Below, piece by piece: positions 1 through 64,000 of a stretch of DNA of 64,000 nucleotides. The position numbers were made by a program, and so were the translations under genes. The stretch comes from Haloterrigena salina JCM 13891 (GTDB lineage Archaea > Halobacteriota > Halobacteria > Halobacteriales > Natrialbaceae). The notes under the pieces were generated by a model. The model was not told where the DNA came from, searched no databases, and saw only the letters and a program-made list of their open reading frames with translations. The stretch covers positions 1 through 64,000 of the forward strand of contig NZ_AOIS01000058.1 of the NCBI RefSeq assembly GCF_000337495.1, given 5' to 3'. Position 1 is the first letter of the stretch. Each line of letters opens with the position of its first letter.

Positions 1-789
1 GCGTTTCGGTGAGTACTGGAGTGCGCGAGCCTCTGGGAGAGCCGATTCGCCGCCATCCACTCATACTTCATCATCACGCCCCGCACAGCACCGGCTGTGC
101 GGGGCTACTCGTATTTATCGCAGCAGTCCTCCAAGACCGATAGCGGTCTGACCGCGGTTCAATCCCGCCGATTGGCGTTATAGTAGCTCGTACGACAGAA
201 CGATCTAAGATTGTCCTGAATACGAGAGCGATCCTGCGGTCGCTTTCGGAGTGAGAGAGGCGATGCCGGTACGAGTACAACGTATGTCGATAGTCACTAT
301 CACCAGAATATCAATTTCAGTCTTCTCTCGGTTTCAAAAACTACTCACTTAATCTACAGTTAACGTTAATCGATAGACGAACCCGGTTCGCGATCTGGTT
401 CGACTCGAGTGAGTCTACAAACTAATCGTCGATAAATGGACTAAGGAACGAAGCCGAGATCCACCCGATGAGACGTCGTCCTGACTGGATAGCGCTGTTA
501 ACGAGTGTAGTGAGTTGCGTCAGCTACCGAGTACGGGAAACGGACACTACACCTACGTTCTTGCAAGAGTGGACCGGAACACGGAGCAGAAACTGTGCTT
601 CTCGAGCGAAAATACGACCGAATGTACCGCACCCAGTACGGTCAGTCCCGAAATCGACTGATGTGGAAGCTGCCACGCAGATATATACATAACTAGTCCG
701 ATACAATAGGGAACGTACTGTTTCTCGAATCACTATAGCAATACGTAAGGACGAACCTCATCCCCGAGACTCTCTCGAGTGCACACGAC
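1..789. other. Gene-poor left end
   Basis: I see no convincing gene here. The stretch is lower in GC than the neighbouring genes, and its open frames have composition unlike haloarchaeal proteins. A short GC-rich stem (gcacagc...gctgtgc) lies near 83-101. It may be the edge of a degraded accessory region, since a decayed symporter gene follows immediately. Confidence 0.5.
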
Positions 790-1430
790 TATTGATCGGA
801 GTTCCGTGACGAGCGAGACGATGAAAGTGATCGTCGAGAGGGTGGACGCGGGGACGAGCCCGTAGACGGTGACGAGTCCTACGAGAAACGCCGATCCATC
901 GATAGCACTCATGAGTCCGACGATTCGAGGATGCTCGAAAGCTGGATCCAGACGATCACCGGTAGCATTCCGACGATCCTACTCGCAACCGAGCCTTTGG
1001 CGGTGATGCGCTCCACCACAGCGACGTAATGAGCGTCGGACCGATGGCCGCGCCGAGGCCGCCCCAGGCGTAGTCGAGGACGAGCGTGTAGATCGACGTG
1101 TTCTGTGCGAGGAAGGCGAAGGCGACGCTCGCTGCCCCGAGGCCGAGCGTGACGTACTGGTAAGTAGCGAACGAGCGTCTCTTGGCTCGCGTCCGGGTGC
1201 TGTAGCCGTGGTAGAGTCCTCGACGATCGTACTCGTCGCGACGAGCAGTTGCGAGTCGGCGCTGGACAGCATCGCGGCGAAGAACTCGAGCGTGAGCAGC
1301 GGCATGGCGTTGTTCGGGTCCTCGATGCCGTCTGGCCGAAGACGGCCAGCGCGTACAGCCCGTCGAACCCGGCGTCGATGTAGACGACGAACACTACTAG
1401 AATACTCGGAACAGTGGCCGTCATTCGTCG
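790..1430 (-). pseudogene. Decayed sodium:solute symporter (PutP/SSS type), C-terminal remnant
   Basis: Segments of a sodium/solute symporter can be read on the minus strand only by jumping between frames. In transcription order they are a stretch ending LLTLEFFAAMLSSADSQLL plus VATSTIVED (about 1190-1310), then YQYVTLGLGAASVAFAFLAQ and NTSIYTLVLDYAWGGLGAA (about 1050-1160), then a hydrophobic tail. The AA-M/L-S-TADSQLL(V)-S/T motif and the YAWGGLGAA-GP helix are characteristic of PutP-like proteins. The N-terminal half is missing and at least two frameshifts interrupt the rest, so it cannot be functional. Its place beside proline-catabolic genes suggests it was once the proline importer of this island, now apparently replaced by the transporter at 5005-6456. 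The family call is good; the exact ends are approximate. Confidence 0.7.
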
Positions 1431-1771
1431 CCTCGAAAACCACCGGCTCGCAATCGTACGGACCGGCCGTCGATCAAGCGGAGTTGCGTGAGCCGATACA
1501 TTTCCGAGCGTATCTGTCCAGACTCAGCCGTCTCTAGTACTCGTCACGAGTTGCTCGCGGCCGTACTCGTCGGTCACATCGTTTCGATGAAACCTAAAAT
1601 CGGACGTACATTGTCGGTCCACAGAATGACGAAGCGGTGATCGTGCTAGATCCCACTGAAAGTCAGGGAATGTACGCGGTAAACGGCGTCAACACGAGCG
1701 GGCCGCTCCGGCGAGTGGCCGCCACAGCACAGTAGATAGTAGCACTCTTTTTTCATTCAGGATCGTGCGTG
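1431..1771. other. Intergenic, nothing recognised
   Basis: No coding potential or structured element could be supported between the symporter remnant and the convergent end of the EamA transporter gene. Confidence 0.4.
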
Positions 1772-2683
1772 TCAGTCGACGATTCCGTATCGAGTGAGCT
1801 CTGCCCGAATCTCTTCGCGTTTCATCAGTGAGAACCCCGCAACTACGAGGAGGAACCCAACAACCATTGAGAACGTGATTGGCTCCCTAAACAGAAGCCA
1901 CCCGGTAATTGCAGCAACTACAGGAGACACATACATCACAAGTGTCACCTCGAACGAGGGGCGACGCTGGAGCAGTGAAAAATAGAGCAGATACGCGACG
2001 ACTGTCGAGATGACACCGAGATAGGCGACTGCCACGCCAGCAATCAGTGGCACCTCACCACTCCACGTTTCTCCAAATAGTGGGCTCAGGGCGTGTAAAA
2101 GGACTGCACCGAGGGCCGCTGACCAAGCTGTTTGCACTGAACTGGAGAGTGACATGTCGGCGTATCGAATCAGCACACTCGCCAGCGCGACGCCACCCGC
2201 GCCCCCGAATAGAATTGCCTTGCCCAGCAGTCCCTCGGTGAACGTGATCGTTCCGGACGGAACCAGCATAACCAGCACGCCGACGAATCCGACCCCCAAG
2301 CCAGCGATAGAGAGAGGGCGAAGGCGCTCTTTGGGAAGGAGCACCCACGAGAACCCGGCTGTTAACACCGGAACGAGGCTAGTCATTATGCCCGAGAAAA
2401 CGCTCGTGGTCAGGGCCTGACCGATGTACCAGACACCGTTGCCGATTACAGTCCACAATACGCCGCCAGCAACGATCGCAAGCACGTCGCCTTGTGAACG
2501 CGGCCTCCAGTCCTCACTCCGGAGGACGACGTACCCGATCATCAGTAGGCCGGCCACGTCGAATCGCAACGCCATCAACAGAAGCGGCGGAAACGTCGAA
2601 AGCCCGATTTCGGCCGCTGGAAAGATGGTACCCCATAATAGTGCGAGAAGCCCCAGATCCCGAACGTCTCTCACTGTCGACAT
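1772..2683 (-). CDS. EamA/DMT-superfamily permease
   Basis: A predicted 303-residue drug/metabolite-transporter-superfamily protein made of two EamA repeats (roughly residues 10-140 and 150-285) and about ten membrane helices. It starts with MSTVRDVRDLGLLALLWGTI and contains the family-typical TSVFSGIMTSLVPVLTA helix and the second-repeat LGVISTVVAYLLYF and VVAAITGWLLFREP helices. I chose the ATG at 2683 over an upstream in-frame start because homologues begin just before the first helix. Such proteins usually export amino acids or metabolites; the substrate cannot be read from sequence. It points the same way as the proline racemase but is separated by 900 bp, so it is probably transcribed independently. 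Its role in the proline island is inferred from position only. Confidence 0.85.
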   Translation of the reverse strand: MSTVRDVRDLGLLALLWGTIFPAAEIGLSTFPPLLLMALRFDVAGLLMIGYVVLRSEDWRPRSQGDVLAIVAGGVLWTVIGNGVWYIGQALTTSVFSGIMTSLVPVLTAGFSWVLLPKERLRPLSIAGLGVGFVGVLVMLVPSGTITFTEGLLGKAILFGGAGGVALASVLIRYADMSLSSSVQTAWSAALGAVLLHALSPLFGETWSGEVPLIAGVAVAYLGVISTVVAYLLYFSLLQRRPSFEVTLVMYVSPVVAAITGWLLFREPITFSMVVGFLLVVAGFSLMKREEIRAELTRYGIVD

Positions 2684-3585
2684 TCTATACTCTCCGTGAT
2701 TTTGTAACCGGAGTAGCTCTCCAGATGCTGATAGACACCACACTGCGCCATTGTCCCGCGAGTTGTACTCGAGTCGCTAGCGTACTCATTCGATTGACAG
2801 CCATCTGTTGTCGTTGTCACACACGGTCTTGAAAATATCGAATTTGGCGAATTCGTTCAGAGATAACACTCGACCAGATATACAGTGTCACGTCTGGAGA
2901 TTCACTCTCTTCAACCGCTAACTCTGTTCCCGAAACTCAGCCGGGCCCACGATATGTGTCGGGATGTCGAAACCGCAGTACCGTCGAGAAGCCCCTTGCC
3001 GTCTCTGAGCGTCACCTAGTAGCCGAACCGACCAAACGATTCGATCAGTGCTTCGCATGAGTCCACTCGAGCCCATGACTCAGTCTCACCGTCGCGTTCC
3101 TCGAGGAATCTACGATTCGCCGTCGGTGGGTTCTGGGAAGGCGTTCATTGGCCTCGAGACACTCCCCGCAGATCGTGCGGTCAGTTCTCACAAACGCGAC
3201 GGGGGAGGCCGCTGCCGGTGGTCTCGTCCATCCGATCACCGCAGTGCAGGCAGAACCGGCTCGTGCTCCGACAGCTCCGCTGTACTGCGATTGATCACGA
3301 GCGAGGATTTCAGTTGTCCGTCCGATGGACGCGAGTTCGGTGAACGAGAGCCCGTAGTTGGGGAAGGCCAGCAGCGAAATCAGGGTATAACGGAGAATCC
3401 ACCGCTACCGCGTGGGGCAGTGGATTCGCTCATTCTCTCGTAACTCTTTCCCGCGACGCAACCCTCGTGGAGCAGGAAATTTTGGTTCTGGACAACCGAA
3501 TCCGCTCCGATCCAACCCCATCGACTTACTGATCCTCTCTAACGTCGTTTGATCCGAATTTCTCAGTATCGGTGTGATAACGGGT
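2684..3585. other. Long intergenic stretch with a possible zinc-finger fragment
   Basis: About 900 bp without a convincing gene. On the minus strand around 3150-3290 a Cys-rich peptide fragment (FCLHCGDRMDETT...RRVCEN) ends at a stop, and CGECLEANER continues in another frame. This could be a decayed small zinc-finger gene, but there is no start codon and the match is short. The rest shows no recognisable element. Confidence 0.3.
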
Positions 3586-4584
3586 CTAGACGCTAAAACC
3601 CGGAACTGAGTCTTCAGGATCACGTAAGAACGTGTGGGTCGCGACGATATACGCGGATCCAGCAACCTCCGATGTCATCACGCGGATGCCGTCTCTGTCC
3701 TCGTGGTCTTGGAGTTCGCCTTCGAAACGCGTTCCGATCACGCTTTCGTACTGGTATCGCTCGTTAAGGTCGAGTTCCTCCTTGTCGTGAAGAAGGGTCA
3801 TTTTGGCACAAGTCCCGGATCCGCACGGGGAACGATCGACTTGCCCTTCGCCGAAAATAACGACGTTTCGGTCGGCGTCGTTGTCTGACTCGTAGAACTC
3901 CGTAATATCTACTGTCGTACTTTTTCCAGAAAGTGGGTCTCGAAGGTCGAACTCTTGGTTGATGGTCCTCCGGATTTCAAGGCCTAATTCCACGAATTTG
4001 TCCGTATTCTCTGTCGCGACTGCGAGGTCAACTGCGGACGCAGGGACAAGTGCGAACACATTACCAGCGTGGACAACGTCTACCGGTACTACGACCGTTC
4101 TGCCGCCAAGCGACAGGGTAACTTCGACGTTATCAACAATATATGAGGTGATGTTCTGGACCGCAACTCGGTCGACCCTTCCGTCCTCACTCATCTCTGG
4201 ACGCGCTGAGACGACACCTGCTGGCGTTTCGATTCGTAACCGTGATTTCGCTTCTAGTCGTCCCGTTTCTATCAATGCAGTCACGACGCCCATAGTCCCG
4301 TGCCCACACATGTCGAGGTACCCCCCATTATCCATGAAGAATAATCCGAGGTCTACGTCGTCACGAGAGGGTGGGACCGTAATCGCCCCGAACATATCGT
4401 CATGGCCCCGTGGCTCCTTCAGCAGGAACTCACGTAAGTGATCGAATTCTTCGGCGAACTTATCGCGTTGCTCTTGAACCGTTCCGCCCTCGAACACTTC
4501 TCGGTTGAGGCCGCCAGTGATGATGCGAGTTGGCTCGCCACCCGTATGCGTGTCGATCGACTCGATAAGCACGTCTGACTGCAT
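3586..4584 (-). CDS. Proline racemase / 4-hydroxyproline epimerase family protein
   Basis: A 332-residue member of the proline racemase family, cofactor-independent enzymes that invert the alpha-carbon of proline or hydroxyproline with two cysteines acting as acid and base. Both catalytic motifs are intact: MCGHGTMG with Cys93, and DRSPCGSGTCA with Cys254. The N-terminal IESIDTHTGGEPTRI is also typical. Having Cys at both positions argues against trans-3-hydroxyproline dehydratase, which has Thr at the second site; racemase and 4-hydroxyproline 2-epimerase cannot be separated here. The gene lies 94 nt after the transporter/small-protein pair and has its own TATA-like box, so it can be expressed alone. 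It would convert D-proline or hydroxyproline isomers taken up by the neighbouring transporter for oxidation. Confidence 0.9.
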   Translation of the reverse strand: MQSDVLIESIDTHTGGEPTRIITGGLNREVFEGGTVQEQRDKFAEEFDHLREFLLKEPRGHDDMFGAITVPPSRDDVDLGLFFMDNGGYLDMCGHGTMGVVTALIETGRLEAKSRLRIETPAGVVSARPEMSEDGRVDRVAVQNITSYIVDNVEVTLSLGGRTVVVPVDVVHAGNVFALVPASAVDLAVATENTDKFVELGLEIRRTINQEFDLRDPLSGKSTTVDITEFYESDNDADRNVVIFGEGQVDRSPCGSGTCAKMTLLHDKEELDLNERYQYESVIGTRFEGELQDHEDRDGIRVMTSEVAGSAYIVATHTFLRDPEDSVPGFSV

Positions 4585-4604
4585 ATCCTACCATCCGCGA
4601 GTTC

Positions 4605-4613
4605 GAGTATAAT
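4605..4613 (-). promoter_or_regulatory. TATA-like box of the proline racemase gene
   Basis: The minus strand reads ATTATACTC centred about 26 nt upstream of the racemase ATG at 4584. That spacing predicts a leaderless transcript beginning at or next to the start codon, the common haloarchaeal arrangement. Confidence 0.5.
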
Positions 4614-4678
4614 GATTGCGCTCCCGAGGGGATCGCAGTGCCACTGAAAAAGACGGCAGTCAGATCCGCAACGGCAAC

Positions 4679-5002
4679 CTATAGTCTCTCTAAGTCGGAT
4701 ATCTGAGAGTCGTTCCAGTCGTAAAACGGCTCGTCGATCTCTTTTAGAGTCTCAACACACTCGTTGTACCGCTGGACCGCGATCTCACGATACGGGTCGT
4801 TCGGGTGGTTCTCGATCCACTCACGGAGTTCGAACAGAGCGCGCGGGGAGTAGCTCTCTATCGCCCCTTGTTTGGTTATTAACTCGGCTTTTTTGTCCTC
4901 CTCGGAAAGGGTTTTCCTGAGAGCCACTATGGAAGCACACCACAGGGTAATGATCATCGACAGCATGACGACCCAACCGAATGCAGTTAATGTCTCCGCC
5001 AT
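4679..5002 (-). CDS. Small membrane-anchored partner of the NSS transporter
   Basis: A 107-residue protein with one N-terminal membrane helix (about residues 5-28, FGWVVMLSMIITLWCASIVA) followed by a charged soluble tail of about 75 residues containing NHPNDPYREIAVQRYNECVE. Its ATG lies two bases beyond the stop codon of the upstream transporter, so the two are almost certainly co-transcribed and translationally coupled. Single-helix small subunits encoded directly after an NSS-family carrier are known in bacteria (MetP/MetS of Corynebacterium), but this one is longer, with a soluble domain I do not recognise. I infer an accessory subunit that stabilises or regulates the carrier. The gene is clearly real; the function is inference from arrangement. 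Confidence 0.75.
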   Translation of the reverse strand: MAETLTAFGWVVMLSMIITLWCASIVALRKTLSEEDKKAELITKQGAIESYSPRALFELREWIENHPNDPYREIAVQRYNECVETLKEIDEPFYDWNDSQISDLERL

Positions 5003-5004
5003 TA

Positions 5005-6456
5005 TTAGTCACCTCCTGGCGTCAGAGCGGGTTCATTCGTCTTTCCTCTCCGAATGAACTGCATGAGTAGGATACTCCCGATAGTAAGACCACCCATGAG
5101 GGCGAGACCGCTGATTGCCCGCGGGTCCTCGATATTGGTTGCGAAGTAATACCCCATAATGAAGACCATTACGGTCGGAATCACGTATTTGATGATCGGA
5201 TCCCAGTAAGAGCCGATATAGACGTCGCTGTTATGATTTAAGTCGAGGATGCGAGCGCGTTTCGAATCGATCACCCAGCCGACAAGGATGAGTATCATCA
5301 ACGTCGCGAGCGGGAGTCCGAAGTTGCCGAACATGAAGTCCATCCAGCCGAGGAACTCGGAGGAATACGCGCTCGGAATTCCGAGCAGCCACCAAGCGCC
5401 GACAACTGCTATCACGGACTGAGTACGCGTCAGACGCGTCTCTTCTTTGACCGTCGTTACCCCGACCTCTGTGATACCGAGGCCGGACGAGTATGTGGCG
5501 AACAGGAAGCCGAGGAAGAACAGAAGGCCCCAGATGTAGCCGCCGGTCATACTCGGGAAGATCGAAACGAGCGAAACGAAGGTCAACTCAGCTCCCGTAG
5601 TCGGTTCCAGACCGAACGCGAAGACGGCAGGGAACACGGTAAAGATGGCGAGTAGACCGATACTCGTGTTCCCAACCGCGGTGATCAGGCCGCCGCCGAG
5701 CGGGACGTCGTCGTTCTTTCCGAGATAGCTACCGTAAGTGAGCGCAATACCCCATCCCAGCCCGGTTGAGAAGAGTGCCTGACCGAGAGCAGCAATCCAC
5801 GTATTTGCATCGGTCATGTACTCCCACTCAGGATTGAACGCGAACGCGAGCCCTTCCATCGCTCCAGGGAGCGTTAGTCCTTTGATAGCGACTGCGGACA
5901 GCGTCACCACCAAAGCCGGGATCATCCATTTGACGACTCGTTCAATACCATCCGAGATACCGAAAAGTAAGACGAATCCGACTAGAACCGCAACTAACGT
6001 GTGCAGTCCCACCACTAACAGTGGTGACCCAGAGAACGCGGCCCAGAACGCCGTGGGATCGAATCCTGGTTGGTAGAACGTTCCCAGTACCGCGTGCGCC
6101 AGATAGTAGATTGTCCACGCGATTACCGGGGCGTAGTAAGACATCAACCCGATATTGACGATGACGACTACGAGGCCCAACCCTTCGGACCACCCCTCTC
6201 CGAGGAAGTTCTTAAACGCACCAATGACTCCCCTCTGTGTGTACCGGCCGAGAAGCGTTTCTGCCATCAATCCAGGGACGGCGATGAGGTACAGTAGGAC
6301 GAGATATATAACCAGAAACGCCCCACCTCCGTTCATTCCAGCAACGTACGGCATTCGCCAGATGTTGCCAGACCCCACCACAGCCCCGATCAGTGCCATA
6401 ACGAAACCGAACCGTGTTGCCCACTGATCACGGGCGAGTCCTGTATCTTCTTCCAT
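5005..6456 (-). CDS. Sodium-dependent transporter, neurotransmitter:sodium symporter (NSS/SNF) family
   Basis: A 483-residue membrane carrier with 11-12 helices. The N-terminus has the family signature: RDQWATRFGFVMALIGAVVGSG then NIWRMPYVAGMNGGGAFLVIY, matching the unwound helix 1 and helix 2 that bind sodium and amino acid in LeuT. A later GLGITEVGVTTVKEE segment fits helix 8 and its following loop. I chose ATG 6456 rather than 6471 because the TATA-like sequence near 6484-6490 predicts transcription starting around 6460, making the shorter form leaderless. The family imports amino acids with sodium; given its neighbours, proline, hydroxyproline or D-proline is the likely substrate, but this is inferred. 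It is the first gene of an operon with the small membrane protein. Confidence 0.88.
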   Translation of the reverse strand: MEEDTGLARDQWATRFGFVMALIGAVVGSGNIWRMPYVAGMNGGGAFLVIYLVLLYLIAVPGLMAETLLGRYTQRGVIGAFKNFLGEGWSEGLGLVVVIVNIGLMSYYAPVIAWTIYYLAHAVLGTFYQPGFDPTAFWAAFSGSPLLVVGLHTLVAVLVGFVLLFGISDGIERVVKWMIPALVVTLSAVAIKGLTLPGAMEGLAFAFNPEWEYMTDANTWIAALGQALFSTGLGWGIALTYGSYLGKNDDVPLGGGLITAVGNTSIGLLAIFTVFPAVFAFGLEPTTGAELTFVSLVSIFPSMTGGYIWGLLFFLGFLFATYSSGLGITEVGVTTVKEETRLTRTQSVIAVVGAWWLLGIPSAYSSEFLGWMDFMFGNFGLPLATLMILILVGWVIDSKRARILDLNHNSDVYIGSYWDPIIKYVIPTVMVFIMGYYFATNIEDPRAISGLALMGGLTIGSILLMQFIRRGKTNEPALTPGGD

Positions 6457-6473
6457 GCTACGAAAAAACATGA

Positions 6474-6511
6474 ATGATACGGTTGTATAAACCTTCCTGT
6501 TCTCGTATCAT
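6474..6511 (-). promoter_or_regulatory. Promoter with flanking 8-bp inverted repeat upstream of the transporter
   Basis: ATGATACG (6474-6481) is repeated in inverted orientation as CGTATCAT (6504-6511), and the TATA-like TTTATAC of the transporter gene lies between the arms. A dimeric regulator bound here would straddle the promoter. The HTH-10 protein of the island is one candidate binder, but nothing in the sequence links them directly. Confidence 0.4.
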
Positions 6512-6979
6512 GGACATGGTTACATCAAACCGCCTGCTCGAATGCTGTAATCAGGATCGATCCTCCAGTACTTGGTGATTCCAAAAATAGTTGTAGGGGT
6601 CGTGTAGACGACCAGCCAGTGCTCTGTGCTGGTCAGACTGTCATGCAATATCTCGTGAAATCGTTCGATCCCCCATCGTATCGGTCTCAAAATCGGTACA
6701 TTCGAAGAACGCGTAGGGCAGTGTGGGGGTCCTCGATCTATCAGCGCCTCGCTGAGCAAACAACAGATCGTGGCACTAGACGATTACGCACAGACGTCTG
6801 TGTTGCCGATGACTGGTGCGCTCAGCGATCAATGACTAAAACGGTGAACGCCGCGTACGCTGAGCGCACGTACTCGATGATTCGTGAACCGACAGGAGTA
6901 GTCTCGTCTCTCGTCTGAAACGGATCTTGTGCGCTGTCGTCAGTAGGAGCGTTTCCTCGGCGTTACTGACTCCACTCCA
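6512..6979. other. Intergenic, nothing recognised
   Basis: This gap between the transporter promoter and the end of the proline dehydrogenase gene is lower in GC than its flanks. I could support neither a gene nor an insertion-sequence remnant in it. Confidence 0.4.
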
Positions 6980-7819
6980 TCAGACGCCGACGACGGCGCG
7001 AAGCGCGAACAGCGCGTTCTCCTTCCGTTCGCGGACACGGCGGTAGAAGTACTGCATCCACTTGTCGCCGTAGGGGACGTACTGATTGACCTCGTAGCCC
7101 TTCTCGGCGAGTTCTCGCTGTGCGTCCTCGCGGACGCCCATGAGCATCTGAATCTCGAACGGCGTGCCGTACTCCTTGTGGAGGTCGACCGCGGTCTTGA
7201 GCATCTTCGTGTCGTGGCTCCCGACCGCGACACCGTGATCGAACTCGCGGAAGAGGAACTCGAGGTGGTCCTCGTAGGCCTCGTCGACGGCCGCCTTCGA
7301 ATCGAGCGCGACCGACGACGGTTCGTCGTAGGCGCCCTTGACCAGACGGACCGCCGCGGGAACGTCGGCGAGTCGCTCGAGGTCGTCGCGCGTCCGCGTG
7401 AGGTTGGCCTGAATCGCGACGCCGACGCCGTCCGGGTGGTCGCGGGCCGCGGATTCGACGGCGTCGAGGGTCGTGTCGGTCGTCGTGTGGTCTTCCATGT
7501 CACACCAGACGAAGACGTCTTCGGCCGCCGCGGCCTCGACGATTCGTTCGAAGTTCGCCGTGAAGACGTCCGGACCGACGTCGATCCCGATCTGGGAGGG
7601 TTTGACGGAGATGGTCCCGTTCAGGTCGCGCTCGGCCAGTTGGGAGGCGAGATGGCAGTATTCGTCGGCGTCTTCGGCCGCGGGTTCGGGTTCGTGGTAG
7701 TGTTCGCCGAGGAGGTTCAGGATGCCGCCCATTCCGTCTCGATTACAGTCGGAAACGTGATCCAGTGCACCGGATGCGGACGTGCCGGCGACGAACCGGC
7801 TCGCAATCGGGGGAATCAT
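6980..7819 (-). CDS. Proline dehydrogenase
   Basis: A 279-residue monofunctional FAD-dependent proline dehydrogenase, which oxidises L-proline to delta-1-pyrroline-5-carboxylate and passes electrons to the membrane quinone pool. The TIM-barrel motifs occur in order: ISVKPSQIGID, RLVKGAYDEP, GSHDTKML, FEIQMLMGVRE, YVPYGDKW, and the C-terminal substrate-binding YFYRRVRERKEN helix with the conserved paired arginines and Glu-Asn. I start at ATG 7819 (MIPPIASRFVAG), since the upstream extension is unlike homologues. The length is normal for the archaeal/Gram-positive type. It lies 87 nt downstream of the HTH-10 regulator on the same strand and diverges from the P5C dehydrogenase gene, so the two oxidation steps of proline catabolism sit side by side. 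Confidence 0.93.
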   Translation of the reverse strand: MIPPIASRFVAGTSASGALDHVSDCNRDGMGGILNLLGEHYHEPEPAAEDADEYCHLASQLAERDLNGTISVKPSQIGIDVGPDVFTANFERIVEAAAAEDVFVWCDMEDHTTTDTTLDAVESAARDHPDGVGVAIQANLTRTRDDLERLADVPAAVRLVKGAYDEPSSVALDSKAAVDEAYEDHLEFLFREFDHGVAVGSHDTKMLKTAVDLHKEYGTPFEIQMLMGVREDAQRELAEKGYEVNQYVPYGDKWMQYFYRRVRERKENALFALRAVVGV

Positions 7820-7906
7820 ACCCAATCGCTGGTACGGAACCCCCCTAAATCGATACCCGACCAAAAGATTCTGCTTAGTGTGTGTCGGAATAAACGGCGG
7901 AGGCGA

Positions 7907-8638
7907 TCAGGCGTCGTCGGGATTGAGCAACTTCGCTTCGGCCTTCCGGAGGTGCTCGAGCAGCGTCGTCTTCGAGACGCCGAGTTCGTCCGCGAGTTCG
8001 CGCGTGCTGATCTCGCGGGGCCAGGCGTAGTAGTTCTGCTCGCAGGCGAGTTCGAACGCTTCGCGCTGTCGGGGCGTGAGACGATCCGTCCGGTCGGCGG
8101 TCTCGGACGGGCCGCCGTCGGGCGTGGCGACCCGGCTGACCGAGATTTCCGCGTCTGTCTCGGTCCGGATCGCCTCGAGTCGGTTCCGGATCTCGTCGCG
8201 GCCACCGGCGACGAAGACCGGCCAGTGTTCGACGCCGCCTTCGACACGCACCGACGCATCGTGGATGAAGCCGTGGGAGACGAGCGCGTCGCTGATGCTG
8301 TGTTCGGGCTCGTACTCGACGAACAGTTCGCGGGTCGCGTTCCCCGGGTTCGGTGCCGTACTGGTCGGTCGTTGTCCGAGTTCGACCGTCGAGTGGGTCA
8401 GCGGCGACTCATCCGCGAAAGCGACGAACTCGTCGAGTTGGTTCGTCGTATCGGCGTACACGGTGAAGTGGCCTTTGACCGCGTCCTCGACGGTGCGGTG
8501 GACGGTGTGGACGAGCAGACCGGCGTCGACCGCCTCGGTCGCCTGCAAGCCCCAACAATCCGGATGCCAGATCTCGAGTGTGAGTCGTGTGCCGTCCGGA
8601 GACCCTGTCGTAGTCGTCGTCGGACTCGTGCTGCTCAT
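7907..8638 (-). CDS. HTH-10 (Bat-type) transcriptional regulator, probable proline-pathway regulator
   Basis: A 243-residue haloarchaeal regulator. The N-terminal ~170 residues form the effector-sensing region usual in the bacterio-opsin-activator family. The C-terminus carries an HTH-10 domain: LTPRQREAFELACEQNYYAW, then the helix-turn-helix STRELADELGVSKTTLLEHLRKAE (about 188-238). It is transcribed divergently from the P5C dehydrogenase gene, across a 213-bp gap, and directly precedes proline dehydrogenase. That placement strongly suggests it controls both, with proline or P5C as a plausible effector. The minus strand has a TATA-like TTTATAG about 35 nt upstream of the start. Family is certain; target and effector are inferred. 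Confidence 0.85.
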   Translation of the reverse strand: MSSTSPTTTTTGSPDGTRLTLEIWHPDCWGLQATEAVDAGLLVHTVHRTVEDAVKGHFTVYADTTNQLDEFVAFADESPLTHSTVELGQRPTSTAPNPGNATRELFVEYEPEHSISDALVSHGFIHDASVRVEGGVEHWPVFVAGGRDEIRNRLEAIRTETDAEISVSRVATPDGGPSETADRTDRLTPRQREAFELACEQNYYAWPREISTRELADELGVSKTTLLEHLRKAEAKLLNPDDA

Positions 8639-8851
8639 GGGTCGGCTCTACTCGCTAGTTCCGTGTGAGCACTATAAACATACTGAATAGCGATAACGCG
8701 CGTTAGTTCGCCGCCGATCGGCTCGATTCCATCGCGTTGGTGGCTGAAACGCGGGTTGAGAGACGTCCTTTGCACCGATCGCCGGGGGAGGCGGGCGTTC
8801 CCGACCATGGGAGGCCGTGGTTATTCCGCGATGATCCATCATTCATACCGT

Positions 8852-10387
8852 ATGAGTCAGCAGACGACAGCTCAGCCTGACCAGCACTACATCAACGGCG
8901 AGTGGACCGACGGGGACGGCGACGAGACCTTCGAAAGCGAGAACCCGGCGACCGGCGAGACCCTGCGGACCTTCCACCGCGGGACCCAGGCCGACGTCGA
9001 CGCCGCCCTCGAGGCGGCGGAAGAAGCGCAGGACGAGTGGCGCGAACTCTCCCACATCGACCGCGCCGAGTACCTCTGGGACATCTACCACGAACTCCGC
9101 GAGCGGACGGACGAGCTCGGCGAGATCGTCACTAAGGAGTGCGGGAAGGAGATCTCGGAAGGGAAGGCCGACGTCGTCGAGGCCGCCCACATGGTCGAGT
9201 GGGCGGCGGGCAACGCCCGCCACCCCCACGGCGACGTCGTCCCGAGCGAGATCGGGAGCAAGGACGCCTACATGCGCCGCAAGCCCCGCGGCGTCATCGG
9301 CTGTATCACGCCGTGGAACTTCCCGGTCGCGATCCCGTTCTGGCACATGGCCGTCTCGCTGGTCGAGGGGAACACGGTCGTCTGGAAGCCCGCCGAGCAG
9401 ACGCCGTGGTGCGCCCAGATCGTCGCCGAGATGTTCGAGGACAGCGGCATCCCGGACGGCGTCTTCAACATGGTCCAAGGCTTCGGCGACGCCGGCGAGG
9501 CCATCGTCGAGGACGAGCGCGTCGACACCGTCCTCTTCACCGGCTCGGCGGAGGTCGGCCAGCAGGTCGGCCAGACCGTCGCCGAACAGCCCGGCAAGCT
9601 CGCGGCCTGCGAGATGGGCGGGAAGAACGCGGTCGTCATCACCGACGAAGCCGACCTGGATACGGCCGTCCACTCGGCCGTGATGAGTTCGTTCAAGACC
9701 ACCGGACAGCGCTGCGTCTCGGCCGAGCGCCTGATCGTCCACGAGAACGTCTACGACGAGTTCAAGGAACGGTTCGTCGACGTCGCCGAGAACGTCGCCG
9801 TCGGCGACCCGCTGGCCGAAGACACCTTCATGGGTCCGCTCGTCGAGGGCGAGCACAAGGAGAAGGTCCTCGAGTACAACGAACTCGCCCGCGAGGAGGA
9901 CGTCGACGTGCTCGTCGACCGCGACGAACTGGGCGACGACGAGATTCCGGACGGCCACGAGGACGGCCACTGGATCGGCCCGTTCGTCTACGAGGCCGAT
10001 CACGAGGCCGACCTCCGCTGTACCCAGGAGGAGGTCTTCGGTCCCCACGTCGCGCTCATGGAGTACTCCGGTGACATCGAGGACGCCGTCGAGATCCACA
10101 ACGACACCGAGTACGGGCTCGCGGGAGCGATCATCTCCGAGGACTACCGCGAGGTCAACTACTACCGCGACAACGCCGAGGTCGGACTCGCGTACGGCAA
10201 CCTGCCGTGTATCGGCGCCGAGGTCCACCTGCCCTTCGGCGGCGTCAAGAAATCCGGCAACGGCTACCCGAGCGGCCGCGAAGTGATCGAGGCCGTCACC
10301 GAGCGCACCGCCTGGACGCTGAACAACTCGAAGGACATCGAGATGGCCCAGGGACTGTCCGCGGACATCACGACCGACGATGACTGA
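8852..10387 (+). CDS. Aldehyde dehydrogenase, probable 1-pyrroline-5-carboxylate dehydrogenase
   Basis: A 511-residue NAD(P)-dependent aldehyde dehydrogenase with all catalytic elements: TPWNFPVAIP (Asn156), FTGSAEVGQQ, CEMGGKNAVV (general-base Glu254), TTGQRCVSAERL (nucleophile Cys288), EEVFGPHV and LPFGGVKKSGNG. Next to proline dehydrogenase it most likely oxidises glutamate semialdehyde, formed spontaneously from P5C, to glutamate. Its C-terminal region (NLPCIGAEVHLPFGGV) also resembles ALDH7-type semialdehyde dehydrogenases, so the substrate rests on context. I chose ATG 8852 over the upstream TTG because MSQQTTAQPDQHYINGEW is the usual start and a TATA-like element lies about 26 nt before it. 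Its stop codon overlaps the start of a tiny zinc-finger gene. Confidence 0.88.
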   Translation: MSQQTTAQPDQHYINGEWTDGDGDETFESENPATGETLRTFHRGTQADVDAALEAAEEAQDEWRELSHIDRAEYLWDIYHELRERTDELGEIVTKECGKEISEGKADVVEAAHMVEWAAGNARHPHGDVVPSEIGSKDAYMRRKPRGVIGCITPWNFPVAIPFWHMAVSLVEGNTVVWKPAEQTPWCAQIVAEMFEDSGIPDGVFNMVQGFGDAGEAIVEDERVDTVLFTGSAEVGQQVGQTVAEQPGKLAACEMGGKNAVVITDEADLDTAVHSAVMSSFKTTGQRCVSAERLIVHENVYDEFKERFVDVAENVAVGDPLAEDTFMGPLVEGEHKEKVLEYNELAREEDVDVLVDRDELGDDEIPDGHEDGHWIGPFVYEADHEADLRCTQEEVFGPHVALMEYSGDIEDAVEIHNDTEYGLAGAIISEDYREVNYYRDNAEVGLAYGNLPCIGAEVHLPFGGVKKSGNGYPSGREVIEAVTERTAWTLNNSKDIEMAQGLSADITTDDD

Positions 10388-10478
10388 GCGGAGCTGTCCG
10401 CTCTGCGGTCAGTCGACCGCCGTCTCGGCGGAGTGGTGTCGACACTGCGGCTGGATGGGACGCTGCGGCGCTGATTAG
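10380..10478 (+). CDS. 32-residue zinc-finger microprotein overlapping the P5C dehydrogenase gene
   Basis: A very short gene whose ATG begins 8 bases before the end of the aldehyde dehydrogenase gene (ATGACTGA contains its start and the upstream TGA), so translation is probably coupled. The product starts MTERSCPLCGQSTAV and contains CPLCG (Cys6, Cys9) and CRHCG (Cys20, Cys23), the two zinc knuckles of haloarchaeal CPxCG micro zinc-finger proteins; a further Cys lies at 29. Proteins of this class are known in Haloferax and Halobacterium, where several affect metabolism or swarming. Codon composition matches neighbouring genes, and the four-Cys spacing makes chance unlikely. It may regulate or bind a proline-pathway component, which is inference from coupling. 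Confidence 0.75.
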   Translation: MTERSCPLCGQSTAVSAEWCRHCGWMGRCGAD

Positions 10479-10581
10479 TCTCGGGCGGGCGGCTCCCGAT
10501 CAGCACTGATCACACTCAGTCGACGCTACCGCACGAGCCTGGTCGACGATTCTCAGTTGCGACTCGTTCTCAGTAGTCTGT

Positions 10582-10602
10582 TTCGAATGTGTGAACGTTC
10601 GA
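10582..10602 (-). promoter_or_regulatory. Operator-like motif copy 1 (inverted)
   Basis: Read on the minus strand this contains TTCACACATTCGAA, matching copies 2 and 3 except for one missing base in the middle. It lies about 300 bp upstream of the IclR gene and in opposite orientation to the other copies. Confidence 0.45.
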
Positions 10603-10674
10603 TATTGATACTGATCTGTAGCGGATGATGATTCCCCGAACTCGATCGAAACGGTAGCCGATCGCCACCGTCTA

Positions 10675-10691
10675 TTCACACATTTCGAACG
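10675..10691 (+). promoter_or_regulatory. Operator-like motif copy 2
   Basis: TTCACACATTTCGAACG, which differs at one of 17 positions from copy 3. No gene explains this conservation. It could be a binding site for the IclR protein encoded just downstream. Confidence 0.5.
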
Positions 10692-10863
10692 TAGTCGCTG
10701 TTCGAGCGTCTTTCCGGTCGATAGCTGCTGAGTGCCCGACAGAATACCTATCAGTCGCACGATCGAATGTTAATATACGGACAAAATCAAGTTATTTCCC
10801 ACCTTTATTAGAGAAATATACGCGGAAATCCGATACAATTTCTCCGACACGACAACGACCGAA

Positions 10864-10880
10864 TTCACACATTCCGAACG
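10864..10880 (+). promoter_or_regulatory. Operator-like motif copy 3
   Basis: TTCACACATTCCGAACG ends three bases before a possible ATG (10884) and 30 bases before the preferred start (10911) of the IclR gene. A protein bound here would cover the transcription start, consistent with autoregulation. Confidence 0.5.
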
Positions 10881-10910
10881 CTTATGTCGGAGCGCTCCCA
10901 CGGAGGACGT

Positions 10911-11687
10911 ATGACGGACGACGCACCTCGCCCAGTCAAGACGACGAAAACGTCGCTCGCAGTCGTTCGCACGGTTCGCGACAACGACGGCGCCACGTTG
11001 AGCGAGCTCGCCGACCAGCTCGAGGTGGCGAAGAGTACTATTCACAACCACCTTCACACGCTGGTCGAGGAGGGATTTCTCGTCCGCGAGGGTGATACCT
11101 ACCACGTCGGCCTCCAGTTTCTCCCGTTCGGCGAACACGCGCGCGATCGAAACCCGCTGTACGCGGCGACCCGGCGGCGAGTCTATTCCCTCTCGGAGAA
11201 GTCGGGCAACGAGGCCGACTTCATCGTCGAGGAGAACGGTCGCGCGTACTCCCTCGAGTACGCTATCGGCGAGTCGACCCCCCGGGGACTGTCGGAGTCG
11301 GGACCCTTCCGGGCGGGGAACCGGTTTTACATGCACAACTGCGCCTCGGGCAAGGCGATCCTGGCGTCGATGCCCGAAGCGCGCGTTCGAGAGATCATCG
11401 GTCGCTGGGGACTCCCGGCGACGACGGACGAAACCATCACCGACGAGGCGGCGTTGTTCGACGAACTCGAGGCGATTCGCGAGCGCGGGTACGCGACCAA
11501 CAACGAGGAGCTGATCGAGGGGTATCGGTCCATCGGCGCGTCGATAACGAGTCCGGACGGCGAGGTCGTCGGCGCGTTCTCGATCGGCGGCCCGACGTAC
11601 CGCATGGCCGTCGACGAGTCGACGACCGAGGAGATCGGTCAGCTGCTAGTCGACGAGATCGACGCGCTCGAAACGGAACTATTCTAA
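10911..11687 (+). CDS. IclR-family transcriptional regulator
   Basis: A 258-residue IclR-type regulator: an N-terminal winged helix (about residues 10-75, with GATLSELADQLEVAKSTIHN as helix-turn-helix) and a C-terminal ligand-binding domain containing NCASGKAILASMPE and EELIEGYRSIGASI. I prefer ATG 10911, preceded by GGAGG at 10902-10906, over the in-frame ATG at 10884. Members usually sense small carboxylic or aromatic acids and control catabolic genes. The next genes are not obvious targets; the proline cluster ends 430 bp upstream. Repeated 17-bp motifs in its upstream region may be its own operators. Confidence 0.88.
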   Translation: MTDDAPRPVKTTKTSLAVVRTVRDNDGATLSELADQLEVAKSTIHNHLHTLVEEGFLVREGDTYHVGLQFLPFGEHARDRNPLYAATRRRVYSLSEKSGNEADFIVEENGRAYSLEYAIGESTPRGLSESGPFRAGNRFYMHNCASGKAILASMPEARVREIIGRWGLPATTDETITDEAALFDELEAIRERGYATNNEELIEGYRSIGASITSPDGEVVGAFSIGGPTYRMAVDESTTEEIGQLLVDEIDALETELF

Positions 11688-11857
11688 CAGGACATTACAT
11701 GCGTATGTGTGTAATTATGGGTCGGTAACGGGGAGCGCTTACGGCTAACAGCCGACTGAACGGTAGCTACTGGTGGTTCTGAGGAAAAGCAGCGGCTACG
11801 GGTGACGCCGTAACCGCCGGAGTTGTCTCCGGCCAGCCACCGCTTCGACGACCGTCG

Positions 11858-12313
11858 TTACGGTGACCCGTCGCTGGCCAGCGAATCGAATCGCTCCTGA
11901 GACGACGGCTCCGAAGCGCTCCGTCCGGGTCGTTTCGGGAGTCGCTGCGCCACGAGCAGGTCGCCGTCCTTGAAAACGACGCGCAGGATATCGCCCTCCT
12001 CGACCGACTCGAGCGTCGATCGGGGCGCGACGTGCTGATCGACGAGTTCGCCGTCATCCTCGAGCAGGAGAACGACATATCTCCCGCCGACGATTCGGTC
12101 GACGGTGGCGATATAGCGATCCACGTCGGCCGATCCGCAATCGGCCGCGGCCGACCTCGAGCGAGCGCCGTTCGCGGGCGGTGACGGGGCGGCCCCGTTG
12201 CTACTGCCGTCGCCGTCGGCACCGGCGGTCGCGGCGACGGCGACCGATGTCAGTCCGAGCGAGCTGAGCGTTCGAAGGACCGTTCGTCGCGTCGAGTGCT
12301 GTCGCGTCAACAT
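11858..12313 (-). CDS. Exported DUF3006-domain protein with Tat-type signal
   Basis: A 151-residue protein. The N-terminus (STRRTVLRTLSSLGL followed by Ala-rich hydrophobic residues) is a twin-arginine export signal. A low-complexity linker leads to a domain at about 67-120 (YIATVDRIVGGRYVVLLLED, LRVVFKDGDLLVAQ) that fits DUF3006, a small beta-rich domain often found exported in haloarchaea and Firmicutes. Its function is unknown. It is probably monocistronic, lying between two IclR genes that point in different directions. Confidence 0.78.
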   Translation of the reverse strand: MLTRQHSTRRTVLRTLSSLGLTSVAVAATAGADGDGSSNGAAPSPPANGARSRSAAADCGSADVDRYIATVDRIVGGRYVVLLLEDDGELVDQHVAPRSTLESVEEGDILRVVFKDGDLLVAQRLPKRPGRSASEPSSQERFDSLASDGSP

Positions 12314-12569
12314 ACCCCCGTTGGCCGCGCGATCACTGATAAAGGTGCGGCGGCGGTGGTAGTCTCTCTATACGATCCATTCGTTCCGTATAGTGAAACC
12401 ACACGGAGACGAAACCGAACGGCCGGCGGCGTTCCGGCTCGGTTCGGAGTCGCTACTTGACCGTGCTAAATCGGGCTCTCGACGGAGAAATTCTCGAGGT
12501 GACCGTCGCTTCGACGCCGTTTCGACGCCGCTTCGAACCGATAGCGGTCGACTCGGTCGGACGCGGGAA

Positions 12570-13334
12570 TCAGCCGTAGGCGAGCGTCACCCGAATCTCG
12601 TCGGCCTTGTCTCGGAGTCGGGTCGGCAGTTCCTCGTGGAGGGCCTCGTCTTTGAATCTGCTCGTCGGGCCGAACACGCCCAACGCGCCCAGCAGGTCGT
12701 CGTCGGGCGTGTAGACGGGGACGGCGACCCCGCGGAGGCCGTCCATGTGTTCCTGGTCGTTCACGGCGTAGCCGCGCTCGCGGATCGCCTCGAGTTCGGT
12801 GCGGAGTTCGTCGGGGTCGGTGATGCTGTTGTCCGTGATCGCCTCGAGGCCCGTCTCGGCGACGAACCGGGCGACGGCGTCGTCGTCCCACTCCGCGAGG
12901 ATCGCCTTCCCCGAGGCCAGCGTGTGCAGCGGTCGCCGCTCGCCGATCAACGTGTTCGAGCGGCTTCCGTACCGGTGGAGGTAGACGGCCTCGCCGCGCT
13001 CTTCGACGGTGAAGACCGCTCGCTCGCCCGTCTCCTGCCCGAGTTCGAACACCGTCCGCTTCGCGGCCGCGTACCCCGTCTCCCGGTTGCGGGCCTGTTC
13101 GCTGATCTCGAGCAGTCGGAAGCCGATGTAGTGTTCGCCGTCGCGTTCGACGACGTACCCCATGTCGGTCAGCGTCGCGAGGTGGCGGTAGACGGTACTC
13201 TTGCTCAGTCCCGTCCGGCGGGTGAGTTCCGTGATCGTGAGTCCGTCCGTTTCCGCGAGCGCCTCGAGGATCGCGAACGTCTTCCGCGTGGTCGAGACGC
13301 CCGCGTCGGTTTCGTCGCCCTCGTCCGTCTCCAT
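12570..13334 (-). CDS. IclR-family transcriptional regulator
   Basis: A 254-residue IclR protein. The winged helix lies at about 14-80 (LTITELTRRTGLSKSTVYRH). The C-terminal effector domain has HTLASGKAILAEWDDD and DQEHMDGLRGVAVPV, the latter lining the ligand pocket in this family. The gene lies downstream of, and on the same strand as, the glutaryl-CoA-dehydrogenase-like gene, 234 bp away, which makes the acyl-CoA degradation genes its likeliest targets. It is paralogous to the IclR at 10911 but clearly diverged. Effector unknown. Confidence 0.88.
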   Translation of the reverse strand: METDEGDETDAGVSTTRKTFAILEALAETDGLTITELTRRTGLSKSTVYRHLATLTDMGYVVERDGEHYIGFRLLEISEQARNRETGYAAAKRTVFELGQETGERAVFTVEERGEAVYLHRYGSRSNTLIGERRPLHTLASGKAILAEWDDDAVARFVAETGLEAITDNSITDPDELRTELEAIRERGYAVNDQEHMDGLRGVAVPVYTPDDDLLGALGVFGPTSRFKDEALHEELPTRLRDKADEIRVTLAYG

Positions 13335-13568
13335 ACGCGTATATCCGTCACTAACTAGTTCAATGTTCCGGAGAGTGAAACGCGGTTGCAGAACTGCGGA
13401 ACGCTCGACTTCGCTGTAACGAGATGATTTTCTTCTTTTCGAGTTCCGGAATTGATATCCCGTATCACGAGATAGGTATTTCAGAGCGCGGGAAAGCGTC
13501 GCGGATCGCTCCCTGTTCGTAACGGGGTTTCCGTCTCGGAATCGCCTCGAGACGGGCGTCTCGAGACG

Positions 13569-14732
13569 CTACTGGTAGGCCGGAATACCCGTGAACTCCT
13601 CGCCGAGGACGAGCGTGTGGATGTCGTGGGTGCCCTCGTAAGTGTAGACCGTCTCCATGTTGGCCATGTGGCGCATCGGCGAGTAGTCGGTGGTGATCCC
13701 GTTACCCCCGAGCATCTCGCGGGCGATCCGGGCCTGATCGCGGGCCGTGCGGACGTTGTTTCGCTTGGCCATCGAGACGTGCTGCGGTCGCATCTCGCCG
13801 CGCTCCTTGAGTTCCGCCAGACGGTAGGCGAGCAGTTGGGCCAACGTGATCTGGGTTCCCATCTCCGCGAGCTTGCGCTGTTGGAGCTGGAAGCGGCCGA
13901 TCGGGCCGCCGAACTGGTCGCGGTCTGTGGCGTACTGGCGGGCCTCCTCGAAGCAGTCGCGCGCGGCGCCGACGGCGCCCCAGGCAATCCCGTAGCGGGC
14001 CTGTGTGAGACACGAGAGCGGCCCCTTCATTCCGGAGACGCCCGGCAGGACGTTCTCCTCGGGAACGTAGACGTCGTTGAGTCCGATCTCGCCCGTGATC
14101 GACGCGCGCAGGGAGAGCTTCTCGGTGATCTTGTTGGTCGAGACGCCGTCGCGGTCGGTTTCGACGAGGAAGCCGCGGACCGGGGTGTCGGGATCCGACC
14201 GGTCGCGCGCCCAGACGACCGCGACGTCCGCGATCGGCGAGTTCGTGATCCAGGTCTTCGAGCCGGTGAGGACGTAGCCGTCTCCGTCCCACTCGGCGCG
14301 GGTTTCCATCGCCGACGGGTTCGAGCCGTGTTCGGGTTCCGTGAGGCCGAAACAGCCGACGGCTTCGCCCCGGCCGAGCGCGGGGAGCCACTCCTCCTTC
14401 TGGGCCTCGCTCCCGTAGGCGTGGATCGGGTACATGACGAGCGCGCCCTGCACCGACGCCATCGAGCGCAGCCCGGAGTCGCAGGCCTCGAGTTCCTGCA
14501 TCAACAGGCCGTAGGCCGTCTCGGAGACGTTCGGCGAGCCGTAGCCCTCGAGGTTTGGGGCGTAGAAGCCGAGCTCGCCCATCTTCGGGATGATCTCTTT
14601 CGGGAACGTCCCGTTCTCGAAGTGGTCGCCGATGTCGGGCTTGACGTGTTCCGTGACGAACTCCCGGGCCGTATCGCGGATCATGCGCTCTTCCTGACCG
14701 AGGTCCGCCTCGAGATCGACGAAATCCAGCAT
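13569..14732 (-). CDS. Acyl-CoA dehydrogenase, glutaryl-CoA dehydrogenase-like
   Basis: A 387-residue FAD flavoprotein. It has the acyl-CoA dehydrogenase layout of N-terminal helices, central beta domain (CFGLTEPEHGSNPSAMET, GSKTWITNSPIADV) and C-terminal helical bundle. Features pointing to glutaryl-CoA dehydrogenase are LRSMASVQGALVMYPIHAYG, with the arginine that binds the gamma-carboxylate, and TYEGTHDIHTLVLG, with catalytic Glu366 near the C-terminus. That enzyme oxidatively decarboxylates glutaryl-CoA to crotonyl-CoA in lysine, tryptophan and aromatic degradation. The gene diverges from another acyl-CoA dehydrogenase across 301 bp. Activity on glutaryl-CoA is inferred from these motifs. 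Confidence 0.87.
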   Translation of the reverse strand: MLDFVDLEADLGQEERMIRDTAREFVTEHVKPDIGDHFENGTFPKEIIPKMGELGFYAPNLEGYGSPNVSETAYGLLMQELEACDSGLRSMASVQGALVMYPIHAYGSEAQKEEWLPALGRGEAVGCFGLTEPEHGSNPSAMETRAEWDGDGYVLTGSKTWITNSPIADVAVVWARDRSDPDTPVRGFLVETDRDGVSTNKITEKLSLRASITGEIGLNDVYVPEENVLPGVSGMKGPLSCLTQARYGIAWGAVGAARDCFEEARQYATDRDQFGGPIGRFQLQQRKLAEMGTQITLAQLLAYRLAELKERGEMRPQHVSMAKRNNVRTARDQARIAREMLGGNGITTDYSPMRHMANMETVYTYEGTHDIHTLVLGEEFTGIPAYQ

Positions 14733-15033
14733 ACGTGATACTCTACCAATGTCCGCATAGGTATTACGGTACGTTCCGTCCGACGAATACGTCTCGAGGG
14801 AGCATCGATTCCGGGCTGTGGTCCTCGCGGACCGGAGGGTTCGAGCCGAGTGATCTCGCCGCGAACGTACTCGAGGAGGGATGGTGGCTGTCTAACAGGG
14901 GGCACGGCCGTTTCGCTAGCGGGATCGACCTTTCGCGCGAACTCACTTAACAAAGTTAGAACTGCATCGAGAATACTTTGCAACTGTTGAATATATCGAA
15001 GCTATTTTGGTTCCCGCAGTCGAGCAGTAGCAT

Positions 15034-16173
15034 ATGGCATTTACGCTGTCCGACGAACACGAGGCCATTCGCGAGGCCGTCCGCGAGTTCGGTGAGAATG
15101 AGATCAAACCGGTCGCCGAGGAACACGACCAGGAAGGGAAGTACCCCGAGGACCTCCGCCGGAAGGCCGCCAAGTACGACTTCGTCGCGCCGAGCATCCC
15201 GCTCGAGTACGGCGGTGCCGGGATGGACAAGATAGCCAGTACCATCGTCACCGAGGAACTCTGGCGTGCGGATCCGGGGATCGGCTCCGCGATCGGCAGC
15301 GCCGGATTCGGCTCGAGCATGATCATGGAGTTCGGCGACGAATGGATGAAAGAGGAGTGGTTGCCCAAGATCGCCGACGGCGAGATCGCGTCGGTGTCGA
15401 TGATCTCCGAGCCCGCACACGGCTCGAACGTCGCCGGGATCGAGACGGTCGCCGAGAAGGACGGGGACGAGTACGTCGCCAACGGCAACAAGATGTGGAT
15501 CACCAACGGGACCGTCGCCGACATCGGCGTCCTCATGGCCAAGACGAGCCCCGGTGAGGGCCATAAGGGCATCACCGCCTTCCTCGTCGAGATGGACTGG
15601 GACGGCATCACGACCGACAAGATCGACAACAAACTCGGGATCCGCGCCTCCGACCTCGCGGAGGTCGTTATCGACGACGTCCGTATCCCCGAGGAGAACG
15701 TCATCGGCGAGGTCGACAAGGGCTTCTACCAGCTGATGGAGTTCTTCGCCGCCGGTCGTGCCAACGTCGCCGCGCAGGCCGTCGGCGCCGCCCAGGGCGC
15801 GCTCGACGCCGCCGTCGAGTACGCCAACGAGCGCGAGCAGTTCGACCAGAAGATCAAGGAGTTCCAGGCCATCGAGCACAAGATCGCCGAGATGGCCACC
15901 AAGGTCGAGGCCGCCCGCTCGCTGACCTACCGCGCCGCCAGTCAGGTCGAACAGAACAACCAGGACGTCGCCGCGAAGTACTCGAGCATGGCGAAGCTGT
16001 TCGCCTCCGAGATTTCCGTCGAGGTCGCCGACGAGGGCATCCAGGTCCACGGTGGCTCGGGCTACGTCACGGACTACCCCGCCGAACGGTACTACCGCGA
16101 CGCTCGCATCACGAAGATTTACGAGGGGACCAGCGAGATCCAGAAGAACATCATCGCCGACCAAATCTTCTAG
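15034..16173 (+). CDS. Acyl-CoA dehydrogenase
   Basis: A 379-residue FAD-dependent acyl-CoA dehydrogenase catalysing alpha,beta-dehydrogenation of an acyl-CoA and passing electrons to electron-transfer flavoprotein. Motifs include MISEPAHGSNVAGIET and NKMWITNG (FAD/substrate beta domain), REQFDQKIKEFQAIEHKIAE, GIQVHGGSGYVTDYPAERYY, and KIYEGTSEIQKNII with the catalytic Glu364 position. The pattern is that of short/branched-chain dehydrogenases; chain length cannot be set. It is followed 208 bp later by a 3-hydroxyacyl-CoA dehydrogenase on the same strand, suggesting a beta-oxidation unit with the divergent glutaryl-CoA-dehydrogenase-like gene. Confidence 0.9.
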   Translation: MAFTLSDEHEAIREAVREFGENEIKPVAEEHDQEGKYPEDLRRKAAKYDFVAPSIPLEYGGAGMDKIASTIVTEELWRADPGIGSAIGSAGFGSSMIMEFGDEWMKEEWLPKIADGEIASVSMISEPAHGSNVAGIETVAEKDGDEYVANGNKMWITNGTVADIGVLMAKTSPGEGHKGITAFLVEMDWDGITTDKIDNKLGIRASDLAEVVIDDVRIPEENVIGEVDKGFYQLMEFFAAGRANVAAQAVGAAQGALDAAVEYANEREQFDQKIKEFQAIEHKIAEMATKVEAARSLTYRAASQVEQNNQDVAAKYSSMAKLFASEISVEVADEGIQVHGGSGYVTDYPAERYYRDARITKIYEGTSEIQKNIIADQIF

Positions 16174-16381
16174 GTCGTTCGCTCTCATCCGTTTTTCATC
16201 TGCCTTGCCGGCGAACAGTGACTGGCTGCTCGTATCTTCGCCGTAGCCGGTCGGTCCCATCAGGTCCCGTCACTCGAGCGTAGCGATCAGGGTCCGATCG
16301 CGTCCTCGAGCAGTCGTTTCTCGCCCGGAAGCGGTCGTCCGAACGGGAACGCTTTTGACAGTTTCCGCTGTGGATTCACGT

Positions 16382-17269
16382 ATGCAAATCGCAGTCCTCG
16401 GAGCGGGCAGTATGGGGCACGGAATCGCGCAGGTCTCGGCGATGGCGGGCCACGACGTCGTCCTGCGGGATATCGAGGCGGACCTCGTCGAGGACGGCCT
16501 CGAGGGGATCCGAACCAACCTCCAGGGCGGCGTCGATCGGGACAAGCTCACCGCGGAAGAGATGGAGGAGACGCTCGAGCGCATCGAGGGGACGACCGAC
16601 CTCGAGGCGGCCGTCGAAGACGCGGACCTCGTCGTCGAGGCGGTGCCCGAGGAGATGGACCTGAAGCGGGACGTCTTCGCGGACGTCGAGGCGGCGACCG
16701 ACGAGGACGCGGTCATCGCCTCGAACACCTCCTCGCTCTCCGTGACGGAGATGGCCAGCGCGCTCGAGCGCCCCGAGCGCGCGGTGGGACTGCACTTCTT
16801 CAACCCGCCCCACATCATGGACCTCGTCGAGATCGTGATCGCCGAGCAGACCGACGAACGCACCGAGGCCTTCGCCGTCGACTACGTGCGGAGTATCGAG
16901 AAGGAGGACGTCGTCGTCCGCGACACGGCCGGCTTCGCGACCTCGCGGCTGGGCGTCGCCCTCGGCCTCGAGGCGATCCGGATGGTCGAACAGGGCGTCG
17001 CCAGCCCGGCCGACATCGACGAGGGGATGAAACTCGGCTACGGTCACCCGATGGGGCCGATCGAACTGACCGACCACGTCGGGCTGGACGTCCGCCTGCA
17101 CATCGCCGAACACCTTCGGGTGGAACTCGGCGAGCGGTTCAAGCCGCCACAGTCCCTACGCCGGAAGGTCCAGGCTGGCAACCTCGGCAAGAAGACCGGC
17201 GAGGGCTACTACGTCTGGGAGGACGGCGAGCGCGTCGGCACGAGCGGCGACTGGGGTACGGACGAATGA
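16382..17269 (+). CDS. 3-hydroxyacyl-CoA dehydrogenase
   Basis: A 295-residue NAD-dependent enzyme that oxidises 3-hydroxyacyl-CoA, such as 3-hydroxybutyryl-CoA, to the 3-keto form. The Rossmann motif AVLGAGSMGHGIAQ is at residues 4-17. The catalytic His138 lies in GLHFFNPPHIMDLVE with Glu150, and the C-terminal dimerisation domain has GYGHPMGPIELTDHVGLDV. ATG 16382 matches the family start; the upstream in-frame GTG/TTG-type extension does not. The length is that of the single-function short form, without an attached hydratase. It completes, with the two neighbouring acyl-CoA dehydrogenases, part of a pathway from glutaryl- or fatty acyl-CoA toward acetoacetyl-CoA. Confidence 0.92.
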   Translation: MQIAVLGAGSMGHGIAQVSAMAGHDVVLRDIEADLVEDGLEGIRTNLQGGVDRDKLTAEEMEETLERIEGTTDLEAAVEDADLVVEAVPEEMDLKRDVFADVEAATDEDAVIASNTSSLSVTEMASALERPERAVGLHFFNPPHIMDLVEIVIAEQTDERTEAFAVDYVRSIEKEDVVVRDTAGFATSRLGVALGLEAIRMVEQGVASPADIDEGMKLGYGHPMGPIELTDHVGLDVRLHIAEHLRVELGERFKPPQSLRRKVQAGNLGKKTGEGYYVWEDGERVGTSGDWGTDE

Positions 17270-17522
17270 TCGGATTCGGCGCGCTCGACGCTACTCTCGA
17301 AGCGGTCTTCTTCCCGATTGGCGGGCACCCAGACCGGTGACGACAGTCGCCATCGAACGCACGAACGTCCCGAGGCGTCGATCAGCGGGTCCCCACCGAA
17401 CTAACGGGCCGCCGTGGCCGCGGCGGCGGACGCAATTTGCGTGCTCGTCTCCACCGGCGGGTGGGCTCGCGCGCGTTCGTTAACCGGTAGGACGTGATCG
17501 AGTTCCAGGATTGGGGTGCCTC

Positions 17523-17830
17523 TCAGACGAACTCATCGCCGCCGCAGAGGGGAAAGAGATCAGCCTCGTCGACGGAGACGAGCTCGACGGTGTCTACGAA
17601 TTCGGAGTTCGGCGTCGGCAGCGACCGAACCCGATCGTCTCGAGCCGCGAAGAGCGCTCTGAAGGAGCGTTCGCGGACGGTGTTCGAACCCGAGCCGAAC
17701 CGTTCGGCCGGTTGCGATCGAAGACGACAACGAGGGAATCGAGCCGTCCCTCGAGAGCCGCGAGCCGGAGTTCATCGGCGAGTAGTGAGACGACATAATA
17801 TTCTACATCAGTTAGAGTATCTCGTTCCAT
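17523..17830 (-). pseudogene. Frameshifted small gene of unknown family
   Basis: On the minus strand an ATG at 17830 opens a frame reading MERDTLTDVEYYVVSLLADE ... LDSLVVVFDRNRPN. A second frame then continues with FRALFAARDDRVRSLP and FVDTVELVSVDEADLF and ends GGDEFV at 17523. Joined by one frameshift around 17690 they give an acidic, haloarchaeal-looking protein of about 100 residues; unjoined, both tails degenerate into Arg/Ser-rich sequence. I do not recognise the family. It could be a true pseudogene or a sequencing error. Confidence 0.4.
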
Positions 17831-18511
17831 TCTGTTCTATTATACTTTTAATGCTGTGCCATCGATCTCGATCGAGGACGTTATAATTTCGCCCTTTAGA
17901 GGCCTCGAACGGATATTATGGCGGAATTAAAACCTTTCATGACTGACTCTGGTAGTTAGCAGGATTCGACGGTATAATCGGCTTATTCGCCCATACTCCG
18001 CCGCTTCGTTCGTTTTACGATGTTTCGACGTTCGAAAGTCGTGTTGAAAAATGTCTTTGGAATATATATGATTGTTTTATGGTATTTCGGGGAATGAATG
18101 CGAGGGCGACGCCAGCCGCTCGCGGGACGGTCTTCGCGACGAGACTCTCGCGGTCCGCCTCCCCAACCGGGATGGCCATCGCTGAATTCAGGCAAATCGG
18201 TGCTCCAACTGTTTATTTGCTGTATAATAATCCCAGAACGATTACTACGAACGGTCGATGGATCTGTCCGGTCGGTCGTCACTCTCTCCGTTCCAGCGGT
18301 CGAACGTACGGCGTCTAGCGCACGCGAACGAGTTCGCCGCCGTTTCCATCGACTGCGTGCGTCCAATCATCGCCGGTCGCTTTCGTCGCACCGTCGACGC
18401 GTCCGACCTGCAAGTCGGAGTCGGCGAGCCCACGCCGGCGCTTAACACGCCGACCGAACCGATCACGCGCGGCGCGGACGCCGCCGCATCACGACGATCG
18501 CATTACGAGGC
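17831..18511. other. AT-richer intergenic stretch before the flippase gene
   Basis: About 680 bp that are clearly lower in GC in the left half. It contains poly-T runs and TATA-like sequences (for example near 18055-18085), and I see no gene. It probably holds the flippase promoter and may mark the edge of a horizontally acquired glycan locus. Confidence 0.4.
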
Positions 18512-20263
18512 ATGAAACGAAGCATCACGCGCGGGTTTCTCTCGATTGTCAGCATCAAGTTCCTCCTCATCGGTCTCGATTTCCTCTCGTCACCGCTGTT
18601 GACCCGGTTTCTGGGAGAGGGGTACGGCGACTACGCGATTCTGATGTCGATCTTTGCGATATACATGATCTTCGTCAGTTCGGGTGTCGGCGACGGCGTC
18701 CGAAAGTACGTCGCGGAGGAACGCGACAGGGCCCACTGGGACGAACACGTCGTCGGCTTCTATCTCCGGATGGCGATCCTACTCGCGGCGATCGGGTGTT
18801 TAGGACTCGCTCTCGCGGCGCAAACGGGGATCGTAACGTCCCGACTCGGGACGTCGTATCGGACGTACTTCTATCTCCTCTCGTTGCTCGTGTTCACCTC
18901 CCAGTTCCGCGAGTACACGCGGCGGACGCTCATGGGATTCGGTCTCGAGCGCTACTCCGAACCGCTGCTCTTCCTCGACAAAATCCTGTTCATCGTCGTC
19001 GGCGTCGGCCTCGCATTCCGCGGCCACGGCGTTCAGGGTGTACTGATCGGCCACATGACTGGCGCGGTCACGACCTCGATCGTCGGGCTCGCACTGATTA
19101 ACCGAACAGTGTCGCTGCGAACCGCGCTCGCCAAGATTCCGCCGAAAGACTTTCCGCGCCGCGAACTGTTCACCTTCAATGCGCTCAGCATCGTCTTGAT
19201 CCTCTGTTTGACGTCGCTGTACGAACTCGACGTCATGATGCTCGGGGTGCTCGGGACGACGCAGGAAACCGCCTACTACAAGATTTCGCTCACGATCGCG
19301 GAGTTCCTCTGGATCGTCCCGCTGGCGTTACAGAACGTGCTCTTGCACTCGACCTCGAATATCTGGTCGAATCGCAACCACGAGCGGATCAACTCGCTCG
19401 CCGCTCGCGTTACCCGGTACACGCTGTTGTTTACGTTACTGCTCGCAATCGGAATCGGCACGCTCGCCCCGGTTGCGCTCCCGGTCGTGTACCCCGACGA
19501 GTACATCGCGAGTTACGGTCCGATTCTCCTGTTGCTTCCCGGCTGTGTCGGGTTCGCGCTGGCGCGACCGATTCTCGCGATCGGACAGGGCAAAGGCGAT
19601 CTGCACGTGCTGATCGCCTCGACCGGTGCAGCGGCGGTCGGCAACATCGTGCTCAACGCACTGTTGATCCCCCAGTACGGAATGTACGGTGCGGCGACCG
19701 CGACGAGCATCAGCTACGGGACGATGTTCGTGTTTCACGTCTGGAGCGCCAGAAAAATCGGGTTCAACCCGGTCACCGGTGCGCGGATTCCGCGGGTCAT
19801 TTTCGCGGGCGGAGTCGCTGCGCTTCCGATCGGCCTACTGGCACGACTTCTCGGGGATTCGATCGTCTCACTGGTCATCGTCCCTCCGATGGGTGCAGCG
19901 ATCTTTCTCGTAGCCGCGATCGTCGTCGGTGCGCTCGACCTCGACGAGGTTATCACCCCCCTCGAGACCGCACCGGACCCGATCGGTTCGTTCGGCTCTA
20001 CCCTCCGTGCTAAATTCGACGGTGTCGACGATGACCGCGGAGCGGATGGCCACGAGTTCCCAGCCGATGACGCGTCACCCGTCGGAGAGAGACAGCAACC
20101 GAAAGACCGAAACACGGCGGCAAAAGGCAACGTGGGCTCGAGTTCGGACGTTCGCGAGCGACTGGAAACCATCGAAACCAGGATCGAACGGCATAGAGAT
20201 CGCCTCGAGAGCCAACAGGAGACGATCGAGCAATTGATCGACGAACTCCGACGAGGACGGTGA
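18512..20263 (+). CDS. Polysaccharide flippase (MOP superfamily, Wzx-like) with cytoplasmic coiled-coil tail
   Basis: A 583-residue integral membrane protein with about 14 helices in the first 470 residues, in the arrangement of MATE/Wzx lipid-linked oligosaccharide flippases. It begins ITRGFLSIVSIKFLLIGLDF and RFLGEGYGDYAILMSIFAIY, the usual LG..EYG.Y..i signature of the family. The last ~110 residues are hydrophilic and end in a heptad-like coiled coil, RERLETIETRIERHRDRLES through EQLIDELRRGR. It would move lipid-linked glycans across the membrane for S-layer N-glycosylation or exopolysaccharide. The convergent neighbours, a GNAT and a polysaccharide deacetylase, support a glycan role. The long soluble tail is unusual for the family. 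Confidence 0.87.
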   Translation: MKRSITRGFLSIVSIKFLLIGLDFLSSPLLTRFLGEGYGDYAILMSIFAIYMIFVSSGVGDGVRKYVAEERDRAHWDEHVVGFYLRMAILLAAIGCLGLALAAQTGIVTSRLGTSYRTYFYLLSLLVFTSQFREYTRRTLMGFGLERYSEPLLFLDKILFIVVGVGLAFRGHGVQGVLIGHMTGAVTTSIVGLALINRTVSLRTALAKIPPKDFPRRELFTFNALSIVLILCLTSLYELDVMMLGVLGTTQETAYYKISLTIAEFLWIVPLALQNVLLHSTSNIWSNRNHERINSLAARVTRYTLLFTLLLAIGIGTLAPVALPVVYPDEYIASYGPILLLLPGCVGFALARPILAIGQGKGDLHVLIASTGAAAVGNIVLNALLIPQYGMYGAATATSISYGTMFVFHVWSARKIGFNPVTGARIPRVIFAGGVAALPIGLLARLLGDSIVSLVIVPPMGAAIFLVAAIVVGALDLDEVITPLETAPDPIGSFGSTLRAKFDGVDDDRGADGHEFPADDASPVGERQQPKDRNTAAKGNVGSSSDVRERLETIETRIERHRDRLESQQETIEQLIDELRRGR

Positions 20264-20331
20264 CGGGTTCGTTCTCGGCCTCCCGCTCGGTGACCGAGCG
20301 TCCGAACGCGGTCACCGAAAACGAGGTTCCC

Positions 20332-21435
20332 TCACCCGCTATCGACCTCGCAGAACGCGAGTCGCCAGTTCGCGCCGTCCGCGAGCTGGGCTCCGGACCG
20401 CGTCCAGTCCAGCGGCGGTGTCCCGGCCGGTCTGACGACGTGCGTCGACGGCGAGGTGCCCCACTTCAGGGGCGCTCGCTGGTCGCTGTGAAAGCCCCGC
20501 GACCGCAACACTGACCGGGGGACCACCGACCCGGGAGCAGCGATGACGTCCGCATCGCCGGTTTCTCGAAGCACCGCGTCAAGGAGTGCAGCCAGTGTCG
20601 CCTGCCGGGACGGGAACGGGGACGAACTCGTCCCCGCTGCGAGCGGGAGGACGTCGAGGATTCGGGCGACCGTCGGACCGCTCGTTCGATCCCGTCGACC
20701 GTAGACGACCGCTGCGACGGGCGCTCCGTCCCGCGTTGCGACGATCGTGCGGTACGTCCAGAGCGGATTCGCGAATCGCCACTCGTAGAACGTTTCGTCG
20801 CGAACGACGTGAAATTCCGGGATCGTCTCGGACGAAGCCAGCGTCGCGAGCAGCGAGGATGGCACGCGATCGTACCGCGAGAGTTCGACCGCATCGGTCG
20901 GATCGGCGAATCGATCCCGGATCGAGACGTACCCGCTCGCCAGCGATCGAACGATCGGCTCGACCGGCTCGAGTTGAGGGAGCCACGCGGTCGGGTTTTG
21001 GATTCGGTAGTACGTCTCTCGCTCGCTCGCGACCCGCCAGCCGAGTTTGAGATTCCCCGGAAGCGAGCGGTGGTTCGGGAAGTTGAAGAACAGATCCGCG
21101 TCGTCGTATCTGTCGATCGCCCGCTCGGTCAGCCGCGTGAAGAGTCCCCGACGCTGGTGCTCGGGACGGACCATCGAATCACAGGGCTGGAAGGCGCTGA
21201 ACTCGTCGTCGCCCGCGGCGAGGCGAAGCGGGAAGAACGCCCGCGCGCCGACGAGTTCGTCGTCTCGCTGTGCTACCAGGATCGGAACGTGGTTGACGTA
21301 CGGATTCCGTTCGTACTTCCACGTGAACCAGTCGGTGCCCATTCGCCCGCCCAGTACGTCGGCGAACAGGTCGAGAAACGCGTCCCTATCGGCCGGTTCG
21401 TACTGTCGGATCTCGTACGGGTCCGAATTGGTCAT
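20332..21435 (-). CDS. GNAT-family N-acetyltransferase (large, glycan-locus type)
   Basis: A 367-residue protein with an N-terminal GNAT fold (YEIRQYEPADRDAFLDLFAD; acetyl-CoA loop around PEHQRRGLFTRLTERAI) and a C-terminal half resembling a second acyltransferase-like domain (ETFYEWRFANPLWTYRTIVA; RETGDADVIAAPGSVVPRSV). This double arrangement is frequent in haloarchaeal polysaccharide gene clusters. The gene follows the deacetylase gene by 9 bp on the same strand, so they form an operon; together they would N-acylate and deacetylate sugars or a peptide substituent. The substrate is not deducible. Confidence 0.78.
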   Translation of the reverse strand: MTNSDPYEIRQYEPADRDAFLDLFADVLGGRMGTDWFTWKYERNPYVNHVPILVAQRDDELVGARAFFPLRLAAGDDEFSAFQPCDSMVRPEHQRRGLFTRLTERAIDRYDDADLFFNFPNHRSLPGNLKLGWRVASERETYYRIQNPTAWLPQLEPVEPIVRSLASGYVSIRDRFADPTDAVELSRYDRVPSSLLATLASSETIPEFHVVRDETFYEWRFANPLWTYRTIVATRDGAPVAAVVYGRRDRTSGPTVARILDVLPLAAGTSSSPFPSRQATLAALLDAVLRETGDADVIAAPGSVVPRSVLRSRGFHSDQRAPLKWGTSPSTHVVRPAGTPPLDWTRSGAQLADGANWRLAFCEVDSG

Positions 21436-21444
21436 CGATAGACG

Positions 21445-22392
21445 TTAGTTGTTCTCGAATGTCGATCCCGGTCGACTCTCGTTTCGCACCCTGTCTGCGA
21501 CCTCGGCCATGGTTTCGACGCGTAGGCCGTCCGTGCTTCGACGACGGTTGATGTATCCCATAATCGATTGAAGCCGTTGGTAGTGCGCCGGCGTCCGGAG
21601 GTTATGGGGGTGAAGCCACATGTGCAACACGCCGTCCGTTTGGGCAACGCGGTCGAGCCCGGATTTCACTTGTTTGACTACCGGATCCTCACCGAACGCG
21701 GAAAACAGTTTTCTATACTTCGCTTCGAAGTTGAACAGGTAGATCGACGCCGGCACGTTGACCAGGCCGTGGTCGTCGACGTACGGGTCGACGATCGGCG
21801 GCACCGGTTTTCCGACCGCCGCGCTCGACAGCTTCGTCATCTGTCGCATCAGCGTACTCTGCGAGTCGCGGAGCGGGTTCGTACCGCGATAACAGTCGAA
21901 ACCGTGTGCCGCGAGCGTGTCCCGGTGTCGGATCCTGTTGACGGGGAAGACGAACGATGACAGGTCGTGGTCGCGGCGCGACGCGGCACGAACGCAGTTT
22001 TCGATCTCTCGAGTTGCGAACGCTTCGTCCATTCGATCGTGGTCGAAGTGAACGTGCGTGAACCCGTGACCGGCGATTTCGTGGTCGATATCGGCAGTCG
22101 CGATGTCGTCGACGAGTTCGGCTCCGTACCAGATATCGGTCGCGGGAAGGTCTTCGATCGATTTCTGGCAGCATCGCTCGCCGGCGGGGTGGTTCCGGTG
22201 TCTGTCAGTACACGAGCGCAGGAATAGATGCCCGGTAACCGCCCATGTCGCCGGAATTTCGAACGCGTCGAATAGCTCTCGGAGGCGACGCCAGTTCTGG
22301 CGCGTGTTGCGAAGAAACGTCTCCGACACGGATTCGTCGTGGTGAAATCCCCAGCCGACTTCTGCATCGAGGGAAATGACGACCGATCCCAT
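21445..22392 (-). CDS. Polysaccharide deacetylase family protein
   Basis: A 315-residue NodB-fold protein. The first strand carries VVISLDAEVGWGFHHDES, a variant metal/catalytic Asp motif seen in several archaeal members in place of TFDDG. The HEIAGHGFTHVHFDH stretch supplies the metal-binding histidine pair, and the C-terminal MWLHPHNLRTPAHY supplies the late catalytic His. Family members hydrolyse N- or O-acetyl groups on polysaccharides. It is the first gene of a two-gene operon with the GNAT and converges on the flippase. No signal peptide is visible, so action on a cytoplasmic lipid-linked sugar is plausible. Confidence 0.82.
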   Translation of the reverse strand: MGSVVISLDAEVGWGFHHDESVSETFLRNTRQNWRRLRELFDAFEIPATWAVTGHLFLRSCTDRHRNHPAGERCCQKSIEDLPATDIWYGAELVDDIATADIDHEIAGHGFTHVHFDHDRMDEAFATREIENCVRAASRRDHDLSSFVFPVNRIRHRDTLAAHGFDCYRGTNPLRDSQSTLMRQMTKLSSAAVGKPVPPIVDPYVDDHGLVNVPASIYLFNFEAKYRKLFSAFGEDPVVKQVKSGLDRVAQTDGVLHMWLHPHNLRTPAHYQRLQSIMGYINRRRSTDGLRVETMAEVADRVRNESRPGSTFENN

Positions 22393-22935
22393 CTGATTAC
22401 GTGCGCGATCCGTGCGCGATCGCTGATCGAAACCGAACGTGCGTCGTCTGATTGGAGTCGGACCGGATCCGTCGTGTAATTGATACGGCGTACTGGCAAC
22501 TCATGTCGAGTGAGTCATCGAGACTATCGCCCATATTTTCCCGGACATTAAATTCGGTTGTAGCAGTTACACAGATACTTAGCGTCTAAATTTGATTGCT
22601 GTAGAGAAAATCAATCAGAAGTGATAGAACCGCGTACCGTTTGTCGAACTCATAAACGAGAATCGCGGCCCCCGTTCAGACCGTATCGATCTCGTACAGT
22701 TGGGTGGCAGTGACCGGCCGAGCGACGGGTTGACGGCGTGATACTCACCATTATCGGCGTCAGTTGCTCGTGGATCAAGTATTCGCGACGACCCCGCGGG
22801 CCAACGTTTCGGCTTTGAAATAGTTACACTACCGCAGATATCGTTGCTGATTTCGGACGCTTCGGAACGGACCATTCGGGAGCGGGATTTTTCTCGAGGG
22901 ATGATCACTTAAGCGCCGCCGGACAAGGACCAACT
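22393..22935. other. Intergenic between deacetylase and FAD/Fe-S fusion gene
   Basis: A divergent promoter region with no supportable gene. Its middle part (about 22540-22620) is AT-rich and could hold promoters for one or both flanking genes. Confidence 0.4.
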
Positions 22936-25900
22936 ATGTCACTGGAGTCGAGCGCCGACCCGGCCGCCGATGGACGTGCGAACTACGACTACCGAAGCGA
23001 CGAGGTCGATCGGCCGGCGCTGGTCGACGACCTCGAGCGACTCGTCGACTGTGACGTTCGCGGCGACTCCTTCTCCCGAGAACTCTACGCGACCGACGCC
23101 AGCGCCTACGAGGTGACGCCGATGGCCGTCGCCTTCCCCGAGTCGACCGCCGACGTCGTCGGGATCGTCGAGTACTGCGCCGAACGGGAGATTCCAGTGC
23201 TCCCGCGGGGCGGCGGCACCAGCCTCGCCGGCCAGACGGTCAACCGCGCCGTCGTGCTGGACTTCACGCGACACATGAACGAGATCCTCGAGATCGATCC
23301 CGACGGACGGACGGCGACGGTCCGGCCCGGGACGATCCTCGGGACGCTGAACGAGGCCCTCGCGCCCCACGACCTCAAGTTCGCGCCCGACCCCGCCTGG
23401 GGCGACAAGAGCGCCATCGGCGGCGCGATCGGCAACAACTCGACGGGCTCGCACTCGCTGAAGTACGGGAAAACCGACGCGTATCTCGAGGAGTGCGAGG
23501 CGGTTCTCGCCGACGGCACCGTGACGACCTTCGGCGAGGTCACCCTCGAGGAGCTCGCCGACCGCGCCGACCCCGAGGGCGGTCTCGAAGAGCGCATTTA
23601 CGCGGAAGTCGGTCGAATCGTCGACGAGGAGGCCGATCTGATCGAGGAAACGTATCCCGATCTGAAGCGCAACGTCTCCGGCTACAACCTCGATCGACTC
23701 GTCGCGGAGGCTCGCGGAGCGGAACTGCCGGGCGGTGAAGACGCGGGGGAACCAGGGACGGTCAACCTCGCGCGGCTGCTGGCCGGCAGCGAGGGGACGC
23801 TGGCGATCGTCACCGAAGCGACCGTCTCGCTCGAGCCCGTCCCCGAGACGAAGGCCGTCACCCTGCTGTGCTATCCGGACCTCCACGAGGCGATGCAGGA
23901 CGTCGACCCGATCCTCGCACACGACCCCGCCGCGGTCGAGGTGCTCGACGACGTCCTGATCGACCTCGCGCGCGACACCGCGGAGTTCGGACCGGTCACC
24001 GAGATGCTCCCCGGGGGGACCAACGCCGTGTTGCTGGTCGAGTTCTACGCCGAGAACGCCGACCACGGCGAGGAGCAGGTCGCCGGCCTGCTCACCGATC
24101 GCCTGCCGTCGGCGACGCCCGCCGGCGAGCCGGCTTCGGACGCTCCGCGTTCCGACGCGGAGACGCTCGCCCTCGAGGCCCTCGAGGCCTACGAAAAAGA
24201 GGAACGCGCCCAGCTCTGGAAGCTCCGCAAGTCCGGGCTCCCGATCTTGCTCTCGCGGACGACCGACGAGAAGCACATCTCTTTCATCGAGGACACCGCG
24301 ATTCCGCCCGCGGAGCTGCCCGAGTTCGTCGAGCGGTTCGAGGAGATCCTCGAGAAACACGATACCTACGCCAGCTTCTACGCCCACGCGGGTCCGGGCG
24401 TGCTCCACGTGCGGCCGCTCGTGAACACGAAAACCGGAATCGGCCTCGAGCAGTTACACGGGATCGCCGACGACGTCACCGATCTCGTCGTCGAGTTAGG
24501 AGGATCGGTCTCGGGCGAACACGGCGACGGCCGCGCCCGCACCCAATGGAACCACAAACTCTACGGGGACGAACTCTGGCGAACGTTCCAGGACCTCAAG
24601 ACCGCCTTCGATCCCGACTGGCTCCTGAATCCGGGCCAGGTTGTCTTCCGCGACGACGATCCGACCGACCTGCGCGATCACCTGCGGTTCGACCCCGACT
24701 ACGAGTTCGAAGCCGGCTTCGAGCCCGCCCTCGAGTGGGAGAACGACAACGGCATGCAGGGGATGGTCGAGCTCTGCCACGGCTGCGGCGGCTGTCGGGG
24801 CGAACAGGAGACCACCGGCGGCGTGATGTGTCCGACCTACCGGGCGAGCCGCGAGGAGATCACCGCCACCCGCGGGCGGGCGAACGCGCTCAGGCAGGCC
24901 ATGAGCGGCAGCTTAGAGCCAGAGGAGGCCTTCTCCGACGAGTTCGTCGAGGAGGTGATGGGACTGTGTATCGGCTGCAAGGGCTGTGCCATCGACTGCC
25001 CGAGCGAGGTCGACATGGCGAAGCTCAAGGCCGAAGTCACCCACGAGTACCACCAGCGCAACGGTGCGACGCTGCGGGATCGGCTCTTCGCCAACGTCGC
25101 CACCCTCTCGAAGTGGGGTTCCCAACTCGCGCCGCTCTCGAACGCCCTACCGAAACTGCCGGGCGCCAGGAAAGCCCTCGAGGCGACCGTCGGTATCGCG
25201 TCCGATCGGCCGCTGCCGACGTTCCGCGCGACGACGTTTCGGGACTGGTTCGACCGGCGCGGCGGCGCGCGGATCAGCGAGCAGGACGCCGATCGGAGCG
25301 TCGTCCTCTACCCCGACACGTACATCAACTACAGCCATCCCGAAGCGGGGAAAGCCGCCGTCCGCGTCCTCGAGGCCGCGAACGTCCACGTGGCGGTTCC
25401 CGACGAACTGGGAGATACGGGTCGGCCGGCGTTCTCGAAGGGCTTCCTCGAGAAGGCCCGCGAAACGGCGCGCGAGAACGTCTCGAAGCTCGCGCCGCTC
25501 GTCGCGGAGGGACGAGACGTCGTCGTCATCGAACCCTCCGACGCGGTCATGTTCCAGCTGGATTACCTCGATCTGCTCTCCGACGAGCGCGCCGAACGGG
25601 TCGCGGCCGCGACCTACGGCGTCTGCGAGTACATCGATTCGTTCCGGCTGGACGAGACGATCGCGTTCGATTCCGACGGGACCGCCGAGTCGCTGACCTA
25701 CCACGGCCACTGCCACCAGAAGGCCGTCGCCAAGGACCACCACGCGGTCGGCGTCCTACGCCGGGCGGGCTACGCCGTCGACCCGCTCGATTCCGGCTGC
25801 TGCGGGATGGCCGGCTCGTTCGGTTACGAGGCCGAACACGCCTCGATGAGCGACGGAATCGGAGAAATCCTGTACGAGCAGGTCGACGCGAGCGAGGGCG

Positions 25901-26010
25901 ACCGCGTCGTCGCCCCCGGGGCGTCGTGTCGCACGCAACTCGAGCACCGACCTGGCGCCGACGAGAACCCGCCGACGCCGATCGAACTCGTCGCCGAAGC
26001 GCTCGAGTAA
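22936..26010 (+). CDS. FAD-linked oxidase fused to Fe-S/CCG domains (D-lactate/glycolate dehydrogenase-like)
   Basis: A 1024-residue fusion. An FAD-binding domain (about 40-230; ERLVDCDVRGDSFSRELYAT, PRGGGTSLAGQTVN) is followed by the FAD-oxidase C domain (about 280-560; SGEHGDGRARTQWNHKLYG), two 4Fe-4S motifs (CHGCGGC...CPTYRAS near 615-635; CIGCKGCAIDCPS near 680), and a C-terminal GlpC/HdrD-like domain with HGHCHQKAV and SGCCGMAGSFGYE. This GlcD-GlpC fusion is common in haloarchaea; it oxidises a 2-hydroxyacid such as D-lactate and passes electrons through the Fe-S centres to quinones. The first of the two usual CCG motifs is degenerate. Substrate assignment is by family. It ends just before the probable replication origin. 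Confidence 0.88.
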   Translation: MSLESSADPAADGRANYDYRSDEVDRPALVDDLERLVDCDVRGDSFSRELYATDASAYEVTPMAVAFPESTADVVGIVEYCAEREIPVLPRGGGTSLAGQTVNRAVVLDFTRHMNEILEIDPDGRTATVRPGTILGTLNEALAPHDLKFAPDPAWGDKSAIGGAIGNNSTGSHSLKYGKTDAYLEECEAVLADGTVTTFGEVTLEELADRADPEGGLEERIYAEVGRIVDEEADLIEETYPDLKRNVSGYNLDRLVAEARGAELPGGEDAGEPGTVNLARLLAGSEGTLAIVTEATVSLEPVPETKAVTLLCYPDLHEAMQDVDPILAHDPAAVEVLDDVLIDLARDTAEFGPVTEMLPGGTNAVLLVEFYAENADHGEEQVAGLLTDRLPSATPAGEPASDAPRSDAETLALEALEAYEKEERAQLWKLRKSGLPILLSRTTDEKHISFIEDTAIPPAELPEFVERFEEILEKHDTYASFYAHAGPGVLHVRPLVNTKTGIGLEQLHGIADDVTDLVVELGGSVSGEHGDGRARTQWNHKLYGDELWRTFQDLKTAFDPDWLLNPGQVVFRDDDPTDLRDHLRFDPDYEFEAGFEPALEWENDNGMQGMVELCHGCGGCRGEQETTGGVMCPTYRASREEITATRGRANALRQAMSGSLEPEEAFSDEFVEEVMGLCIGCKGCAIDCPSEVDMAKLKAEVTHEYHQRNGATLRDRLFANVATLSKWGSQLAPLSNALPKLPGARKALEATVGIASDRPLPTFRATTFRDWFDRRGGARISEQDADRSVVLYPDTYINYSHPEAGKAAVRVLEAANVHVAVPDELGDTGRPAFSKGFLEKARETARENVSKLAPLVAEGRDVVVIEPSDAVMFQLDYLDLLSDERAERVAAATYGVCEYIDSFRLDETIAFDSDGTAESLTYHGHCHQKAVAKDHHAVGVLRRAGYAVDPLDSGCCGMAGSFGYEAEHASMSDGIGEILYEQVDASEGDRVVAPGASCRTQLEHRPGADENPPTPIELVAEALE

Positions 26011-26021
26011 CGGCTTTTCAT

Positions 26022-26097
26022 TCACTTCTGTTCTCTCTCTCTCTCTACTCCTATTTCTCCACTTCTATCACTCCTATCTCTTCTCATTCCTATCCCA
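26022..26097 (+). repeat. Polypyrimidine tract next to the origin
   Basis: About 75 nt almost entirely C and T on the plus strand, including an uninterrupted CT dinucleotide run near 26034-26046, with isolated A and one G. It begins right after the stop codon of the FAD/Fe-S gene and ends just before the first origin-box repeat. Such strand-asymmetric tracts can assist melting or form unusual structures; a transcription-termination role is the alternative. Confidence 0.55.
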
Positions 26098-26111
26098 GAA
26101 CTGATGATACT

Positions 26112-26138
26112 CCCACACCCCAGGTGTCGAGTGTAGAT
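26112..26138 (-). repeat. Origin recognition box-like repeat, left arm of 27-bp inverted repeat
   Basis: On the minus strand it reads ATCTACACTCGACACCTGGG followed by GTGTGGG. The core CACTCGACACCTGGGGT is the same box repeated many times after the cdc6 gene. All 27 bp match the right arm at 26433-26459 in inverted orientation. The G-string (GGGG) flanked by an inner dyad is typical of haloarchaeal ORB elements bound by Orc1/Cdc6. Confidence 0.8.
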
Positions 26139-26432
26139 GCGCGAAAGCGAGCGCTAGAGTCCGTATCTGGCCAGAGTGTGAATCGACGGTGGTACCAAGA
26201 ACCTCGTGATGGCAAATATCGTATAGTAGAATAAAAGGTTTTATGTGGCATCAATCGAAACCAGATCCGTACTGGACTATCTCACGTTCGAACTACTGTT
26301 CGAACTGATGGATCGTTCGATCCCTTACTTCTCACCGAAATATCTCGCCCGTTACGCTCTGATTCAGCAATCTATACTGCCTCCGCTATTTCTGATACCT
26401 CCCTTTAGATCATTTACCGGGCGTTTTCGACG
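26139..26432. other. Candidate origin core / DNA unwinding region
   Basis: A 294-bp gene-free stretch bracketed by perfect inverted ORB-like arms. It contains an AT-rich patch (about 26213-26246, with aaatatcgtatagtagaata and aaaaggttttatg) as well as TTCGAAC repeats near 26286-26312. AT-rich DNA between oppositely facing ORBs, just upstream of an orc1/cdc6 gene, is the standard layout of haloarchaeal origins. Unwinding here is inferred. Confidence 0.65.
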
Positions 26433-26459
26433 ATCTACACTCGACACCTGGGGTGTGGG
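26433..26459 (+). repeat. Origin recognition box-like repeat, right arm of 27-bp inverted repeat
   Basis: An exact inverted copy of 26112-26138, pointing toward the cdc6 gene. The core CACTCGACACCTGGGGT matches the downstream array. Confidence 0.8.
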
Positions 26460-26584
26460 GCTACTCGAGTACGGCCCTCCGTTACACCGAATTCGTCCTC
26501 GAACGCCCTTCGCGGCTCCGTTCGATATTCCTCTCGTCCGATGCTGAAATAAGGGGGCGAATTTAGCTGTTTCCCGTGTTCCGA

Positions 26585-26603
26585 TTTCACTCGACGCGAG
26601 GAT
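26585..26603 (+). repeat. Degenerate ORB-like box
   Basis: TTTCACTCGACGCGAGGAT keeps the left part of the box (TTTCACTCGAC) but has lost the G-string. It lies about 125 bp upstream of the cdc6 start codon and could be a decayed or regulatory site. Confidence 0.4.
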
Positions 26604-26727
26604 AACCGCCATCCGACGCAGATCTTCGATAGAATCTCCGTCGACGCTGATTTCCGACACCTACATCCGACACTCGGTGGCCGCCAATCACTAGTCTATA
26701 TGTGACCGTCCTCGATAGGTGGTGTGT

Positions 26728-27981
26728 ATGGACGACGGCTCCGGTCACGAAAACGAATCTCTGGAGGATTTCTGGGCGACGGAGGACCCGATCTTTAGCC
26801 GCAAGGAACTTCTCGATATCGACCTCGTGCCGAACGAGGACCGGATCATCGGCCGGGACAGCGAAATTCAGAACGTCGCCTCGAGCATTCATCCCGCGGT
26901 GAAGGGCCAATCGCCGCGAAACACGCTCATCTACGGGAAAACGGGGACGGGAAAGTCGCTCGTCGCGAAACACGTCACCAGGAGCGCCCAGCAGTATTCG
27001 GTCGAAAACGGGACGGAGATGGGGCGAGCGTACATCGATTGCACCCAGACGAAGACCGAGACTCGCGTCGTGATCAATCTGGCACAGGAACTGAACGATC
27101 CCGAAGAGACCGGCATCAGTATCCCCGTCACTGGACTCTCGACCGACGTCTACTACGAACGCTTCTGGTCGATCCTGGACCAGCTCTACGACGTCGCGAT
27201 CATCATCCTCGACGAGATCGACAAGCTCCAGGACAACGAGATTCTCATGCAGCTGTCGCGAGCGGGGGAAGCCGGGAAGTTGGACGCCTGTAAGGTGGGA
27301 ATCATCGCGATCAGTAACAAGATCTCCTTCAAGGAATCGCTCGACGAGCGGATTCTCAGCAGTCTCCAAGACCGGGAGTTCGTCTTCCCGCCGTACGACG
27401 CGAACCAGCTCCGCGAAATCATGTACAATCGGGAGGACGCCTTCAGAGAGGGCGTCCTCTCAGACGACGTCATCCCGCTTTCCGCTGCCTTCGCCGCACA
27501 GGAACACGGCGACGCGAGAAAGGCGTTGGATATCCTCCGAAACGCCGGCGAACTGGCGAAGGACGAAGACACCGACGAGGTGACCGAGATCCACGTCCGA
27601 AACGCTCGAGAGAAGGCCGATATCGACCGCTTCTCGCAACTCCTCGAGGGACAGCCGACGCAGATCAAGGCGTCCGTGTACGCGCTGTCGATACTCGCGG
27701 ACCGACACAGCGATCGAGAGGAGTTCGCGACCCGCGAAATCTACGAGATGTACAAGTCCATCACCTCGGACAGCGCCCTCGGGATCGAGACGCTCTCGCA
27801 GCGCCGAATGAGCGATAAACTCGACGAGCAGGTGTTCCTCGACATTCTCGGACGGACCGAACGAGTCGGCCGCGGATACAGTAGCGGCGTGACTAATTAT
27901 TACTACCTGCTGGAGGATCCGTCCGTCGTTCAGGCCGTTATCCACAACGACGATCGCTTCTCCGAACTCGAGCAGCAATAG
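26728..27981 (+). CDS. Orc1/Cdc6-family replication initiator
   Basis: A 417-residue AAA+ initiator of the archaeal Orc1/Cdc6 type, which binds origin boxes and recruits the MCM helicase. Motifs: RDSEIQNVASSIHPA before the nucleotide site; Walker A GKTGTGKS (70-77); Walker B ILDEIDKL (Asp162, Glu163); sensor 1 IIAISNKISF; sensor 2 EHGDARKALDILRNAGE; and a C-terminal winged helix (about 310-410) that contacts DNA. I use ATG 26728; two GTG codons just upstream (26719, 26722) are alternatives. It is flanked by ORB-like repeats on both sides: an inverted pair upstream and about 17 boxes downstream. This is the usual sign of a cognate initiator-origin pair. Copy number and replicon cannot be told from one window. 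Confidence 0.93.
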   Translation: MDDGSGHENESLEDFWATEDPIFSRKELLDIDLVPNEDRIIGRDSEIQNVASSIHPAVKGQSPRNTLIYGKTGTGKSLVAKHVTRSAQQYSVENGTEMGRAYIDCTQTKTETRVVINLAQELNDPEETGISIPVTGLSTDVYYERFWSILDQLYDVAIIILDEIDKLQDNEILMQLSRAGEAGKLDACKVGIIAISNKISFKESLDERILSSLQDREFVFPPYDANQLREIMYNREDAFREGVLSDDVIPLSAAFAAQEHGDARKALDILRNAGELAKDEDTDEVTEIHVRNAREKADIDRFSQLLEGQPTQIKASVYALSILADRHSDREEFATREIYEMYKSITSDSALGIETLSQRRMSDKLDEQVFLDILGRTERVGRGYSSGVTNYYYLLEDPSVVQAVIHNDDRFSELEQQ

Positions 27982-28000
27982 AAGTAGGTATCCGATCGGA

Positions 28001-28959
28001 ATTCACTCGACACCTGGGGTCTCGAGTCCGCCGTACACTCGACGGTCGACTCTCCGTGTACTCACCGCTCGACTCTCGGGACCTGATTTCACTCGACACG
28101 TGGGGTGAGCGGCAAGTCGATCCGTACGGACCGCCGTTCAACGAACGTGTCTCGATACCACATTTCACTCGACACCTGGGGTGGGTAAATTCGAAAACTT
28201 CGATAATAGCGACTCTAGCCCGGGATACAGGGTGATTACACTCGACACCTGGGGTTACTGACCACACTCGACACCTGGGAAGTCACTACCCAAAGGTTAC
28301 TGATCACACTCGACACCTGGGGTTGCTGATTATACTCGACACTTTGGGTAGTGACTTCTCTACAGGCTCGACTTCTCGAATCATGGGATTGCATTTCACT
28401 CGACACCCGGGGTGACTACTTCCGATGATTTCACTCGACGCCTGGGGTAGTGGGTTTTACGCACCCCTGAGACTCGAGCCCTGAGTCCGACGGAGACGCG
28501 ACATCCAGAATCTCGAGATCGATTTCACTCGACACTCGGGGTGTCAGATTCCTAAGTGTGTGATAGAAATCCGTTCCACCGCGAAATCGCCCTCGTTTCA
28601 CTCGACACCTGGGGTGGTGGTACCGCACTGGTTTCACTCGACACATGGGGTCGTAGTCCACGGCCGGTTTCACTCGACACCTGGGGTCGCAGTCTGCGAC
28701 CGATTTCATTCGACACCTGGGGTGGTAGTCTCGCACTGATTTCACTCGACACCCGGGGTAATAGTCTACGACCGAGACTTGGCTCCGAGTCAGGTCATTC
28801 GGCGACCGGTCCGTCCCGTAGGTTCGGCGGTCACGCTCGAACGGCTGTTCGCCTCGCTATCGTATTTCATTCGACAGTCGGGGTGTCGAGTTCCGGAGTG
28901 GTACCGAGCACCGTTTCTCGCCGTGGAGAAATCGGCCGATTTCACTCGATACTCCGGCT
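28001..28959 (+). repeat. Array of about 17 ORB-like boxes downstream of cdc6
   Basis: Same-strand copies of a 20-bp box, consensus TTTCACTCGACACCTGGGGT. They start at 28001, 28087, 28163, 28236, 28262, 28304, 28330, 28395, 28430, 28523, 28596, 28632, 28668, 28704, 28740, 28865 and 28940. Three are exact (28163, 28596, 28668) and most others differ at one to four positions; 28262, 28330, 28865 and 28940 are the most degenerate. The core equals the upstream inverted arms. Spacing is irregular on the left and regular (36 bp) from 28596 to 28740. The intervening DNA is not unique spacer sequence and no cas genes are present, so this is an initiator-binding cluster, not CRISPR. No gene lies in this ~1-kb stretch. 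Confidence 0.85.
28596..28759 (+). repeat. Five ORB-like boxes at exact 36-bp period
   Basis: Boxes start at 28596, 28632, 28668, 28704 and 28740. The 16-bp linkers are themselves related: the last three share roughly TAGTC or CAGTC followed by GCGAC/GCACTG-like sequence. The true repeat unit here is therefore about 36 bp, produced by recent tandem duplication. Thirty-six bp is between three and four helical turns, so neighbouring bound proteins would be rotated relative to one another. Confidence 0.75.
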
Positions 28960-29045
28960 GTGAAGGCATAACGGTCGGACATCCTCGATCTCTCGATAGG
29001 ACGTTTCCGATGGCACCTCGAATCACGAAAACCGTCTTCGTTCGG

Positions 29046-30140
29046 TCACCGGCCGACCAGATCCTCGTAGCGCGCGCCGGTCTGCTTCAGCGTCTCGGTC
29101 GAGTAGAGGCGCTCGTGCTCGACGGGGAGGTACTCTGCGGCCAGTTCGTCGACCTTCGCGTCGACGGCGTCCGAATCGCGGCCGTGGATCATCGTGAACA
29201 GGTTGTACGGCCACTCCCGCTCGGGCCGACGGGGTCGGTGATAGCAGAGCGTGACGTACGGCAGCCCGCCCGCGCGTTCGCCCCACTCGTCGAGTCGGTC
29301 GTCCGGAACGTCCCAGACGACCATGCAGTTCGCGTCGAACCCCGTGACGACGTGGTTGATCACGCAGCCGATCCGCTTGATACAGCCCGTCGAGACGAGC
29401 CGTTCGACCCCCTCGAGCACGTCTTCGACGGCGTATCCGATCTCGGCGGCGATGTCGCGGTACGGCGTCGCCGACAGCGGGAACCCGTCCTGGATGGCGA
29501 GCAGCAGTTCGGCCTCGAGCGCGGAGAGGTCGCCGGTCGCTTCCTCGCTGATCCGTGTCGCGGAGGAGTCCAGTCGCTCCTCGAGCGATTTGCGGCTCAC
29601 GGTTTCACCGTTCGCCAGTTCCGCGGACCGTAGGTCCGCGCTCTCCCGCGCGAAGCGATCGCCGTTGACGACGGGGAACTCGAGGTCGATGTAGTAGTCG
29701 GTCAGCATCGGCAGGTTGAGCACGGGACAGCCCGTGCGCGCCTCGATCTCCGCGAGGATCTCGTCGCGGCGGGCTCGCGAGCCGGCGGTGACGACGAACC
29801 ACATGTTCCACTCGTGATCGCGGGCGTAGTTGTGGTTGACCTGCCGGTACTCGTTGATGATGGCCGCGATTTCGTCGAACCGATCCGCGGGCGCCTGCAC
29901 GGCGGCGAGGGCCGACGAGCCGATTACCGGCGGGTTGAGAACGGCGCCGAACCGTCGGACGATCCCCAATTCGTGGAGGCGCGTCACGCGTTCGAGCGTC
30001 TCGCCCTCGTCGATACCCAGCGCGGCACCGATCGATCGGAAGGGCCGCTCCTCGACGGGGACGCCGCTCTGGTAGCCGTCGATGATCGCCGCGTCGACGT
30101 CGTCGATCCCCTCGCGCCAGTCCCCCGAGAGGGTGCTCAT
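29046..30140 (-). CDS. Fused siroheme decarboxylase (AhbA-AhbB-like, Lrp/AsnC fold)
   Basis: A 364-residue protein built from two Lrp/AsnC-type halves, each with a winged helix and a ligand-binding domain (about 20-165 and 205-355). The first half has RRFGAVLNPPVIGSSALAA and VNHNYARDHEWNMWFVVTAG. The second has KRIGCVINHVVTGFDANCMV and YVTLCYHRPRRPEREWPYNL. These HNY/CYHR-containing strands are hallmarks of AhbA/AhbB (NirD/H) siroheme decarboxylases rather than DNA-binding Lrp. The enzyme removes the acetate carboxyls at C12 and C18 of siroheme in the archaeal heme pathway. ATG 30140 is chosen; the longer upstream frame runs into the divergent promoter. It diverges from the GNAT gene across about 150 bp. 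Confidence 0.85.
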   Translation of the reverse strand: MSTLSGDWREGIDDVDAAIIDGYQSGVPVEERPFRSIGAALGIDEGETLERVTRLHELGIVRRFGAVLNPPVIGSSALAAVQAPADRFDEIAAIINEYRQVNHNYARDHEWNMWFVVTAGSRARRDEILAEIEARTGCPVLNLPMLTDYYIDLEFPVVNGDRFARESADLRSAELANGETVSRKSLEERLDSSATRISEEATGDLSALEAELLLAIQDGFPLSATPYRDIAAEIGYAVEDVLEGVERLVSTGCIKRIGCVINHVVTGFDANCMVVWDVPDDRLDEWGERAGGLPYVTLCYHRPRRPEREWPYNLFTMIHGRDSDAVDAKVDELAAEYLPVEHERLYSTETLKQTGARYEDLVGR

Positions 30141-30291
30141 TGCCGTCCCTAGGGAGAACGGCACCGTATTGCTTTCGGGTCCGAGCGACGAGCGAGCGCT
30201 CCGGTCGCGGTCGTTCGTCCTCTTCCGGGCGACTGTTTCTACTTCGTGAGTATTGAAACGATTATGATGGTGGTAGACGTTAGCATTAAGC

Positions 30292-31050
30292 ATGTCGATG
30301 GCAGAACCAGCGGAGATCGAGGATACCGACCGAACGAGTATCTACGAGTACGTGGAGGCCCACGGCGCGGTCGACCGGGATCGGGTCCGTTCGGAACTGT
30401 TTCCGGACGATCCGCCCGGCGACCCGCAGTATACGCGGGCGTTCAGACACAACGTGGCGATCCTCAAGCGCGACGGCTACCTCGAGGAGGACGACGGCAC
30501 GTTGCGCATCGCCATCGACGTCGAGGAGGAACGGGAGGAGTTCACGACCGACGACGTCGACGTCACGATCAGGGCGGCCAGACAGGAGGATCTCTCGGGG
30601 ATCGTCGGCGCGATTCGCCAGGTCGTCGAGGAGATGACCTACATCGAGGCCGAGACGGTCGCGGACGAACTCGACCACGAAAACGTCCTCCTGCGGCGCA
30701 ACGAGTACGAATCGCGACTGTTCTTCGTCGCCACCGTCGACAACGAGGTCGTCGGCTGGGCCCACCTCCACCTGCCGAACCTCGAGAAGCTGTCCCACAC
30801 GGCCGAACTCACGGTCGGCGTCCTGGAGGAGTACCGCGGACTGGGCGTCGGGAGCCAGTTGCTCGACCGCGCTCTCGAGTGGGCGCGGTCGCAGGGCCAC
30901 GAGAAGGTCTACCAGAGCGTCCCCTCGAGCAACGAGGCCGCGATCGAGTTCTTCGAGGATCGGGGGTGGATCGTCGAGGCCGTCCGGGAGGACCACTACA
31001 AACTCGAGGATGAGTACATCGACGAGGTGATGATGGCGATCGAACTGTAA
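30292..31050 (+). CDS. GNAT-family N-acetyltransferase with N-terminal winged-helix-like region
   Basis: A 252-residue protein. Residues about 10-75 (SIYEYVEAHGAVDRDRVRSE ... RAFRHNVAILKRDGYLEEDD) look like a winged helix. Residues 92-250 are a GNAT fold with the acetyl-CoA motif A VGVLEEYRGLGVGSQLLDRA and the late motif QSVPSSNEAAIEFFEDRGW. The substrate is unknown; the fold acetylates proteins, amines or antibiotics. Two closely spaced ATGs (30292, 30298) are both possible. It is followed by palindromic sequences likely to end transcription. Confidence 0.83.
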   Translation: MSMAEPAEIEDTDRTSIYEYVEAHGAVDRDRVRSELFPDDPPGDPQYTRAFRHNVAILKRDGYLEEDDGTLRIAIDVEEEREEFTTDDVDVTIRAARQEDLSGIVGAIRQVVEEMTYIEAETVADELDHENVLLRRNEYESRLFFVATVDNEVVGWAHLHLPNLEKLSHTAELTVGVLEEYRGLGVGSQLLDRALEWARSQGHEKVYQSVPSSNEAAIEFFEDRGWIVEAVREDHYKLEDEYIDEVMMAIEL

Positions 31051-31104
31051 CACAACGAACTTTTTCCACCTCGGGTTCGCCACAGGCGAACCGCTCTCTG
31101 CTCA

Positions 31105-31121
31105 CGGGCGCGTAGCGCCCG
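31105..31121 (+). terminator. GC-rich hairpin after the GNAT gene
   Basis: A perfect 7-bp stem, CGGGCGC and GCGCCCG, with a GTA loop. It lies 55 bp after the GNAT stop. No T-run follows directly, so it may be a palindromic repeat unit rather than a terminator. Confidence 0.4.
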
Positions 31122-31133
31122 TTCGCACGGCTC

Positions 31134-31154
31134 GAGGGACGCTCCGCGTCCCTC
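31134..31154 (+). repeat. Second hairpin, palindromic unit
   Basis: A perfect 9-bp stem, GAGGGACGC and GCGTCCCTC, around a TCC loop. With the preceding hairpin it forms a short palindrome cluster in the same style as those inside nadC and near 54.3 kb. Confidence 0.5.
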
Positions 31155-31327
31155 GTAGGTGCAAAAACTTCGATGAAAAAAGGCCGACGGCTCAGCCTTC
31201 GGCTTCGCTGTCGGAGAACCGCTCGCTTCGCTCGCGGATGCTCGCAGCGTTCCATTCGCATCTGTACCGACTGGCTACCGTCACCGGAAACGGGACCCTT
31301 TTGCGGGGCCCGTCCGAACGAACGCAC

Positions 31328-32395
31328 ATGGCACGGGCATCCCAGGAGTTCGGTGAGTGGCCGCTGAAACGCCTGATGACGGACGTCGTCGGCTCCGGTC
31401 CCAAGTCCGCCGACGACATGAGCCGCGAGCAAGCCCGCGAGGCGTTCCAGCGGATTCTGGCCGGCGAACCCGACGCGACGACGCTGGGCGCGTTCTGGCT
31501 GGCTAACCGCTGGAAGCGCAACAATCCCGAGGAGTTGGCCGGCTACACCGACGTCATGCGCGAGGAGTCGGTGGTCACTGCCGAACCCGACGCCGATCCG
31601 GTCGACTGCGGCGCGAACTACGACGGCAAACACAGTTCGGCCGTCCTCGGCGTCGGCGCCGGCCTCGTGGCCGCCGCCACGGGCACGCCGGTCGTCGTTC
31701 ACTCCGGTGACCGCGTCCCGACCCAGAAGGCGACGGCGTACAAACACGTCCTCGACGAACTCGGGATCCGCACCGACCTCGAGCCCGAGGAAAGCGCCGA
31801 CATGGTCGACGAGACCGGGTTCGGTTTCTACTACCAGCCCGCGTTCAACCCCGGCGTCCACGACCTCTACGACCGGCGCGACCAGATGGGCGTGCGGACG
31901 TTCGTCAACACGATCGAGACCGTCGGCAACCCCGCGAACGCCGACGTCCACCTCGGCTCGTTCTACCACCTCGCGTTCGCGAAGAAGCTGACCGACCTCA
32001 TCCGGGAGAGCGACCACCTCGACTACTCGCGGGCCATCTTCTTCCAGGGCATGGAGGGCTACGACGACATCCGTCCCGGCTACACGAAAGTTGCCGAATG
32101 GAATGGCGGCGAGGAACTCGAGGACTACGAGATCGAGACCGCCGAGTACGGCATGGAGATGGAAAACGAGGACCTCGAGGTCGACGACGTCACCGCCGAC
32201 TCCGCGACGATCACCGAGGCGGTGCTCACCGGCGAGCGCGACGACCACTTCGCCGACGCTATCGCCCTCAACGGCGCGTTCCGAATGTACGCCCGCGAGG
32301 ACGTCGATACGCTCGAGGACGGCCTCGAGCAGGCCCGCGACGTGATCGCCGACGGCAGCGCCGAGGCGGTGCTCGAGGACCTGCGGGCGTTCTGA
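31328..32395 (+). CDS. TrpD/anthranilate phosphoribosyltransferase-like protein, divergent active site
   Basis: A 355-residue protein of the nucleoside phosphorylase/TrpD fold: an N-terminal helical dimer domain (PLKRLMTDVVGSGPKSADDM, EQAREAFQRILAGEPDATTLGAFW) and an alpha/beta domain. At the phosphoribosyl-pyrophosphate loop, where true TrpD has GTGGDG, this has DCGANYDGKHSSAVLGVGA. The KHGN-type motif is replaced by VVHSGDRVPTQKATAYK, and FYYQPAFNPGVHDLY stands where TrpD has the substrate-binding FxFAPxxHPA. It resembles the YbiB/TrpD2 branch rather than a tryptophan enzyme, and no trp genes are nearby. Its reaction is unknown. ATG 31328 is the family-like start. Confidence 0.75.
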   Translation: MARASQEFGEWPLKRLMTDVVGSGPKSADDMSREQAREAFQRILAGEPDATTLGAFWLANRWKRNNPEELAGYTDVMREESVVTAEPDADPVDCGANYDGKHSSAVLGVGAGLVAAATGTPVVVHSGDRVPTQKATAYKHVLDELGIRTDLEPEESADMVDETGFGFYYQPAFNPGVHDLYDRRDQMGVRTFVNTIETVGNPANADVHLGSFYHLAFAKKLTDLIRESDHLDYSRAIFFQGMEGYDDIRPGYTKVAEWNGGEELEDYEIETAEYGMEMENEDLEVDDVTADSATITEAVLTGERDDHFADAIALNGAFRMYAREDVDTLEDGLEQARDVIADGSAEAVLEDLRAF

Positions 32396-32643
32396 GACGC
32401 GCCGACCGATTTTCCCACTGACGAGCGCGGATCGTCCCGGAACCGGCCGTCGGAGACCCGTTCGCCGCGACCGAAGCGCCGATTCCCTCGAGTCTCGGCG
32501 TCGATCAGCGCGCCTCTGACCGTTCGGTACTCACACTCTGTAGTTACCACTGTTTCACCGCTATCGCGTTCCATCGAACATCGATTCTCTAACCTACTAA
32601 AACAATGAACGAATTTATGTTGGCCGCGTTCGATACCGGGAGT

Positions 32644-33402
32644 ATGCGACTCGAAGACAATACCGTCGTTATCACGGGTGCGGGCGCGGGGATCGGTCGG
32701 GAGACGGCACTGCGGTGTGCCGACGAGGGCGCGCGGGTCATCGTCACCGACGTCGACGTGGCGGGCGGCGAGGCGACCGTCGAACTGATCGAAGACGCCG
32801 GCAGCGAGGCCGAGTTCGCCGAACTCGACGTCACTGATAGCGATCGGTTCCAGGACGTCGTCGACGCCGTCGCCGAGGACTACGGCCTCGACGTGATGAT
32901 CAACAACGCCGGCACCGGCCATCCCGGCGGTCCGCTGGAGGACCTCGACGACGAGGTCCGGGACTTCGTGGTCGACATCAACATCAACGGGGTCTGGAAC
33001 GGCTGCTCCGCGGCCCTTCCGCACATGAAAGAACAAGGTCACGGCGCGATCGTCAACGTCGGCTCGCTGGCGAGCATCCTCGGGCTCCCCCACCAGGCGG
33101 CCTACTCGACGACCAAAGCGGCCGTGTTGAACCTGACTCGAACCGTCGCGGCGGAAGCCGGCCCCTACGGCGTCCGCGCCAACGCCGTCTGTCCCGGCTT
33201 CACGGAGACCCAACTGCTCGACGACTATCTGGACCAGCAGAGCGATCCGGAGCAGGCCCGCGAGGCGATGGTCGAGGAGTACCCGCTCAAGCGACTCGGG
33301 GAACCCGAGGAGATCGCCGACGCGATCCTGTTCCTCGCCAGTGACGAGGCTTCGTTCGTCACCGGCCACGGACTGGTCGTCGACGGCGGCTATTCGGCCT
33401 GA
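32644..33402 (+). CDS. Short-chain dehydrogenase/reductase
   Basis: A 252-residue classical SDR. The cofactor motif is TGAGAGIGRETA (about 9-20). Asp at the end of the second strand (VIVTDVDVAG) suggests NAD preference. NNAGTG, the catalytic Ser in VGSLAS, and YSTTK with the catalytic Tyr and Lys are all present, and it ends in the typical VTGHGLVVDGGYS. It is closest in style to FabG/glucose-dehydrogenase-like enzymes, but the substrate cannot be set. I start at ATG 32644 (MRLEDNTVVITG) rather than the upstream ATG at 32605 because the longer form adds a non-homologous leader. Confidence 0.88.
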   Translation: MRLEDNTVVITGAGAGIGRETALRCADEGARVIVTDVDVAGGEATVELIEDAGSEAEFAELDVTDSDRFQDVVDAVAEDYGLDVMINNAGTGHPGGPLEDLDDEVRDFVVDININGVWNGCSAALPHMKEQGHGAIVNVGSLASILGLPHQAAYSTTKAAVLNLTRTVAAEAGPYGVRANAVCPGFTETQLLDDYLDQQSDPEQAREAMVEEYPLKRLGEPEEIADAILFLASDEASFVTGHGLVVDGGYSA

Positions 33403-33503
33403 GAGTCGCTTTCGGATCACCAATCGGTGCCGAACCGAAACGGCTTTTTCCACCGCCATAGTTTCGATCCAGTAACACGTCCGCTCGTCGGACGACGGTC
33501 CCC

Positions 33504-34004
33504 ATGACACTCGCTCCAGCACTCGTCGACGTCGGACACGCGCTCGAGGAAGCTACCGGCGTCGGTCGATACCTCCTCGTGTTCGCCCTCGCGATGATTC
33601 CGGCGATCGAACCGTTCGTCGTCATCCCGGTCGCGATCGGACTCGGCTTCGATCCGGCCGCCACCGGCGTCGCCGCCTTCGCCGGCAGCGTCACCGCGGT
33701 CGGTTCCATCGCGGTCGCCCACGAGCGCCTCACCGCCTGGTGGGCCCGCCGCCGGGGCGATGACGACCTCGACTCGAGCGACCGGTACGGTCGCGCGCGG
33801 CGGCTCTGGAATCGCTACGGGATCGTCGGGCTCTCGTTCGCCGGTCCGATACTCGCCGGAATCCACCTCACGGCGCTGCTGGCGGTCGTCGTCGGGGAGA
33901 ACACGCGACTGACCGTCGGCTGGCTCGCGGTCGGTCTCGCGGTCTGGACGGTCGTCCTCGTCGGCGGGTCGACCGCCGGGATCTCGCTGCTGGGGCTCCG
34001 CTGA
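33504..34004 (+). CDS. Small multidrug export-like membrane protein (PF06695 type)
   Basis: A 166-residue protein with four to five membrane helices. The segment YLLVFALAMIPAIEPFVVIP and the later YGIVGLSFAGPILAGIHLTA, with proline/glycine pairs in helices, match the small multi-drug export family. That name is historical; most members have no shown function. The basic-acidic loop at about 80-100 (RRRGDDDLDSSDRYGRARR) is cytoplasmic by the positive-inside rule. It lies between an SDR on the same strand and a convergent deacylase gene. Confidence 0.75.
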   Translation: MTLAPALVDVGHALEEATGVGRYLLVFALAMIPAIEPFVVIPVAIGLGFDPAATGVAAFAGSVTAVGSIAVAHERLTAWWARRRGDDDLDSSDRYGRARRLWNRYGIVGLSFAGPILAGIHLTALLAVVVGENTRLTVGWLAVGLAVWTVVLVGGSTAGISLLGLR

Positions 34005-34033
34005 ACGGTCGTTCCGCGGATTCCACTACCCGA

Positions 34034-35011
34034 TCACTCCTCGCGAACCAGCGCGACGCTCGCGAGCTGATCGCCCGCGGTCACGGTCGCCTCCCGGGTG
34101 AGCGCGTAGAGGATCCCGCTGCGGTCCGCGACCGCCTCGTGGAGCGGTTCGTACGTCCGCGGCTCGTAGACGGTCCCGAGCGGCGTCCCCTCGGTGATAT
34201 CCTGTCCGACCTCGAGCCCCGGTTCCGGGCGGAAGAGACCGGAGCCGTCGGCGGTGACCTGCCCGAGGTGGTTGCGCGCGATCGTCTGGTCTCGCGCCGG
34301 AACGTCACCCGGGAGTAGCCCTAGATACCGGCAGACGTCGAGCAGACCCTCGACGCCCTCCTCGACGGCATCCTCGAGGATCTGCTTGTTGTGGGCGAGT
34401 TCGGGCGTGACCGAGGGGATTCCCTCCTCGGCGGCGGCGACGCGGAGTTTCCCGGCGAACCCCCGGCGGTGCCACTCCTCGGGGGCCTCGTCGTCGGCCT
34501 GCTCGGACAGCAGCAGGTCGGCCCCGAAGGCTTCGGCGAGCGCGCGCGAGCGCTCGTCGCCCTCGCGGTAGACGACGTGGGGGTACATATCGGGGCTCCC
34601 TGTGTGGAGGTCGACGATGGCGTCGGCGCGGCTCACCTCCGTCCAGAGCCGCGCGGCCATCTGCTGGTGGAGGCTCCCGTCCTCGTCGCCCGGCCAGATC
34701 CGGTTCATGTTCGGGTTGACGCTGTCGAACTCCTCGGGCGTGATGTAGGAGACCAGATCGAAGGTCAGCGGGTTCGCGACGGGGACGGCGACGATCGTTC
34801 CCGACAGCTCCTCGAGTGGCAGTCGCTCGTGGAACCGCCGGAGCGTCTCGGTGCCGTTGATCTCGCGGCCGTGCTGGGCGGCCTGCGTGTAGAGGGTCGG
34901 ACCGTCCTCGGCCCCGTCGTAGGTGTGGATCGTCGTCGTGAGGTCGACCCCGGAGGGGAGCGTCGCGAGGGTCACCTCCTCAGCCGTGTGGGTTCTCGTG
35001 TTCGCATTCAT
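34034..35011 (-). CDS. Succinylglutamate desuccinylase/aspartoacylase family protein
   Basis: A 325-residue zinc carboxypeptidase-fold (M14) deacylase. The AAQHGREINGTETL motif carries the first zinc His and Glu, and IVDLHTGSPDMYPHVVY carries the second His. Other conserved pieces are FDSVNPNMNRIWPGDEDGSL and the C-terminal barrel-like domain (TEGTPLGTVYEP). Haloarchaea have several of these AstE/AspA-like proteins, which remove acyl groups from N-acyl amino acids or related compounds; the substrate is unknown. ATG 35011 is chosen over the upstream in-frame start. It converges with the small membrane gene, leaving 29 bp. Confidence 0.83.
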   Translation of the reverse strand: MNANTRTHTAEEVTLATLPSGVDLTTTIHTYDGAEDGPTLYTQAAQHGREINGTETLRRFHERLPLEELSGTIVAVPVANPLTFDLVSYITPEEFDSVNPNMNRIWPGDEDGSLHQQMAARLWTEVSRADAIVDLHTGSPDMYPHVVYREGDERSRALAEAFGADLLLSEQADDEAPEEWHRRGFAGKLRVAAAEEGIPSVTPELAHNKQILEDAVEEGVEGLLDVCRYLGLLPGDVPARDQTIARNHLGQVTADGSGLFRPEPGLEVGQDITEGTPLGTVYEPRTYEPLHEAVADRSGILYALTREATVTAGDQLASVALVREE

Positions 35012-35110
35012 AGCCCGTCGTACCACGTCCGGCGGTATGTAGCTGCGGCCGGCCTGTCGCCGATATCGCTCGAGATCACGTCGAAACCGCGCTGCTGTGG
35101 CGCGGTCGAA

Positions 35111-35614
35111 TCAATCGGTACCCGATTCGTTCGACGGCCGCGGCTGGTCGTCGAAGGTGAGGGGTTCGCAATCCTTCCCTCCGACAGCTGATGCGAGGAG
35201 CGTTGACGAGGAATGGATCTCCCCCCGGAGGTGCCAACAGTCGTATCTCTCCCCAACGTCGGACGACGAGTACGTCCGTTCCACGTCGGACCCGTACGTT
35301 CTCGCTGCCTCGGGTCCGACCATTTCCAGCGTAACCGAATACGGGACGGCATCGCCCATCCAGTCATCGACGAGGCTAAACCGGCTCTCCCCCTCGAACT
35401 CGTGTCTCGTCTCGAACCGCTGTGCCCCGTCTTTGTCGACGGTGATTCGGGCGCGTCTCGATTCACCGTCCTCGAGACCGGACCAGAGCACTATTCCCTC
35501 GAAGACCGGCCGTGCTGTGGGATCGGAATCGTCCTTGCGACCGCCGATGGTACAGCCGGCGAGCGTAGAAACTGCCGCACCTCCTATCGTCATCAGAGCG
35601 TTTCGCCGGTCCAT
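35111..35614 (-). CDS. Haloarchaeal lipoprotein of unknown function
   Basis: A 167-residue protein starting MDRRNALMTIGGAAVSTLAG directly followed by CTIGG. The arginine pair, hydrophobic stretch and lipobox (TLAGC) mark a Tat-exported lipoprotein whose mature part begins at Cys21. The mature domain (RPVFEGIVLWSGLEDGESRR; ISYSVTLEMVGPE-like strand; ERYDCWHLRGEI) is mostly beta. I do not recognise a named family. An AT-rich promoter lies just upstream at about 35625-35650, shared with the divergent cyclophilin gene region. Confidence 0.75.
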   Translation of the reverse strand: MDRRNALMTIGGAAVSTLAGCTIGGRKDDSDPTARPVFEGIVLWSGLEDGESRRARITVDKDGAQRFETRHEFEGESRFSLVDDWMGDAVPYSVTLEMVGPEAARTYGSDVERTYSSSDVGERYDCWHLRGEIHSSSTLLASAVGGKDCEPLTFDDQPRPSNESGTD

Positions 35615-35797
35615 AGAATCAAAATCAACTGACACTATTAAGATTATAATATTTTGAGTGTTTTTGACAATATAGCTGTGAGGCCCACATCGTACTCGCC
35701 TCTCGGAACCGATGGAAGCGACGACGCGACTCCGAAGCGGGCGGCGGAAGCGACCCAGACCACTACCGTTTTCCGTCGGCCCGGCGTCTCGGCGGAC

Positions 35798-36316
35798 ATG
35801 GGAGACGTTACTGCCACCCTGCACACGAACCGCGGCGATATCGAAGTCGAACTCTACGACGAGCGCGCGCCGCGGACCGTCGACAACTTCGTCGGTCTCG
35901 CGACCGGCGGCAAGACCTGGGAAGACCCCGAGACGGGCGAGGAAGTCGAGGGCGAGCCCCTGTACGACGACGTCGCCTTCCACCGCGTCATCGAGGACTT
36001 CATGATTCAGGGCGGCGACCCGACCGAGACCGGTCGCGGCGGCCCCGGCTACCAGTTCGACGACGAGTTCCACGACGAACTGCGCCACGACGACGAGGGC
36101 ATCCTCTCGATGGCGAACTCCGGACCGAACACCAACGGCTCGCAGTTCTTCATCACGCTCGACGCCCAGCCCCACCTCGACGACCGCCACTCGGTCTTCG
36201 GCAAGGTCATCGACGGCATGGACGTCGTCCACGAGATCGGTTCGGTCGACACTGACGCTAACGACCAGCCGCAGGAAGACGTCGTCCTCGAGTCGGTCTC
36301 GGTCGACTACGAGTAA
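35798..36316 (+). CDS. Cyclophilin-type peptidyl-prolyl cis-trans isomerase
   Basis: A 172-residue cytoplasmic cyclophilin that catalyses proline isomerisation during protein folding. The catalytic and substrate residues are present: AFHRVIEDFMIQGGDPTETG (Arg of FHR, Gln/Gly loop), MANSGPNTNGSQFFITLDAQ, and DDRHSVFGKVIDGMDVV. It is acidic and of normal length for archaeal/bacterial PpiB types. ATG 35798 (MGDVTATLHTNRGDIEVELY) is the standard start. It stands alone, with the large kinase gene starting 130 bp later. Confidence 0.93.
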   Translation: MGDVTATLHTNRGDIEVELYDERAPRTVDNFVGLATGGKTWEDPETGEEVEGEPLYDDVAFHRVIEDFMIQGGDPTETGRGGPGYQFDDEFHDELRHDDEGILSMANSGPNTNGSQFFITLDAQPHLDDRHSVFGKVIDGMDVVHEIGSVDTDANDQPQEDVVLESVSVDYE

Positions 36317-36445
36317 CCACCGGACTTCGGGGCCTCACTGACGACGACGGCCATTCGGGCGCCGTCGCCGGCCCCTCAAACGACGGGCGAGCCGAGAACC
36401 GCCGGACAAAGACGTTTTACCGCCTCCGACACTGTATACCGGTGA

Positions 36446-39400
36446 ATGGGATCGTCGTCCACCGACGCGGATCACCGCGCGCAGATTCGCCGGCAGGAGG
36501 TCGTCGCCGAACTCAGCCAGCAGGCCCTCGAGACGGGGAATCTCGACGAGGTACTGGCCGATGCGGCGCTCGCTATCGCGGAGACGCTCGATATCGAGTA
36601 CGGCTCCGTGTTCGAACTCCGACCCGATCGAACCGCGGCCGTGTTGCGTGCCGGCGCCGGCTGGCCGACCGACCGCCTCGGTTCGACCGCCGTGTCCGCG
36701 GATCGGTCCTCGTGGACGGGTTCCGCAGTTCGCGCGGCGGAGTCGGTCGTCGTCGACGATCTCGACGCCGAGTCGCAGTTTTCCGCTCCGGAGTTCCTCG
36801 TCGATCACGACGTCGCCAGCGGCGCCGCCGTCCGTATCGGGCCGGACGAGCAGCCGTGGGGCGTCCTCGGCGCGTACGCGACCGAGAGCCACGCCCTTTC
36901 GGAGGCCGACGTCGACTTCCTCGAGCGCGTCGCGGACGTCCTCGGCTCGGCGGTCGAACACGCCAGCACGCGACGCGACCTCGAGCGGACGGAGCGACGG
37001 TTCGAAGCGATTTTCGAGGATCCGAACATCCTCGTGGGGCTGCTCGATCCGGACGGGACGGTACGGGACATCAACGGGACGGCGATGGAGTACATCGACG
37101 CCGACCTCGAGGACGTCACCGGCGTCCCGTTCTGGGAGACGCCGTGGTGGGGCGAGGTCGACGATGGTGAGCGATTCGACGAATCGCGATCCTCGGCGGA
37201 TGAATCCGGCGAGTCCGCCGGTGTCCGGGACGACGTCAAGCGGTGGACCGAACGGGCGGCCAGTGGTGAGTACGTTAACTTCGAGGCCGATCTCACCCGG
37301 CCCGACGGAGAGCGGTACACCCTGAACGGCGCCTTCCGACCGGTCACGAACGACGAGGGCGAGGTCGTCTCGGTGATCGTCTCCGACCGTGACGTGACCG
37401 AACGCAAGGCCCGCGAGCGGGAGCTCGAGGAGTCCGAACAGCGCTACCGGACGCTGGTCGACCACTTCCCGAACGGCGTCGTCGCCCTCGTCGACGAGAA
37501 TCTCACCTACCGGACCGTCGGCGGGAATCCGGCCGACACGGCCGACGCGACGGCGGAGGAAATCGAGGGCACGCCGGTCGCGGAAGCCGCCTCGCCGGCG
37601 GTGGCAGACGAACTCGTGTCGAGCTACGAAGCCGCCCTCGAGGGCGAGTCGCGCGCGTTCGAATCGCGCGCGAACGACCGCGTCTACGACTTCCGGATCG
37701 TCCCGGTTCGGGACGACGACGGCGAGGTGTTCGCCGCGCTGGGTATGTCCCAGGACGTCACCGAGCGAAAGGAGCGCGAACGCCGACTCGAGGAGTCCGA
37801 GCAGCGCTACCGGACGCTCATGGAGTACTTCCCGAACGGGATCGTGACGCTGTTCGACCCCGACCTCCGGTACGAACTGGCGGCCGGGCAGGGTTTCGAC
37901 CACATTCCAGTCGATCCCGCGGAGTTCGCAGGGAACTACGTCAGGGAGGTCTGGGACGACGAGACCGTAGCCACCCTGCAGCCGGTGTTCGAGGCCGCGC
38001 TGGACGGCGAGGAGCAGTCGATCGAACTCGAGTACGCCGATCGCGTGTGGGTCGTGCGGGTGGTCCCGATCACTGACGAGCGCGGCGACGTCTTCGCGGG
38101 CATGACCATGGCCCAGGACATCACCGAGCGCAAGCGACACGAGCAGTACCTCCGGGAGACGACGGCGCAACTCGAGGCCGCGACCGAAGCGGGCGCGGTC
38201 GGGACGTGGGAGTGGCACGTCCAGGAGGACGAGATGGTCGCCGGCGAGACGTTCGCCGAGACGTTCGACGTCGATCCGCAGGCGGCCCGCCAGGGCGTCT
38301 CGAGCGAGCGGTTTCTCGAGGCGATCCACCCCGCCGATCGCGAGCGCGTCGAGGAGAAACTGGACGCGGCCGTCGAGTCCTGCGGGGAGTACGAGGCGGA
38401 GTACCGCGTCCGAACCGCCGACGACGAACTCCGGTGGGTTGTCTCCCGAGGCCGCGTCGAGTGCGACGCGGACGGGAACCCGGTCAGGTTCCCCGGCGCG
38501 CTCACTGACATCACCGAGCGGAAACACGCCGAGTTGGAACTGCAACGGAACAACGAGCAACTCGAGACGCTGTTCGACGTCCTCCCCGTCGGTGTCGTCG
38601 TCGCCGACGCCGACGGCCGGATCCGTCAGGTCAACGACACTGCGCGAGAGATCTGGGGCGGCGACGTGTTCGACACTGACTCCATCGCGGGGTACGACCG
38701 GTATCCGGTGTGGGACGCCGATTCGGGCGAGCGCGTCTCGCCGGAGGAGATGACGCTCGCGCGCGTCCTCGAGGGCGAGGAAGTGACCGATCCCGACATC
38801 TACGAGATCGAAGCCGACGACGGCGAGCGCCGCATCGTCCGCACCGAGGGCATGCCGGTCCGAAACGAGCGCGGCGAGGTGACTCGCGGCGTCGTCACCA
38901 TCACGGACATCACCGAACGCCGGGAGTCCCAGCGCCGCCTCGAGGAGTCCGAGCAGCGCTACCGGACGCTGGTCGACCGCTTCCCCAACGGCGGGGTCGG
39001 GCTGTTCGACGAGAACCTCGAGTATCAGATCGCCGGCGGCGGGGCCTTCGACGAGATCGGCGCCTCCGCGGACGAGATCATCGGACAGACGCTCTGGGAG
39101 CGGTATCCGACGGAGCTGGCGGAGCGCCTCGAACCGAAGTTCAGAGCCGCGCTCGATGGAGAGATCAGTTCGTTCGAGATGGAGTTCCACGACCGGGACT
39201 GGATGGCGTACACGGTTCCCGTCATGGACGACGAGGACGAGATCTTCGGCGGGATGATCATGGTCCAGGAGATCACCGAGCGAAAGGAGCGCGAGCGGAA
39301 ACTCCGCGAGCGCGAGCGCAGCCTCGAGCAGTACAAGGAGTACATCGACGAGATCCTCGACGCCATCGACGACGTGTTCTACATCGTCGGCGAGGACGGC

Positions 39401-41101
39401 TCGCTACAGCGGTGGAATCGGAGCGTAACCGACGTAACCGGCTACTCGGACGAGGAGATCGCCGCGATGGAGCCGACGGAGCTGGTTATCGACGACGATG
39501 TCGAGGACGTCCTCGCCGCCATCGGGGAGGGACTCGAAACGGGGTCGGTCAGCGTGGAGCTGACGGTTCGGACCAGCGACGGCGACACCGTCCCCTTCGA
39601 GTTCAACGCCTCGCGACTCGAGGACCCCTGGGGGAACACGGTGCTGGCCGGAATCGGACGCGATATCACCGATCGGCTCGAGCGCGAGAAACACCTCGAG
39701 CGGTACGAGACAATCGTCGAGACGGTCAACGACGGCGTCTACGTCGTCGACGAAGACGGGCGCTTCACGATGGTCAACGAGACGTACGCGTCGATGCTCG
39801 GCTACGAGCCGGACGAACTCGTCGGAACCGACGCGTCGCAAATGGTCGACGACGCCGTCACCGAACGGGTTGAGGAGCTGACGGCCGACGACACCGAGCG
39901 GCCGACGATCGAAGCCGAGGTTCGAACGGCCGACGGCGATCGGCTCCCCGTCGAAGGGACCTTCGCGATGCTGCCCGAGGACGACAGCACGTGGCACCGC
40001 GTCAGCATCGTCCGGGACATCAGCGATCGAAAGGAGCGAGAACGCCGGCTCGAGGAGTCCGAGCGCCGGTACCGGACGCTCGTCGAGAACTTCCCTGGCG
40101 GCGCGGTGGGGCTGTACGACGAGACCCTCGAGTACATCGTCGTCGGCGGCGAGGCGTTCGACGATCTGGGGATTTCGGAGGACGAGGTCGCCGGCGCGAC
40201 GCTCTACGAGCGGTATCCGGACGACCTCGTCGACGAGATCGAACCGTACTTCCGGGCCGTCTTCGACGGCGAGGCGAACACGTTCGAGTTCCGAGCCCGC
40301 GGACGGGACGTCTGGGCCCACACGATCCCCCTTCGAAACGATGACGACGAGATCTTCGCGGGCATGGTCATGGTCCAGGACGTCACCGAGCGCCGGGAGT
40401 ACGAGCGCAAACTCGAGGAGTCCAACGAGCGGTTGGAACGGTTCGCCTACGCCGCCAGCCACGACCTGCAGGAACCGCTGCGGATGGTGACGAGTTACCT
40501 CATGCTACTCGAGAACCGCTACGGCGATGTCTTCGACGAAGACGGGCAGGAGTTCCTCGAGTTCGCGGTCGACGGCGCCGATCGGATGCGCGAGATGATC
40601 GACGGGCTCTTAGAGTACTCCCGCGTCGAGACGCGGGGCGACCCGTTCGAACCGATGGACCTCAACGCCGTCGTCGACGACGTCCTCGAGGACCTCCAGT
40701 TCCGGATCGAGGAGACGGACGCCGAGCTCACCGTTGAGGATCTCCCGCGCGTCGAAGGCGACGCCAGCCAGTTGCGGCAGGTGTTCCAGAACCTGCTGTC
40801 GAACGCGCTCACCTACAGCGGTGACGAGCCGCCCCGGATTCACGTCGGCGCCGTGCGCCGGGGCGAGGAGTGGGTGATCTCGGTCGAAGACGAGGGGATC
40901 GGCATCGCCCCCGAGGACCAAGAGCGCGTGTTCACAATCTTCGACCGACTCCACAGTCGCGGCGAGTACGACGGCACGGGTATCGGGTTGGCGCTCTGTG
41001 AGCGGATCGTCGAGCGCCACGGCGGCGAGATCTGGGTCGATTCGGAGCCCGGCGAGGGGGCGACGTTCTCCGTCACCCTCCCCGCCTCCCGCGACCCGTA
41101 G
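36446..41101 (+). CDS. Sensor histidine kinase with GAF and nine PAS domains
   Basis: A 1551-residue cytoplasmic sensor kinase without membrane helices. A GAF domain (about 10-175) is followed by nine PAS units starting near 185, 331, 453, 571, 700, 835, 963, 1085 and 1207. Then come a HisKA domain with the phospho-acceptor His1339 in FAYAASHDLQEPLRMVTSYL and a HATPase domain (about 1440-1548; QNLLSNALTYSGDEPPR, EDEGIGIAPEDQERVF, GTGIGLALCERIVERHGGE). Units 2, 3, 6 and 9 share RYRTLV..FPNG followed by a GG..FD.I pattern and an end WVHTVPV-like strand, so they arose by internal duplication. Many PAS sensors allow several cytoplasmic signals such as redox, light or ligands to be integrated. No cognate response regulator is adjacent. 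Confidence 0.9.
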   Translation: MGSSSTDADHRAQIRRQEVVAELSQQALETGNLDEVLADAALAIAETLDIEYGSVFELRPDRTAAVLRAGAGWPTDRLGSTAVSADRSSWTGSAVRAAESVVVDDLDAESQFSAPEFLVDHDVASGAAVRIGPDEQPWGVLGAYATESHALSEADVDFLERVADVLGSAVEHASTRRDLERTERRFEAIFEDPNILVGLLDPDGTVRDINGTAMEYIDADLEDVTGVPFWETPWWGEVDDGERFDESRSSADESGESAGVRDDVKRWTERAASGEYVNFEADLTRPDGERYTLNGAFRPVTNDEGEVVSVIVSDRDVTERKARERELEESEQRYRTLVDHFPNGVVALVDENLTYRTVGGNPADTADATAEEIEGTPVAEAASPAVADELVSSYEAALEGESRAFESRANDRVYDFRIVPVRDDDGEVFAALGMSQDVTERKERERRLEESEQRYRTLMEYFPNGIVTLFDPDLRYELAAGQGFDHIPVDPAEFAGNYVREVWDDETVATLQPVFEAALDGEEQSIELEYADRVWVVRVVPITDERGDVFAGMTMAQDITERKRHEQYLRETTAQLEAATEAGAVGTWEWHVQEDEMVAGETFAETFDVDPQAARQGVSSERFLEAIHPADRERVEEKLDAAVESCGEYEAEYRVRTADDELRWVVSRGRVECDADGNPVRFPGALTDITERKHAELELQRNNEQLETLFDVLPVGVVVADADGRIRQVNDTAREIWGGDVFDTDSIAGYDRYPVWDADSGERVSPEEMTLARVLEGEEVTDPDIYEIEADDGERRIVRTEGMPVRNERGEVTRGVVTITDITERRESQRRLEESEQRYRTLVDRFPNGGVGLFDENLEYQIAGGGAFDEIGASADEIIGQTLWERYPTELAERLEPKFRAALDGEISSFEMEFHDRDWMAYTVPVMDDEDEIFGGMIMVQEITERKERERKLRERERSLEQYKEYIDEILDAIDDVFYIVGEDGSLQRWNRSVTDVTGYSDEEIAAMEPTELVIDDDVEDVLAAIGEGLETGSVSVELTVRTSDGDTVPFEFNASRLEDPWGNTVLAGIGRDITDRLEREKHLERYETIVETVNDGVYVVDEDGRFTMVNETYASMLGYEPDELVGTDASQMVDDAVTERVEELTADDTERPTIEAEVRTADGDRLPVEGTFAMLPEDDSTWHRVSIVRDISDRKERERRLEESERRYRTLVENFPGGAVGLYDETLEYIVVGGEAFDDLGISEDEVAGATLYERYPDDLVDEIEPYFRAVFDGEANTFEFRARGRDVWAHTIPLRNDDDEIFAGMVMVQDVTERREYERKLEESNERLERFAYAASHDLQEPLRMVTSYLMLLENRYGDVFDEDGQEFLEFAVDGADRMREMIDGLLEYSRVETRGDPFEPMDLNAVVDDVLEDLQFRIEETDAELTVEDLPRVEGDASQLRQVFQNLLSNALTYSGDEPPRIHVGAVRRGEEWVISVEDEGIGIAPEDQERVFTIFDRLHSRGEYDGTGIGLALCERIVERHGGEIWVDSEPGEGATFSVTLPASRDP

Positions 41102-41172
41102 TCGCCGCGACGGAAGCCGGCGAGCACTAGGGGAACCCAATTCGTTTACACGCAACGTCTCGTAGCAGATCC

Positions 41173-42126
41173 ATGGGCTGGACTGCCGCCGACATCCCCG
41201 ATCAGCAGGGTCGCACGGTCGTCATCACGGGCGCCAACAGCGGTATCGGTCTCGAGGCGACGCGCGAACTCGCGCGCAACGGCGCGACGGTGATCATGGC
41301 CTGCCGGAGCGCGGCGCGAGGTGCGGAGGCGGTCAGCGATATCCGCTCGGACGTCGCCGACGCCGACCTCCGCGTCGAGGAGTGCGACCTCGCGGACCTC
41401 GAGTCGGTCCGGTCCTTCGCCGACCGCCTCGACGGCGAGGACCTCGACGTGGTGATCAACAACGCCGGCGTCATGGCGATCCCGCGCTCGGAGACCGAGG
41501 ACGGGTTCGAGACCCAGTTCGGCGTCAACCACCTCGGTCACTTCGCGCTGACCGGCCTACTGCTCGAGAACCTTGGGCTGGACGAAGAGGGCGATTCCCG
41601 GATCGTCACCGTCTCGAGCGGCGTCCACGAGAGCGGCGAGATCGACTTCGACGACCTCCAGGGCGAGGAGTCCTACGACAAGTGGGACGCCTACGCTCAG
41701 TCGAAGCTGGCCAACGTGCTGTTCGCCTACGAACTCGAGCGTCGGCTGTTGACGGCGGACGCGAACGCGACGAGCAACGCGGTCCACCCGGGCTACGCGA
41801 ACACGCGGTTACAGTTCCGCGGCCCCGAACAGCGCGGCAGCCGGCTCCGGAAGGCGGCGATGACGGTGATGAACACCGTCCTCGCGCAGTCGGCCGAGAT
41901 GGGCGCGCTGCCGACGCTGTACGCCGCGACCGCGCCCGAGGCCGAGGGCGGCGCGTACTACGGCCCCGGCGGGTTCAAGAACATGCGCGGTACGCCCGAG
42001 CGCCAGGCCTCTTCGGATCGCTCTTACGACGAGGAGACGGCCCACCGACTGTGGGACGTCTCGGAAGAACTGACCGGCGTGACCTACGACCGACTTCCCG
42101 AACCGGCGCAGTCGGCGGAACGGTAG
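41173..42126 (+). CDS. Short-chain dehydrogenase/reductase, retinol dehydrogenase/WWOX-like
   Basis: A 317-residue SDR of the long subtype. It has VVITGANSGIGLEATRELAR (cofactor loop), MACRS after the second strand with an Arg favouring NADPH, NNAGVMAIPRSETEDGFETQ and FGVNHLGHFALTGLLLENL, TVSSGVH with the catalytic Ser, and YAQSKLAN with the Tyr and Lys. VHPGYANTRLQFR follows. This pattern is that of retinol-dehydrogenase- and WWOX-like oxidoreductases, widespread in haloarchaea with unknown lipid or aldehyde substrates. It follows the kinase by 71 bp on the same strand but is probably unrelated functionally. Confidence 0.88.
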   Translation: MGWTAADIPDQQGRTVVITGANSGIGLEATRELARNGATVIMACRSAARGAEAVSDIRSDVADADLRVEECDLADLESVRSFADRLDGEDLDVVINNAGVMAIPRSETEDGFETQFGVNHLGHFALTGLLLENLGLDEEGDSRIVTVSSGVHESGEIDFDDLQGEESYDKWDAYAQSKLANVLFAYELERRLLTADANATSNAVHPGYANTRLQFRGPEQRGSRLRKAAMTVMNTVLAQSAEMGALPTLYAATAPEAEGGAYYGPGGFKNMRGTPERQASSDRSYDEETAHRLWDVSEELTGVTYDRLPEPAQSAER

Positions 42127-42256
42127 CCCGCGTCCGTCTCGGCTACCGAAACGCGCCGATCGCCCGTGACGGACCTGTTCGAAACGCGCTCGGGCGGACA
42201 GTGCCAGCAGCACCCTTAGATACGCCTGATTCGAACTTCGTGTGTGGGTAGTACCC

Positions 42257-42841
42257 ATGAGAAAAGACAACGACAGATCACTCGTCTCGCGTACCATCGA
42301 GGGGGCGGAGACGCTAGTGAGCACGGAACCCGGTGAGATCTTCGTCGACGTCCCCGCGGCGAACGCCCGCTATGTCCGCGTCGAGGAGGGCGATACGGTT
42401 CAGGAAGGCGACATCCGATCGCGGTCGGCGGAGGAACTCGCGTCCGAATCGCTGCGGAAGTGGCGGATAGAGACGATCGGACCGGAGACGGTCATCGGAA
42501 CGGATCGGGAAACGGACGAGCGACACGAGTGGAACCGCGAGGAACTCGAGCAAAAGCTCGCAATCGGCGGGTTCAGCACGAACCTCAGCGGGTTCGAGCG
42601 GGCGACGGTCAGCGGACCGGGGGACGAGTCGAACGGGGAGTCCGTCACCGTGACCGTGTACGGAAACGACAGTCGAAAGTTCACTCAGACGTACCGACCC
42701 GTCGACGATACCGACCGCGACGAACGCCGGCTCGAACTGGCGGCGACCGACGAGCGCGTCGAGACGTTCGACGACGACGTGCGGGAGCGGTTCGAGAGCA
42801 CGGTCGCGCTCGCGCTGCGAAACGAAGGCTACGCGGTCTGA
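42257..42841 (+). CDS. Haloarchaeal hypothetical protein
   Basis: A 194-residue soluble acidic protein. It shows no membrane helices, signal peptide or catalytic motif that I can identify. The N-terminal third (EIFVDVPAANARYVRVEEGD, TVQEGDIRSRSAEEL) and the C-terminal part (TVYGNDSRKFTQTYRP, DERRLELAATDERVETFDDD) look like a folded alpha/beta protein with good codon usage. I start at ATG 42257 rather than the GTG at 42242. It sits 130 bp after the SDR and about 100 bp before the ferredoxin on the same strand. Function unknown. Confidence 0.7.
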   Translation: MRKDNDRSLVSRTIEGAETLVSTEPGEIFVDVPAANARYVRVEEGDTVQEGDIRSRSAEELASESLRKWRIETIGPETVIGTDRETDERHEWNREELEQKLAIGGFSTNLSGFERATVSGPGDESNGESVTVTVYGNDSRKFTQTYRPVDDTDRDERRLELAATDERVETFDDDVRERFESTVALALRNEGYAV

Positions 42842-42943
42842 CCGATCGGCCGACTCCGCGGCGTTCGAATCGCTTCGCGGTCCCGTCACGTTCCGGTCGG
42901 GGTAACCGTAACGCGAAAGGTCGCACGGACTAACTCCTACCTA

Positions 42944-43282
42944 ATGAGCGACGACGGCATTCAGCGCGCGAGCGACGTCGGCTCGAGCGACGCCCCGCCG
43001 GTCGAGGAAAAGCCCTACAAGATCGTCTTCGAGGCCAACAAGTGCTTCGGCGCGGGCAAGTGCGCCGAGGTCAGTGACAACTGGGAGATGTCTCTCGCCT
43101 CGGGGATGGCCCAACCGAACGAGTACTTCTTCGGCGAGGAGGACCTCGAGCACAACGTCCGCGCGGCGGAGATCTGCCCGGCCAAGAAGGACGAGGGCTG
43201 CATTCACGTCGTCGATCGGCGAACCGACGAGGAGATCGCGCCCGATCCCCACGGCGACGGGACGCTGAGCGTCGACTGGTAG
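42944..43282 (+). CDS. Ferredoxin with single Fe-S cluster
   Basis: A 112-residue acidic protein with cluster ligands in CFGAGKC and EICPAKKDEGC. The first motif has five residues between the two cysteines, not the usual CxxCxxC. This resembles single-cluster 3Fe-4S/4Fe-4S ferredoxins of the cytochrome-P450 type (EANKCFGAGKCAEVSDN). The N- and C-terminal extensions are acidic, as usual for halophiles. It would be a soluble one-electron carrier; its partner is unknown and no P450 is in view. Confidence 0.8.
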   Translation: MSDDGIQRASDVGSSDAPPVEEKPYKIVFEANKCFGAGKCAEVSDNWEMSLASGMAQPNEYFFGEEDLEHNVRAAEICPAKKDEGCIHVVDRRTDEEIAPDPHGDGTLSVDW

Positions 43283-43430
43283 CGACTCGCGGCGAGGGGC
43301 GGCGAGCAGACCAACAGCAGGGCATCTACCGGGAGTGGTTGCTGCGTTTCGCTCGCTCCACTTGCAAACTCTCTGAGGGTGTTATCGAAAATCGTACCGA
43401 CGAGATGGAGACGCAGCGTGGGAAGGTCCG

Positions 43431-43631
43431 TTATGAAGAGGTATGGGACGTCAATTTCGCTATTTCCCAGATGAACATACACATTCCTGCAACTACATAA
43501 ACGAACCCAGGGATCTGGTATGTGGTAATACCCAGCAATCGAGCAATCCCATATCCAAGGAAGAGAAATCCGATCCCTAATTGAAGACCAATTATAATAC
43601 GACCGCTGGTTCCGCCCTTAAATTCGTCCAT
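43431..43631 (-). CDS. Small two-helix membrane protein
   Basis: A 66-residue protein starting MDEFKGGTSGRIIIGLQLGI with two hydrophobic helices (about 11-30 and 38-58) and little else. It is AT-richer than its neighbours and lies beside tRNA-Leu in a stretch that looks recently acquired. A longer frame extends upstream through the tRNA, but that extension is spurious. Family not recognised. Confidence 0.55.
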   Translation of the reverse strand: MDEFKGGTSGRIIIGLQLGIGFLFLGYGIARLLGITTYQIPGFVYVVAGMCMFIWEIAKLTSHTSS

Positions 43632-43907
43632 TCTAGATATAATATTATAGCACCCAGTATAATACTGTTGATCGATAAAACGGTTCTCTATCGGAGAATC
43701 ATCTTGCAGGGTAATTGAGCACGCACTCCCGCAGCAGTTTCCCTGCTCGTTCGTGCGGAGATCGTGCCACGTATCCCTCGGATCTCCACCACAAGCAGTC
43801 GTCACCCCCGCTGGGGGTTCCTTGGCCCGCTCGCTCCCGTCGGTCGCTTGCGGCCGCACACCGAAACGCACATCCCGACCCCGGGACAACGGACGAGTGC
43901 CTTCTGT

Positions 43908-43991
43908 GCGAGGGTAGCCAAGCAGGCCAACGGCGGTGGGCTTAAGACCCGCTCCCGTAGGGGTCCTTGGGTTCAAATCCCAACCCTCGCA
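43908..43991 (+). tRNA. tRNA-Leu (anticodon UAA)
   Basis: The acceptor stem GCGAGGG (43908-43914) pairs with CCCTCGC (43984-43990) and is followed by discriminator A, typical of leucine tRNAs. The anticodon stem GTGGG/CCCGC holds the loop CTTAAGA with anticodon TAA at 43943-43945. A long variable arm (class II) and a T-arm GGGTTCAAATCCC complete it. There is no intron and no encoded CCA. The 3' end is duplicated 128 bp downstream, as expected of an integration target. Confidence 0.95.
43971..43989 (+). repeat. tRNA 3'-end copy of a 19-bp direct repeat (attachment-site-like)
   Basis: GTTCAAATCCCAACCCTCG within the T-arm and acceptor stem of tRNA-Leu is repeated exactly at 44099-44117. Archaeal integrases recombine in tRNA 3' ends and leave such repeats. 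Confidence 0.6.
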
Positions 43992-44098
43992 TGTCGCCGC
44001 GAACACACCGTGAGCGGCGACTGTGTTCTTGGATTTGAACGAGAGAAGCCGCAGCCCGGACGTGAGCGAAAGTGAACGTCCCGGAACGTCTTCGCGTT

Positions 44099-44117
44099 GT
44101 TCAAATCCCAACCCTCG
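44099..44117 (+). repeat. Duplicate of the tRNA-Leu 3' end (attachment-site-like)
   Basis: An exact 19-bp copy of 43971-43989, lacking the last acceptor bases. The 109 bp between copies contains no integrase or gene, so this is either a remnant of an excised element or a short duplication left by repeated integration events. Confidence 0.6.
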
Positions 44118-44316
44118 TCTGATTACGAAGATCCTGGTAAACGGATCTAATTAGGTTCCGCTTGTTCATCGTTACAGATAATGGGTTGTGTTACCAATAT
44201 ATGTTGGAGTCTCTAATAAATTATTGAAGTAGTATATTTCTTATAGAAAGGGCTAATAATATATGGGTCTAAGAATTAATAGAAATGTCCGAAGACAACG
44301 GTTCTTCTGTTTGGAT

Positions 44317-44706
44317 ATGAATCAGCGCTGGTTCGCTGTTCTCGGAGCAGGATTTTTCATTGTTCCAGTGATCATCATTGCAGCACTTGGGACAGTTCCG
44401 ACGAAGAACGCCATTGTTACTGCAGGTTTTGTGCTTGTCCCGCTTTCCGGTATCCTATCTATTCTGGGGGGGCTCGGCGTCTCGAGAGGGAATTTCGAGT
44501 GGTACCAATTTGTCGGCCTATCTAACGCTATGTTCGGTTTTTGGTTCGTCGCATATGCTATTTCGGTAATTCTGTCAGACCCATCCGAATTCAGTAGCGT
44601 CTTCTCTCTCGCCACCGTTGGACTGGGATGCCTCTCGCTCGGTTTGATCGGCATTGACTGGCTTATCGGCGCACCCCACTTTGATGTTGAATCCTATGAG
44701 GGCTGA
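44317..44706 (+). CDS. Four-helix membrane protein, unknown family
   Basis: A 129-residue hydrophobic protein with four predicted helices beginning around MNQRWFAVLGAGFFIVPVII, VTAGFVLVPLSGILSILGG, FVGLSNAMFGFWFVAYAISV and FSLATVGLGCLSLGLIGIDW. Base composition is AT-richer than the flanking genes, which together with the nearby tRNA duplication suggests transfer. An upstream in-frame ATG at 44263 is possible, but its added residues are basic and unlike a halophile leader. Function unknown. Confidence 0.55.
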   Translation: MNQRWFAVLGAGFFIVPVIIIAALGTVPTKNAIVTAGFVLVPLSGILSILGGLGVSRGNFEWYQFVGLSNAMFGFWFVAYAISVILSDPSEFSSVFSLATVGLGCLSLGLIGIDWLIGAPHFDVESYEG

Positions 44707-44747
44707 CCAATATTTGGGAAATGGGCGTCATATTACGTTGAACTCTC

Positions 44748-45345
44748 CTAAGTGCGATTCACTGCAATCTGTTTCATTCCGCCGAAAGGGACGTGGGGTT
44801 TGTCGTCGATCGGCTGATCGTTGATGTGGATCACGCCTGTGTCGATCCCGTCTGCGATCCGACAGGCCTGCGCTATGTCCTTGTGTGGACCGAGCCTGAG
44901 GGGCCGTAGATCGCGTCTCGTTTCCAGTTCGAACGCTGCTGCATCGATCGAGTAGGGAATGACGGGCGCGATGGGCCCGAAGTGCTTGTTTGCCGCCGCG
45001 TCCATGGCATTGCCGGCGTCCGAGAGCACTGTCGGTTCGACGAGGTCGTCGTGTCGCCGCGCGTCTCGAGGTCGCGCCCTCGTCGATAATCAAGCCGATA
45101 ATCGTGTCGTCGGCCGTCGGATCGCCAGTCAGTAGCGAGGCGGTCCGATCGGGGAGCGCCTCCACGTAGTCGTCGTACAGTGACTCGTGGACGAGATAGT
45201 GGTTGATCGAAATGAAGGACTGGCCCTGTAGAGGAGCGAGCCAAAGACGCGCTATCGGCGGCGCGAACCAGATTCGCGTTCTCCGCGACGATGAAACGTT
45301 GTTTCCCCCGATCTCGAGCCGGATAATCGCAGTACCCTAACGGCA
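44748..45345 (-). pseudogene. Decayed partial copy of the aldehyde dehydrogenase at 46355
   Basis: Minus-strand pieces in different frames match the second half of the intact aldehyde dehydrogenase 1 kb to the right. They include GGNNV; GQSFISINHYLVHESLYDDY; SLLTGDPTADDTIIGLIIDE; NAMDAAANKHFGPIAPVIPY; and IADGIDTGVIHINDQPIDDK, ending VPFGGMKQ. The intact gene has GQACISIN at the nucleophile; here it is GQSFISIN, so the catalytic Cys has become Phe. The N-terminal half is absent and at least three frameshifts occur. It is a dead duplicate or a remnant of a replaced allele. Confidence 0.88.
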
Positions 45346-45425
45346 GCCGCAGGATACGCAAGTACCAATTGCTTTAGGAAGAGGTGCTTTCCGGGCCGGT
45401 CCGCTTGCTCGAGGTAGGAACCGCT

Positions 45426-45785
45426 ATGGAACAAACAGAGGCATTCCGCGTGCTCGCGAGCGCCGACCGTCAGCTCGTGCTCCACGAGTTACTCGAACAC
45501 GACGGGGCGGCTGATATCGACGAGATCTCGCGGCAGGTGGCCGCTCGGCGACACCGCCTCTCATCCGGCAAGATCGACGACGGGATGATCGAGCGCGCAC
45601 ACGTCCGGCTCGTCCACGCTCACTTCCCGCACCTGCAGGCGCGGAATCTGATCGATATCGACTGGGACGACGAGGCGGTCGCCCTGACCGACGGCGAGTC
45701 CGTCGACCAGCTCCTCGAGGCCGCCGAAGAGTTAGAGAGTTGGCCGCCGACCGATCTCCTCGAACAGCCGTCGCGCAGCCGGTGA
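45426..45785 (+). CDS. Winged-helix protein of the DUF7344-like type
   Basis: A 119-residue protein with MEQTEAFRVLASADRQLVLH, LLEHDGAADIDEISRQVAAR, and MIERAHVRLVHAHFPHLQAR followed by NLIDIDWDDEAVALTDGES. This order of helix, helix-turn-helix, H.HLP-like helix and beta wing is that of the numerous haloarchaeal DUF7344 putative regulators. I start at ATG 45426, where homologous sequence begins. It ends 86 bp before the receiver-like gene on the same strand, so both may act in one regulatory unit. Target unknown. Confidence 0.75.
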   Translation: MEQTEAFRVLASADRQLVLHELLEHDGAADIDEISRQVAARRHRLSSGKIDDGMIERAHVRLVHAHFPHLQARNLIDIDWDDEAVALTDGESVDQLLEAAEELESWPPTDLLEQPSRSR

Positions 45786-45871
45786 CGGAGCGGTTCGCAA
45801 CAGGCAGGAACAGTGAACCGTACGGACTGCCTGAGAGTTGCAATTTTACCCTTGCAGCCGCATGCTCAGGT

Positions 45872-46339
45872 ATGGCGTCAGCAGACGAGGCGGACGAGAC
45901 CGATCTGGGGGAGCGGATTGATATTCTGTTGGTCGAACCCAACCCCGGCGACACCCGCCTCTTCGAAGAAAACTTTCGAGACGCGAAACTCATGAACGCC
46001 GTCCACGCCGTCACGGACGGCGAGGAGGCGCTCGACTTTCTCCACCAGCGCGGCGAGTACGCGGACGCGCCGCGACCGGATCTGGTCCTGCTCGAGCTCC
46101 AGCTCCCGGGAACCAGCGGGACGGCAGTGCTGTCCGAACTGCAAAACGAGCCGCCGTTAGACGAGATCCGCGTCATCGTCCTCACCAGTTCCGAGATGGG
46201 CGAGGAAATCGTCCGCTCGCACGACATCGAGGCCGACGAGTACATCCGCAAGCCCGTCCAAGCCGAGGAGTTCATCGCGTTCGTCCAGGAAGTAGAGGAC
46301 TTCTGGTTCGCGATCGTCAAAAACGAGTCCGACGACTGA
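45872..46339 (+). CDS. Receiver-domain protein lacking the phospho-acceptor aspartate
   Basis: A 155-residue stand-alone CheY-like protein. Strand 1 reads DILLVEPNPGDTRLFEENF, where the usual EDNP acidic pair is Glu22-Pro23. Strand 3 reads DLVLLELQLPGTSG with Glu75 in place of the phosphorylated Asp. The later residues are kept: Thr105 in VIVLTSSEMG and Lys127 in EYIRKPV. It resembles the short haloarchaeal/cyanobacterial Rcp1-like receivers, but cannot be phosphorylated in the standard way; Glu may mimic the phosphorylated state. Its neighbours are a DUF7344-like regulator and a convergent aldehyde dehydrogenase, with no kinase adjacent. I am sure of the fold; constitutive signalling is inference. 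Confidence 0.88.
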   Translation: MASADEADETDLGERIDILLVEPNPGDTRLFEENFRDAKLMNAVHAVTDGEEALDFLHQRGEYADAPRPDLVLLELQLPGTSGTAVLSELQNEPPLDEIRVIVLTSSEMGEEIVRSHDIEADEYIRKPVQAEEFIAFVQEVEDFWFAIVKNESDD

Positions 46340-46354
46340 GCGGCGCAGTGCCGC

Positions 46355-47827
46355 TCAGAAGGGGTACTCCCGCGATTCGCGCTGGACGGAGATCACTTTC
46401 GTCGTCGTCAGTTCCTCGAGGATCGACTCGCCGTTGTACCGCCCCATGCCGGACTGTTTCATCCCGCCGAAGGGGACGTGGGGTTCGTCGTTGATCGGCT
46501 GATCGTTGATGTGGATCATGCCGGTGTCGATCCCGTCGGCGATCGTCCGCGCCTGCGCTATGTCCTCGCTGTGGACCGACCCCGACAGGCCGTGGATCGT
46601 GTCGTTGGCCAGCTCGATCGCCTCCTCGTCGCTCGAGTAGGGGATCACGGGCGCGACGGGGCCGAAGTGTTCGTTCGCCGCGGCGGCCATGTCGTTGTCG
46701 GCGTCGGAGAGGACCGTCGGCTCGAGGACGAGGTCGTCGGCCTCGCCGCCGGTCTCGAGGGTCGCGCCCTCGTCGACCGACGTCTCGACGTACTCGAGGA
46801 TCTGGTCGCGCTGGCTCTCGTCGATGAGCGGCCCGATGATCGTGTCGTCGTCGCGTGGATCGCCGGTCGGGAGGTTCGCCGCGCGGTCGGCGAGCATCCC
46901 GACGTAGTCGTCGTAGACGCTCTCGTGGACGAGGTGCCGGTTGATCGAGATACAGGCCTGTCCCTGGTGGAGGAACGAGCCGAAGACGCCGCTGTCGACC
47001 GCGCGCTCGACGTCGGCCCCGTCGGTGACGACGTGGACGTTGTTGCCGCCCAGCTCGAGGGCCGGGAGCGCGCAGTTGCTCGCCGCGTTCGCGGCGACGC
47101 GCTGGCCGATCTCCGTCGATCCGGTGAAAGCGAGCACGCGGGGCGTTTCGTGGTCGGAGATCGCGTCGCCGATCTCGGAGCCCCGGCCCGGGACGACGCT
47201 CAACAACCCCTCCGGGACGCCGGCGGCCTCGAAGATCCGCGCGAGCAGCAGGCCGCCCGTGATCGGCGTGTTCGACGCTGGTTTAAGCACCACGCCGTTG
47301 CCGGCGGCGATCGCCGGGGCGACCGCCCGCATCGAGAGGTGCAGCGGGAAGTTCCACGGCGAGATGACGCCGACGACGCCGACGGGTCGGCGCTCGGCGA
47401 CGTTCTCCTTGCCCGGCGTGATCGAGTCCATGTGCTGACCCGACATCCGGAAGGGGTAGCTCGCGGCCTGTTGCATCATGCCGCGGGCGGTCTGGATCTC
47501 GGCCTCGCACTTGACCTGCGTGCTGCCGGACTCGACGGCCAGCAGGTCGGCGATCTCCTCGCGGTTGTCGCCGACGAACTCGATGGCCGCCTCGATCACG
47601 CCCGCCCGCGCCTGCGGCGGTTGCTGGGCCCACGACTCCTGTGCCGCCGCTGCGGCCTCGTAGGCCCGATCGACGTCCGCCTCGGTGCCCGCCGGGACGG
47701 TGGCGATTGCCTCGCGCGTATAGGGGTTCTCGACCGACATCGCGTCCCGGTCGCCGCCCTCGGTCCACTCCCCGGCGAGGTAGAGCGCGTCCCAGCCGGC
47801 GTCGGGCGCCAGTGGCAGGTCTGTCAT
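46355..47827 (-). CDS. Aldehyde dehydrogenase (benzaldehyde/vanillin-dehydrogenase-like)
   Basis: A 490-residue NAD(P)-dependent aldehyde dehydrogenase with ISPWNFPLHL (Asn159), FTGSTEIGQRVA, ALELGGNNVH (Glu258), HQGQACISINRH (nucleophile Cys292) and VPFGGMKQSGMGRYNG. ELGGNN together with the ACISINR loop is common in aryl- and aliphatic-aldehyde dehydrogenases such as vanillin or benzaldehyde dehydrogenase; the substrate is not settled. ATG 47827 (MTDLPLAPDAGWD) is preferred to the upstream in-frame ATG. A decayed half-copy lies 1 kb away across two small genes, evidence of duplication. Confidence 0.88.
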   Translation of the reverse strand: MTDLPLAPDAGWDALYLAGEWTEGGDRDAMSVENPYTREAIATVPAGTEADVDRAYEAAAAAQESWAQQPPQARAGVIEAAIEFVGDNREEIADLLAVESGSTQVKCEAEIQTARGMMQQAASYPFRMSGQHMDSITPGKENVAERRPVGVVGVISPWNFPLHLSMRAVAPAIAAGNGVVLKPASNTPITGGLLLARIFEAAGVPEGLLSVVPGRGSEIGDAISDHETPRVLAFTGSTEIGQRVAANAASNCALPALELGGNNVHVVTDGADVERAVDSGVFGSFLHQGQACISINRHLVHESVYDDYVGMLADRAANLPTGDPRDDDTIIGPLIDESQRDQILEYVETSVDEGATLETGGEADDLVLEPTVLSDADNDMAAAANEHFGPVAPVIPYSSDEEAIELANDTIHGLSGSVHSEDIAQARTIADGIDTGMIHINDQPINDEPHVPFGGMKQSGMGRYNGESILEELTTTKVISVQRESREYPF

Positions 47828-47911
47828 AGCGAGTGGTAACCGTCGTGTGTGCAAAAGAAGCACACTCGCAGGCGCAACGTGCGAGCGTTCACTCGAGTGA
47901 GCGCGGCCGAA

Positions 47912-48265
47912 TTAGCTTCGGAGCTGCGCGTTCGGCATCGCGAAGCCGGCGACGAGATAGACGCCGACGGCCGCGACGAGCGCCGTCGGAATACCGATCA
48001 GCGTGTCCAACTCACCGAACCCCGTCGCGAACACCACGATGCCCGCGGCCGAGAGCGCGAATCCCGCGGCGACTCGGTGGAAGCCGCGCAGCGGCGCGGC
48101 ATCGTCGGCGGGCATCAGGTTCTCGAGGTCGTCGTCCTCGCCCGACTGCATGAACACCGGGAGGAAACAGAAGACGCCGAGTCCGACCAGCAAGCCGGCG
48201 ATGGCGCCGATCACGATATTATCGAATGCGATGTAGCCCATTACCGTGAAGGCGATGACGTCCAT
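47912..48265 (-). CDS. Small membrane protein of unknown function
   Basis: A 117-residue protein with four hydrophobic segments in two pairs (about 3-20 and 22-40; 64-82 and 88-108), separated by an acidic cytoplasmic-type loop, QSGEDDDLENLMPADDA. It ends on the same strand about 85 bp upstream of the aldehyde dehydrogenase start, so the two may be co-transcribed. I do not recognise the family, though similar short haloarchaeal proteins exist. Confidence 0.6.
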   Translation of the reverse strand: MDVIAFTVMGYIAFDNIVIGAIAGLLVGLGVFCFLPVFMQSGEDDDLENLMPADDAAPLRGFHRVAAGFALSAAGIVVFATGFGELDTLIGIPTALVAAVGVYLVAGFAMPNAQLRS

Positions 48266-48563
48266 CGTCCCCGCCGCTGCGCCGATCCGTGTCGGCGTCA
48301 GTGGTCCGTCTCCAAACGGGTTCGACTCGGTTTCGCGTGCGGATTGAATACTTGAAATGTCGCTCTAAATTAATTCATATCTGGCTATAACTTATCGTCA
48401 AGGATAGCCCTTCGACGCCGTTCTCGCCGTACGACTAGTCTGGCGGAGCGATCGACGCCATCGCGATCCGCGCGAAACGGCGGCTCTACGCGCTCGTCGG
48501 GACCGTTGCCGGGATCGCCGCGTACCTCGGCGTCGTGGTCTGGCTCTCACGCTCGCGCCGTAG
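48266..48563. other. Intergenic with possible remnant of a small membrane protein
   Basis: On the plus strand about 48454-48563 encodes a credible single-helix peptide, AIDAIAIRAKRRLYALVGTV then AGIAAYLGVVVWLSRSRR. No ATG, GTG or TTG start is visible between the preceding in-frame stop and the helix, so it is probably a decayed gene. The rest is an AT-rich promoter-like stretch near 48360-48400. Confidence 0.35.
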
Positions 48564-49241
48564 TCACGACTCCGTGGCGGGGACGTCGATGTACTCGGGC
48601 GCCACCGCGTCGGTCGTGTACGTCTCCCGGCCGCGTTTGGTAATCCGATAGCCGTCCGCGAGCATCGCCGCGGCGTCGACGACGAGCACGACGGGATCGT
48701 TCGCGCGGCGCTGCCCGACGCGGCGGGCCGCCTCGCGGCTCCCCGAGAGGTGGACCTGCTGGCGGGACATCGGTCGGAGTCCGTCCTCGCGGATCGACGC
48801 CAAGGTCGCCGGCGCCGTGCCGTGATACAGTTCGTCGGGGACCGGCGCGTCGGTCGGACCCAGATCGACGTCGACGGAGTGACCGTACGAGGCCCGAACG
48901 AGCCCGTTCCCAGCTCCGTCGTCGATCCCGCCGGCGCCCGTCCGCTCGAAGCGCCCTTTCGGATCGGTCGCGATCACCGCCGCCACGTGGCGCGGTTCGG
49001 CCCAGTCGTACTTCCGTTCGACTGCGTCGGCGAGGGCCTCGTAGTCGGTCCAGCCGTGTGCGTCGAGTTCGAGACCGACGTCCTCTGGGAAGTGTCGGAG
49101 CGCGCCGCTAACGAACTTCGAGAGCCGGCGGCGTCGCTCGCCGGAAAGCACCGTCTCTCCGCGGGCGTCGCAGATCGGACACCGCCCGTCAGCGCTCGAG
49201 TACGGTCCGTGCGCCGCGCAGGTTCTGAACGACTCCGTCAC
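48564..49241 (-). CDS. kptA: RNA 2'-phosphotransferase (Tpt1/KptA)
   Basis: A 225-residue NAD-dependent enzyme that removes the 2'-phosphate left at an RNA splice junction by transferring it to NAD, giving ADP-ribose cyclic phosphate and nicotinamide. The N-terminus is a small zinc-ribbon-like region (CAAHGPY, CPICD). The KptA core follows, with LSKFVSGALRHFPEDVGLEL, YHGTAPATLASIREDGLRP, RQQVHLSGSREAARRVGQRR and VVLVVDAAAMLADGY. The usual catalytic Arg, His and Arg motifs are present. I prefer the GTG start at 49241 (VTESFRTCAAHG); a TTG at 49271 is an alternative. The gene follows nadC by about 50 bp and is the last gene of the NAD-synthesis operon, so an NAD consumer is co-expressed with NAD synthesis. 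Confidence 0.88.
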   Translation of the reverse strand: MTESFRTCAAHGPYSSADGRCPICDARGETVLSGERRRRLSKFVSGALRHFPEDVGLELDAHGWTDYEALADAVERKYDWAEPRHVAAVIATDPKGRFERTGAGGIDDGAGNGLVRASYGHSVDVDLGPTDAPVPDELYHGTAPATLASIREDGLRPMSRQQVHLSGSREAARRVGQRRANDPVVLVVDAAAMLADGYRITKRGRETYTTDAVAPEYIDVPATES

Positions 49242-49290
49242 GGGCGCCCGTACTCGCTCGAGGGAAACCAATCGCTCGGTCCCTCGGCCG

Positions 49291-50214
49291 TCAGTCGCCC
49301 GTCCGGAACGAGAGATCCAGCGACGGCGCCGAGTGGGTCAGCGACCCCATCGAGATGACATCGACGCCCGTGGCGGCGTAGTCGGCGACGGTCTCGAGAG
49401 TGATGCCGCCGCTGGCCTCGGCGAGCGCGGCGTAGTCGGCGAGCAGATCGACCGCCTCCCGCGTCTCCGCTGGGCTCATGTTGTCCAGCAGGACGATATC
49501 GGCGCCCGCGTCGGCGGCCCGCGGCGCGTCCTCGACGGCCTCGACCTCGACGTCGAGTTTCGTGGCGAACGACGCTCGCTCCCGAAAGTGTTCGATCGCG
49601 CCCTCGAGTCCCATCTCGGCGACGTGGTTGTCCTTGACCATGACCATGTGCGAGAGGTCGAGACGGTGAGTGTCGCCGCCGCCCGCGACGACGGCGCGCT
49701 TCTCTACGCCGCGCAGGCCGGGCGTGGTCTTGCGAGTCGCGGCGATCCGAACGTCGTCGGATTCGGTGCTCTGCTCGCGGCCGGTAGCCGCTCGCGTATC
49801 CGAGGCGTCCTCAGAAGTGCTTTGCACTTCTGATGGGCTGCGAGAATCGCAAAGCGATTCTCGAACGCGTTGCGCCTCGCGAGCGCGTTCGACGACCTCG
49901 TTCGTTCGCGTGGCGATTCCCGAGGCGTGGCCCGCGAGGTTGACGGCGACGCGCTCGCCTCGCAGGACCTCGCGTGCGGCTCCCTCGACGCGGAGCAGTT
50001 CGTCGCCCGGATCGACGGCGGTGCCGTCCTCGATTCGATCGGTCACAGCGCTGTCGAGGTACCCGAAGACGGCCGTCGCCGCCTCGAGGCCCGCCGCGAC
50101 GCCCGATTCCTTTGCGACGAGTCGTCCGGTGGTCTCGCCGGGCACCTGATTGGTCACGTCGTGGTGGCCGACATCTTCGCGGAGCCAGTGTTCGACCTGT
50201 GCGTCGGTGATCAT
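49291..50214 (-). CDS. nadC: Nicotinate-nucleotide pyrophosphorylase (quinolinate phosphoribosyltransferase)
   Basis: A 307-residue enzyme converting quinolinate and PRPP to nicotinate mononucleotide, the third step of de novo NAD synthesis. Conserved pieces are DVTNQVPGE, LRGERVAVNLAGHASGIATR, AATRKTTPGLRGVEKRAVVA, GGGDTHRLDLSHMVMVKDNH, EVEAVEDAPRAADAGADIVL and DVISMGSLTHSAP. Between SGIATR and ATRKTTPG there are about 56 residues where the family usually has about 18; residues 113-152 (REAQRVRESLCDSRSP onward) are an in-frame insertion low in hydrophobics. The DNA of this insertion contains two perfect palindromes. All catalytic segments flank it intact, so the enzyme is probably active. 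It starts six bases after the nadB stop. Confidence 0.92.
   Translation of the reverse strand: MITDAQVEHWLREDVGHHDVTNQVPGETTGRLVAKESGVAAGLEAATAVFGYLDSAVTDRIEDGTAVDPGDELLRVEGAAREVLRGERVAVNLAGHASGIATRTNEVVERAREAQRVRESLCDSRSPSEVQSTSEDASDTRAATGREQSTESDDVRIAATRKTTPGLRGVEKRAVVAGGGDTHRLDLSHMVMVKDNHVAEMGLEGAIEHFRERASFATKLDVEVEAVEDAPRAADAGADIVLLDNMSPAETREAVDLLADYAALAEASGGITLETVADYAATGVDVISMGSLTHSAPSLDLSFRTGD
49811..49833 (-). repeat. Perfect 10-bp palindrome inside nadC
   Basis: TCAGAAGTGC and its exact complement GCACTTCTGA surround a TTT loop. It lies wholly within the inserted segment of nadC, 7 bp from a second palindrome of the same size, and keeps the reading frame open. Confidence 0.8.
49841..49863 (-). 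repeat. Second perfect 10-bp palindrome inside nadC
   Basis: CGAGAATCGC and GCGATTCTCG surround an AAA loop. It has the same size and loop length as the neighbouring palindrome but unrelated sequence, suggesting a two-hairpin palindromic element inserted in frame. Confidence 0.8.
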
Positions 50215-50220
50215 CGGTAG

Positions 50221-51768
50221 TCAGTCGTCGGCCTCTCGGACTTCGGGCGTCGGCCCGTCGTCGCTCACGACGTAGTGACAGCCCGTCGATGTCGTGTTCT
50301 CGCCGGCCGCCCGCGCGATCAGCAGCGCCACGACGCAGGCGTTCCGGAGTTCGTAGAGATCCCGCGCCGTCCGCGTCCGAATGTAGGCGTCGACCTCGCC
50401 CTTGAGCCGTCGGAGGACGGCGCTCGCGCGGGCGATTTCGTCGGGGTCGCGCTCGAGGCCGAGGTACTCGTCCATCGTCCGTTTCAGCCGGACGGACTTC
50501 TCGGCGGCGAACCGCTCGGGCAGGTCGGGGTCGCTGTTCCGGAGGTCTGGCGCTTCGACAACCTCGGGTTCGGCGCCGGAATCTACAGCATCTGCACCGG
50601 CCCGCAGCCCCCAGACCAGGCCCTCGAGCAGGCTCGTACTCGCTAGCCGGTTGGCGCCGTGGACGCCCGTGCGGGCGCACTCGCCGACGGCGTACAGTCG
50701 ATCGAGCGACGTTCGTCCGTTCTCGTCGACCGCGATCCCGCCACACAGGAAGTGCTCGCAGGGCGCGACCGGGATCTCGTCGCCCTCGATCCCGCGGCCG
50801 CGGCACTTCTCGGCGATGGCGGGGTACTCCTCGGCGAACTCGCCCTCGAGCGTACTCGCGTCCAGCACGACCTCGCCGGTTTCCTCGCGCTCCGTTTCGA
50901 CGGCGCGGGCGACGACGTCCCGCGGCGCGAGTTCGGCATCGGGATGGTAGTCGTCCATGAACCGCTCCCCTTCGCCGTTGCGCAACACGGCGCCCTCGCC
51001 GCGCAGCGCCTCGGAGAGCAGGAACGGTTCCTCGCTGTCATACGCCGTGGGGTGAAACTGCACGTACTCCATGTCCTCGACCTCGGCGCCCGCGAGCGCG
51101 GCCATGGCGATCCCGTCGCCGGTCGCGTCGTCGGGGTTGGTCGAGCGCGTGTAGAGGGCGCCGATCCCGCCGGTCGCGAGGACCGTCGTCCCGGCGAAGA
51201 CGGGGTGGCCGTCGGGCTCCTCGTCGGTCAGGACGCCGTGCACTCGACCCTCGTGGGTGATCAGGTCGAGCGCGGCGGTGTCCTGTCGGACCTCGATTCG
51301 GTCGTGCGCGTCGATGTGATTCAGAAACGGCCGGAGGATGTGCGTGCCCGTCGCGGCGTCCACGTGGAGGATGCGATGGTCGGAGTGGGCGGCCTCCCGG
51401 GTATAGTCGAACTCGCCGTCGCCTGTTTCGTCGAACTCGATCCCGAGGGTCTCGAGCAGCACGTCTTCGACGGCGTCGTCGGCGTGCTCGACGAGTACGT
51501 CGATCGCATCGGGATCCGCGGTCCCGTCGCTGGCCGCGAGGATGTCGCGTTTCAGGCTCTCGGGATCCCCTCGAGTCGTCGAAATCCCGCCCTGCGCCCA
51601 GTCGGTGCTGGCGCCGTCTGGTTTCTCGGCTTTCGTCACTAGGAGGACTTCGGCGCCCTCCCGGGCGGCCGCGAGCGCGGCCGCACAGCCCGCGATCCCG
51701 CTGCCGACGACCAGAACGCCCGCGGTCTCCGGCGTTGCATCCCGCGTTGGGTGTTGTGTGTCGGTCAT
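50221..51768 (-). CDS. nadB: L-aspartate oxidase
   Basis: A 515-residue FAD enzyme of the succinate dehydrogenase/fumarate reductase flavoprotein family. It oxidises L-aspartate to iminoaspartate, the substrate of quinolinate synthase. The FAD site VLVVGSGIAGCAAALAAARE is at the N-terminus, then STDWAQGGISTTRGDPESL, YTREAAHSDHRILHVDAATG (active-site region), VQFHPTAYDSEEPFLLSEAL, EHFLCGGIAVDENGRTSLDR and the late TGVHGANRLASTSLLEGLVW. The length is normal. It begins nine bases after the nadA stop and six bases before nadC, giving a compact nadA-nadB-nadC operon. Oxygen is the likely acceptor in this aerobe, with fumarate possible. Confidence 0.93.
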   Translation of the reverse strand: MTDTQHPTRDATPETAGVLVVGSGIAGCAAALAAAREGAEVLLVTKAEKPDGASTDWAQGGISTTRGDPESLKRDILAASDGTADPDAIDVLVEHADDAVEDVLLETLGIEFDETGDGEFDYTREAAHSDHRILHVDAATGTHILRPFLNHIDAHDRIEVRQDTAALDLITHEGRVHGVLTDEEPDGHPVFAGTTVLATGGIGALYTRSTNPDDATGDGIAMAALAGAEVEDMEYVQFHPTAYDSEEPFLLSEALRGEGAVLRNGEGERFMDDYHPDAELAPRDVVARAVETEREETGEVVLDASTLEGEFAEEYPAIAEKCRGRGIEGDEIPVAPCEHFLCGGIAVDENGRTSLDRLYAVGECARTGVHGANRLASTSLLEGLVWGLRAGADAVDSGAEPEVVEAPDLRNSDPDLPERFAAEKSVRLKRTMDEYLGLERDPDEIARASAVLRRLKGEVDAYIRTRTARDLYELRNACVVALLIARAAGENTTSTGCHYVVSDDGPTPEVREADD

Positions 51769-51777
51769 GGCTTCGAA

Positions 51778-52911
51778 TTAGATCTCGAGCATGCGCTCGA
51801 GCGCGACTTCGGCGAGTTCCTTCTCCTCGGGCGCGACTTCGATCACGTTTCGTTCCTGACCCTCGACGAGTTCCTCGAGCACCCAGGTGAGGTAGTTAGG
51901 GTCGATCTGGCGCATGGCGTTGCAATCCATGCAGGCGTCGCCACAGAGCGGCAGGACGTTCACCTCGGGGTGCCAGCGCTGGAGGTGCTCAGTGAGGTGG
52001 ATCTCGGTCCCGATGGCCCACGTCTCGCCGGGGTCGGCGGTTTCGACGGTCTCGCAGATCGTGCTCGTCGAGCCCGCTTTGTCGGCGGCTTCGACGACCT
52101 CGCGGCGACACTCGGGGTGGACGATGACCTTCGCCTCGGGGTGTTCCGCCCGAATCTCGGCGATGTGGTCCTCGCGGAACCGCTCGTGGACCTGGCAGTA
52201 GCCGTCCCAGAGGATGATGTCGCTCTCGGCGACCTCGTCGGCGTCTTTCCCTTCGGGATCCCACGGATCCCACTCGGCGATCTCGTCTTCCATGTCCAGC
52301 CGGTGGGCCGTGTTCTCCCCGAGGTGTTTGTCGGGGAGGCACAGCACCTTGTCGCCCTTATCGAAGGCGTACTCGAACGCCTCGTGGGCGTTCGAGGAGG
52401 TGCAGACGAGCCCGCCCTGGCTCGCACAGAAGGCCTTCAGGTCCGCGTAGGAGTTCATGTAGGTGATCGGGACGATATCGGCATCGGGCGCCGCGTCGGT
52501 GATCTCGGCCCACGCGCTGTCGACCTGCAGGGCTTCGGCCATCCCGGCCATGGGACACGAGGCCTCCATGCTCGGGAGGATCACCGTCTGTTCGTCGTCG
52601 GTGATGATGTCCGCGCTCTCGGCCATGAACGTCACGCCGCCGAAGATCACGTACTCGGCGTCCGCGTTCGCGGCCTCCTTGGAGAGTTGGTAGGAATCGC
52701 CGATGAAGTCGGCGTGCTCGACGATCTCCCGGCGCTGATAGTTGTGCCCCAAGATTACGACGTCGTCGCCGAGTTCGGAGAGCGCCGCCTCGATGCGCTC
52801 CGTGCGCTCGTCTTCTTCGAGATCGCGGTATCGAGGCGGTAGTTGTTCGAGATTATCGTATTTGAACAGACTCAGATCGGTCTCCAGCTCCGCCGTTTCC
52901 ATTTTGACCAT
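51778..52911 (-). CDS. nadA: Quinolinate synthase
   Basis: A 377-residue 4Fe-4S enzyme condensing iminoaspartate with dihydroxyacetone phosphate to quinolinate. Conserved parts are VVILGHNYQRREIVEHADFI, GDSYQLSKEAANADAEYVIF, GGVTFMAESADIITDD, GLVCTSSNAHEAFEYAFDKG, IVHPECRREVVEAADKAGST, GTEIHLTEHLQRWHP and CGDACMDCNAMRQIDPNYLT, which together contain the three cluster-binding cysteines. The latter motif is Cys-rich, as in other haloarchaeal NadA. A second ATG nine bases in (52902) is possible. It is the first gene of the NAD operon; its upstream region repeats CACGTCAC at about 52914 and 52934, a possible regulatory site. Confidence 0.94.
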   Translation of the reverse strand: MVKMETAELETDLSLFKYDNLEQLPPRYRDLEEDERTERIEAALSELGDDVVILGHNYQRREIVEHADFIGDSYQLSKEAANADAEYVIFGGVTFMAESADIITDDEQTVILPSMEASCPMAGMAEALQVDSAWAEITDAAPDADIVPITYMNSYADLKAFCASQGGLVCTSSNAHEAFEYAFDKGDKVLCLPDKHLGENTAHRLDMEDEIAEWDPWDPEGKDADEVAESDIILWDGYCQVHERFREDHIAEIRAEHPEAKVIVHPECRREVVEAADKAGSTSTICETVETADPGETWAIGTEIHLTEHLQRWHPEVNVLPLCGDACMDCNAMRQIDPNYLTWVLEELVEGQERNVIEVAPEEKELAEVALERMLEI

Positions 52912-53115
52912 TTCACGTCACCTGTGGGTAACTCCACGTCACACCGCTCTGTTGAAGAAGTTTTTCCTTCGATACTGAGAACCGGCGGAATACCATCGAG
53001 GGATACCCGAGCCGAAAACGGATCACCAGAGGTTCGCGGCGATCAATAGGTTACCTCCGCTGACAGTCACCCGTTCTTGCAGTAGCGCCTTTCCGCTCGC
53101 GTCCCTAGAGACGGT

Positions 53116-54186
53116 ATGGCACTCGAGGAGGTGTTTTCACACTTCACCCGGCGGGACTGGGAGGAGGAATCGCCCGACGGAACGGTTCGTCTCGCCGTCG
53201 TCGGCGTCGGGGGCTTCGCCCGGCAGCGCGCGCTCCCGGCGATTGCGGAGGGGCAGTACTGCGAGACGACGGCGCTGGTCTCCGGCTCGCCCGATCGCGC
53301 GCGGACTGTCGCCGAGTCGTTCGACGTTCCCCACGTTCTCGGCTACGACGCGTTCCTGGCCGGCGACCACGCCGACACCTACGACGCGGTCTACGTCGCG
53401 ACGCCGAACGCCACCCACGGCGAGTACACCGTTGCCGCCGCGGAGCGCGGGAAACACGTCGTCTGCGAGAAGCCCCTCGAGACGACCCGCGAGCGGGCCG
53501 TCGGCATCGTCGACGCCTGCGAGTCGGCCAGCGTGACGCTGATGACGGCCTATCGGCTGCAGACCGAGCCGACGATCCGGCGGGCGCGGGAGCTCGTCCG
53601 CAGCGGCGTCATCGGCGATATCGTGCAGGTTCACGGCGGCTTCTCGCACCCGCTGCTCGAGGGCGCCGGCCCCGACACGTGGCGTCTCGACCCCGGCCTC
53701 GCGGGCGGCGGCGCCTTGGTCGATCTGGGCGTCTACCCGCTCAACACGATCCGGTTCGTCCTCGGGGACGACCCCGCGGGCGTCTACGCCACGACCCACT
53801 CGAGCGGCCCGCCGTTCGACGCGGTCGACGAGCACGTCGCCTTCCAGCTCGAGTTCGCCAGCGGCGCGACGGCCTCGTGTACGGCCAGCTTCGACGCCCA
53901 CGCCAGCAGCCAGCTCGACCTGATCGGCACCGAGGGGAAGATCCACGTCGAGTCGCCGTTCGGCGGCGTCGTCCCCCAGGAGATGATCGTCGAGAGCGGC
54001 GACGTCTGCATGGAGTACACGGGCCCGCGGGTCGACGAGGTCCGCGAGGAGTTCGACTACTTCGGTTACTGCGTGTTGACGGGAACGGACCCGGAACCGG
54101 ACGGCGAGGACGGCCTCGTGGATCTCGAGACGATCGAGGCGGCCTACGAGTCCGCTGAGACGGGGTGTCGGGTAGAGCTCGAGTGA
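53116..54186 (+). CDS. Gfo/Idh/MocA-family oxidoreductase, Gfo6 / D-xylose 1-dehydrogenase-like
   Basis: A 356-residue NADP-dependent sugar dehydrogenase. The Rossmann start LAVVGVGGFARQRALPAI is at about 26-43. The catalytic-loop EKPLETT contains Lys119, and substrate-domain motifs are WRLDPGLAGGGALVDLGVYP, IGTEGKIHVESPF and EEFDYFGYCVLTGTDPEPDG. The N-terminal FTRRDWEEE leader and the C-terminal GEDGLVDLETIEAAYESAET closely follow the haloarchaeal D-xylose 1-dehydrogenase/Gfo6 pattern. That enzyme oxidises pentoses at C1, but no other pentose genes lie nearby, so the actual sugar is uncertain. It diverges from nadA across about 200 bp. Confidence 0.85.
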   Translation: MALEEVFSHFTRRDWEEESPDGTVRLAVVGVGGFARQRALPAIAEGQYCETTALVSGSPDRARTVAESFDVPHVLGYDAFLAGDHADTYDAVYVATPNATHGEYTVAAAERGKHVVCEKPLETTRERAVGIVDACESASVTLMTAYRLQTEPTIRRARELVRSGVIGDIVQVHGGFSHPLLEGAGPDTWRLDPGLAGGGALVDLGVYPLNTIRFVLGDDPAGVYATTHSSGPPFDAVDEHVAFQLEFASGATASCTASFDAHASSQLDLIGTEGKIHVESPFGGVVPQEMIVESGDVCMEYTGPRVDEVREEFDYFGYCVLTGTDPEPDGEDGLVDLETIEAAYESAETGCRVELE

Positions 54187-54327
54187 CGGCTCGCTCGGCG
54201 AGACTCGAGTGACGGTTTGAGCGTCGGACCTCGAGGATCGACGCTGGCTGTCGTGTCGGTACGAGCGGAACCGGGCTGTCAAAACGGTACGGTGACAAGG
54301 GTGTCAACGACTGCTCGCGCTGGCAAC

Positions 54328-54348
54328 GGGGAGGGCCACACCCTCCCC
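54328..54348 (+). terminator. Hairpin downstream of the Gfo6-like gene
   Basis: A perfect 8-bp stem, GGGGAGGG and CCCTCCCC, with a CCACA loop, 140 bp after the stop codon. No T-run follows, so it could also be part of a palindromic repeat cluster. Confidence 0.4.
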
Positions 54349-54399
54349 AACCGATTCGCTCACTCGCTTCGCTCGTTTACTCATCCCTCGCGCGGTATC

Positions 54400-54433
54400 G
54401 TCGGGCGTCCTCACTGGCGTTCGGACGCCCGAC
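54400..54433 (+). repeat. Palindrome in the gap before the DUF2267 gene
   Basis: GTCGGGCGTCC and GGACGCCCGAC form an 11-bp perfect stem with a 12-nt loop. The 340-bp gap containing it (54187-54526) has no supportable gene. Confidence 0.5.
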
Positions 54434-54526
54434 AGCACACGCCGCCGCAATGACGACGATCTGCGATTCGTCGCTCGAGTCAGATCACGGGTTTTCACTC
54501 CGAGAAGAAAACGGACTACCGACCCG

Positions 54527-54997
54527 TCAGGAGGACGCTTCCTCCCACGGCGTCGACTCGGCGTCGACCAGTTCGAACAGCTCGTCGAACTCGTCGGGGA
54601 ACTGCGCCTCGACGTTGGCGAGCTCGCCGCCGGGCACCGTCTCGGCGAGCAGGGCGGTGACCGCCTTGATCCGGAACACCGTTTCGGCTTCGTCGATTTC
54701 CGCGGGCTTCCCGTAGCCGGTGTCGAGATCGAGGTCGGCGTAGTTCAGCCGCTCGTGGACCCGTCCGACGAACTCGTCGAAGTCGTACTGCCGTCCGTGG
54801 TCGACCTGCAGGAGGTAGCGGTCGACCTCCATGGGCAGCGGGCTGGCGATGTCCGTCGCGCCGCCCTCGTCGACGCGCTCGCCGATCGTCTCGAGGACGG
54901 CTCGCGTCGTCCGGACGGCCTCTGCCTGGGTCCCGGCCTCGATGCGGTGCTGTACCTCGCCGACGAAGTCCGTGTAGTTGGTCTTCTCCTGGGACAT
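54527..54997 (-). CDS. DUF2267-domain protein
   Basis: A 156-residue acidic, soluble, mostly helical protein with two related halves. The first has FVGEVQHRIEAGTQAEAVRT followed by TRAVLETIGERVDEGGATDI and ASPLPMEV. The second has FVGRVHERLNYADLDLDTGY then RIKAVTALLAETVPGGELAN and QFPDEFDELF. This tandem is the DUF2267 fold found across bacteria and haloarchaea and often stress-linked, but without known biochemistry. It stands alone on the minus strand with about 160 bp to the next upstream gene. Confidence 0.82.
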   Translation of the reverse strand: MSQEKTNYTDFVGEVQHRIEAGTQAEAVRTTRAVLETIGERVDEGGATDIASPLPMEVDRYLLQVDHGRQYDFDEFVGRVHERLNYADLDLDTGYGKPAEIDEAETVFRIKAVTALLAETVPGGELANVEAQFPDEFDELFELVDAESTPWEEASS

Positions 54998-55156
54998 GGG
55001 AACTCAGAGGACGGCTCCTCGCCCGGTACTGTGGAGAGAGCTTTCCAAAAACGTCATACCGGGATTGGCAAGGCCTGTGAGGCGATTCTCGCTCGCTTCG
55101 AGACGGGTGATCGCGCCCTTCGAGACGAGCGAGAACCGCCCGTCGAGCCGCCCTGC

Positions 55157-56137
55157 TCAGAGTTGGTCGGGCGCGAGTTCGTCGATCGTCGTCTCGACGA
55201 CGGCTCTCGAGGCCGGCTCCGGGACCACGACGATGGGGTGGTCGATTCCCGTGTCGGCGACGAGCGTCCGAAGCTGCTCGCGCGCATCGTCGGGCGTGCC
55301 GGCGACGCCGAGGTCGGCGAGCATCGCGTCGGTCACCGCGTCGGCGGCCTCGCCTTTTTCTCCGTCGCGCCAGGCGTCGGCGATGCGGTCCGCGCGCTCT
55401 GGGTACGCCGTCGCGACGGCTCGACGGTACCCCTCGCCGCTGCCGACGTAGTACGCGATGTGTCGGCGCAGCGTCTTCCGGGCCTCCTCGGGGTCCTCGC
55501 TGACCGCCGACGGAACGTAGGGCGCGATCGTGATCTCGCTCGGATCGCGGTCGCGCTCGCGGGCCGCGTCCGCGACTTCCTCGAACGCCTCGTCGAGGTG
55601 CGAGAAGGGAATGTTGTGCGGAATCCAGCCGTCGCAGAGCCGGCCGACGACCCGCCGGTTCGCCGGCCCGAGACCGGCGTGGTAGATCGGCACGGGGGCC
55701 TCGAGCGACGGGAAGTCGGCGGCCGCGAGCACCTCGCCGTCGTAGTCGACGCGGCCCTCGCCGGCGGTGTACGCGCGGACGAGTTCGATCGTCTCGTGGG
55801 CCCGCCGGACGGGGCGATCGAATGCCATCCCGTGGAGGTCCTCGACGGCCTTCGGCGTGCTGGTCCCGACGCCGAGCGTGAACCGGCCGTCCGAGGCCCG
55901 CTGCAGCGACGCGGCGGTCATCGCGAGCACGGCCGGCGACCGCGAGTAGACGTTCAAGATCGCGCTCCCGAGCTCGATCTCCTCGGTTCGACAGGCCATC
56001 TCGGTCAGCTGGACGACGCCGCTCTCGCCCCAGAGTTCGCCGACCCAGACGGCGTCGTAGGCCAGTTGCTCCGCGCGGACCGCGATGTCCGCGAGATCGA
56101 GATCACCGAACGACGTTACCATGAGTCCGACGTCCAT
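55157..56137 (-). CDS. LLM-class F420-dependent oxidoreductase
   Basis: A 326-residue luciferase-like TIM-barrel flavin/deazaflavin oxidoreductase. It begins MDVGLMVTSFGDLDLADIAV and has AVWVGELWGES, the IELGSAILNVYSRSPAVLAM segment, GRFTLGVGTSTPKAVEDLHG and PVPIYHAGLGPANRRVVGRL; these are the cofactor-contacting strands of the F420-dependent group. Haloarchaea make coenzyme F420, so hydride transfer with F420 is the likely chemistry. The substrate is unknown. It follows the HalOD1 gene closely (36 bp), which may indicate co-transcription. Confidence 0.85.
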   Translation of the reverse strand: MDVGLMVTSFGDLDLADIAVRAEQLAYDAVWVGELWGESGVVQLTEMACRTEEIELGSAILNVYSRSPAVLAMTAASLQRASDGRFTLGVGTSTPKAVEDLHGMAFDRPVRRAHETIELVRAYTAGEGRVDYDGEVLAAADFPSLEAPVPIYHAGLGPANRRVVGRLCDGWIPHNIPFSHLDEAFEEVADAARERDRDPSEITIAPYVPSAVSEDPEEARKTLRRHIAYYVGSGEGYRRAVATAYPERADRIADAWRDGEKGEAADAVTDAMLADLGVAGTPDDAREQLRTLVADTGIDHPIVVVPEPASRAVVETTIDELAPDQL

Positions 56138-56173
56138 GCTCCCGACGACGGGAGCCAGCGAGAAAAAATCGAG

Positions 56174-56515
56174 CTACCCGTCGAACGTGAACTCGAGGTC
56201 GTCATCGGACCCGTGGTCGCTGCTGTCGCCGTAGACGAGGATCTCCCCGCAGTCGGTGACAACTATGTCGAACTCGTCGACACTGAACTCGAGGCCGACC
56301 GATACCGCGGCCCCCCGTGCGGCCGCGTGGTCGAGCAGCCGCTCGAGGGCCTCCGGATCGATCGCCTCCCACAGCGGGCCGATATCCCGCGGTGAGCGGT
56401 CCGCGACGGTCGAGATCGCACAGACAATCGCACTCGAGAGCTGGTCAGAATTGGTCGGATCGAAATGGACTCGATGGACGGGTGAACATTCGTGGTCTGA
56501 GAAAAGGCCGTTCAT
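56174..56515 (-). CDS. HalOD1 output-domain protein
   Basis: A 113-residue protein consisting of one HalOD1 domain (about 28-105), the small output domain often attached to haloarchaeal receivers. Recognisable parts are QLSSAIVCAISTVADRSPRD, IGPLWEAIDPEALERLLDHA and GAAVSVGLEFSVDEFDIVVT ending CGEILVYGD. Stand-alone copies like this are numerous and of unknown role, probably binding a partner in signalling. It lies between the HTH-10 regulator upstream (63 bp) and the F420 oxidoreductase downstream on one strand. Confidence 0.83.
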   Translation of the reverse strand: MNGLFSDHECSPVHRVHFDPTNSDQLSSAIVCAISTVADRSPRDIGPLWEAIDPEALERLLDHAAARGAAVSVGLEFSVDEFDIVVTDCGEILVYGDSSDHGSDDDLEFTFDG

Positions 56516-56578
56516 TACACGTTGTACGGTTGCTAACCCGTTGAAGGAGCGGACGGTATATGCCCGACTTTATAAGGG

Positions 56579-57238
56579 TCACCGGACGAGCGAGTTCTCG
56601 ATCAGCGCCTTCAGCCCGCGGCGGAGACGGCCGCTGACGGCCGACGAGGAGACGCCGAGCGCGTCCGCGAGATCCTCGACCGAGGAACCCCGCGGATCCT
56701 CGAAGTAGCCGCGTTCGTAGGCGGTGACGAGCGTCTTCCGTTGGATGGGCGTCAGCTCGTAGCCCTGTCTCGTGCTCCGGTCGCCGTCCTCGGCGTGATA
56801 GAGCCGATCGACGGTAAAGTCGACGTCCTTGGCCCGACAGTGCTCTCGAAACTCCTGTAACCGGCCGATCTCGGGCACCTCGAGGGTCGCGATCCAGCCG
56901 CCGCGACCGCTCGTGGCGTGGAGGACTCGCATCCCGAGTTCGGCGGCGCGGGGCAACACCAGCCGCTCCGCCGAAGTCAGCCGCATCCGGTAGACGCGGA
57001 ACTCGCCGCCGTCGATGACGACCGTCGGTTCCGAAATCGTCGGATCGTCGGCGACGACGCGGCCGAACGCGTCGAAGTCGCCGCCGTAGGTCTCGAAGAA
57101 GAGATAGTACTCCCCCGGCCCGGCGATCGTCTGGTACTCGAGCTCGACGGTCATCTCGGGCAGCGCCTGAATCGTCGGCGTGAGCACCAGCTCGGGGTGG
57201 ACGAGCGTGATTTCGGCGATGACCCGCGCCTCGCTCAT
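56579..57238 (-). CDS. HTH-10 (Bat-type) transcriptional regulator
   Basis: A 219-residue regulator with an N-terminal sensory domain (MSEARVIAEITLVHPELVLT; PGEYYLFFETYGGDFDAF; RGGWIATLEVPEIGRLQEF) and a C-terminal HTH-10 domain, YELTPIQRKTLVTAYERGYF with DLADALGVSSSAVSGRLRRG as the helix-turn-helix. It starts at ATG 57238; an upstream in-frame ATG would add nine residues. It is paralogous to the proline-island regulator at 7907. The downstream HalOD1 and F420-oxidoreductase genes are candidate targets by position. Confidence 0.86.
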   Translation of the reverse strand: MSEARVIAEITLVHPELVLTPTIQALPEMTVELEYQTIAGPGEYYLFFETYGGDFDAFGRVVADDPTISEPTVVIDGGEFRVYRMRLTSAERLVLPRAAELGMRVLHATSGRGGWIATLEVPEIGRLQEFREHCRAKDVDFTVDRLYHAEDGDRSTRQGYELTPIQRKTLVTAYERGYFEDPRGSSVEDLADALGVSSSAVSGRLRRGLKALIENSLVR

Positions 57239-57341
57239 GTTGGCTGGTTTGTTACCAGTACCCATGAACCTTGGAGTCCCCGGAGGTCGACGGGAACTCC
57301 CAATCCCGTTCGGACCGCCGCCACGCTGGTCGAGCGCGCCG

Positions 57342-58931
57342 TCAGCCGTCGAACCCGTCGAAGACGATCTCGCCGTCGACCACCGTCATCGCCACGTCGA
57401 TCTCGTCGATCCGGTCCGTCCGCTCCCACGGCGACGCCTCGAGGACCACTAGATCCGCTCGCTTCCCGACCGCGACGGTTCCGAGACGGCCCTCGTCGAA
57501 GCCGGCGTAGGCCCCGCCGCGCGTGTAGGCACGCAACGCTTCGGTGACCGACAGCCGCTGTGCTTCAGTCGGCGCGTTGACCGCGTGGTGGACCCCGAGC
57601 AGCGGATCCAACGGCATGCAGTCCGAGCCGAACGCGAGCGGGACGCCGGCCTCGAGCACCCGCCGGAACCGATTGGTCCGATTCCGCCGCTCGCGTCCCA
57701 GCCGCCGATCGTAGAGGCCGCCCTCGTCCGCCCAGCGGTGGAAGTTCGGCTGCATCGACGCGACGATCCCGGCCTCGGCCATGCGCTCGAGCTGGTCGTC
57801 GGTCGCCAGCTCCGCGTGTTCGATCCGGTGGCGCCGTCCGCCGGGGTGGGTCGTCGACTCGAGGGCCGACAGCGTCTCCTCGATCGCCGCGTCGCCGATG
57901 GCGTGGACGCAGACCTGATACCCGCCGCCGTCGGCGCGCTCGACCAGCGCGGCGAGGTCCTCGGGGTCGACGACCCACTGGCCGCGGTCGTCGCCCTCGT
58001 CCGCATCGTGTTCTGCGTCCGCTCCGTCCGCACCGGCGTCGGCGTACGGCTCCCGGAGCCGCGCCGTTCGACTCCCGAAACTCCCGTCGGAGAAGGACTT
58101 GATCGCGCCCGTCCGGACGCGGTCGCCGCCCGCGTTCGTCGCCAGCCCGACCTCCTCGAGCGCCTCGAGGTGGTCGCTCCAGTAGTCGATCCGAACGCGA
58201 AGGGGCAGGTCGCCGTCGGCGGCCATGTCGCGGTAGACCCGGGGCGCGACCGAGCCGCGGACCTTGTCGTGGACGCCGGTGACGCCCAACTCGACCGCGC
58301 GTTCGGTCGCCGCGGCGAGGACCTCGCGCATCTCCTCGCGGCCGGCCGTCAGCTCCCGGCGGACGGCCTCGGCAGCGTCCTCGACGGCGACGCCGGTCGG
58401 CTCGCCGCCCACCCGCCGCAGATCGGACGCGGGGAGGTCGTCTGCGAGCCGCTCGAGGGCGACCGAGTTCAGCGAGGCGGTGTGCAGATCGACGCGCATC
58501 GCGACGACGGGGCGGTCCCCGCTGACGCGGTCGAGTTCCGCGCTCGTGAGCGGTCGCGTCCACGAGCCGTCCCACGCGCTCTCGTCGTAGCCGAAGCCGA
58601 GGACCCACTCGCGGTCCGGTTCGGTATCGGCGTGGGCCGACAGCGTCTCGAGGCAGTCTTCGAGACTCGTCGCTGCCGAGAGATCGGCGTGGACGAGGTG
58701 CTGTCCGAGCTGTTCCATGTGCGTGTGGGCGTCGATAAAGCCCGGCAGGACGGTCCGGCCCTCGCAGTCGATCACGTCGGTCTCGACCCCCTCGAGGAAC
58801 GAGACCTCGTAGGTGTCGCCGAGTCGAACGATCTCGCCGTCGCGGACGGCGACCGCCTCGTGGACGAGGTCGGGCTCCTCGAGGGTGTGGACCGCCGCGT
58901 TCACGAGCAGGCGGTCGGCGGCGTCGGTCAT
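57342..58931 (-). CDS. YtcJ-like amidohydrolase
   Basis: A 529-residue metal-dependent hydrolase. Its N-terminal beta sandwich (LLVNAAVHTLEEPDLVHEAV) leads to the barrel motif GFIDAHTHMEQLGQHLVHAD with the HxH metal pair. The YtcJ-type signatures KSFSDGSFGSRTARLREPYA, HAIGDAAIEETLSAL and HRIEHAELATDDQLERMAE follow, and FGSDCMPLDPLLGVHHAVN has the late metal Asp. These enzymes hydrolyse amide or related bonds in cyclic or N-acylated compounds; the substrate is unknown. It starts at ATG 58931. A tandem hairpin repeat lies immediately upstream, possibly within its promoter. Confidence 0.86.
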   Translation of the reverse strand: MTDAADRLLVNAAVHTLEEPDLVHEAVAVRDGEIVRLGDTYEVSFLEGVETDVIDCEGRTVLPGFIDAHTHMEQLGQHLVHADLSAATSLEDCLETLSAHADTEPDREWVLGFGYDESAWDGSWTRPLTSAELDRVSGDRPVVAMRVDLHTASLNSVALERLADDLPASDLRRVGGEPTGVAVEDAAEAVRRELTAGREEMREVLAAATERAVELGVTGVHDKVRGSVAPRVYRDMAADGDLPLRVRIDYWSDHLEALEEVGLATNAGGDRVRTGAIKSFSDGSFGSRTARLREPYADAGADGADAEHDADEGDDRGQWVVDPEDLAALVERADGGGYQVCVHAIGDAAIEETLSALESTTHPGGRRHRIEHAELATDDQLERMAEAGIVASMQPNFHRWADEGGLYDRRLGRERRNRTNRFRRVLEAGVPLAFGSDCMPLDPLLGVHHAVNAPTEAQRLSVTEALRAYTRGGAYAGFDEGRLGTVAVGKRADLVVLEASPWERTDRIDEIDVAMTVVDGEIVFDGFDG

Positions 58932-58970
58932 GCTCGAGAGGGTGTCGGCGAGGGCCAAAACGGTTCGGGA

Positions 58971-59088
58971 GAAAGCCCCTCCCGCGCTCGAGGCGGGCCT
59001 CGAGCGCGGGAGCCCCTTTCAGTCCCACCCGAAAGCCCCGACTCGCTGGGTGCGGGCGCCCAGCGAGTCGCCCCTTTCAGTCCCGCCC
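58971..59088 (-). repeat. Two tandem ~60-bp hairpin repeat units
   Basis: Unit A (58971-59030) and unit B (59031-59088) share GAAAGCCCC on the left and CCCCTTTCAGTCCC plus a purine and CCC on the right, while the central palindrome differs. In A it is a 14-bp perfect stem (58979-58992 with 58999-59012, loop GCGGGC). In B it is an 11-bp stem (59040-59050 with 59059-59069, 8-nt loop). Conserved flanks with changeable stems suggest a mobile palindromic element whose stem evolves by compensatory change. I recall similar GGGACTGAAAGGGG-flanked hairpins in other haloarchaeal genomes. Confidence 0.75.
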
Positions 59089-59312
59089 GGGATCGGTTGA
59101 CTGACCGGCTACTACCGTGACAGTCCCGTTCCGTTCGAACCTCTTCGGATCGTCTGCGAAGTCGGTCAGCCGACGTCCGCGGTTGGATCGAGCACCGAAA
59201 TTGCGGCGGCGTGTTCGATCGGCTGTGACAGGGCGAACGGAACCGTCGGCTCCGAACCGCTGCGCGTGCAGTCCGGCGCAAGCTTAACCTGCTGGCTCGT
59301 GGATCGGCCGGT

Positions 59313-59711
59313 ATGATCGATCGTGACGGCCGCATCGTCTTCGGCTCGCTCCTGGCGTTGATCCTCGTGCTCACCGTATCGATCGTCGTCGAGGAGCAGT
59401 TCGGCGTCGGCTTGCGGGAGTATCCGGTCCTGTCGTTTCTGGTCTTCGCCGGCCTCGCACTCGCCGTCCCGCAGCTGTATCTCGCCGCGACAGACGACGA
59501 GACCGCGGACGACGACCCGACGCGGAGCCGCGTCCAGTTCGCCGCCGTCGCGACGGCGGTCTTCGCGCTCGCCTTCGCCGACGACGCGTCGGGGATCAGC
59601 TACCTCGTGATCGCGGGCATCGGCTCCGGTGCGGTCATCGCGCTGGTCTGTTACGAGGCGCTGCGCTGGCACCACGGCTCGAGCGAGGGGAGCCTCTCGC
59701 AGGCGCGGTGA
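59313..59711 (+). CDS. Small membrane protein upstream of HMG-CoA reductase
   Basis: A 132-residue protein with four predicted helices (about 8-26, 38-58, 74-90, 96-116: GRIVFGSLLALILVLTVSIV, YPVLSFLVFAGLALAVPQLY, VQFAAVATAVFALAFADD, YLVIAGIGSGAVIALVCYEA) and an acidic loop DDETADDDPTRS. It precedes the HMG-CoA reductase gene by 57 bp on the same strand and may be co-transcribed. Family not recognised. Confidence 0.65.
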   Translation: MIDRDGRIVFGSLLALILVLTVSIVVEEQFGVGLREYPVLSFLVFAGLALAVPQLYLAATDDETADDDPTRSRVQFAAVATAVFALAFADDASGISYLVIAGIGSGAVIALVCYEALRWHHGSSEGSLSQAR

Positions 59712-59768
59712 TCGGCCTCGCGTACGAAATCAGCAATCCTTAGGACCGACCGCCGTTTTGGGCAACGC

Positions 59769-60995
59769 ATGACAGACCCCGAGGACCTCGTCGAGCGAGT
59801 CCGCGACGGCGAGTTGCGCCTGCACGAACTCGAGGACCACGCCGACCACGACACCGCGGCCGAAGCGCGCCGGCTGCTCCTCGAGCGTGAGACGGCAACG
59901 GAACTCGAGGCGATCGGCGACTACGCGTTCCCCGCCGAGACCGCGGAGCCGAACATCGAGAACATGATCGGCGCCGCGCAGGTGCCGATGGGCGTCGTCG
60001 GTCCCGTGCCGGTTTCGGGCGGCGCGGCCACCGGTGATCACTACCTACCGCTGGCGACGACCGAAGGCGCTCTGCTCGCGTCGGTCAACCGCGGACTCGG
60101 CGTGATTCGCTCCGCGGGCGGCGCGGACGCCCGCGTGACGAAAAACGGAATGACTCGTGCGCCGGTGTTTCGAGTTGCCGGCGTCGCTGAGGCGGCCGAG
60201 ACCGTCGAGTGGGTTGACGAGAACACCGAGGCGCTGGCCGAAGCCGCTGAGTCGACCACCAGCCACGGCGAACTGATCGACGTCGAACCGTACGTCGTCG
60301 GCGACTCCGTCTACCTGCGCTTCGCCTACGACACCAAGGACGCGATGGGGATGAACATGGCCACCATCGCGACCGGCGAGGCCTGCGAGATCGTCGAGGC
60401 AGAAACCCCGGCCGACCTCGTCGCGCTCTCGGGCAACCTCTGCTCAGACAAGAAACCCGCCGCGATCAACGCCGTCGAGGGCCGCGGGCGCTCGGTGACC
60501 GCCGACGCGGTGATCCCCGGCGAACTCGTCGAGGAACGCCTCCACACGACCCCCGAGGCCATCGCCGAGGCGAACACGCGCAAGAACCTCACGGGCAGCG
60601 CCAAGGCGGGGAGTCTGGGATTCAACGCCCACGCGGCCAACGTCGTCGCCGCGGCCTTCCTCGCGACCGGCCAGGACGAGGCCCAGGTCGTCGAGGCCGC
60701 GAACGCGATCACCACAATGGACGCTCGCGAGAACGAGGGCGGCACCACCGACCTCTACGCCAGCGTCTCGCTGGCCTCCCTCGAGGTCGGAACCGTCGGC
60801 GGCGGCACGAAACTGCCGACGCAGGCCGAGGCGCTCGAGGTGCTCGGCCTCCGCGGCGGCGGCGACCCGCCGGGCTCGAACGCCGACGCCTTAGCCGAGA
60901 TCATCGCCGTCGGCGCGCTGGCCGGCGAACTCTCCCTGCTCGGCGCGCTGTCCTCGCGACACTTGGCGAGCGCACACGAGGACCTCGGTCGGTGA
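59769..60995 (+). CDS. hmgA: Hydroxymethylglutaryl-CoA reductase
   Basis: A 408-residue class I HMG-CoA reductase, which reduces HMG-CoA to mevalonate with NADPH in isoprenoid lipid synthesis and is the statin target in haloarchaea. Conserved elements are ENMIGAAQVPMGVVGPVPVS, LATTEGALLASVNRGLGVIR (catalytic Glu), DTKDAMGMNMATIATGEACE (catalytic Asp and NADP-binding loop), GNLCSDKKPAAINAVEGRG (catalytic Lys), GGTTDLYASVSLASLEVGTV, and the C-terminal SLLGALSSRHLASAHEDLGR with the catalytic His. It has no membrane domain, as in other archaea. Length and all catalytic residues are normal. Confidence 0.97.
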   Translation: MTDPEDLVERVRDGELRLHELEDHADHDTAAEARRLLLERETATELEAIGDYAFPAETAEPNIENMIGAAQVPMGVVGPVPVSGGAATGDHYLPLATTEGALLASVNRGLGVIRSAGGADARVTKNGMTRAPVFRVAGVAEAAETVEWVDENTEALAEAAESTTSHGELIDVEPYVVGDSVYLRFAYDTKDAMGMNMATIATGEACEIVEAETPADLVALSGNLCSDKKPAAINAVEGRGRSVTADAVIPGELVEERLHTTPEAIAEANTRKNLTGSAKAGSLGFNAHAANVVAAAFLATGQDEAQVVEAANAITTMDARENEGGTTDLYASVSLASLEVGTVGGGTKLPTQAEALEVLGLRGGGDPPGSNADALAEIIAVGALAGELSLLGALSSRHLASAHEDLGR

Positions 60996-61057
60996 ACTGA
61001 CTCCCGACTCACACTCGTTTTCACTGCGGGTAGAATTCGACCGCCGAGACGGTCCGG

Positions 61058-61432
61058 CTACGCGTTCTCGGGCGCGGCCTCGCGATCCTCCGTCGCTTCG
61101 TTCCGAGCGCGAATCGTCGTTCGCGCGGTGTAACTGCCGGCGCCGACGAGTAGCACGAGTCCGACGAGCATCGGTAGCAGGCTCGAGGCCAACGTGACCA
61201 GCCCCAGCCCGACGGCCGAAACCGCGTTCGAGACCGCGAAGTCACGCCGCCCGTACGCGCCGTGGAGGAGGGCGACGGCGGCGAACGTCGCGGCGAAGGC
61301 ACCCAGCCCCAGCGTCGTCGCGTCGACGCCGAACAGCGTTTCGTTGATGAACCGACCATATGCGACGAGCGCGAGCGCCGCTATCGATCCGGCACCGATC
61401 GCCTGCTCCTGGACGTCTATCGTCTCCGCCAT
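61058..61432 (-). CDS. Small membrane protein of unknown function
   Basis: A 124-residue protein with a short N-terminal segment, MAETIDVQEQAIGAGSIAAL, and three to four helices (about 15-30, 38-60, 68-100), ending in a charged tail TIRARNEATEDREAAPENA. It converges with the HMG-CoA reductase gene and lies about 80 bp upstream of nothing obviously related. I recognise no family. Confidence 0.65.
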   Translation of the reverse strand: MAETIDVQEQAIGAGSIAALALVAYGRFINETLFGVDATTLGLGAFAATFAAVALLHGAYGRRDFAVSNAVSAVGLGLVTLASSLLPMLVGLVLLVGAGSYTARTTIRARNEATEDREAAPENA

Positions 61433-61515
61433 TCACTCGCCGTTGGCGCCCGCGGTGCAAAGCAGTGCCGTTCCGGCGCGTCGCTCGTCTCTGGGTCCTC
61501 GTCGCCTGAAGGCCG

Positions 61516-62040
61516 CTACAGCCGTCGATACCGACCGCGGCTCTCGCTTACCTCGCCGCGGCGAACGAGCTTTTCGAGTGCGTCCTGTACGTACTCCGCG
61601 GAGACGCCGCGTTCGCCGGCGTAGTCGACGATCTCGTCTTCGGTCGGCCGCTCGAGGTCCTCGAGTGCCCGTTCGACGATCTCCTTCTTGCTGCCGCTGC
61701 GAGTCGGGCCCCGCGGGTCGCGCTCGCCGGCGGCCGAGACCTCGTCGACGTCGAGGCCGGATTCCTCGAGGTACTCGTCGTCGTCGACGACGCCGTCGGC
61801 GACCTGGTCCTCGAGGGCGTTAAAGGAGTCCAGTTCGGCGAACGCCTCGCCCTCGCCCTGCCGGTTGGCGAGCATCGACGCGCGGACGTCGCGGGCGTGG
61901 CCGGCGTCCTCGGTCTCGACGAACTTCTTGCGCTTCTCGTAGGCCTTCCGCGCGCCGCAGCGGGGACACTGGGTCGTCTCGGAGCGACCCTCGATGATCC
62001 AGAGGTTCGAACACTCGCTGCAGCCGACGACGGCGTACAT
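61516..62040 (-). CDS. DUF5817-type zinc-ribbon/winged-helix protein
   Basis: A 174-residue protein. The N-terminal zinc ribbon MYAVVGCSECSNLWIIEGRS, TTQCPRCGARKAYEKRKKFV supplies four cysteines. A charged linker follows (VADGVVDDDEYLEESGLDVD), then a C-terminal winged helix (about 120-174: KEIVERALEDLERPTEDEIV, VSAEYVQDALEKLVRRGEVS). This matches a widespread haloarchaeal family annotated DUF5817, likely nucleic-acid-binding. I start at ATG 62040; the longer upstream frame is not homologous. Confidence 0.83.
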   Translation of the reverse strand: MYAVVGCSECSNLWIIEGRSETTQCPRCGARKAYEKRKKFVETEDAGHARDVRASMLANRQGEGEAFAELDSFNALEDQVADGVVDDDEYLEESGLDVDEVSAAGERDPRGPTRSGSKKEIVERALEDLERPTEDEIVDYAGERGVSAEYVQDALEKLVRRGEVSESRGRYRRL

Positions 62041-62254
62041 GGCTCGCAGTCGGGGCGCCCGGCAGTTCAAGGTTCGGCAAGCGCGGCGGAAGTGAAACGA
62101 CGAGGCGGCTTCCGATCGTCTCGAGTCGACGGTTCGAATCGACGTGCGAGCGTGGTCTCGAGCCCGTGCTCGCAGTTGACGGTCGGTAGTCGGCGTCCGG
62201 CGGCCGATCGCCGGGACCGGCGGACCTATGTGGCTCGTCGCCGGTGCTCTTCGT

Positions 62255-62596
62255 ATGGAACGCGTGTCACTCGACGACTGCGAGCCGTCGGAAGCCGCCG
62301 ACGGCGTCCACCTGGCGCTGCTGGCCGGCACCGACTCGATGAACCTCCAGCACTTCGAGATCGAACCCGGCGCGACCGTCGACGAGCACAGCCACCCCCA
62401 CGACCAGACGGGCTACATCGTGCAGGGCGAACTCACGTTTCTCGTCGAAGGAGAGGAGACCGTCTGCGGGCCCGGTGACTCCTACGCAATTCCGGGCGAC
62501 CAGCCCCACGCGGCCGAGAACCGCGGCGACGAGACCGTCCGCGGCGTCGACATCTTCAGCCCGCCGCGGGAGAATCCAAGCTGGCAGGAGGACTGA
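62255..62596 (+). CDS. Cupin-domain protein
   Basis: A 113-residue single-domain cupin (beta barrel). Metal-ligand motif 1 appears as GATVDEHSHPHDQTGYIVQG, with three His and a Gln/Glu-type fourth position, and motif 2 as PGDSYAIPGDQPHAAENRGD. It is probably a small metal-binding or sensory protein; small cupins of this form have varied or unknown roles. It starts at ATG 62255. It diverges from the DUF5817 gene. Confidence 0.82.
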   Translation: MERVSLDDCEPSEAADGVHLALLAGTDSMNLQHFEIEPGATVDEHSHPHDQTGYIVQGELTFLVEGEETVCGPGDSYAIPGDQPHAAENRGDETVRGVDIFSPPRENPSWQED

Positions 62597-62638
62597 GCCG
62601 CTCGAGAGGGCACGCTTCGCGACCGCAGAATCCGGTGA

Positions 62639-62785
62639 TCACCACGGCGCGGCAACGACGGTGAGCGCGACACCGACCCGAAGCGGTGTCTCCGCGAGCG
62701 GCGCGACGCTCTCCGCGAGCTGCCGCCGTCGGCTCTCGAGACCCTGTCCGAGCCCGACGGCGCGATCTGATTGCTCCGCTGTCAT
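62639..62785 (-). CDS. Possible 48-residue protein
   Basis: A short minus-strand frame starting MTAEQSDRAVGLGQGLESRR and ending in a hydrophobic stretch LRVGVALTVVAAPW. The composition is plausible, but there is no family match and nothing to confirm translation. The remainder of the 62597-62919 gap holds nothing I recognise. Confidence 0.2.
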   Translation of the reverse strand: MTAEQSDRAVGLGQGLESRRRQLAESVAPLAETPLRVGVALTVVAAPW

Positions 62786-62919
62786 TTAGGCGGAGTACTC
62801 GAGCCGAACGGCCATAGTAGTAACAGGCCGGGTCCGCTCGCCGGCTATTCCCTCTCCCCTGCCGATGGTTCACTGCAGAATACCACGGAGTTATACAGTT
62901 GAACTCGCAAGGTGGGGCA

Positions 62920-64000
62920 ATGGCAACCGAGTCGACGTCATCGAACTCTCGGGGTATCGGACGCATCGGGACGCATCTCGAGCGATTGGGGCCGACGTGG
63001 CTCGCCGGCGCGATCGCGGCGGGGCCGGCGACGATGGGCAGCCTGCTGGTCGCGGGGGCGAGTTTCGAGTACGCGCTGCTGTGGGTCGTCGTCCTCTCGG
63101 CGATCCTCGGCACCGTCGGGCAGTACCTCGCGATGCGACTGGGGCTGCTCACCGAGGCGGGGATCGTTTCGGTCGCCGAACGACACCTCGGCTCGTTCTG
63201 GGCGTGGGTGCTCGTGGTCGACGCCGTGCTCGCCGCGGGGTTGGCCCAGATCGTGATCATGAAGACGCTCGCGTCGGTCAGCGCGACGATAGCCGCCGAA
63301 GCGGGCGTCGGTGTCGCCGCGCTGACCGATCCGCGCCTCTGGGGAGTCGCGTGGGCCGTCCTCCTCGCGCTGGGACTCGCGGGCGGCGGCTACCGCTTCG
63401 CGGAGGCCGGGGCCAAGGTGCTCGTCTCGATTGTCGTCGTCGCGTTCCTCGCGGCCGCGTTCGTCGCGCCGATCGATCCCGGCGCGGCGGCGACCGGGCT
63501 CGTCCCCGCGATTCCGGCCGGTGTCGACGGCGCCCTCGTCGCCGCAGGCATCCTCGGCGGCGCGGTCCACATTACGCTGCTGACCATGCAGAGCTACACG
63601 ATGCGCGCCCGCGGCTGGACCGTCCGCGACGCGGACACCGCGCTCGTCGACGTCGCGAGTTCGATGCTCCTCGCGTTCGGCGCCTTCAGCCTCGCGGTCT
63701 TTCTCGTCGCGGCGAGCGTCCTCCCGTCGGCCGGCGTCGACCCCGCGACGATCGACGGCGTGGGCGCCGCACAGACGCTGGGCCCGGTCGCCGGCGAGTA
63801 CGCCACCTGGGTGTTCCTCGCCGGCCTCCTCGGGGCCGCGGTGTCGACCCTCGGCGGGAACACGATCGTCCCGCCGTACCTGCTCGCGGACAAACTCGGC
63901 TGGGAGCGCTCCACCGACGACGGCCGCTACCGGGCCGCGATCGCCGGCTTCGCGCTTATCTCCGCCGTCGGAGCCTTCCTCGGCGGGACGTTCTTCCAGC
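62920..64000 (+). CDS. Nramp-related membrane transporter (3' end beyond window)
   Basis: At least 360 residues of an 11-12-helix transporter, cut by the window edge. Overall spacing and helices (LERLGPTWLAGAIAAGPATM; GASFEYALLWVVVLSAILGT; GYRFAEAGAKVLVSIVVVAF) fit the Nramp fold. At helix 1, where true Nramp metal transporters have DPGN, this has GPAT (residues 35-38). Helix 6 (LGGAVHITLLTMQSYTMRAR) lacks the usual metal-binding Ala-x-x-Met-Pro. So the canonical Mn/Fe site is absent and the substrate may differ; known Nramp relatives without DPGN carry Mg, Al or are uncharacterised. It starts at ATG 62920. Confidence 0.8.
   Translation, partial: MATESTSSNSRGIGRIGTHLERLGPTWLAGAIAAGPATMGSLLVAGASFEYALLWVVVLSAILGTVGQYLAMRLGLLTEAGIVSVAERHLGSFWAWVLVVDAVLAAGLAQIVIMKTLASVSATIAAEAGVGVAALTDPRLWGVAWAVLLALGLAGGGYRFAEAGAKVLVSIVVVAFLAAAFVAPIDPGAAATGLVPAIPAGVDGALVAAGILGGAVHITLLTMQSYTMRARGWTVRDADTALVDVASSMLLAFGAFSLAVFLVAASVLPSAGVDPATIDGVGAAQTLGPVAGEYATWVFLAGLLGAAVSTLGGNTIVPPYLLADKLGWERSTDDGRYRAAIAGFALISAVGAFLGGTFFQ

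Follow-up and report, generated by a model that had tools for sequence, protein, structure and literature searches.

Results

Architecture of the locus

The window, as we call the whole 64,000-nucleotide stretch of DNA analysed here, contains an orc1/cdc6 initiator gene that is preceded by a pair of inverted ORBs and followed by an array of further ORB copies (Table 1). The neighbouring genes examined encode an FAD oxidase, an AsnC-type protein, and a GNAT acetyltransferase. The TATA-like box of orc1 lies at the right distance from the ATG for a leaderless start, and the two degenerate ORBs ahead of this box suggest autoregulation.

Table 1. Sequence features of the origin region and their positions in the window
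Feature	Position	Strand	Description
Left extended ORB	26112-26138	-	CCCACACCCCAGGTGTCGAGTGTAGAT; G-rich end directed away from the spacer; conserved in orthologs
Inter-ORB spacer (candidate unwinding region)	26139-26432		294 bp, 53% AT
AT-richest 36-base stretch of the spacer	26209-26244		75% AT; overlaps the start of element M
Element M	26231-26277	+	47 bases of the type GAAAG-N-TTTAT-N12-GAAAC-N5-CCGTACT; TTTAT starts 101 bp from the left ORB
Right extended ORB	26433-26459	+	ATCTACACTCGACACCTGGGGTGTGGG; exact reverse complement of the left arm; conserved in orthologs
Degenerate ORB-like sequence between origin and orc1	26589-26602	+	Conserved in close orthologs
Degenerate ORB-like sequence immediately 5' of the orc1 TATA-like box	26661-26679	+	Possible autoregulatory site
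TATA-like box of orc1	26696-26704	+	CTATATGTG; some 28 bp 5' of the orc1 ATG
orc1/cdc6 initiator gene	26728-27981	+	AAA+ domain, Cdc6 lid, C-terminal winged helix
Core-only ORB array (15 copies in the same orientation)	28005-28759	+	Period of 36 bp at 28596-28775; candidate site of initiator titration

A perfect 27-bp inverted repeat around 294 bp had been described in an earlier sequence-only reading of this DNA, and the two arms were confirmed to be exact reverse complements of each other. At spacings of up to 1 kb, this is the longest perfect inverted repeat in the window, followed by one of 18 bp; in simulated windows (Markov, n = 100) the longest measured 17 bp, compared to 27 bp in the real sequence. 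The 16-bp ORB core was matched 17 times in the window with up to three mismatches (the two arms and 15 downstream copies), whereas 0.7 matches were expected. In the whole genome (4.84 Mb, up to two mismatches), all matches but one were located at this locus. The AT content of the spacer exceeds that of the window as a whole (36%). Across the window, the GC skew showed no clear switch at the inverted repeat. Within the array, a 17-bp perfect inverted repeat was observed at 28279-28358.

Ten other orc loci of the same genome were examined, and eight of them possess their own perfect inverted repeats of at least 17 bp upstream; the inverted-repeat architecture is therefore ordinary. The other orc1/cdc6 genes of this genome (L067-L075) were accompanied by inverted ORB pairs of distinct sequence, several of them with downstream ORB copies.

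Arms and array in orthologous origins

To score the flanks of the core, the combination of TAC preceding it and GNGNG following it was recorded for arms and array copies. In 12 close orthologs, both extensions were present in 24/24 arms and in 0/115 downstream copies. More distant orthologs gave 25/30 arms and 2/37 array copies; as related genomes are not independent, both sets of counts represent a consistent trend and not a probability. The claim that the pair of arms forms a class distinct from the downstream boxes was thus supported, and the description of the latter as core-only also holds in the window itself, where the combination of both extensions is missing from the downstream copies. 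Invariance of the 27 bp among relatives, which the sequence-only reading had offered as a check, was rejected, since single-base changes within the arms were common. Loss of one arm was not encountered: both arms were retained in every complete ortholog with recognisable ORBs, a set from which one ortholog cut by a contig end and two with diverged boxes, in which arms were not clearly assignable, are excluded. A difference between arms and array in the G-rich end was also present at one other locus of the same genome (L072), and was absent at another (L071).

Among clear orthologs, the length of the spacer ranged from about 225 to 590 bp. On the basis of its relatives, the window was assigned to Haloterrigena (Natrialbaceae). 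Orthologs at the level of at least 90% were found in Haloterrigena, Natrinema, and Natronolimnohabitans, and those at about 70-77% in other genera. Several of the latter were located on megaplasmids (Halomicrobium, Halomontanus, Halobacterium, Haloprofundus, Salinibaculum, and Natronorubrum). Because the orthologs span genera and several reside on megaplasmids, the module behaves as a mobile replicator-initiator pair, a pattern that is already known in haloarchaea. In Natronolimnohabitans innermongolicus (L031/L043), about 3 kb with several open reading frames (122, 238, and 338 amino acids) separates the intact ORB pair from orc1. On the Natronorubrum aibiense plasmid NZ_CP045489, a stretch of about 6 kb (2.4-8.5 kb; L050/L175) holds two origins that differ in initiator family and in ORB family.

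A conserved element between the arms

The sequence-only reading had regarded the spacer as a candidate unwinding region, but had overlooked a conserved element inside it. Alignment of the spacers of orthologs revealed a single conserved block, designated element M, which was not reproduced in shuffled spacers. The sequence flanking it on the 3' side was not conserved.

For searches, the core of M was expressed as the pattern TTTAT-N12-GAAAC-N5-CCGTACT, with the reversed pattern serving as control. Three matches with up to two mismatches were found in the genome of origin, each near an orc-like gene. The 125 genomes of the family yielded tens of matches, and the 392 genomes of the order 69 places among the matches listed; the reversed control gave none among the matches listed in either set. 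An Orc1/Cdc6 gene was present within the fetched locus for 77/82 instances of the pattern, and inverted repeats enclosed most of the 82; these repeats belonged to many ORB types, that of oriC1 among them. Of the positions that the pattern did not specify, one was an A in 99% and another a purine in 100% of the hits, and on account of this conservation we regard M as a real motif. An AT-rich melting core alone, acting with no sequence-specific partner, would be in line with the overlap between the block and the AT-richest part of the spacer. We consider this reading highly improbable, as the best-conserved parts include GAAAC and the GC-containing CCGTACT at fixed spacing, and both the conservation of the open positions and the absence of the block from shuffled spacers argue against it.

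Independent support came from a profile built from 61 copies of M, none of which originated from the same genus or from close orthologs of this origin. Searched against the whole genome, the profile ranked the window copy second (E = 1.3e-6) behind another origin, and the top four matches were all located at orc loci, the third and fourth being weak (E about 0.04). It was positive in 218/392 Halobacteriales genomes, and in a sample of the phylum positives were confined to Halobacteriales. Forty strong matches from the upper end of the score ranking, all of them outside the pattern-search results and not used for the profile, were then inspected: 38/40 adjoined an orc1/cdc6 gene, and 32/40 were situated inside perfect inverted repeats of at least 14 bp, versus 1/200 control points.

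Element M is common, but not universal in detectable form, since most orc loci of this genome, distant family members, and the oriP of plasmid pHH400 lack a clear copy. Specifically, 11 orc loci of the genome and an oriC1-like locus were examined, and most were without a clear M. The profile found no match on the whole of pHH400; a degenerate M-like sequence was seen by eye between the ORBs of the active oriP. In distant orthologs of the same initiator family, the place of M between the arms is taken by another conserved AT-rich element, ATAATAAAATATATAAATAG. This element occurred on the (+) strand in L050, L051, L063, and L064 and on the (-) strand in L060, L062, and L066. As a consensus of one branch of the distant orthologs, it was also tried on the window spacer and did not fit. 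At one further locus (L157; G129:C15, 8569-13602), M was located inside a 37-bp perfect inverted repeat and no orc1/cdc6 gene was detected nearby; this is possibly an origin served in trans.

Spacing and orientation of element M

The distance between the 5' end of M and the ORB on that side was characteristic for each family, with values of 53-55, 54-58, mostly 108-110, mostly 127-130, and 53-72 bp, whereas the distance from the 3' side to the other ORB varied widely. In Haloferax mediterranei pHM500 (record pHME505), M was found within a 19-bp ORB repeat, 158 bp upstream of orc1/cdc6. Both ORB-associated origins of pHM500 replicate autonomously (ARS activity), and the M-bearing origin is one or the other of the two.

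Archaeal promoters have a characteristic spacing from BRE/TATA to the transcription start, which served as the basis for comparison with M. The GAAAG-N-TTTAT part resembles a BRE/TATA, and the CCG about 27 bases downstream, in a conserved start-like block, fits that spacing. Together with the direction of M towards orc1 in close orthologs, this layout would be compatible with an ordinary core promoter for orc1 or another neighbour, kept for expression of the initiator. Relative to the initiator gene, however, M pointed towards or away, both ways even within families; it pointed away at most oriC1-type loci and at several others, and, in orthologs of this origin from Halobacterium, was inverted. 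As its orientation is not fixed, a promoter for orc1 was rejected as the main role of M. The separate TATA-like box of orc1 and the lack of conservation 3' of M also speak against this role, as does its retention between the ORBs in Natronolimnohabitans, where about 3 kb entered before orc1. We judge this explanation very unlikely overall. Compared to the archaeal core promoter in general, the start-like block of M is conserved far more strongly, and the element is restricted to origins and not tied to a gene in its orientation.

Discussion

Comparison with known origins

The ORB pair of the window resembles that of Haloarcula hispanica oriC1, in which inverted ORBs with outward G-strings precede the initiator gene and surround an AT-rich region (PMC3936714, PMC3528665), and in which both ORBs and their G-strings are essential (PMC3936714). 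The two origins differ in ORB core and initiator family: the core in the window is distinct from the oriC1-type ORB (CCCCTTCGTTTC...), and no perfect G-rich pair was seen inside the window arms. Likewise, the oriC1 context comprises polA, sec, and gbp, from which the examined neighbours of the window origin differ. The accessible text of the oriC1 papers (PMC3936714, PMC3528665) makes no mention of element M.

In its arrangement, the locus is similar to H. hispanica oriC2-cdc6E/oriC2D, with an ORB pair before the gene and an ORB-rich region directly after it (15 ORBs in the window versus 11). There, the downstream cluster oriC2D restrains origin activity (PMC3936714). In contrast to the pair, the array ORBs of the window lack the flank extensions, which is a difference from oriC2. 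By analogy, titration is a more likely role for the downstream array than membership of the initiating pair, and the contrast between extended arms and a core-only array suggests why a downstream cluster could bind the initiator without being an origin.

In Sulfolobus oriC1 (ORB3-ucm-ORB2), too, a pair of inverted ORBs encloses a third conserved element. The ucm lies in the middle of the DUE, is essential, and binds UBP, which in turn touches MCM (PMC12141716). Element M is alike in position. It differs from ucm in being long, bipartite, and promoter-like, in its fixed spacing to one ORB, and in its restriction to Halobacteriales in our scan.

Proposed function

Several observations point to a replication origin at this locus: an orc1/cdc6 gene encoding AAA+ and winged-helix domains lies next to it, two or more inverted ORBs with a G-string surround an AT-richer region, and the origin is conserved across species together with its initiator. 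Judged from these sequence features, the locus is probably an Orc1/Cdc6-dependent origin with a general factor at M and a titrating array. In the established model, inverted ORBs surround the DUE and each recruits one MCM hexamer (PMC7776575, PMC12141716). In the sequence-only reading, which was supported in part, the arms had been proposed as high-affinity sites loading the helicase in opposite directions; for the window, both properties are putative. From other archaea, we infer the binding steps as follows. One initiator molecule would bind each extended ORB with fixed polarity, the G-string facing outwards, and the two bound initiators would bring MCM hexamers, face to face, onto the AT-rich spacer. 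The core-only downstream ORBs may take up spare initiator and thereby restrain firing, as in H. hispanica oriC2, and through the degenerate ORBs preceding its TATA-like box the initiator probably limits its own gene. At M, most likely a general DNA-binding factor rather than the cognate Orc1 would bind and help to open the spacer or to position or release MCM. An analogue of the ucm-binding protein is one candidate for this factor; the TBP/TFB pair is proposed as another because M is laid out like an archaeal core promoter.

What kind of factor acts at M depends on how the element is read. It may be a true promoter from which a transcript, or a TBP/TFB/polymerase complex, melts the spacer or primes replication independently of any downstream gene. 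The promoter layout with its strongly conserved start region, the gene-independent orientation, the fixed spacing to one ORB, and the overlap with the AT-richest stretch of the window spacer are consistent with such a role. Priming, though, is normally done by the archaeal primase, and the strength of the GAAAC and CCGTACT blocks, which far exceeds that in ordinary promoters, may point to another protein; we therefore put this reading forward tentatively. We take it to be quite possible, if short of probable, that M is the binding site of a dedicated origin or nucleoid protein with an MCM-bridging or MCM-releasing role like that of UBP at the crenarchaeal ucm. As has been reported for ucm (PMC12141716), M lies between inverted ORBs and is shared by origins whose initiators differ; these parallels, and its confinement to Halobacteriales in the phylum-wide scan, point in this direction. 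The location of M nearer to one ORB, and not always midway, does not.

As a general proposal, which we regard as evenly balanced, haloarchaeal origins that rely on different initiators would have in common a promoter-like core element, positioned at a fixed distance from one ORB. Basal transcription factors or an origin protein would act there, in a general step of initiation that does not depend on the initiator. In the accessible main texts, no description of M for haloarchaea was found, and text searches for the motif listed only unrelated papers; an earlier notice elsewhere is possible.

Each archaeal Orc1 recognises its own ORBs, and the common ground of different origins is unclear outside the crenarchaeal ucm. 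A shared and phased element in haloarchaeal origins offers a target for finding the missing factor. Furthermore, M may allow origins to be predicted without knowledge of the ORB, and it may connect the transcription machinery with the start of replication.
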